A DNA stretch of 25,491 nucleotides from positions 1-25,491 of IMG/VR virus record IMGVR_UViG_3300025141_000666; one strand, given 5' to 3'. The position numbers and the translations under genes are program-made. This document shows, in pieces, positions 1 through 25,491 of this stretch. Under the pieces are notes generated by a model that saw only the letters and a program-made list of their open reading frames with translations, was not told the origin of the DNA and did not search any database. The DNA is from a virus. The first letter of the stretch is position 1; each line of letters starts with the position of its first letter.

Positions 1-267
1 GGATATAAGCTTTGTAGTATTAGCGTCTACGGATAAACCTTTAAACAAGTAACACTTAGATGAAACCTGAGAGCTATCGCCAATATCCGACGCTCTGTCT
101 AAAACTGCAATGTCTACCGTTGTCGCAGAACCATGTTGATTACATATTACTACCGAAGAGACAGATGTCTGCGTATTCCTAGGGACAATGTAGATAACCG
201 TTGCACCCGGAGTTGTTGCAGCCTTACTTACGATTACTTGAGCGAGAATTCCTACAGAATCTGACAT
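1..267 (-). CDS. Small virion-surface-like protein, C-terminus off the window
   Basis: An open frame starts at an ATG at 265-267, overlapping the TGA stop of the gene before it (267-269), and stays open for 89 codons to the edge of the window. The protein begins MSDSVGILAQVIVSKAATTP and is rich in V, T, S and I with short beta-strand-like stretches (ATVIYIVP, TSVSSVVICNQ, TTVDIAVLD). It has no signal peptide or membrane segment. Small all-beta proteins of this sort often sit next to tail genes in phages and act as accessory or decoration proteins, which is an inference here. It resembles in style the small beta-proteins at 9326-10405. The stop-start overlap makes the reading frame convincing; the function is open. 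Confidence 0.6.
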   Translation of the reverse strand, partial: MSDSVGILAQVIVSKAATTPGATVIYIVPRNTQTSVSSVVICNQHGSATTVDIAVLDRASDIGDSSQVSSKCYLFKGLSVDANTTKLIS

Positions 268-482
268 CAGTAATCTACTATCGACGCTCTGAAGAACGGA
301 ATGTTCTGCCTCATGACACCCTTTGAAACTGATGAGCCAGAAACTTCTTCAAGATTTTTAACCAATACTTTCAAATCGCCGATTTCTTTATCTACTCCAA
401 ATCTAAACTGAGTCTCATTGAAATAGTCATAATCTCTAGGCGCAGAAGAGAATCCGCTTCCGACAGATTGACGCCTTCTCAT
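267..482 (-). CDS. Small 71-aa protein between tail hub and tail-end protein
   Basis: The 71-residue protein starts at an ATG (480-482) that overlaps the TGA stop of the tail hub gene (479-481), and its own stop overlaps the next start. The start RRRQSVGSGF is basic, and the middle (residues about 25-50) is charged and probably helical. I recognise no family. The double overlap and tail-module position suggest a small tail-assembly or accessory protein made by coupled translation. Being short, it is supported mainly by context. Confidence 0.6.
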   Translation of the reverse strand: MRRRQSVGSGFSSAPRDYDYFNETQFRFGVDKEIGDLKVLVKNLEEVSGSSVSKGVMRQNIPFFRASIVDY

Positions 483-3244
483 CGAGATCCGTCCGGTCTA
501 ATGTCAAGCCTCATCTGACCAACTCTCCAACCGTAATTCGGTGAGTTTGTTTCAAATACCATCTTCAATTCTCTTGCCCTTAAACGTATATTGGACATAG
601 AAGAAGAAGATTTAACTTTAAAAGAAGAAGAAGATCGTCCAGTAGTACTTGTAGGACTTGTACTCATTGGAAAATCTTGGCCGTAAACCGTAACATTTAC
701 TGCATTTGAATCTTCAGTGGGCGCGCTTCCAACAAACTTAATATCAGGAACAGCCCTGCTCACAAATGTCACATCATTTCCATCACTGATTTCAAAAAAG
801 GTTGACTCTAGAATTGACTGGATACCACCTGAAACATTATTGTATCCGTCTTCGTGGCTAAATAGAGACGATTTTATTGAACTATAATCTACTGGATCAG
901 CATCTTTTGAGTACTGATAAGCTGCAACCGGATTTTGGTTTAGTCCAGAATCAACCCAGGCTGTTCTGTTATTTTCTGCCGGGATGTCTACTCCAGTCCC
1001 TTCGTAGTTTGAAATCGCGTAGTCAGCAAAACTGCCGAAATACCAGACATTCTGTTCATAGTTATACGTAACGTATTTATCTACTTCTCTATACGTATTA
1101 AGCACATCGTTAGAAACGTAGAACCATGTCACTTCGGAAAACGCGCTGTTCTCACCAGCAAAAGACTTTCCTATTTGAGTTTTATCAAGTTCATTGAACA
1201 CGTAATCTCTAACAGGACATTCAATTACTTTTGCAGCACCATCGTACTGGTAGAAATTATTTTTACCCATCCAGTATATGTATCCATTATCACAGAAAAT
1301 GGAAGACAATGAAGATGCAATACTGATATCGTCAGATACAAGCTCGACACTATATCCAGATATCGGATCTGGCCTAAGCCTGTAAAGTGAAGTGTCTGTA
1401 AAGACTATTGTAAAAGCTTTTGCCTTTAACCCACCAACAATATAAGAACCTGAAGTTAGAGCCACTCCACCCGCTGTAGTATCGTTGTCAGTCTCCCAAC
1501 ACAACACTTGAGATGTAACACCCCAATCATCGAATTGAGAACTAGACCAACGTATAAGCATTGGATTAATTCCAAAATCGCATTTGATAACTACATTGTT
1601 ATCTGTACTGCTAGCCGTTCCGTTTGCTCCGGCACCAGTAGCGCCAGTTGTATCTAAATAAGTCGTCGCATCAGATGCAAGTTTCAGCTTAAAGTTACCG
1701 GAAGTTCTATCTGACACATAAAAATATTTATCGTTTACTAATTCTTTAAAGTTATCCGCTCCAGTAACGCCAGTTATGTAAACCATATTTCCATCAGCAA
1801 AAGTATTTGAAACAGTTACCAGAGCTTCTGATGCATTAGAAATGGAAGTAATAGTTCCAGTAGTCTCAGTTTGAGCATCTATCCATCCACTCCCAGTCGC
1901 CAAAATTCCCGTCTCAATTACAAAGTAATTTGCACTTGGAATTTCGGCTGCACTTCCAGTAGAACCAAACACTCCCCTTGTGGATTGAACCTTATAGACA
2001 CCATTAAATTGGACGTTGTTAAATAAAGTTGGCCCATATCCGTCAGCAGTTCCGCACCAAATGGTCACATAATCACCGGCCTCAAGGCCGTGATCGGGGA
2101 GATAAACAAGAGCCCTCTTGGAATCTTGAGTTAAGTGGATAGTGTAATTGGCTGCGCCACTTCCACTCTTACTGATAGTACTAACCTTTCGGTAAACAAG
2201 GCTATCGTACTCATCATCCCAGGGAACAGCATCCGCTAAAATAGGAATTTCAGGAGTACACCCAAGAGCAATAATTTGCTGGTACTCAGGATCTACAATT
2301 ATCTGAGTAGCCCTCCTTACTGGATTGGCTTTGTAAAAAGGATTTTTCCTATCGTCGGTTGTTGGGATTATCGACAAAGCATCGATAACTGTTTGCCCAA
2401 ACAGAGTAGAAATATCATTAATATCTTTCAATCTCGTATACGGAGAAGTGATTGAATCAGTTCCAGTCTGCCACAGGGACACAGCATTCGTAGCTGCATT
2501 ACTAAAAAGATTCTCACCCATATTACCCTGGGACCAAACTCTCAGTGCATCTGATTCCTGAGAACCACCCCATGTTCCTACTCCCCAAACACCAGTTCCC
2601 CATCCGGAAGTTTCCGAATACAAATCTGTACCAGATCCAAGTAGGTATTCTATTTTTGTTGTTGTACCACCTACAGTTGTAGTTCCACTAGTTCCTGTTG
2701 CCGCAGTACCGAGAGTTATTACGTACTCATTAGCATTCGTAACGGAATCAATTTTAAAAACAATCCCATTAAAAGAAGCGGAAGTAAGACCATTCCAAGG
2801 ATTAGTAGGGCTGAAAGTAGGAACTTCGCTTATGAGAACGTAATCTCCAGATTTAGCCCCGTGGTACGTGTCCTTTACGGTTACGCTGGCAGATCCAGCA
2901 GTTAGGGTAAGGGGATCATCTAGAGTGGAAGGAAACCCATTAGTAGTCATTCTGATAGGAGTAACATCAGTGAATGAACTTCCTGTATTTACATAGAACT
3001 TTAGATGCGTACCCAATCCTGTAAACTTTACATCCGAATGAGACTTCCAAGGAAAAATTGATCTACAAGTTCCATCAAAAGTAGTCGGAGGAGTCGAATT
3101 CGTGTACTCACTCCATCCGCCAATCTTTTCAGGAAGGCCAAGCCTAAACCTAATCTTATTAGAAGTGTACCAAGACTGAGGAGTTGAATAGGATGTCCTA
3201 TCCCTAACAATCCCAGGCTTGAATTGAAACTTCTCGTAAGGCAT
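479..3244 (-). CDS. Tail hub / DNA-stabilisation protein, P22 gp10-like
   Basis: About 921 residues from the ATG at 3242-3244, which overlaps the fibre stop as TAATG; a GTG five codons upstream is possible but less likely. The N-terminus (FKPGIVRDRTSY, then KIRFRLGLPEKIGGW) and later blocks (RWSSSQFDDWG, IYWMGKNNFYQYDG, VTWFYVSND, QNVWYFGSF) match the pattern of the P22 gp10-type propeller proteins that close the podovirus neck and hold packaged DNA. T7 gp12 is a functional analogue. Embedded in the first two thirds are three beta-modules: around 2690-2910, around 1910-2170, and a clear one at 1650-1860 with VYITGVTG and VNDKYFYVSD. Similar modules occur in the fibre and the 328-aa neighbour. 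The usual gp10 is about 470 residues, so the extra modules explain the large size. Family assignment is by pattern, not alignment. Confidence 0.7.
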   Translation of the reverse strand: MPYEKFQFKPGIVRDRTSYSTPQSWYTSNKIRFRLGLPEKIGGWSEYTNSTPPTTFDGTCRSIFPWKSHSDVKFTGLGTHLKFYVNTGSSFTDVTPIRMTTNGFPSTLDDPLTLTAGSASVTVKDTYHGAKSGDYVLISEVPTFSPTNPWNGLTSASFNGIVFKIDSVTNANEYVITLGTAATGTSGTTTVGGTTTKIEYLLGSGTDLYSETSGWGTGVWGVGTWGGSQESDALRVWSQGNMGENLFSNAATNAVSLWQTGTDSITSPYTRLKDINDISTLFGQTVIDALSIIPTTDDRKNPFYKANPVRRATQIIVDPEYQQIIALGCTPEIPILADAVPWDDEYDSLVYRKVSTISKSGSGAANYTIHLTQDSKRALVYLPDHGLEAGDYVTIWCGTADGYGPTLFNNVQFNGVYKVQSTRGVFGSTGSAAEIPSANYFVIETGILATGSGWIDAQTETTGTITSISNASEALVTVSNTFADGNMVYITGVTGADNFKELVNDKYFYVSDRTSGNFKLKLASDATTYLDTTGATGAGANGTASSTDNNVVIKCDFGINPMLIRWSSSQFDDWGVTSQVLCWETDNDTTAGGVALTSGSYIVGGLKAKAFTIVFTDTSLYRLRPDPISGYSVELVSDDISIASSLSSIFCDNGYIYWMGKNNFYQYDGAAKVIECPVRDYVFNELDKTQIGKSFAGENSAFSEVTWFYVSNDVLNTYREVDKYVTYNYEQNVWYFGSFADYAISNYEGTGVDIPAENNRTAWVDSGLNQNPVAAYQYSKDADPVDYSSIKSSLFSHEDGYNNVSGGIQSILESTFFEISDGNDVTFVSRAVPDIKFVGSAPTEDSNAVNVTVYGQDFPMSTSPTSTTGRSSSSFKVKSSSSMSNIRLRARELKMVFETNSPNYGWRVGQMRLDIRPDGSR

Positions 3245-5958
3245 TAACGCACCAACCACTCTTCAACGACAGACGATACGTCTCTAATCTTCCTCCAGCA
3301 GGGGTGGGTGGGTGAGCCCTTTCTGATATGGATTCTTCCCGTAAGACCAATGACAGCCCACTCCTGCCTTTCCTGCCTGGGAATATATTCCAGGGACTCA
3401 TCGAAATCTGGATTCAATTCCTCAGTGGATCGACCAAAGTCATCCTTGAGGTACTTGTTATCCCAATTCCCCCACGCCGCATTTCCCAATATACAGGCAG
3501 TCCCAGAAACAATGCCAACGATATCCTTTGGATCGTCACTACTTGTTGCGGGACGAACGCCAGCCTCTACGTCAGAGTTTTCATCGATAACAACGGATAG
3601 GCCGATCCTATCTTCTGCTTCAGGATTGCCATCCGACCATTCAAACATATCGGCATAGTCAGCAAGGGCACTCACGGTACCGCTTACGTTCTTTGTTCCA
3701 CCAGCAAGGTCAACCCTGAATACTTCATTCCCACCGCTGCCGTCATCCGAATCATTAAAGCACTGGAGGAAGTACTTATCCGATGCAGTCCCACCCGTGT
3801 TCTGAATCTTTACATGGGAAGCGCCGCTGGTCGTGTTGTTGAAGTTGATAGTGTGGTTTGCCATATCTCCATAAATGTAATGCTGAGCAGACAAATCGTA
3901 GCTAGAGGGGTTAAATCCAATATTACTGTCAACAATGAATATGTCATTTGCATTGCCGGTACCGTAGTAGGCTGTGTCCTTACCAAGGATAATGTTTCTA
4001 CTGGAACTTCCCATATCCCTGCCAGCACTATTGCCAATGCATATATTATCACTCCCAGTAGCGGCAGAGGTACTAAGCATCGCAGAAACACCGACTGCCG
4101 TATTGTTACTACCGGTAACACCGCGACCCGAAGAGGGACCAATTAATGTATTGTAAGTAGCAGTGGTTATATCGCGACCTGTATCCCAACCAATGCAGAC
4201 ATTTCCGTCACCGGTAGTTACGCTATTACCACTGTTGTATCCAACACAAGTGTTGGAGTCAGAAGCTCCCTCAACATTCTCTAAGGCCAGAGAACCAACA
4301 GCGACATTTTGGTCCCCTTCAAAAGTGCTATCATCTTTCCCGAAAAGAGCTTTGCTTCCGATAGCTACATTATTTGTAATACCAGAGACACTGTACCTAG
4401 CGGCGTGTTGGCCCACAAATACATTCCCGCCGCCAGATCCGACTTGGCGGCCAGCGAGAAGTCCCACTGCCACGTTCGGGTCACTGCCGTGAGTTTGCTC
4501 CACATATAACGCTTGGCGACCAATCGCCACAGACCCGTTTGCCGCGCTCGATCCCTGTCCTCCGAAATTGGATTCAGCGCCAACCGCTACATTGTAGTTA
4601 GTGCCGTTGTTGCAATCCCCCATTGACTTGTAGCCGATAGCTGTATTTTGGTCGTCTGCCTGACCGGTTGCTGCGCCAACATTGGAAAGTGCCTCATGCC
4701 CCACGGCAACATTTCCCTCGCCAGCCATTTGTCCTGCCTCAGATCCGACTGCAACATTGTAAAATACATCCGCACCGGACATCGTGTTCCCGGCAAGGTT
4801 TCCTATAAGAACATTATTTGCTGCATTATTATCGAGAGCGGTTCCAGCAGAATTTCCGATTCCAGTATTGTAACCAGAGCTAACAGTTAGGGAGTCAAGG
4901 GCATTAGTACCTACTGCTACATTATATCCTCCACTCTGATTCGTGTTATTGATCGTGCAAGTGTCAATTGTTGATAACGCTAACGTAGTCGCGTTGATAG
5001 TTCCACTATCGATATCGACATTAGTCATGTTTTGGCTGGCGAAGTTAATCGCACCAGCGGCTTCAAAAGCACCGATCTTACTAACAGTAAGAGTGTCAGT
5101 ACCTTCGGTAAAGGTAAAAGTACTCTTGCCAACCAATCCACCATCGTAACCGCTAAGCGCCTTCGCGTAGGGAACGTGAGTATTCGTGACATTACCCGCA
5201 ACAATTCCGCTAGTTGTCTTGATGAAATCAAACTCCATGTCATCAAGAATGCGGAATACACCATTAGTGTTTGAGCCGGAAAGTCCGTTTGAATTACCTG
5301 CTGCCAATAGGATGCTTGAAAATCCGTTCAGAACATCTACGTAAACGGCAGGTTCCCCATACGCAGTTCCTGTATCGGTGTCCGAAACGCTTCCACCGCT
5401 TGTATTTGCATCAATTGAAAAGGTATTTGCATCCAATTTCGTTGCAGTGAAATATTTATCATTTACAGTTGCAGCGGTACTACCACCTCCAGTGACTCCA
5501 GTTATGAAAACGCTATCTCCATTCTCAAACGGGTGAGAAGCCGCAGTAACAACTGCCGGATTGGCCGCACTTACAGTAGTAATAGCCTTAGAATCTCTAG
5601 TAACCCCATCCTGATAAACCCTAAGCGTCTGACCAGTGCCATTAACTACTAGGTAATATTTCCCACTATTAGTGGGTCCGATCTTTATGTATGACCTTGC
5701 AGAAGGACTCCCCTTAAAAAAGATAACCTTATAGTATCCATTACCAGAATCTTCGGTTGCACTAGGATCTGCGCCTTCTGCGGTAGTCAGATCATACGGA
5801 GTAACTGTGGATATATGTTCAGTAGTAATGGTAAGTTCATTGTAACCGGAGATGCTTGCAACAACCCTATCCCAGTTCTTATTGGTCTCGGTGCCCCACG
5901 TATTTTCATTTCCACCGTTAGACATCTTCAGAATGTTAAGAAAGTCTGTGTAAGCCAT
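3244..5958 (-). CDS. Trimeric tail fibre with YadA-like repeats and self-cleaving chaperone domain
   Basis: A 904-residue protein. The N-terminal 120 residues should attach it to the virion. Residues 125-185 hold a small beta-module (NPAVVTAASHPFENGDSVF, VNDKYFTATKLDANTFSID) shared with neighbouring tail genes. Residues about 345-665 contain 18 copies of an N-x-x-[VIL]-G-x-x-[AST] repeat (NVAVGTNAL, NTGIGNSAG, NVLIGNLAG), the left-handed beta-roll pattern of YadA-type trimeric heads. Residues about 763-904 (ADYADMFEWSDGNPEAEDR, VGIVSGTACILG, GRIHIRKG) match the Peptidase_G2 / intramolecular chaperone domain of phage neck appendages. In that family the domain helps the fibre trimerise and is then cut off by autoproteolysis. 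The start follows an AGGA and overlaps the previous stop (TAATG). It is the likely host-recognition fibre. Confidence 0.85.
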   Translation of the reverse strand: MAYTDFLNILKMSNGGNENTWGTETNKNWDRVVASISGYNELTITTEHISTVTPYDLTTAEGADPSATEDSGNGYYKVIFFKGSPSARSYIKIGPTNSGKYYLVVNGTGQTLRVYQDGVTRDSKAITTVSAANPAVVTAASHPFENGDSVFITGVTGGGSTAATVNDKYFTATKLDANTFSIDANTSGGSVSDTDTGTAYGEPAVYVDVLNGFSSILLAAGNSNGLSGSNTNGVFRILDDMEFDFIKTTSGIVAGNVTNTHVPYAKALSGYDGGLVGKSTFTFTEGTDTLTVSKIGAFEAAGAINFASQNMTNVDIDSGTINATTLALSTIDTCTINNTNQSGGYNVAVGTNALDSLTVSSGYNTGIGNSAGTALDNNAANNVLIGNLAGNTMSGADVFYNVAVGSEAGQMAGEGNVAVGHEALSNVGAATGQADDQNTAIGYKSMGDCNNGTNYNVAVGAESNFGGQGSSAANGSVAIGRQALYVEQTHGSDPNVAVGLLAGRQVGSGGGNVFVGQHAARYSVSGITNNVAIGSKALFGKDDSTFEGDQNVAVGSLALENVEGASDSNTCVGYNSGNSVTTGDGNVCIGWDTGRDITTATYNTLIGPSSGRGVTGSNNTAVGVSAMLSTSAATGSDNICIGNSAGRDMGSSSRNIILGKDTAYYGTGNANDIFIVDSNIGFNPSSYDLSAQHYIYGDMANHTINFNNTTSGASHVKIQNTGGTASDKYFLQCFNDSDDGSGGNEVFRVDLAGGTKNVSGTVSALADYADMFEWSDGNPEAEDRIGLSVVIDENSDVEAGVRPATSSDDPKDIVGIVSGTACILGNAAWGNWDNKYLKDDFGRSTEELNPDFDESLEYIPRQERQEWAVIGLTGRIHIRKGSPTHPCWRKIRDVSSVVEEWLVR

Positions 5959-6944
5959 TATTCAATCCTAGTTTGCTTTTGACCAGATCGATAAGCATCG
6001 ATAAGAGTTCTACCCTCAACAAGGGCCTTGAGAGAATCAACACTTTGATTGAAGTGATTCTCGTAATTCGTGACTAGATCCGGAGATCCCTTCATATACG
6101 TATAAGCCTCTACGAGTGCCCCGTACAGAAGAGTCTCGGGGGCAGTTACGCTTAGCCACGTCTTATTACCGCTAGTTGCACCAGATATGACTCCACTAGT
6201 GATCGAATCCGCAGTGGTTTTTCCGTAGTAATCTACGGTGATCGGATACGCGGCATCTGGTGCCGGTGCAAGCCTAATAGTCATAGTCGGATCACTACCA
6301 CTAACCCCGGAACTTGAGACTGAGTAATATTCAGGAACCCCGGTAGTAAAACCGCTAGTGGCACTACCGCCACTTCCAGCATCATTAACACTACTTGTAT
6401 CAAGAACAGTGCCACTCTCTGTTAATTGAAATGATGACGAATCTACGCTCGATACTCTGAAAAACTTACCATTAACAACACTAACAGCATCCACAAGCAT
6501 GTTGCTTACACCATCAATATAGACAAGATCATCATTTGAGAATGTGTTAGTCGCCGAAACTACAGCAGGATTCGCTTTTGTAATTCCAGTAATCGTTGCA
6601 GTCTTACCAGAGGAAGAGCCAGGGAAAGCTTCAAGCATGAAGTCATAATCTTTGCGAAGCAAATATCTAACGGGGCCAAACTGAACTCCAGCAGTGGACT
6701 GTGAAGTAGTACCCTCACTAACCCTTACAGAGAATATATCTATGACCCCAGGATCAAGCGTATATTCAGCGGTTCCATCAACACACACCCGATCAACATC
6801 ACTCTTGAAAAAAGCTGGCATCTGAACGCGAGTAAAGATGCGATCCTCTGCCGTGATGATGAAATCGTTGAGATGATTTACAAAAGTAGTCTCATCATTC
6901 TGGGCGTAATCTTGTATCGCTGTAACCAGAGCCGTATAATCCAT
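5958..6944 (-). CDS. Head-tail adaptor-like / tail tubular A-like protein with inserted beta-module
   Basis: A 328-residue protein. Residues 1-45 form a helical start (TALVTAIQDYAQ, HLNDFIITAEDRIFTRV) typical of the adaptor or tail-tubular-A-type proteins of short-tailed phages. It is followed by GTAEYTLDPGVIDIF and a beta section ending in a helical tail (TLLYGALVEAYTYMKGSPD). Residues about 115-198 contain a beta-module (KANPAVVSATNTFSNDDLVY, VVNGKFFRVSSVDSSSFQL) like those in the fibre and hub. A related core motif occurs in the 230-aa adaptor at 8330-9022. It probably joins portal and tail as a ring. The SD before its ATG is weak, and its TAA overlaps the fibre start. Assignment rests on pattern and position. 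Confidence 0.6.
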   Translation of the reverse strand: MDYTALVTAIQDYAQNDETTFVNHLNDFIITAEDRIFTRVQMPAFFKSDVDRVCVDGTAEYTLDPGVIDIFSVRVSEGTTSQSTAGVQFGPVRYLLRKDYDFMLEAFPGSSSGKTATITGITKANPAVVSATNTFSNDDLVYIDGVSNMLVDAVSVVNGKFFRVSSVDSSSFQLTESGTVLDTSSVNDAGSGGSATSGFTTGVPEYYSVSSSGVSGSDPTMTIRLAPAPDAAYPITVDYYGKTTADSITSGVISGATSGNKTWLSVTAPETLLYGALVEAYTYMKGSPDLVTNYENHFNQSVDSLKALVEGRTLIDAYRSGQKQTRIE

Positions 6945-6948
6945 CTAA

Positions 6949-7365
6949 CTAGCCCTTGTAGAATCCAATGCCACGGGTTGCTGCACCTGCGCCACGAACC
7001 ACGCCGCCACCCTTATACTTCTTAGGCTCTCCGGAAGCACCCTTGAGGGCCTTACCAGCCTTCTTCATGTCATCTTCGACGGCTTTGCCATAGCCCTTAA
7101 GGCCAGACTCAAGTCCCGATCCAATTCCTGACAGACCAGACTTAAGTCCCGACTCAAGTCCCGACAAAGAACCTTTAGCCTTTGAATCCATTTTCTTTAA
7201 AGATTTACTAGCTTTTTTTGATTCTTCTTTAAGCTTAGTTTTAGGCACAACGCCTCCTCCACCATAGTTATATGTAATCTTCTTGCCGGTTTTGGCAGCT
7301 TCCTTCTTGGCAGCTTTCACACCAGCGGTTCCGTAATCAAATTCTTTACCGTTAACATTAGGCAT
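6949..7365 (-). CDS. Small Lys/Gly-rich virion-module protein
   Basis: A very basic 138-residue protein with an AGGAG ribosome-binding site close to its ATG. Residues about 70-95 are an internal repeat of SGLESGLKSGL type, flanked by lysine-rich helices. The C-terminus (KYKGGGVVRGAGAATRGIGF) carries a Gly/Arg motif seen at the ends of many small marine-phage structural-module proteins; an earlier GGGGVVPK echoes it. It has no membrane segment. It may bind DNA or be a minor virion component, but no function is established. It lies between two structural genes with gaps of 2 and 4 bases. Confidence 0.6.
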   Translation of the reverse strand: MPNVNGKEFDYGTAGVKAAKKEAAKTGKKITYNYGGGGVVPKTKLKEESKKASKSLKKMDSKAKGSLSGLESGLKSGLSGIGSGLESGLKGYGKAVEDDMKKAGKALKGASGEPKKYKGGGVVRGAGAATRGIGFYKG

Positions 7366-7367
7366 AC

Positions 7368-8333
7368 CTACTCCTTTTCAACCCTGATGTAATCAATCTC
7401 AAACTCACCACCAGTCCACTCGGCTCCGCTTCCTTGCAACTTCATTAAAGAGATTCTCAAACCCACCAAATTTCCGGTTGATTCGTCATCTTCACCGCCT
7501 CCATCAGGAGCAATTCCAGCCCATACTGATGCAAAATCATCAACGCCATTAGGGTTGCTCATATCCCATGTCACTACTTGATACTCACCGCTAGACCAGT
7601 CTGGCTCAGGTACACTCAATGATGCGCTTGATATCGGTCTGGTGTAACCGGACTCAGAGCCAGTACTAAAGAACTGGCATTGAAGCTGACCGGTCCACTC
7701 CATAGTAGGCTCACCTACGCCATTATTTGTGAATTCCGCATTTCTCTTTATTCGCATTCGGAGATAGGGCCAATCTGCCCCTGGAAAGTAAGAACCACCA
7801 TAATCGCTGCCTCCCCAATAAGTAGTTTCCATAGTGTTCAGATCTAGGAACAGAATACCCTTGTCGCTATCATCATGAACTTTAGACCACGAACCATATC
7901 GATCGATTATAACATTTTTCTTACCATCTTCTGGGGCAGCGACCAAAATAGTGTTAGAGGGAGTCCACGCAACTATTGCACCGTCAGCCATCCCCTTCTG
8001 CTGACCCCATCCGTTATACCCTGTAGAGTTTCCTTGCGGGGAAAAAACACCAGGCAGCCCCTTTACGAAATCCCATCGTAGGCCAAGACCTGTGATAAGC
8101 CTTTCTTCTTCCAGACCAGTATCTGGCCTGGGATCTTTAACGGCCTGGGGATCATCAACAGGCCAACGCCCAAGTTGAAGCTGAGGATTTTCCTCATCCA
8201 TGCATGATAGACATACAAGAAGTCCAGTGTCCTTAAGATCAGTGTACTGAGGCTTTAGCTGGTGAAGCTTATATTGAAAGCCACATCTGTCGCATACGGC
8301 GATAGCCTTCTTGCCAAGAGCGTAATCGCTCAC
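7368..8333 (-). CDS. Zinc-ribbon virion protein with C-terminal sugar-binding-like fold
   Basis: A 321-residue protein starting at GTG (8331-8333), whose GTGA overlaps the stop of the adaptor gene. Residues 14-44 form a four-cysteine zinc ribbon (C14-x2-C17 and C41-x2-C44), followed by ENPQLQLG and DPQAVKDPRPD, a signature I know from small podovirus structural-module proteins. Residues about 110-321 look like a beta-sandwich: many aromatic strands, a GYNGWGQQKG stretch, and an end GGEFEIDYIRVEKE of the type that closes carbohydrate-binding jelly rolls. In related phages the zinc ribbon often stands alone or near it, so this could be a fusion giving a surface-binding accessory. The sugar-binding idea is inference. 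Confidence 0.6.
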   Translation of the reverse strand: MSDYALGKKAIAVCDRCGFQYKLHQLKPQYTDLKDTGLLVCLSCMDEENPQLQLGRWPVDDPQAVKDPRPDTGLEEERLITGLGLRWDFVKGLPGVFSPQGNSTGYNGWGQQKGMADGAIVAWTPSNTILVAAPEDGKKNVIIDRYGSWSKVHDDSDKGILFLDLNTMETTYWGGSDYGGSYFPGADWPYLRMRIKRNAEFTNNGVGEPTMEWTGQLQCQFFSTGSESGYTRPISSASLSVPEPDWSSGEYQVVTWDMSNPNGVDDFASVWAGIAPDGGGEDDESTGNLVGLRISLMKLQGSGAEWTGGEFEIDYIRVEKE

Positions 8334-9022
8334 CTGTAATATCCACCAGGGACAAAGCGAAGAGGAGCTTTCTCACGATCTTCTCCAGCAGCCCTGTCGA
8401 ACTCCTCTTCGTATAGTTCCTTTAGTGCAGAGACTCGTTGACCCTCAACACCCTTTTTCAATGAAACTTGATAAGCTAGCCCTGCCGCCAAGGCGGGCCA
8501 GAATCTATCCGGAACATCCGGGCCATAAGAACTGCCAGAACCCGTATCTTCGATGCGTCTCATTACATAGTAATGGAGTACATACTTGCTGCTTTCGTCG
8601 GGAACAGGCCAAACGGTTGCTAACGTAGAAGATTGCTGCCTATCTATGAAAACCTGAAGAGGTCTAGCCTTTGTAAGCTTATTGGGGATGCCAGCATATG
8701 TATCCCTGGAAATACGATTTAGGTGGTAATCGGCCTGACTCGAAACATTCCCGCTATCCGTTCTAAGCCACATCTCAAGAACAGCAATAGTGCTTGGGTC
8801 CAGCGTATATTCAGAAGTACCTTCATCCATGTTTTTGGTAAAAGACTTAACCGTCCAAAGATTAATGCCCCTGTTCTGCCACTCAAGCATCATCAGGTTA
8901 ATAGAGCGTCTGGCAGTACGCAGGTCGTAACCGGACTTCATTTCAAGGCCAGCCCTCTCAAAGGCTTCCTCGACAATCTCTCCGATATCCGGGCTAAATG
9001 CTGTAGTTCCTGAAGTTGCCAC
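8330..9022 (-). CDS. Head-tail adaptor (P22 gp4-like)
   Basis: A 230-residue protein starting at GTG (9020-9022) eight bases after an AGAGG site. The N-terminal helical part includes GEIVEEAFERAGLEMKSGY, then TARRSINLMMLEWQNRGINL and WTVKSFTKNM, followed by GTSEYTLDPSTIAVLEMWLR and a C-terminal helix bundle (PDRFWPALAAGLAYQVSLKK). This is the usual pattern of the adaptor ring that attaches below the portal in short-tailed phages and seals the filled head. Length agrees with that family (about 160-230). Its TGA overlaps the zinc-ribbon gene start. Confidence 0.65.
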   Translation of the reverse strand: MATSGTTAFSPDIGEIVEEAFERAGLEMKSGYDLRTARRSINLMMLEWQNRGINLWTVKSFTKNMDEGTSEYTLDPSTIAVLEMWLRTDSGNVSSQADYHLNRISRDTYAGIPNKLTKARPLQVFIDRQQSSTLATVWPVPDESSKYVLHYYVMRRIEDTGSGSSYGPDVPDRFWPALAAGLAYQVSLKKGVEGQRVSALKELYEEEFDRAAGEDREKAPLRFVPGGYYR

Positions 9023-9033
9023 TAAACTTACCT

Positions 9034-9324
9034 CTACCTGCTGTCGCGTATAGCCCTGAGTATCGTCTCAGTTGAAGCCCGCTGCTCTACTTGCATAGCT
9101 TTTAAGTCGCCCTTCACTTCTTCCAGCACGAACTTATTGTTCTCAACATCAGTAGCTATACCAGCAACGCGGACTTGAATTTCTGTCACATCATCTTCAT
9201 GTGCAGACTTGGGATGAGTTGGTTCACCTGCGTGAGCGTATATCATGAAAAACAAAGAACCTATTGCAGTTGCCGCAATCGGAACAATAGTCCACAACGC
9301 TGTACCGTAAGCACTTATAGACAT
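9034..9324 (-). CDS. Membrane-anchored coiled-coil protein, possible spanin or holin
   Basis: A 96-residue protein with one hydrophobic segment near the N-terminus (residues 9-31, LWTIVPIAATAIGSLFFMIY) and a charged helical tail (residues about 43-96, VTEIQVRVAGIATDVENN then EVKGDLKAMQVEQ) predicted to be a coiled coil. A single N-terminal anchor followed by a coiled coil is the layout of an inner-membrane spanin, and some small holins or membrane-tethered phage proteins look similar. No endolysin is in the window to support a lysis cassette, so a virion or injection role is equally possible. Confidence 0.5.
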   Translation of the reverse strand: MSISAYGTALWTIVPIAATAIGSLFFMIYAHAGEPTHPKSAHEDDVTEIQVRVAGIATDVENNKFVLEEVKGDLKAMQVEQRASTETILRAIRDSR

Positions 9325-9325
9325 A

Positions 9326-9676
9326 TCACTGTTGGTATAAAACAGTCATGCTGTCATTAGTAACACCATTAATTCTTGAAATAACAATCCCGTCTTCCAT
9401 TTTAACGGAAGAATTACTGGGAAGAGCCATGTAATAGGGAGTAGAGTCTCTGGCACCTTCATTCGCAAAATCAAGAGTGATAACAAGATTCCCAGCAGAA
9501 GGAGTAGCTGCACTACCAACTGTACCGCCCTGATCATAAATATTTATAGATGTCGTATCGGCAGAGTTCCCCCTTCCAACACTGATGCCTAAAAATCTGC
9601 AAGGACCCTTCACTATGCACTTTCCGGAAAAATCATCCTCAACATAGTATGTTTGTATATTTGAAAATGAACTCAT
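9326..9676 (-). CDS. Small beta-sandwich virion protein, copy 3 of tandem set
   Basis: A 116-residue protein, beta-rich with no membrane segment. Its C-terminal part (LPSNSSVKMEDGIVISRING, then SMTVLYQQ) lines up with MPSDTAILFEDGIYIKLEG and AVTVFYMA in the protein at 10031-10405, and more loosely with the protein at 9691-10026. The three are probably paralogues from tandem duplication. Their position just after capsid-associated genes suggests head decoration or tail-accessory proteins; I know of no established function. Confidence 0.65.
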   Translation of the reverse strand: MSSFSNIQTYYVEDDFSGKCIVKGPCRFLGISVGRGNSADTTSINIYDQGGTVGSAATPSAGNLVITLDFANEGARDSTPYYMALPSNSSVKMEDGIVISRINGVTNDSMTVLYQQ

Positions 9677-9690
9677 TTTATATTCCCAAT

Positions 9691-10026
9691 CTATGTTGAC
9701 AGAAAGGCAGTAAAGGTGTTGGGGGCAACATTTGCACCACTATCCAAAATGGCTTCAAAGAAAAGACCAGTGGAGAATTTAATCGAAGTATTATCTGGGA
9801 AAACTACTTGTGAAGGAGTTCCCTGCTGCACTGTTCCAGAATATCCTGAATTTATTTTAATCAAAAGAGTTCCGGAAGAACTTGTACCGTCATACAGCCC
9901 AAAGCAAACTGGCTTGTTTGCACCATCGTATGTTCCATACATAAAGCCTACGAGTTCACCACTACCCGTGTGAACCTGCTGCCCTGGATTGTAGTCTTCG
10001 CAATACTTAGCTTTTATATATCTCAT
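9691..10026 (-). CDS. Small beta-sandwich virion protein, copy 2 of tandem set
   Basis: A 111-residue beta-rich protein beginning RYIKAKYCEDYNPGQQVHTG. Residues about 75-111 (VFPDNTSIKFSTGLFFEAI, then NTFTAFLST) have the same order of motifs as its two neighbours: a proline-led turn, a hydrophobic strand with a Gly after an acidic or Ser/Thr pair, and a terminal strand. It is more divergent than the other two. It lies in a tight run (gaps of 4 and 14 bases), so it should be co-expressed with them. Likely a minor structural or decoration protein. Confidence 0.6.
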   Translation of the reverse strand: MRYIKAKYCEDYNPGQQVHTGSGELVGFMYGTYDGANKPVCFGLYDGTSSSGTLLIKINSGYSGTVQQGTPSQVVFPDNTSIKFSTGLFFEAILDSGANVAPNTFTAFLST

Positions 10027-10030
10027 TTAT

Positions 10031-10405
10031 TTAGGCCATATAAAAAACAGTTACGGCAGTCGCCGAATCGTAATCACCCGCAGCACCCTCTAATTTAATG
10101 TAAATCCCATCTTCAAATAAAATTGCAGTATCCGATGGCATAGGAACCCAGATTCCACCCTTAGGCATATTTGCACCACTATCACCACTGTTAAAACAGA
10201 AATCTAACTTATCTGAAGCAAGTCCAGTAGGAGTACTACCAGTTCCGTCCCAGTCGAACATTGCGATCTGAGTATCATTAGTTGCATGGGGAGCGACGTG
10301 TATCCCCACAAGGGAGGTACGAGTAGTCGTAACCTGAATGACCGCCGCATCGGAACCAAGGTGACGCTTGACGGAAAGATTTTTCCATAAGTTATTTGAA
10401 CTCAT
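10031..10405 (-). CDS. Small beta-sandwich virion protein, copy 1 of tandem set
   Basis: A 124-residue protein. The central part (TRTSLVGIHVAPHATNDTQI, AMFDWDGTG) and the C-terminal block (IWVPMPSDTAILFEDGIYI, then TAVTVFYMA) look like strands of a small beta-sandwich. It is the first of three related genes downstream of the capsid block. A strong hairpin at 10457-10478 lies in its leader and may set its expression relative to the gene upstream. Confidence 0.65.
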   Translation of the reverse strand: MSSNNLWKNLSVKRHLGSDAAVIQVTTTRTSLVGIHVAPHATNDTQIAMFDWDGTGSTPTGLASDKLDFCFNSGDSGANMPKGGIWVPMPSDTAILFEDGIYIKLEGAAGDYDSATAVTVFYMA

Positions 10406-10456
10406 TCAGATTCCCCATCATAGATAATCGGTCGAATTTGCCGAGAGGTGGAAAGG

Positions 10457-10478
10457 GGGGGCACCCGAAGGTGCCCCC
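10457..10478 (-). terminator. Strong hairpin with TTCG loop after the 159-aa gene
   Basis: Nine perfect G/C-rich pairs (GGGGGCACC with GGTGCCCCC) close a four-base loop, read as TTCG on the minus strand inside a C/G closing pair, which is the very stable UUCG tetraloop. It lies 8 bases past the stop of the 159-aa gene. Only three T follow within a few bases on the minus strand, so it may be a partial terminator, an RNA-end stabiliser or a read-through attenuator. Confidence 0.55.
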
Positions 10479-10485
10479 GGAGTAA

Positions 10486-10965
10486 TTAGCTCAGTTCAGG
10501 CTGTGACTCTCCGGAACGACCGTTATCAACAACAGTGTACGTGAAGATAAAAGTGACCGTACCAGTCGGACTGCCCGCACTAGCGTCGATATATACCTGC
10601 TGATCAGTTGTGATTCCGGCAGCAGTAACCAATGCTCCAGCCGCCCCAGTGATAGTCCCTTTCGTATGGGTAGGAGCCCCCACGAAAAAACCATCGGGAT
10701 CAGCGGATGTACCAATATCGACAGTATCACTAGCCGTTCCAGCTACTGTACAAACTACCTGAATCGGAATTGCCCCCTTAGGAAGAACAAACAATTCGCC
10801 AGCAGTAGCACTGGACCCAATTCGCATCCGAGCAGCATCTCCACCAGAGGTCTGCGCAGAGTCGCCAGAAACATTAACAGACATCGTCAAAACGCCGGGA
10901 GAAACAACACCCTTGTTTCGACCACCATAAGACCGAGCCACACCACTAAAAGTAGTAGTCGCCAT
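10486..10965 (-). CDS. Capsid-associated (decoration-like) protein
   Basis: A 159-residue protein, glycine- and threonine-rich, with a conserved-looking start (TTTFSGVARSYGGRNKGV) and alternating strands (GELFVLPKGAIPIQVVCTV, TVTFIFTYTVVDN). It has a good SD (GAGG) before its ATG. It is immediately downstream of the major capsid gene but separated from it by a terminator, an arrangement that suits a protein made in a different amount. Such genes next to the capsid gene usually encode a head decoration or head-fibre protein; that is an inference. Confidence 0.65.
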   Translation of the reverse strand: MATTTFSGVARSYGGRNKGVVSPGVLTMSVNVSGDSAQTSGGDAARMRIGSSATAGELFVLPKGAIPIQVVCTVAGTASDTVDIGTSADPDGFFVGAPTHTKGTITGAAGALVTAAGITTDQQVYIDASAGSPTGTVTFIFTYTVVDNGRSGESQPELS

Positions 10966-11040
10966 TTTAATTACCTCGTTGCACGCAACTTACCCCGACA
11001 GTCCGCGTGCTGTCTTATTAAGTCTGCCGGGTTTGGTTGG

Positions 11041-11077
11041 AAATAAAAGGGGGAGGGCCAACTATTGACCCTCCCCC
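11041..11077 (-). terminator. Rho-independent terminator after the major capsid gene
   Basis: On the minus strand a 9-bp perfect stem (GGGGGAGGG with CCCTCCCCC, 11-base loop) is followed by TTTTATTT. It begins 9 bases after the capsid gene stop. This is a textbook intrinsic terminator and would stop or reduce transcription from the terminase-capsid block, leaving downstream genes to read-through or to another promoter. Confidence 0.85.
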
Positions 11078-11085
11078 AATGAAGA

Positions 11086-12000
11086 CTAGCTTGCGCCAGA
11101 ACTTCCGTAGATCCCGAGAGGATCGCTAACGCCGTAGCTATAGCGTTCCCGGGCCTTGTATCGAACATTGCCGGTGTCGAAGTCTCCGTCCATGCCCGTA
11201 CTAAGCGGAACACGGTCGAAGTGCTTCATGCCATTCGGCACATCCGTGATCAGGTACCAACAGTCCGTGTCCGTCAGGAAGTGGTTAACACGATAACCCT
11301 CCGGAATGGTCCCATTGTTCTTCAGAGCATTGATGTCGTTGTCAGCCGTACCGGGACGCTGTTCAGTGTCCAGAATACGAGTGGCAACAAACATATTTGC
11401 AGGCGGAATGATCAGCTTGCGAGGGCGGGCAGCGATCAGAAGACCGCGTTCGTCCGTCCAAGCAGCAATATCAATCGTAGCCTGCTCAAGGCTCGTCTCG
11501 TTCAGATCCGACTGCGTCGAAGGCTGGTTTCTGTTCGTACCGCCATTAACAAGCGGGTGCGAATCGCTGAACAGATCAACACCATCTCCACTATCGAACG
11601 ATCCACCGCTGAACCCATTGTTCAGGGGCGATGCTGCCTTCACCTGCTTGGTGTAGGACATCGAGCGAGCAAGGGCCTTCGTGTATCGAGCCGAAAGGCT
11701 GTCATACAGATTGTCCTCAATCGCTTCCTCGGTAACCGAGAAACCCATCGCAACAGTTTCGTGCGTGTATCGAGCAGTGAATGCTTCCTGAGCCGCATCG
11801 TAAGTAATGGAAGAACCCTCAGACTTAACCGGGGCCGATCCAAAACCAGAGAGCTTCACTTCTTCTTCAAAAGCTCGCTCCGAAGATTCCGTCTCATAGA
11901 TCTCTTCACTCTCGTTCTCGTAACTCTCATACTCCAACCCAAAAAGGGCATTAAGCCCGGGAAGGAGTTCCTTCATCATTTGCGCTCGTGAAATTGCCAT
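11086..12000 (-). CDS. Major capsid protein (Mu gpT-like, HK97 fold)
   Basis: A 304-residue protein with the strongest SD in the window (AAGGAGGT, 12 bases before the ATG), as expected for the most abundant virion protein. After an acidic N-terminal region (residues about 23-47) comes AFTARYTHETVAMGFSVTEE, then the LFSDSHPLVNGG loop near residue 145 typical of Mu gpT-type capsid proteins, a DERGLLIAARPRKLIIPP strand, and the C-terminal WYLITDVPNGMKHFDR block. Length is typical of that family (about 300). No cleaved delta domain is obvious, consistent with a separate scaffold gene. A terminator follows directly. Confidence is high because sequence pattern, SD and position agree. Confidence 0.85.
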   Translation of the reverse strand: MAISRAQMMKELLPGLNALFGLEYESYENESEEIYETESSERAFEEEVKLSGFGSAPVKSEGSSITYDAAQEAFTARYTHETVAMGFSVTEEAIEDNLYDSLSARYTKALARSMSYTKQVKAASPLNNGFSGGSFDSGDGVDLFSDSHPLVNGGTNRNQPSTQSDLNETSLEQATIDIAAWTDERGLLIAARPRKLIIPPANMFVATRILDTEQRPGTADNDINALKNNGTIPEGYRVNHFLTDTDCWYLITDVPNGMKHFDRVPLSTGMDGDFDTGNVRYKARERYSYGVSDPLGIYGSSGAS

Positions 12001-12020
12001 GATTTAATTACCTCCTTTCC

Positions 12021-12605
12021 CTAGATGCCCGCAGTGCTATCGAACTGGGCCACATTTTCCAGAAGCTGAACGATAACATTCGGTGTTGCACTGTTCTCAT
12101 TAGCCCCGTCCTTGGGGATAGCGAGACATCGCAGCGTTAGGGCGCTCGCTGTTGCAGTAGATGAATCGAGGTAAATCCCCGAATTCCCAGTAGCGGTACT
12201 GCCCGCTGATGCGGCAAAACCCGCAACAGAGAAACATTTACCAGTATCACTAACGTCCATCACCTCATCACCCTGGATCATGTAAATCTGTTTAGGATCA
12301 CTGCAAACAGAAATTCTAATCTCTGTAGCAGTGCCACCGGGATAATACTGACCCCAATTGGGACTACCCGTAGAATCAACCCATCTAAAACCTACTGCAA
12401 CTCCCAAGGTCGGTTTTGCAATAATAGGCGATTCTCCAGTAGTCGTATTCTGGCGCTGAACATAACCAGTAGTAAGAAGCTCGACAAAATCACCAGAAAA
12501 TACATTTCCTGAGTAATCGTCAGCCATCTCAAACTCGCTGAACCCGCCAGTACTGTACCCATAGCCTGTCCCGTTTCCTTGAACGGGACGAAGTCCATAA
12601 GCCAT
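12021..12605 (-). CDS. Capsid-proximal virion protein
   Basis: A 194-residue protein (start AYGLRPVQGNGTGYGYSTGG) rich in Gly, Ser and Thr, with beta-rich segments (FSGDFVELLTTGYVQRQ, GVAVGFRWVDS). It lies between scaffold-module genes and the capsid gene, where related phages keep a small conserved virion protein, perhaps a head decoration protein. I cannot name a characterised member. Its SD (AGGAGA) is inside or beside a 7-bp hairpin at 12608-12637, so its translation may be tuned. Confidence 0.6.
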   Translation of the reverse strand: MAYGLRPVQGNGTGYGYSTGGFSEFEMADDYSGNVFSGDFVELLTTGYVQRQNTTTGESPIIAKPTLGVAVGFRWVDSTGSPNWGQYYPGGTATEIRISVCSDPKQIYMIQGDEVMDVSDTGKCFSVAGFAASAGSTATGNSGIYLDSSTATASALTLRCLAIPKDGANENSATPNVIVQLLENVAQFDSTAGI

Positions 12606-12607
12606 TT

Positions 12608-12637
12608 GGCTATCTCCTAATCTTTCTGGTGATAGCC
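12608..12637 (-). promoter_or_regulatory. Hairpin overlapping the ribosome-binding site of the 194-aa gene
   Basis: GGCTATC and GATAGCC form a perfect 7-bp stem with a 16-base loop. On the minus-strand transcript the AGGAGA ribosome-binding site runs from the loop into the 3' arm, three bases before the ATG. Folding would partly hide the site, which could lower translation until ribosomes finish the gene upstream. Confidence 0.4.
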
Positions 12638-12650
12638 CACGATAAACCTC

Positions 12651-13127
12651 TTACCGCTCACCACCACCAAAAGTTACTTTAGTAGATCGCTCAGGCTTCA
12701 AGAGGGGCATACGAGGATTATTCTCTCGCATGAAGCTGTTATCGACAGCCTCCATCTGACTATCTGCCTTTTGATTAAGATATTCTCGCTTTTGATTCAT
12801 CTTCTCCTGAGACATCTTACAGAGCAGAAGTCCACCCTGTTCAAAGTTCTCGGAGAACTGAGATCGAAAGTCATTCATACCCATCAACTCAGGATGATCT
12901 TCAGCCTTTACAGGCTCCCAACCTTCCCGAAACGCCTTAGACACATTCATATTGTCTTCAGTCCCAAGCATACGAGTACGAATCCATCGGAATACGTACC
13001 CATCTTGAGCTTTAGGCGTAGGCAGAAGAGACGGAGGAGTCCAAGGCTCTTCCCTCTTTTCCTCTTCGCGATCCGCTTCATTTGCACGAACTTCGCTTTC
13101 GCGGTTCGCGCGGTTTTCTTCAGTCAT
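12651..13127 (-). CDS. Conserved head-module protein, unknown function
   Basis: A 158-residue, highly charged protein. The N-terminal 30 residues are almost all E, R, N and A and probably disordered or helical. The middle (YVFRWIRTRMLGTEDNMNVS, AFREGWEPVKAEDHPEL, QGGLLLCKMSQEKMNQ) is a pattern I associate with a conserved phage protein encoded beside the scaffold. Its start directly follows the scaffold stop (TAAATG), 10 bases after a GGAG. A head-assembly role is inferred from position. Confidence 0.6.
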   Translation of the reverse strand: MTEENRANRESEVRANEADREEEKREEPWTPPSLLPTPKAQDGYVFRWIRTRMLGTEDNMNVSKAFREGWEPVKAEDHPELMGMNDFRSQFSENFEQGGLLLCKMSQEKMNQKREYLNQKADSQMEAVDNSFMRENNPRMPLLKPERSTKVTFGGGER

Positions 13128-14057
13128 TTATTTTTGCTCCTTGAGCAATTGTGCGCCGTATTGTTGTGGTGTAATACCCAGCCTCTTGGCGAGAGCGACC
13201 TGGGTGGCGGTAAGCTGTACTGTGCGCGGTCGCGATCCCGTGCTGCGCGATGCAGGGGCTACAACCGTGTTAGTTCGATGGGTCACAGCAGTCTCGCCTC
13301 GACTTTCATTCCCACCAAACTTCTCGGGAAATACTTCCCGAACTCGTTCATCAATGCGCGCATAGTACTCGTCAGATTTAGGATTAAGTCCATCCTTCAA
13401 AACGAGTTTTTCGTGAACCCCATATGCAAATGAGGTCATCTCTTCATCTTTGCCGAACCAGGGATTCCGTCCCATCCACTCAACAGCTTGCGGGTCAGGA
13501 CTAGGTGCCTGATTTTGCCGCTGCTGTGCTTGCGGGTTTTGCCGCATGAAGTTCGGAGGAGGTGTTCTGGGTACATTGTTTGAAATAGACCCAGGTGCCA
13601 TCGATGACGCCATTTGAACGTCATGAGTAGCTTGCACCATCTTCTGCTGAGCTTCAGCGATAGCGTCGGAATCTCCCTCTTCGTAAGCCTGCTTGTAAGC
13701 AGCCTTTGCCTTTTCAGCATCCCCCTCAGATCGAGCCCGCATCTCCTCTAGGAGTACGCCCTCACCTCTCTGAAGAAGGTTTCTCAACTGGGAATTCTCT
13801 CCATGCATACGCTGGAGATGAGCCACAGCTTCATTTCTCATTCGGTCAGCAGAGTCTTTAGCCCTACGTTCCTCATGATACTCGTACTTAAGACGGTTGA
13901 TCCGCTTCTTTACACGGTTATCAACACCCTCGATCTCGGCATCGAGATCCATTTCCTCAGAACTGGCTCTTACAGGGACTCGATCCCCCTCCGGTCGATC
14001 ATCGACAACATCCACATTGATATTGTCATCGGCATTAAAACTGAGATCTTCTGACAT
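13128..14057 (-). CDS. Capsid scaffold protein
   Basis: A 309-residue, acidic and helix-rich protein. It begins with an acidic disordered stretch (residues 1-45), then a long charged coiled coil (residues about 48-155: KKRINRLKYEYHEERRAKDS, EEMRARSEGDAEKAKAAYK). A Pro/Gln linker (residues about 160-190, with PQAQQRQNQAPSPDP) leads to a C-terminal part ending VALAKRLGITPQQYGAQLL. Lack of a fold core, coiled coil, and location just upstream of the capsid gene are the hallmarks of internal scaffold proteins, which shape the procapsid and then leave. A small C-terminal helix pair that could bind capsid fits. No protease domain is seen. Confidence 0.75.
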   Translation of the reverse strand: MSEDLSFNADDNINVDVVDDRPEGDRVPVRASSEEMDLDAEIEGVDNRVKKRINRLKYEYHEERRAKDSADRMRNEAVAHLQRMHGENSQLRNLLQRGEGVLLEEMRARSEGDAEKAKAAYKQAYEEGDSDAIAEAQQKMVQATHDVQMASSMAPGSISNNVPRTPPPNFMRQNPQAQQRQNQAPSPDPQAVEWMGRNPWFGKDEEMTSFAYGVHEKLVLKDGLNPKSDEYYARIDERVREVFPEKFGGNESRGETAVTHRTNTVVAPASRSTGSRPRTVQLTATQVALAKRLGITPQQYGAQLLKEQK

Positions 14058-14059
14058 GG

Positions 14060-14437
14060 TTATGCCCTCTCAACACCACGGGGGTCGTCAACAACGGCCT
14101 CCACGGTGTCATCATTGATAAGACGAAATTCCTTTCCATGAATCTTGATTCGGGTTCCGGAGAATGCCCGCATCAAAACCCAGTCGCCCACTTCACACCA
14201 GGGGCCGGTAGGGAATTTTTTCTCATCCTTGTAGGCAAGAGGACCCATCTTCAGAACGCAACCAAGAACAGTCGAAACTGCCTCGATCTCCAAAGCCTTG
14301 TCGGGCTTATAGATGCCCGCCTCGGTCTGCTCTTCCACTTCAGGCAAAGCGATAAGAACCTTCCAGCCCGTAGGCTCGGGAAGTTGTGTCGCTGTACGAG
14401 AAGATCTCTTTTCCTCCAAAGAAGTTGTTTTAGCCAT
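14060..14437 (-). CDS. GroES-like co-chaperonin
   Basis: A 125-residue protein with the Cpn10 pattern: PTGWKVLIALPEVEEQTEAG (residues 22-41), the following flexible region where a mobile loop would contact GroEL, VSTVLGCVLKMGPLAYKD, a VGDWVLMRAFSGTRIKIHG strand, and RLINDDTVEAVVDD. It is about 30 residues longer than typical bacterial GroES, with a basic N-terminal extension. No GroEL is present, so it would work with the host GroEL, as T4 gp31 does. Its place between hydroxylase and scaffold/capsid genes suggests it adapts the host chaperonin to fold the capsid protein. A 6-bp hairpin (14452-14470) lies in the leader, and AGG is just before the start. Confidence 0.75.
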   Translation of the reverse strand: MAKTTSLEEKRSSRTATQLPEPTGWKVLIALPEVEEQTEAGIYKPDKALEIEAVSTVLGCVLKMGPLAYKDEKKFPTGPWCEVGDWVLMRAFSGTRIKIHGKEFRLINDDTVEAVVDDPRGVERA

Positions 14438-14497
14438 TACCTATCCATTGCTCTGGGTTTAAGCGACCCAGGAACGCTTGCGCCCACTGCGGGCGAT

Positions 14498-15046
14498 TCA
14501 CGGCTTGAAGTTTACGTAAAGAACAACTCGTTCCTTATCGGTCATATTCCAAGCACTATGAGCTTCGGAGGGATCAAAAACGATCCACTCCCCTGGCTGT
14601 TTCCACTGATGCCAGCCACATGAAGACTCTATACCTACATCCCCGAAGGGTATTTCGATCCCCATGTGAAAAATTAAATTATCTCCATACTCATCGTGAG
14701 TATGAGACTCAAGCCTCTGACCAGGGTTCAATTTGCTAAACGCTACTACATCGACATCGTCAAAGTCAAAATGTTTAAATACCAAATCCCAAAGATTTGC
14801 CCAGCAACTCCACAGCATACCTGCCATTACGCCCCATTCGATTCCGTAACGGCCCTCAATTATTTCCTTTGACCCATATACTGGGAGAATCTTCCAGTCT
14901 AGATCCTCTCCACCATCCTCTTCCAAGAGCATTGTGTCCGGATTCCAGCCGATCCAATCGGGATATGAATCAGGTTTAGCTTTAAACTTCTCGTACTCTT
15001 TTACAATCTCGTCTATCTCTTCTGAAAATGAGTAGTACTTATCCAT
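14498..15046 (-). CDS. Aspartyl/asparaginyl beta-hydroxylase-like 2-oxoglutarate oxygenase
   Basis: A 182-residue protein. Residues about 100-180 match the Asp/Asn beta-hydroxylase fold, a double-stranded beta-helix that uses Fe(II) and 2-oxoglutarate: KLNPGQRLESHTHDEYGDNL, then FHMGIEIPFGDVGIESSCGW, PGEWIVFDPSEAHSAWN and ERVVLYVNF. H115 (or H117) and H163 fit the iron ligands, and R173 is spaced 10 residues after H163 like the 2-oxoglutarate arginine. H127 matches the second conserved histidine, but the arginine usually two residues before it is I125 here, so co-substrate binding could differ. The N-terminal 90 residues are not recognised. The gene overlaps the 65-aa gene by 8 bases and sits among head genes. 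Target is unknown. Confidence 0.7.
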   Translation of the reverse strand: MDKYYSFSEEIDEIVKEYEKFKAKPDSYPDWIGWNPDTMLLEEDGGEDLDWKILPVYGSKEIIEGRYGIEWGVMAGMLWSCWANLWDLVFKHFDFDDVDVVAFSKLNPGQRLESHTHDEYGDNLIFHMGIEIPFGDVGIESSCGWHQWKQPGEWIVFDPSEAHSAWNMTDKERVVLYVNFKP

Positions 15047-15236
15047 TTTCTACAATTTCCATTCTGGAAATGAGATCTAGAAACTCCCTTTCAGCGATAG
15101 CAAGACCCTCAATAACTCCACAAAGCCTTCTGTATTCAGCGAAATCATTTGCAGATCCTCCAGAAACAGTATCTGCGTAGTCGTTTAGAAGCTCGCGAAT
15201 CCTTTTCTTGTAGGACTCCGACCATGAATCAGACAA
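15039..15236 (-). CDS. Small helical protein after the portal gene (TTG start)
   Basis: A 65-residue protein starting at TTG (15234-15236) directly after the portal stop, with a strong GAGGGGG site 5 bases before; there is no usable ATG until the last few codons. It is mostly helical and charged (ESYKKRIRELLNDYADTV, AIAEREFLDLISRMEI). Small proteins of this size behind the portal are common in podoviruses. Function unknown; coupling to the portal suggests a head-assembly role. Confidence 0.6.
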   Translation of the reverse strand: MSDSWSESYKKRIRELLNDYADTVSGGSANDFAEYRRLCGVIEGLAIAEREFLDLISRMEIVENG

Positions 15237-18107
15237 TTATTCCCCCTCGTCTTCCTCATCGTGTGTTTCGATCTCAGCAATCTCTACGCTTCGATCAAGC
15301 TTTTCCTTCTCAAGGTCATCCTTACGAGCCTGAACCATAGATTGGGCACCAAGCTTTGCACCCTCGATGTACTCACGGCTCTGACGATCCTTCTCAACAT
15401 TAACTACTTGATTGATCATATCTAGATATTTATTCAAACTATCGTCAATTTCTTTGCGATTCTTAGCCGAAACATTTGCGTCAGCAATTGCCCTTTCAAG
15501 CTCCATCTCGGCAACCTTAAGCAACTTGTCCTGCTCAAGCTTAAGCATATCGTAGGTCGCACTTGACCCGATCCTTGCACCCTCAACACGTTCCCGACTC
15601 CGAGAGTCCTCACGCTCACGATAAATAGCGGACTCTTCTCGTAGCTCAGCACGCTCAAGCTCAGACTTGTCGGAGATAGACTGCTTGGACAAATCTCCCT
15701 GGATCTGAGCAACAGTGCGAATCATATCCGCTTCAAGCTGAGCCTTCTGCTTCATCATATCCATCATCATCTTCTGCTGATCTTGCTCAGTCTTCGACAT
15801 CATGCGATGCATCTCGGCTTCATTACGCATCTGGGCCTTCTGCATCTCCGCTTGTAACTTGGCTTGACCAAGTTCACCCTTCTGCTGCACATCTTGAGCC
15901 TTGATCTGAAGCTCCTGCTGCTGCATCTGGAGTACAGGATCTTGAGCCTGCTGCTGCGCTTGCTGGGCTTGAATCTCGGCCTGCTCCTTCTGCAACAACT
16001 GACCCGCAGCCTGGGAAACGAGACGCGAAAGATTGACTTCAACTTCTTCCGGAAGCCGCTCATCGGGAGGCGGAAGCTGGAATCCAAGCTGCTCTTCGAT
16101 ATCAGCCCTGTACTGGAACGCAAGATGCTCAGTAACATGAGCCATGTATGCACCCTGGATTCCCTGGATGTTGGGACTCTGCTGGAGCATCTGTCCAATT
16201 TTCGGATCTTGCATCGCAGACATGTGGGTCTGGATATGAGCTTCGTGATCTTGGAAAATAAAAGCCTTGGCAGGCTTCCCATTTAGCATTTCCATATTTT
16301 CAGAAACAGGATTTGTAGGCTTAACATCATCTTCCATGGGGATAATGTCATCTGCATCCTGAATACCAAGAACATCCAGCATCTGACGATGGAGCTTTCT
16401 CAGATCGTACATCTGAGGTGCCTGTGCAGAGAGTTGCAACGCGCTCTGGTACTGCATGATCCGCTGCGCCATCGTAGATGAGTTGGGATCGCTAACCGGG
16501 ATCACGTCAATAGTCTGATCAAAGTCCTCTCGCTTGGCGGATTCCTCGCCACCAAGATCGTACTCGTAATCATCCGGTGTTTCGATGTGTACGATGTTGG
16601 CAAGTACACGGAACTCCCGCTTCATTGCTGCATGAAGTCGAGCTTGAATCGCCGACATCACCTTCATGGATCGTTCCAGAAGTGCCAGCGTCGTCCCTAC
16701 AGGAGCTTCCTGCTTCATATCGCTGATATTCACGTCTGTCAGCGAAGCGAATCGTCTCCCCTCCTCCACAATATTGCCAAGCAACTGGTAGAGTACGTTG
16801 GAGGGTTCCTTGTACGGTAGGAATGTGATGTTGTCCCTGATCGCTCCGCCGGGAACATCGACATCCCGAAACTCCCCGGGCATGATCGGAGAATCGTCCC
16901 CCTTGATCCGAAGCCCCCTGGCCTTCAGACCGCCGGGAAGATTTGACAGAGTTCCGGCATCTACAAGTTGTCGAAGGAGTGAGGTTGCTGATTTTGAAAT
17001 TCCTCCGATAAGGTGGATTAGACCGAAACCGTAGAACCCTAGGCCCGGAACATATTCGTAATGAACGAAGTGTTCGCGCTTAAGCTTCTTCTCATCATCC
17101 TCGTTCCAGTTTCGACGGATCGAAAGGATTTGAGAAGAGCTTTTATCTATGGTGATTACATAGGGAAGCGCAACACCCGTAGGCTCCCCATCAATTTCAT
17201 CTTCATAGCCCGGGAGATCCACTGCGGCGTGCATCTCCAAAATGGTGTGCCTGCTGTCGATGCGCGAGGGATCTTCGCCCGTGAGCTTATCGTACTTTTC
17301 CTGAATATCTCCAGGGATCGGCGCACCGTGACCAATCTCTACGTCGCGGTAGAACCCAGACACCTGCATCTTTCGGACAGAATTGCCATCTACGCGCATA
17401 ACGTGCGTGACCCGTTCTGCGGTCACCAAGTCGGCTGCGCCGTAGGACACCACCATGTCCTCAGAAGGAATAAACATCGAACACGGGCGACCCATGTTAG
17501 GGTCATAGTAAATCTTGCGGAAAGCAGATCCCGCCAGAGGAAGACTAAAGAGCAATTTTTCAGTCTCGTTGCGATACTCGGTCATCCTCTCCGTTAGGAG
17601 GAAATTCATGTGGTCGCTGACGCGCGTTGCCTGCTCTGTTTTCTCTTCAGTTACCTTCCCAATTATCTTTGTCTTCACCGGACCCGATGCCGGAAAGATT
17701 TCACTCATCGCCTGCGACTGGAAACGCACCACTGATTCGGAAAGAAGGGGGTGATTTACCCCACAAGCACCGGGCCAGGGACTTGTCCGATCTTCAATGT
17801 TCAATCCAAGTTGATCCAAGCCCTTGGTGTACGTCTCTTCCCAGTCCTTACGTGAATTCTTGTCCGCTTCATATGCGGCACGCAAGTCCGAAGAAACTCT
17901 GGCGAGTTCACTGTCGTCCATAAACTCAGCGAGATTCGATCCAAACTCAGATTCAGGAAGCTCGCCTTCACCAAACTGAATCATCATCCCGCCCTCACCA
18001 TCTTCAATGGTGGTTACATCGGGATCGACAATTTCAATATCGATAGGTGCTTCTTCCGCTTCAGTGATCGGAAGAGTATTCGGTTCTAGTGCAGGTTCAA
18101 TCGCCAT
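15237..18107 (-). CDS. Portal protein with long C-terminal coiled-coil extension
   Basis: A 956-residue protein. The core (residues about 70-680) has the portal pattern of short-tailed phages: SPWPGACGVNHPLLSES, YRNETEKLLFSLPLAGSAFR, YDPNMGRPCSMFIPSEDMVV, then FVHYEYVPGLGFYGFG and the channel-helix region before YQLLGNIVEEGRR. As a dodecamer at one capsid vertex it would be the DNA channel and terminase dock. From residue about 690 to the end there is an extra 265-residue region rich in Q, E, K and M with strong coiled-coil heptads (QQAQQQAQDPVLQMQQQEL, EQDQQKMMMDMMKQKAQ), which could form a barrel inside the head or help injection. Its ATG overlaps the upstream stop (TAATG) with an AGGAAG site. 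Confidence 0.8.
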   Translation of the reverse strand: MAIEPALEPNTLPITEAEEAPIDIEIVDPDVTTIEDGEGGMMIQFGEGELPESEFGSNLAEFMDDSELARVSSDLRAAYEADKNSRKDWEETYTKGLDQLGLNIEDRTSPWPGACGVNHPLLSESVVRFQSQAMSEIFPASGPVKTKIIGKVTEEKTEQATRVSDHMNFLLTERMTEYRNETEKLLFSLPLAGSAFRKIYYDPNMGRPCSMFIPSEDMVVSYGAADLVTAERVTHVMRVDGNSVRKMQVSGFYRDVEIGHGAPIPGDIQEKYDKLTGEDPSRIDSRHTILEMHAAVDLPGYEDEIDGEPTGVALPYVITIDKSSSQILSIRRNWNEDDEKKLKREHFVHYEYVPGLGFYGFGLIHLIGGISKSATSLLRQLVDAGTLSNLPGGLKARGLRIKGDDSPIMPGEFRDVDVPGGAIRDNITFLPYKEPSNVLYQLLGNIVEEGRRFASLTDVNISDMKQEAPVGTTLALLERSMKVMSAIQARLHAAMKREFRVLANIVHIETPDDYEYDLGGEESAKREDFDQTIDVIPVSDPNSSTMAQRIMQYQSALQLSAQAPQMYDLRKLHRQMLDVLGIQDADDIIPMEDDVKPTNPVSENMEMLNGKPAKAFIFQDHEAHIQTHMSAMQDPKIGQMLQQSPNIQGIQGAYMAHVTEHLAFQYRADIEEQLGFQLPPPDERLPEEVEVNLSRLVSQAAGQLLQKEQAEIQAQQAQQQAQDPVLQMQQQELQIKAQDVQQKGELGQAKLQAEMQKAQMRNEAEMHRMMSKTEQDQQKMMMDMMKQKAQLEADMIRTVAQIQGDLSKQSISDKSELERAELREESAIYREREDSRSRERVEGARIGSSATYDMLKLEQDKLLKVAEMELERAIADANVSAKNRKEIDDSLNKYLDMINQVVNVEKDRQSREYIEGAKLGAQSMVQARKDDLEKEKLDRSVEIAEIETHDEEDEGE

Positions 18108-18790
18108 TAAATAAGCTTCCTACCCGGGTTGGGTCGAACAAATCCGCCAGAATTAAATTCAAGAGCCGAACGTCCATATCCACCGGCTCCTCGGTAGAAT
18201 GGAGATTCGGGAATTTTGTATGTATCAATGAGCCCACCCTTGCCATCATCAAGAACTCCGAATATCCCCTGAAGACGTGGACTACTATTAACAATACCGG
18301 CAGTGGTGTGGTGATATTTTTCGTAAACATGAGCCCCAGCACGGGGATCGTTATCTTGCAAAATCCGCTTTAAGTATTTGTCGCTTCCCTTGATTTGATC
18401 AAGATTTGCAAGATAGAGTTCATCGGATTGAGCATTCGTTAAGAGATCCGGATCATTATGCTCCATTGCCTCATGCACCCAACCGGGAACCTTGTTGTCT
18501 CCAATTTTGGAGTAGACTTTTTCCGCCCTGTTTAAAGCAGTTCTGAACGCTTGCTGTCCTTCAGGATTATCCTCATCAAAATATTTAAATTGGTACTGAC
18601 CCTTCACATAATGCTCTTTACTCAAGTCACTAACGGTTCCACTTTCCGATTCAGCGAAGCGAACTCTTCCCATATGATTCAATAGATTATGGGATTGATA
18701 ATCAGCTTCGTCAGGATCTGACAAGCGACGAACGATCCTTTCAAATATCGATGTGGCTTTATCGGGATCGAGCCTCTTCTTCTTACCCAT
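18107..18790 (-). CDS. Unknown 227-aa protein between terminase and portal
   Basis: Starts with KKKRLDPDKATSIFERIVR and is hydrophilic with mixed helix and coil (RTALNRAEKVYSKIGDNKVP, RILQDNDPRAGAHVYEKY, GYGRSALEFNSGGFVRPNPG). It has no membrane segment. Both ends overlap the neighbouring genes by one base (TAATG), so it is part of the packaging operon. It is not a recognisable terminase or protease; a minor head or packaging protein is only a guess. Confidence 0.55.
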   Translation of the reverse strand: MGKKKRLDPDKATSIFERIVRRLSDPDEADYQSHNLLNHMGRVRFAESESGTVSDLSKEHYVKGQYQFKYFDEDNPEGQQAFRTALNRAEKVYSKIGDNKVPGWVHEAMEHNDPDLLTNAQSDELYLANLDQIKGSDKYLKRILQDNDPRAGAHVYEKYHHTTAGIVNSSPRLQGIFGVLDDGKGGLIDTYKIPESPFYRGAGGYGRSALEFNSGGFVRPNPGRKLI

Positions 18791-20352
18791 TAGTAGTACT
18801 CCGCTTTTCGTTTGGGCTGGAACTCATCTACTTCATCAGACTGAAGCGGGATGAATCCTCCCTGCCTGAAACGAATCAGGGCTTGAGTACTAGAATCTAC
18901 TAGGTCGTCATGAGCAGCCGCGCCGGGAAACCCTGCGAACTGTTCGATTACTTCTTCTGCAAATCTCTTACGCGGTACCCATACGACACCGGAGGAGAAG
19001 AGATCTGAAACTGAATTCACTCTCGCAACTTTATCGTTGCCCCTGGAGGGAGAGTATTCAGATACGGGGATGCCTATTTGCCTGAGTTCAAAGATAAGGG
19101 GAGTGCCTGCTGCTTTAGATTCTATGATGCAGGCATCCGGTTCCCACTTAGTCCACTCATTCATGGCAACTTTTTTTAGCTCGGGGAATTCCATGCGTTT
19201 CTGGAACGCATCAAGCAAGATAATATTAGGAACCTCAGCACCACCTTTACCGGCTTCATGGGAGAAAATTCCCCATGTCGTGCAGGCTGAGTAATCCGCC
19301 CTTTCTGTTTTCAGGAAAGCCGTGTCCCAACTTTGTATGATGAACTCACACGGGGGAGGATCACTTCTTTCCCATTCTCTCCACCATCCCCTTTTGATGA
19401 TGGCTGATTCATCGGCTGTGGGATCTTGCTGATACTGCGCTGACCATTTTGAGGCAGGCAGTTCAGCTTTAATCTTTTCAAGTTCCTCTAGCTTCCAGTA
19501 CCCGGGCCAGAGAGATCTGCCCGATGGAAGAATCGCAGGGAACTCAATCACCTCCCACTCATCTGACCCAACTCGTTCAGCAGAAGCTTGTAGGATTGCC
19601 CCGGTAAGATCTCGTTGTGACCACCTTGTCATAACGATCACAATCGATCCACCGGGCTGAAGCCTCTGTCTTGGACCGGATGTATACCATTCGTATACCC
19701 GGTCGAATATCGCAGGGTCCCCGCTCTGACCTTCTTGCTCAGAATGAGGATCATCGATAATCAGGAGGTCAGCACCCTTTCCAGTTACAGCACCCCCCAC
19801 ACCGATTGCGAAGTACTCCCCCTCTTCGGAAGTATTCCACCGCCCTGCTGCCTTGGAGTCCTGCCGCAAAGAGACCCCAGGGAATATCTTCTTGTAGGGT
19901 TCTGACCCCACAAGATTTCTTACCTTACGCCCAAAACTTACGGCCAACTCGGACGTATGGGAAGTTTGAATAATCTTCCTTGTTGACTTCTGTCCAAGGA
20001 ACCAAGCTGGAAGAAGATATGAGGCAAACTCAGACTTCGTATGCCTGGGAGGCATATTAATAATAAGCCTCTTTAACTCACCAGCAGCCACCCTCTCGAA
20101 AGCCTCTGCCATCTTCTTGTGATGCGTACCCTCTATGAATGCAGGCCACACATCCTTGACAAACTTAAGAAATGAACTCTGCTTGGTATTTCTGTCCTGA
20201 ACCGACGCAAACTTCTTTAAAAGATTGAGAACCATCTCCCTCTCTTCAGATTCAAGATAAGGAAGCTTGTTCAACAGTTCGTCGTAAGAAATACCTTCGC
20301 TCTCTAGAGCTTCAGTTATCGAAGACGTAGAATCGTCTGAGACTTCGGGCAA
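18790..20352 (-). CDS. terL: Terminase large subunit
   Basis: About 520 residues; residue numbers here count from the TTG at 20358. Walker A is MPPRHTKSE (102-110), Walker B is LLIIDDP (198-204), and the MTRW coupling motif is at 243-246. The C-terminal RNase H-like nuclease has SWDTA (D345), IIESKAAG (E413) and HDDLVDS (D484/D485). It therefore has both the ATP-driven packaging motor and the headful or cos nuclease. The start is uncertain. A TTG at 20350-20352 lies 6 bases after an AGAGGGG site and is preferred; the TTG at 20356-20358 would put that site at zero spacing. The leader carries palindromic repeats and hairpins. The last codons overlap the next gene (TAATG). Confidence 0.9.
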   Translation of the reverse strand: MPEVSDDSTSSITEALESEGISYDELLNKLPYLESEEREMVLNLLKKFASVQDRNTKQSSFLKFVKDVWPAFIEGTHHKKMAEAFERVAAGELKRLIINMPPRHTKSEFASYLLPAWFLGQKSTRKIIQTSHTSELAVSFGRKVRNLVGSEPYKKIFPGVSLRQDSKAAGRWNTSEEGEYFAIGVGGAVTGKGADLLIIDDPHSEQEGQSGDPAIFDRVYEWYTSGPRQRLQPGGSIVIVMTRWSQRDLTGAILQASAERVGSDEWEVIEFPAILPSGRSLWPGYWKLEELEKIKAELPASKWSAQYQQDPTADESAIIKRGWWREWERSDPPPCEFIIQSWDTAFLKTERADYSACTTWGIFSHEAGKGGAEVPNIILLDAFQKRMEFPELKKVAMNEWTKWEPDACIIESKAAGTPLIFELRQIGIPVSEYSPSRGNDKVARVNSVSDLFSSGVVWVPRKRFAEEVIEQFAGFPGAAAHDDLVDSSTQALIRFRQGGFIPLQSDEVDEFQPKRKAEYY

Positions 20353-20364
20353 CCACAACCCCTC

Positions 20365-20382
20365 TATGTAGTTAACTACATA
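20365..20382. promoter_or_regulatory. Perfect 18-bp palindrome at the terL ribosome-binding site
   Basis: TATGTAGTTAACTACATA reads the same on both strands and abuts the AGAGGGG site of the large terminase gene. It could be an operator for a dimeric regulator or, in the transcript, a hairpin next to the ribosome-binding site. Its half-site recurs in the leader at 20389, 20438 and 20462, and a looser copy lies at 21349. Confidence 0.5.
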
Positions 20383-20478
20383 ATATAAGTTAACTAATGC
20401 ATCACCCGAAGGGTGATGCGTACACCCTGATACTTAAGTTAAATACATAATAAGAATTGAAGTTAACTACATAGTAAG
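20371..20478 (+). repeat. Three 17-bp repeats plus partial copy in the terL leader
   Basis: Copies of GTTAA[C/A]TACATA[A/G]TA lie at 20371-20387, 20438-20454 and 20462-20478, with a short GTTAACTAA at 20389-20397. The 20371 and 20462 copies have GTTAACTACATA in common. Spaced copies of one sequence suggest sites for a DNA-binding protein, either a regulator or the terminase. Confidence 0.55.
20399..20419. other. Perfect 9-bp hairpin A in terL leader
   Basis: GCATCACCC and GGGTGATGC are separated by three bases. On the minus strand it is followed by TTAGTTAACTTATATT, which is T-rich but not a run, so termination is possible but unproven. Confidence 0.55.
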
Positions 20479-20514
20479 AGGGCATCCCACTGCTCACCGA
20501 CAGGAGATGCCCTC
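20478..20514. other. Perfect 9-bp hairpin B in terL leader
   Basis: GAGGGCATC and GATGCCCTC are separated by 19 bases. There is no T run on either side. It is followed after two bases by a third hairpin, so the leader is highly structured. Confidence 0.55.
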
Positions 20515-20516
20515 GT

Positions 20517-20555
20517 CCAGATAGCTCCTAGAAAGGGGATAAGAAAGCTATCTGG
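20517..20555. other. Perfect 10-bp hairpin C in terL leader
   Basis: CCAGATAGCT and AGCTATCTGG are separated by 19 bases. It lies closest to the predicted promoter and would be near the 5' end of the terminase transcript. Confidence 0.55.
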
Positions 20556-20572
20556 CTAAATAAACGTATGAC

Positions 20573-20607
20573 ATTATAACACTACCCCCCCCTTGACAGC
20601 TTGTCAA
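20573..20607 (-). promoter_or_regulatory. Extended -10 promoter candidate for the packaging/head operon
   Basis: The minus strand has TGTTATAAT with TATAAT at 20573-20578, a perfect extended -10 (TG-N-TATAAT). A TTGACA lies 23 bases upstream, too far for a normal -35, but it is one arm of a dyad (TTGACA, three bases, TGTCAA, 20593-20607) that may be an operator. The eight-G run between them is unusual. Transcription would begin near 20566 and give a leader of about 210 nt before terL. Confidence 0.45.
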
Positions 20608-20611
20608 GCGT

Positions 20612-20875
20612 CTATTCCTCATCTCTATCGTAGGGGTACACGGTCTGCATGGGATACTTCACTGCGTGGGATACATCAGTTCCCGTATCTGACGGATCGT
20701 CAAATACACTCTTAATCCGATTAGCCATATATCGAACAGGCCTCCGGTTCCTCATGTCCCTCTCCATAGCCTCAAGATCCTTCTTAAACTGCTCCCGGCT
20801 TACACCAATATCTAACGTGTACTGCACTCCCTGCTCCCATCTGAAGTTCTTCCTAATCTCTCCATCAATACTCAT
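20612..20875 (-). CDS. Small charged protein in the control region
   Basis: An 87-residue protein from the ATG at 20873-20875 (starts SIDGEIRKNFRWEQGV). An upstream ATG in frame would add a hydrophobic, unlikely extension. It is charged and helical in the middle (VSREQFKKDLEAMERDMRN), with no recognised domain. It has no SD, and a -10-like TATAAT sits three bases before the ATG, so it may be read from a leaderless transcript. It is separate from the structural operon by structured DNA and could be a regulator, which is a guess from position. Confidence 0.55.
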   Translation of the reverse strand: MSIDGEIRKNFRWEQGVQYTLDIGVSREQFKKDLEAMERDMRNRRPVRYMANRIKSVFDDPSDTGTDVSHAVKYPMQTVYPYDRDEE

Positions 20876-20878
20876 AAA

Positions 20879-20906
20879 ATTATAATACACAAAATCCAAG
20901 ATCAAA
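20879..20906 (-). promoter_or_regulatory. Promoter candidate for the 87-aa gene
   Basis: On the minus strand TATAAT is at 20879-20884 with TTTGAT at 20901-20906, 16 bases apart. The predicted start is at or within the ATG of the 87-aa gene, which would give a leaderless transcript. The surroundings are A/T-rich, so chance is possible. Confidence 0.35.
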
Positions 20907-20940
20907 TGCAAAAAAAATCCCACACATAATATTTATTGTG

Positions 20941-21404
20941 TAATACAAAAGTATAGGGGGGTGGGGTATGGGACCCAAATCGTTCGGCTGGAATACAGTG
21001 TTATGCGGCCCGCGACCACGGCCCGGTCTCAGGGGGGGGGTCCCCCCGACACATTTGCGAGAGGGGTGAATTACCTCCGGGGCCAATTCCCCCCAACCGT
21101 GGTCCCTCCGGGGACGCGGATCGAGTGTGGTGAAATCCCCCCGACGACAGTCCCCTCGGGGAGGGGCGGTCCGGTGTAGTGAAACCCCCACGAAACGTGG
21201 ACGACAGGGTCACCCCAGGAACACCCTAGAAAACCATAGGTCGTACCATTGAGTTAAAAATACATGGTTTCTGTGTCGATTTAAGGTTTACAACCTACCC
21301 TCGTTTGCTAGACTGCCTTCATACCGTAGAAATACGGTTGATATACAAGTTAGATACATAGACACTATGCCCTAGGTATAGGGCCACGAAAGTAGAGTCG
21401 AACT
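20941..21404. other. Non-coding divergent intergenic region with hairpins
   Basis: About 460 bases without a convincing gene. The left part is GC-rich with C6 and G9 runs and the 47-48-bp repeat. The right part (21230-21404) is A/T-rich and holds two small hairpins: ACCGTA-GAAA-TACGGT (21323-21338, GNRA loop) and GCCCTA-GGTA-TAGGGC (21369-21384). Long open frames here have a Pro/Arg/Gly make-up dictated by the repeats and no SD. The position near both terminase genes suits a packaging-recognition or promoter region. Confidence 0.55.
21042..21189 (+). repeat. C6-led 47-48-bp imperfect tandem repeats
   Basis: Blocks of C (six, six, six, then five) begin at 21042, 21089, 21137 and 21185, giving periods of 47, 48 and 48 bases. 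The second and third units share GTCCC-type hairpins (TCCCTCCGGGGA, TCCCCTCGGGGA) and a GTGTRGTGAAA end just before the next C run. The first is more divergent. A G9/C6 inverted pair lies just before. Confidence 0.6.
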
Positions 21405-21896
21405 ATGGTGGAACGTGAGCGCGCAAAGCGCGCGGAACGTTCCGAACGGAAGCCGGTGACGCTGAAGTCTAAGCGGAATGAACTAATCCGCTCAGGCCAA
21501 GCCAGCCGCAGGGATGGCAGCCTAGGCCGAAAGGTTAAAGCTGCAACCGATGGAGCCGAGCGTGAGGTGCAGACTCTTCTGCGCATGAACGCAAAGGACC
21601 GGAGGCGTGCCCTACGGAAGCATCACCGTCTTATGGAAAAGTGGAAGCGGTATCGTGCATCCTTGCCCGAGCATTCCCCGATTCCTAGCCCAGTGTCAGA
21701 CTTGACTCTGGACTCCGGTCGGAAAGTAGAATTCCGCGAGCGCATTGACAGCAACCTAGCCTCAGATCCCTTCTGGTTGAAGGGGTTCAAGCGGGCTGGG
21801 CCAATAGAGAAGCATACCCTTGCGACTGGTAGCAGTTACCAAGCGCCTAGGTTGGGGGTAATACGCCGCAATAAAAACGGCGACTACATAGGTTAG
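21405..21896 (+). CDS. Basic protein facing the small terminase
   Basis: A 163-residue, strongly basic protein (start VERERAKRAERSERKPVT) with many K/R-rich helices (MNAKDRRRALRKHHRLMEKW) and a C-terminal half with LDSGRKVEFRERIDSNL and SDPFWLKGFKRAGP. There is no clear SD before the ATG, so the start is uncertain. It may bind DNA or RNA. It is convergent with the small terminase gene and separated from it by a long hairpin. No family recognised. Confidence 0.5.
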   Translation: MVERERAKRAERSERKPVTLKSKRNELIRSGQASRRDGSLGRKVKAATDGAEREVQTLLRMNAKDRRRALRKHHRLMEKWKRYRASLPEHSPIPSPVSDLTLDSGRKVEFRERIDSNLASDPFWLKGFKRAGPIEKHTLATGSSYQAPRLGVIRRNKNGDYIG

Positions 21897-21898
21897 AA

Positions 21899-21951
21899 AC
21901 GTAGGGTGCCTGGGGAAGGCTTGATTGCCGTTTCCCCGGGCACTCCTGCGT
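21899..21951. terminator. Long bidirectional hairpin between convergent genes
   Basis: GTGCCTGGGGAA pairs with TTCCCCGGGCAC (12 bp with one wobble, 14-base loop) and continues outward with ACGTAGG against CCTGCGT after one bulged base: about 19 pairs. It fills the gap between the basic gene and the small terminase stop. There is no T run, so it may act as a bidirectional block or an RNA-end protector. Confidence 0.6.
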
Positions 21952-22413
21952 CTAGCCTTCGTTATCACCCCTTAGAATCGCTTCCAGCGTAGCCACAATC
22001 TCTTCTTGGCTCTCTGGCTCCCGGGCTTTCGTCTCGACTACATCAGAGAACAGCCCGATGCTCTTACCCAATAGCTCCATAGCTTTCAGTCTGGAGCTAG
22101 CAGTGGCACCTTCGGTCTCTCCTTCTGCTTCCTCTCGGAGTGACCGCAGTACGTAGTTGCGTGTGCCGACAACAGACTTCGCACGCTCCGTTTCATGCCG
22201 TGCCTTCATCCTATTGATGGCCGCATCGACGCCGGGGCGTAGCCGCACTCTAGACGCTGCATCCCTTACGGTCTTAGGCTGGGTGTTTTCCCCTACGGTG
22301 TATACACTACGATAAGCCTCAACTGTTGTGGGATATCGGCCACTTACGATGGCTTCTGCAAAAGCTTGCTCTTTTGTAGACAGATTCTTCTTCTTTGCAC
22401 TACTGCTAGACAT
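21952..22413 (-). CDS. terS: Terminase small subunit
   Basis: A 153-residue protein with the small-terminase pattern. The N-terminal part is helix-turn-helix-like (LSTKEQAFAEAIVSGRYPT, then VEAYRSVY) and recognises the packaging site. It is followed by KTVRDAASRVRLRPGVDAAI and the oligomerisation region (SSRLKAMELLGKSIGLFSDV). Length is typical. It is not beside the large subunit; about 1.6 kb of control DNA and two genes lie between them. The SD is weak. The nearby GC-rich repeats could be its DNA target, which is inference. Confidence 0.7.
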   Translation of the reverse strand: MSSSSAKKKNLSTKEQAFAEAIVSGRYPTTVEAYRSVYTVGENTQPKTVRDAASRVRLRPGVDAAINRMKARHETERAKSVVGTRNYVLRSLREEAEGETEGATASSRLKAMELLGKSIGLFSDVVETKAREPESQEEIVATLEAILRGDNEG

Positions 22414-22429
22414 ACGGAGTTAATAGCAT

Positions 22430-22534
22430 ATGCAAGAACGATACGAAAGGCAGAAGTGGATCTGCCCCCGATGTGGGAAAGATCCAGTAGCCTGCACTAA
22501 AAACAATTTCAGAGAGCCCCGCTGTAGGGGCTAG
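22430..22534 (+). CDS. Possible 34-aa zinc-finger-like peptide
   Basis: A short frame with ATG at 22430 and a GGAG site 10 bases upstream encodes 34 residues. It has four cysteines (C12, C15, C22, C32) in the order CPRCG, ACT and PRCRG, close to a zinc-knuckle or ribbon. The stop lies in the 3' arm of a hairpin (AGCCCC/GGGGCT, 22515-22532). It is divergent from the small terminase, 16 bases away. Small size makes chance possible. Confidence 0.45.
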   Translation: MQERYERQKWICPRCGKDPVACTKNNFREPRCRG

Positions 22535-22540
22535 ATTTAT

Positions 22541-22735
22541 GCGCTCCATGGTCTAATAAGGACGCCGCCAGACGGGCATATGCCAGATCATTCTAGAACG
22601 GGATCTGGTGTTAAACCGCGATGGGATTAGTCACCACCTGCCTGTCAAAGGTGAGTACTGACTACACTTGCTCCCGATAGTAAGGGCGCGAGGGCGGGGG
22701 CGAGAAGTCCGGGTAGCCAATCCCGGTGGGGCGCA
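22541..22735 (+). ncRNA. tRNA-like RNA with about 120-nt insert, copy 1
   Basis: GCGCTCC (22541-22547) pairs with GGGGCGC (22728-22734), seven bp with one wobble, followed by A. A D-arm-like stem is GTCT/GGAC (22551-22554, 22560-22563). CCGCC (22565-22569) pairs with GGCGG (22693-22697) as an anticodon stem, and CCGGG/CCCGG (22709-22713, 22722-22726) is a T-arm-like stem. The T-loop (TAGCCAAT) is not the usual TTCRA and the D-loop lacks GG, so this copy is degenerate. The 123 bases inside the anticodon stem have hairpins of their own (for example CCAGATC/GATCTGG). It is not an ordinary tRNA and no anticodon with U33 can be read. Confidence 0.4.
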
Positions 22736-22835
22736 CCTTGCATACTGGGGTCATCCGAAAGAAGCCCAGGTAATGAGTGTCGCGAGACTAGGGTTAAGGG
22801 TGGAACCTCACGGCACTAACCCCGATACATTTTAT

Positions 22836-23028
22836 GCCTCATCGTCTAATGGGCAAAGACACCGCAAAATATGTGTACGGCGAAAGATACAAGTTCGGCA
22901 CATAGGACTAGCCATCCCGGGCCTAAGCTAAAGCTAAGCATGGCTAGCTTAGCTACTGGCTGGCGGATCAACGATGCCAGTTGAGCAGGCTTGAGCGGAA
23001 ACCTACGGTTCGACTCCGTAGTGGGGCG
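22836..23028 (+). ncRNA. tRNA-like RNA with about 120-nt insert, copy 2
   Basis: GCCTCAT (22836-22842) pairs with GTGGGGC (23021-23027), seven bp with two wobbles. The D-stem is GTCT/AGAC (22844-22847, 22857-22860) with GGG in its loop. The anticodon stem is CCGC/GCGG (22862-22865, 22995-22998), the variable loop has 5 bases, and the T-arm is canonical (TACGG, TTCGACT, CCGTA; 23004-23020). Inside the anticodon arm are 129 bases instead of about 9, with three hairpins of their own, such as CTAGCCAT/ATGGCTAG and ACTGGC/GCCAGT. Only one base separates acceptor and D stem, and no CCA is encoded. It may be a tRNA with an intervening sequence or a tRNA-shaped regulatory RNA; which one is unknown. 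Confidence 0.5.
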
Positions 23029-23046
23029 ACTCAATTTCCAGGGAAA

Positions 23047-23066
23047 GCACCACCCTTAAATGGTGC
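23047..23066 (+). other. Hairpin in leader of the first early gene
   Basis: GCACCA and TGGTGC form a 6-bp stem with an 8-base loop, about 20 bases before the ATG at 23089. It could be the end of the RNA region or a leader element. Confidence 0.35.
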
Positions 23067-23088
23067 ATGACATGAAGGGTATATAAGC

Positions 23089-23277
23089 ATGAAGTTCTCA
23101 CTAGGCGAGAACGTAGAGGCTGACCTGAAGGGTGACATCCTCACCCTGAAGCTCGATCTCACGAAGCGCATGGGTCCGTCCAAGAGCGGCAAGACCCAGA
23201 TCGTGGCTACCTCTGCCGGTCCGCAGCCCATCGGCTCGACCGGCATCAAGGTGGGGCTCAACGTCTTCACCAAGTAG
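23089..23277 (+). CDS. Small conserved phage early protein (62 aa)
   Basis: A 62-residue protein (start KFSLGENVEADLKGDILTL) with a second part SKSGKTQIVATSAGPQPIGS then TGIKVGLNVFTK. It is beta-rich with alternating strands, and I know similar small proteins from phages, without a function. An AAGGG lies 9 bases before the ATG. It ends 45 bases before a transcription terminator, so it probably has its own short transcript. Confidence 0.65.
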   Translation: MKFSLGENVEADLKGDILTLKLDLTKRMGPSKSGKTQIVATSAGPQPIGSTGIKVGLNVFTK

Positions 23278-23322
23278 CCCCGCCCATCGCCCTCGGGCCA
23301 TCGGCGGGATCAAGGCTGGCCT

Positions 23323-23359
23323 AGCCCCACCAGCAGGGGTAATCCGAACGGGGCTTTTT
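23323..23359 (+). terminator. Rho-independent terminator after the 62-aa gene
   Basis: AGCCCC (23323-23328) pairs with GGGGCT (23350-23355), followed by T5 (23355-23359). The 21-base loop can form smaller stems, and a second hairpin (CCCGCC/GGCGGG) lies just upstream. The orientation is rightward, as the gene before. Confidence 0.65.
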
Positions 23360-23379
23360 CACCACATGAGGGGGTACCA

Positions 23380-23601
23380 ATGAGTACCATGACGTTCAAG
23401 CAAATGCTTGACAAGCACCCTAGGTTCACCCGGAATCAGAAGCGGTCGAAGCCTGCTCCTGAATTCTCGGGGCCGAAGGTGACTATCGAGAGCGCAAGAA
23501 TGTCGGACGATGTACGTCTGGCACTTGAAGCTCTCAAGCTTGGGGTATCTGAGGCTGACTTGGATGCCAATTTCGACAGGTGGGCAAAGCGCCAACGATA
23601 G
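23380..23601 (+). CDS. Unknown small early protein (73 aa)
   Basis: A 73-residue basic, mostly helical protein (STMTFKQMLDKHPRFTRNQK, then SDDVRLALEALKLGVSEADL). It has a GAGGGGG site six bases before the ATG. It starts the co-directional run of seven packed genes reaching the window's end. No family recognised. Confidence 0.6.
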   Translation: MSTMTFKQMLDKHPRFTRNQKRSKPAPEFSGPKVTIESARMSDDVRLALEALKLGVSEADLDANFDRWAKRQR

Positions 23602-23609
23602 GGGGCTGA

Positions 23610-23999
23610 ATGCTGACTGAAGCATTCTTCGCAGTATGCGATGAAGCTCAGCCCGCCAAAGGCAGCTACGTCTCACTCTACAGGTCAGACCCATACTACG
23701 GGGGGCCTGAAGAAGGTGGATGGTGGGGTGAAGACACCACATTGGTGGCATACCAGCACTATCCCGCAGAGATTGCGGCTGAAGCTGCCTTGGAGCAGGT
23801 AAAACTGCTGGCGGATGAGCAAAATAAGCAGGAACGCAAGGCATATGGTGAACATTGCCTTAGACAGACCGAATGGCTTGAAGCCAGAGGGCTGGATGAT
23901 GATTTCCTGCCGGAACCTGACGGGGAAACCAGATTCTTCGCTGTTGTAGAGGAGAATCCCGGCTCCCTGGAGATGAAGGGAGACAGATACTATTCATGA
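23610..23999 (+). CDS. Unknown early protein (129 aa)
   Basis: A 129-residue protein with a notable GSYVSLYRSDPYYGGPEEGG then WWGEDTTLVAYQHYP stretch, a pattern I recall from small hypothetical phage proteins. An acidic helical part follows (EAALEQVKLLADEQNKQERK) and a strand FFAVVEENPG. Its stop overlaps the next start (ATGA). Function is not established. Confidence 0.65.
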   Translation: MLTEAFFAVCDEAQPAKGSYVSLYRSDPYYGGPEEGGWWGEDTTLVAYQHYPAEIAAEAALEQVKLLADEQNKQERKAYGEHCLRQTEWLEARGLDDDFLPEPDGETRFFAVVEENPGSLEMKGDRYYS

Positions 24000-24322
24000 C
24001 TGAAAAACGCCCGAAGGTGGCGATGTTCTCGGCTGTAAATTTCAGGCCGGGATTCCAGATCACCTTCGATAACGGTTACACCGCATCCGTGCAATGGGGG
24101 TACGGAAACTACTGCGGTAGGAGAGGTGATGCGTTGCATGAACCTTTCCGTAGCAAGGATGACGTTGAAGGATTCTCCATCGACGCTGAGATTGCTTGCA
24201 GGAATCCAGACGGAGACTTCTGCAATGTGAAATGCTGGTTCCCGCATGATGACGTTCGCGGACATTGCACGCCATCTGAAGTGTTGCAATTTCTGAATGA
24301 CGTAGCTAGCATGAGTGACTAA
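23996..24322 (+). CDS. Unknown early protein (108 aa)
   Basis: A 108-residue protein starting in the ATGA overlap. It has FRPGFQITFDNGYTASVQWG then YGNYCGRRGDAL in the N-terminal half, a pattern found in small phage hypothetical proteins, and a beta-rich second half (CRNPDGDFCNVKCWFPHDDV). Several cysteines could be structural. Overlap with the upstream gene suggests coupled translation. Function unknown. Confidence 0.65.
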   Translation: MTEKRPKVAMFSAVNFRPGFQITFDNGYTASVQWGYGNYCGRRGDALHEPFRSKDDVEGFSIDAEIACRNPDGDFCNVKCWFPHDDVRGHCTPSEVLQFLNDVASMSD

Positions 24323-24336
24323 CAGAAGGAGTACGC

Positions 24337-24543
24337 ATGTACGCAACTAAAAACTTCAAGACCAAGAAGGCTTTGAAGGAGGCTGTCGGCAATGGGCCGG
24401 TAGCCTGCTTCCAGCCGGGACCTTTTGGCCCCAGCATCAACGATGGTTACCATTGCTGCGAGGGTCCGCACTACCCCAAGCCTCACCGTTGGTACGCCTC
24501 CGTAGTGGTGAAGGATCGGAAGATCGTCAAGGTTCTGGGGTGA
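24337..24543 (+). CDS. Unknown early protein (68 aa)
   Basis: A 68-residue protein with AAGGAG seven bases before the ATG. Residues about 20-55 contain GPVACFQPGPFGPSINDGY, CCEGPHYPKPHRWYA, followed by VVVKDRKIVKVLG, matching a recurring small phage protein pattern with an EGPHYPKPHxWYA core. Its stop is overlapped by the next GTG start (GTGA). Function unknown. Confidence 0.65.
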   Translation: MYATKNFKTKKALKEAVGNGPVACFQPGPFGPSINDGYHCCEGPHYPKPHRWYASVVVKDRKIVKVLG

Positions 24544-24752
24544 GCAAGGTACAAAGCCTGCTCGATGCTGAGGGCATGAAGGAATCTGAATTCCTAGAAG
24601 CCTTCGCATTCGACTCCGTTATCCCAGGTATCTGCATGACCGAAGGGTGTGACTACACCTCGGACGTGGAGCCGGATCAGGACCGTGGATGGTGCGAGGA
24701 ATGCAATAAGCCCACCGTTAAGTGTGGCCTGATGCTGATGATAGGATTTTGA
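24540..24752 (+). CDS. Small cysteine-rich early protein (GTG start)
   Basis: A 70-residue protein from the GTG at 24540-24542, overlapping the upstream TGA. A longer in-frame start at 24453 would lie inside the upstream gene and is unlikely. Residues about 30-60 hold PGICMTEGCDYTSDVEPDQD, then GWCEECNKPTVKCG, a C-x4-C and C-x2-C arrangement consistent with a zinc-binding site, and a recurring small phage protein pattern. Nucleic-acid or protein binding is a guess. Confidence 0.65.
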   Translation: MSKVQSLLDAEGMKESEFLEAFAFDSVIPGICMTEGCDYTSDVEPDQDRGWCEECNKPTVKCGLMLMIGF

Positions 24753-24962
24753 ATGCTGAAGCAACTGAATTGGGAGAGAGTGGAGAAGCGAGCCGGTCAA
24801 ATGACCGGGAGTGAGCTTCACTACGCAATACTCGACTGCATGAAGGCAGTAGAGGCATGGCACCCACGCAATGGCGACGATCCCGAAGGCAACCAAGGGT
24901 ATTACATGGATGAACTATCCGTGTACCGCAGGGAAAGGCAAAGGAGGATGGATGTCACGTAA
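24753..24962 (+). CDS. Unknown early protein (69 aa)
   Basis: A 69-residue protein whose ATG follows the previous stop directly (TGAATG). It is helical and charged (LNWERVEKRAGQMTGSELHY, then AILDCMKAVEAW) and ends in a basic stretch (YRRERQRRMDVT). The final 11 bases overlap the start of the next gene. No family recognised. Confidence 0.6.
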   Translation: MLKQLNWERVEKRAGQMTGSELHYAILDCMKAVEAWHPRNGDDPEGNQGYYMDELSVYRRERQRRMDVT

Positions 24963-25302
24963 ATGCTGGGATGATCTAGACAACCATAGCTTGAACGATA
25001 TCAGGAATGAATATTACGAGGAAGTTAGAAGCCTCGCAAAAGAGATAGTCGAGGATGCTAATAAACGTGACGGGGATCTACATGATGTCATGCATGATGT
25101 CATGCATGAGTGGGTGGATGGGCATGAGTGGATCATCCACACGTACAAAGCAAAGTTTGTATGCCTTGCTAGCCGCAATGATGATGCAGACCTAGATCAG
25201 ATAGGGGAGCGTGAAACTGTAGAGTCTCAAGCCTACTTCGCAATGTGTCAAGATATATACGATAACATTAGTATACACATTTCTGATGAGGATGATGATT
25301 AA
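24952..25302 (+). CDS. Unknown early protein (116 aa)
   Basis: A 116-residue protein from the ATG at 24952, just after a strong AGGAGG site. An earlier in-frame ATG at 24871 lies inside the previous gene and is not needed. It contains WDDLDNHSLNDIRNEYYEEV, then EWVDGHEWIIHTYKAKFVC, a pattern I know from small phage hypothetical proteins. A 12-base direct repeat (25081-25104) encodes HDVM twice. It ends in a run of acidic residues. Confidence 0.65.
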   Translation: MSRKCWDDLDNHSLNDIRNEYYEEVRSLAKEIVEDANKRDGDLHDVMHDVMHEWVDGHEWIIHTYKAKFVCLASRNDDADLDQIGERETVESQAYFAMCQDIYDNISIHISDEDDD

Positions 25303-25319
25303 CAACTGGAGGAGGAACC

Positions 25320-25491
25320 ATGTCACTCGACTGGGGTGTTGGGGACATCAAGGACTGGAGAGAGTACTGCTGGGAGGGTGAGGAAGGCGAACGCCAACTG
25401 AACCCGGTCACCAATGCTCTCATCTGGGAAACGATAGTCATCGGCATGAATAGAATCACAGATAAAAATTGGGAAGAGTTTGCTGAGCGTG
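25320..25491 (+). CDS. Unknown early protein, C-terminus off the window
   Basis: Starts at ATG 25320 after GGAGGAGG and stays open for 57 codons to the window edge. It begins SLDWGVGDIKDWREYCWEG and continues with LNPVTNALIWETIVIGMNRI, a recurring small phage protein pattern with a conserved NPVT-x-ALIW core. It continues the early gene run. Function unknown. Confidence 0.65.
   Translation, partial: MSLDWGVGDIKDWREYCWEGEEGERQLNPVTNALIWETIVIGMNRITDKNWEEFAER

Follow-up and report, generated by a model that had tools for sequence, protein, structure and literature searches.

The window analysed here, the whole 25,491-base stretch, is an IMG/VR virus record that we read as a marine tailed phage. 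Its large terminase stands at 55% to that of Pelagibacter phage HTVC027P and has close relatives within IMG/VR. The minus strand carries structural genes, and ARAGORN reports zero tRNAs across the whole window. Two tRNA-shaped elements sit in the gap between the small terminase gene TerS and a 62-aa gene on the opposite strand (Table 1). An 84-nt middle segment separates them. It contains the hairpins CTGGG/CCCAG and GGGTTA/TAACCC and a GTC-GCGA-GAC turn, has no match in the databases, and shows 4 changes relative to L002, the one other IMG/VR contig with element 1, whose terminase is 96% identical.

Table 1. Features of the TerS–62-aa gene intergenic region (positions in the window)
Feature	Position	Strand	Comparison or support
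TerS, small terminase gene	21952-22413	minus	
Element 2, homologous, more degenerate tRNA-shaped shell with 123-nt insert	22540-22735	plus	
Element 2 insert, 123 nt, three predicted hairpins	22570-22692	plus	
Middle segment between elements 2 and 1, structured	22741-22824	plus	conserved in comparison with L002
Element 1, whole predicted RNA, tRNA-Glu-like shell with 129-nt insert in the anticodon stem	22835-23029	plus	conserved in L002
Element 1, 5' half: acceptor strand, D-arm, anticodon-stem strand CCGC	22835-22865	plus	
Element 1 insert, 129 nt	22866-22994	plus	
Insert hairpin A, TATGTG...CACATA	22870-22904	plus	stem kept, loop differs in L002
TAGCCAT, predicted pseudoknot partner of the hairpin B loop	22909-22915	plus	p about 0.009 vs shuffles
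Insert hairpin B, AGCTAAGC-ATGGCTA-GCTTAGCT	22932-22954	plus	
Insert hairpin C, ACTGG...CCAGT	22955-22981	plus	15-nt indel in the loop in L002
Element 1, 3' half: GCGG, variable loop, T-arm, acceptor strand	22995-23029	plus	
62-aa gene, function unassigned	23089-23277	plus	

Other features of the window are noted in passing. A 34-aa ORF with a CPRCG motif (MQERYERQKWICPRCG...) occupies 22430-22534, and the equivalent site in L002 holds a different 32-aa ORF with CPKC; beside the RNAs these are possibly a rapidly changing mini zinc-ribbon protein. The stretch 20950-21200 reaches a GC content of up to 68% in a lower-GC surrounding region, with long G and C runs and the repeated hairpins CTCCGGGGAC and CCCTCGGGGAGG. 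Pfam places an autoproteolytic Peptidase_G2 domain (E 7e-27) close to the C-terminus of a 904-aa tail-fibre-like protein (3244-5958, minus strand).

The tRNA-shaped RNA at 22835-23029, first described in an initial annotation of this DNA, is real, and all parts and coordinates given there (acceptor stem, D-stem with GGG, CCGC/GCGG, T-arm) were re-found. The acceptor pairs TGCCTCA (22835-22841) with TGGGGCG (23022-23028); the register drawn originally, GCCTCAT with GTGGGGC, is equivalent. The D-stem is formed by GTCT (22844-22847) and AGAC (22857-22860) around a 9-nt loop containing GGG, and the T-stem by CTACGG (23003-23008) and CCGTAG (23016-23021) around the loop TTCGACT. The anticodon stem is reduced to a 4-bp remnant of CCGC (22862-22865) and GCGG (22995-22998). 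The shell is a cloverleaf with GG in the D-arm and TTCRA in the T-loop, as in a tRNA. Neither element has a 7-nt anticodon loop on a 5-bp stem, and inserts of 129 and 123 nt are found instead. The count of 129 enclosed bases in the annotation is exact, while the "120-base" insertion of its heading was loose. It was right about element 1 and overlooked the homologous element of equal length at 22540-22735.

When the insert is swapped for a standard loop, ARAGORN calls the shell of element 1 a tRNA-Glu. An exact pattern of the 5' half (GCCTCATCGTCTAATGG, 2-3 free bases, A, one free base, GACACCGC) was scanned over 84,980 prokaryotic genomes and is found at three loci, all alphaproteobacterial and 3/3 inside genuine tRNA-Glu(UUC) genes, with agreement at every specified letter of the 26-letter pattern. 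The acceptor in these three genes reads GGCCTCA, followed by T8 and C9, which supports our register for the phage, with TGCCTCA as acceptor, T8 and C9 in their canonical places and one extra pair in the T-stem. Judged by these matches, the shell of element 1 is descended from a tRNA, beyond mere resemblance in shape. It shares with bacterial tRNA-Glu the acceptor, the D-arm, a short variable loop and the T-arm. Unlike bacterial tRNA-Glu, it has no anticodon loop and carries the insert in its place, the acceptor and T stems stack to 13 bp (12 normally), and CCA is not encoded.

Element 2 repeats this layout in a more degenerate form, with a 10-bp acceptor, a D-stem with a 5-nt loop, an anticodon-stem remnant CCGCC/GGCGG and a long variable arm. 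Its D-loop is without G18G19, its T-loop is non-canonical and lacks TTCRA, and ARAGORN makes no tRNA call on its shell with a standard loop. What persists in element 2 therefore seems to be the cloverleaf and not the ability to decode. The core length is identical in both elements, exactly 192 nt. Their 5' halves are homologous (A-TTTATGC..CT.CAT.GTCTAAT...GAC.CCGC; 0/2000 shuffles as good), and their 3' halves have only the acceptor strand GTGGGGCG in common and are otherwise not alignable. The sequences support an origin of the pair by duplication. L002 is without element 2, and the preceding small ORF there runs straight into the middle segment; from this clean absence we take element 2 to be a discrete unit that would be gained or lost whole.

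In both inserts folding predicts three hairpins on the anticodon stem, in agreement with the earlier description of the enclosed 129 bases of element 1 as forming their own hairpins (A, B and C in Table 1). Complementarity between a strand and a loop is common to both inserts. The seven-base loop of hairpin B in element 1 is the exact complement of the upstream TAGCCAT, and in element 2 GACGGGCA (22571-22578) can pair with the loop TGCCTGTC (22639-22646; p about 0.024 vs shuffles). In L002, 6/7 pairs of the element 1 pseudoknot are kept and one is lost. At these p values the pseudoknots in both inserts are weakly supported, and we treat them as hints.

Comparison with L002 separates shell from insert. 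The 5' half of element 1 has 0 changes, and the 3' half has a single one, G to A at 23028, which converts U-G to U-A and keeps the pair; this amounts to 1 change in 66 nt of shell, while adjacent genes are 1.6-6.8% different. The insert, about 144 nt long in L002, differs by eight substitutions and two indel regions, the indels lying in insert loops. Hairpins A and C are changed in their loops, and the other changed positions are 22924, which is unpaired in the model, and 22940 in the loop of hairpin B. All 46 of the 46 proposed pairs of element 1 are kept, with one compatible change. Minus-strand coding was considered and rejected, as the only long antisense ORF across element 1 (62 aa) is interrupted by stops in L002. 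Read forward, the insert has different frames in the two contigs, with neither a tag ending nor a peptide-like frame in common. On this comparison, element 1 is non-coding and its conserved feature is RNA structure; the insert is structured and tolerates change mainly in loops. Covariation evidence is weak, because there are only two sequences of element 1, from one lineage, and one of element 2.

When the window is scanned on both strands for structure only, element 2 comes first with a score of 59.9, and all other sites reach at most 51.7. Element 1 is second with 51.7, tied with one unrelated chance site on the minus strand. Neither score was reached by shuffled sequence (0/500 dinucleotide shuffles for element 1, 0/500 shuffles for element 2). 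Owing to the tie on structure alone, the statistical case for element 1 is built on structure together with the tRNA letters GGG and TTCGA. A motif-aware scan covered about 0.8 Mb of related virus loci on both strands, plus shuffles; element 1 and its copy in L002 score 29.5, other real sites at most 25.0 and shuffles at most 24.0. The folding energy of element 1 is only mildly unusual (z -1.7); the z-score of element 2 is -2.7.

Known families and further relatives were sought widely. Rfam returns no family for 22400-23100, either at the gathering threshold or at E<=10, with introns, tmRNA and known ribozymes included. ARAGORN makes no call on either element with its default, intron and tmRNA options; a relaxed score produced hundreds of meaningless calls, which were discarded. 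Phage and plasmid records give no BLAST match to the region. When IMG/VR was scanned with patterns for the middle segment, for the core of the insert and for a shell interrupted by 105-135 nt, no relative beyond L002 appeared; exact patterns of this kind reach close relatives only and do not imply that the elements are absent elsewhere. The insert core does not occur across GTDB genomes, and among 40 terminase-related virus records the region is found in L002 only. A scan of IMG/VR with the 5' half only returns L002, one ordinary tRNA-Glu and one match without a surrounding tRNA. Several candidates were set aside: prophage tandem tRNA-Glu/tRNA-Asp pairs from the IMG/VR pattern scans were rejected with ARAGORN, matches with a 136-166-nt gap are mostly ordinary tRNAs side by side, and a 16-nt match from a 34.7-kb virus record falls within a 696-aa frame and is a chance hit.

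The initial annotation offered a choice between a tRNA with an intervening sequence and a new tRNA-like RNA. The former would make element 1 a phage tRNA-Glu gene with an unusually small intron, self-splicing or enzymatic, whose splicing would restore a functional tRNA. The anticodon region is the classic insertion site of tRNA introns, the shell is a nearly perfect tRNA-Glu, and the insert is structured with variable peripheral loops, as introns are. Yet we consider this explanation unlikely. Group I introns are usually longer than 129 nt, no group I or group II model of Rfam matches at E<=10, and visual inspection of the two inserts and the middle segment does not show group I core elements in order, as the first reading of the sequence had noted for element 1. 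Only 1/76 exon joints of element 1 gives an ARAGORN tRNA, with the odd anticodon AUA and a base other than G ahead of the 3' exon, and 0/51 joints of element 2 give one. None of these joints appears to produce a credible tRNA, and splicing would not turn element 2 into a normal, decoding tRNA. According to a 2014 review, every phage group I intron known at that time lay in a protein gene (PMC3984707), so that an intron in a phage tRNA would be unusual. Element 1 has the interruption in the anticodon region in common with tRNA genes that contain group I introns (PMC3984707), but unlike these it is too short, matches no intron model and appears to yield no credible spliced product. The intron half of the original choice is thus the weak one; the other half, a new tRNA-like non-coding RNA, agrees with the evidence, and its regulatory role would be putative. 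In tmRNA, the D-stem is absent, the acceptor carries a G3-U70 pair and a tag reading frame ends in a stop. Element 1 has a genuine D-stem (GTCT/AGAC) with a GGG loop, its third acceptor pair is C-G instead of G3-U70, no tag frame is conserved, and neither the Rfam nor the ARAGORN tmRNA models match it, which bears out the earlier decision to set tmRNA aside. A tmRNA-like RNA that lacks a CDS and disturbs ribosome rescue would share tRNA-like ends and a pseudoknot-type insert with the elements, and it has a phage precedent in mycobacteriophage DS6A, whose tag-less tmRNA-like RNA is reported to inhibit host tmRNA in E. coli (PMC11915505). However, DS6A-type forms are far shorter than element 1 (PMC11915505), and with the differences from tmRNA just named we judge this origin distinctly improbable.

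The missing CCA, the extra stack pair, the degeneracy of element 2 and its absence from L002 could also be expected of relics, that is, of former phage tRNA-Glu genes that were inactivated by insertions and are now drifting. Against such decay, the one shell change is compatible with pairing, no proposed stem is broken, and the rate of change in the shell is at or below that of the adjacent genes, unlike free drift; relics therefore seem an improbable account. A DNA-level element, such as a packaging, replication or recombination site beside TerS whose inverted repeats only mimic a cloverleaf, would agree with the position between TerS and the next gene and beside an almost invariant segment. 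The T-loop TTCGACT, the GGG of the D-loop and the long exact match of the 5' half to real tRNA-Glu are RNA signatures, and they leave a DNA site very unlikely.

We lean towards the view that the region encodes two tandem non-coding RNAs, in which a tRNA-derived shell scaffolds a structured, probably pseudoknotted cargo. More tentatively, they may represent a new class of phage non-coding RNA, in which a duplicated tRNA-Glu-derived shell would display a pseudoknotted effector RNA by way of host tRNA maturation. The anticodon loop of a tRNA-Glu-type gene would have given way to about 125 nt that fold on their own, with the middle-hairpin loop of each insert predicted to be captured by an upstream strand. 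The RNAs would be transcribed inside a plus-strand operon leading to the 62-aa gene, excised and trimmed by RNase P and the 3' tRNA maturation path of the host, and stabilized and protected by the closed acceptor/T stack. The functional portion would be the insert, a stable structural RNA that would work in trans by binding either a protein or a nucleic acid; engineered tRNA scaffolds operate along these lines. Both the processing by tRNA enzymes and the trans-acting role of the cargo are inferred by analogy. Points against a scaffold are the folding z-score of element 1, the lack of an encoded CCA, the stack that is one pair too long, the small number of sequences for covariation and the weak support for the pseudoknots.

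To our knowledge, tmRNA apart, RNAs in which a large structured domain replaces the anticodon arm are known mainly as laboratory constructs. Natural precedents for the layout proposed here are tmRNA and the tag-less tmRNA-like RNA of phage DS6A (PMC11915505). Engineered tRNA scaffolds that carry RNA in place of the anticodon arm are made efficiently and are stable in E. coli (PMC3753655). The elements described here share with them the replacement of the anticodon arm of a tRNA-like shell by a foreign structured RNA; in contrast to the engineered scaffold (PMC3753655), they are natural, phage-borne and arranged in tandem, and their processing and stability are putative. If the scaffold reading is true, a phage evolved the same layout twice side by side, and tRNA processing can be hijacked to produce effector RNAs that are stable. 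The same reading would also account for the failure of tRNA finders and Rfam to pick up genes of this kind, and it would provide a clear search target in phage genomes.

Other tRNA-like RNAs occur in further contigs. Near the 136-166-nt gap matches in tRNA-rich virus contigs, some over 300 kb, we find RNAs of about 120 nt (L129 and L132, both minus strand, L140, L152, L160, L161 and L182). Their 5' part comprises an acceptor with encoded CCA and a D-arm GTCTAATGG..GGAC, followed by about 45 extra bases (CACTT..AAGTG, ACTCT..AGAGT, TTCAGCA); their 3' part comprises an arm TTCC-ATGTCAA-GGAA, which resembles a GUC anticodon arm, and then the T-arm. They resemble tRNAs into which extra sequence has been inserted between the D-arm and the anticodon arm. 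They escape ARAGORN, and the L152 copy is not among the best 150 Rfam matches. L154 contains a strong GOLLD RNA (309 bits) and a tmRNA (5334-5743 and 8020-8417) less than 3 kb apart, beside a tRNA cluster. In L120 (about 4178-4275), a stretch of 84 nt directly follows a gene distantly homologous (42%) to the 62-aa gene; it is closed by an 11-bp stem and encloses a T-arm-like hairpin, GGGG-TGCGAGT-CCCC.
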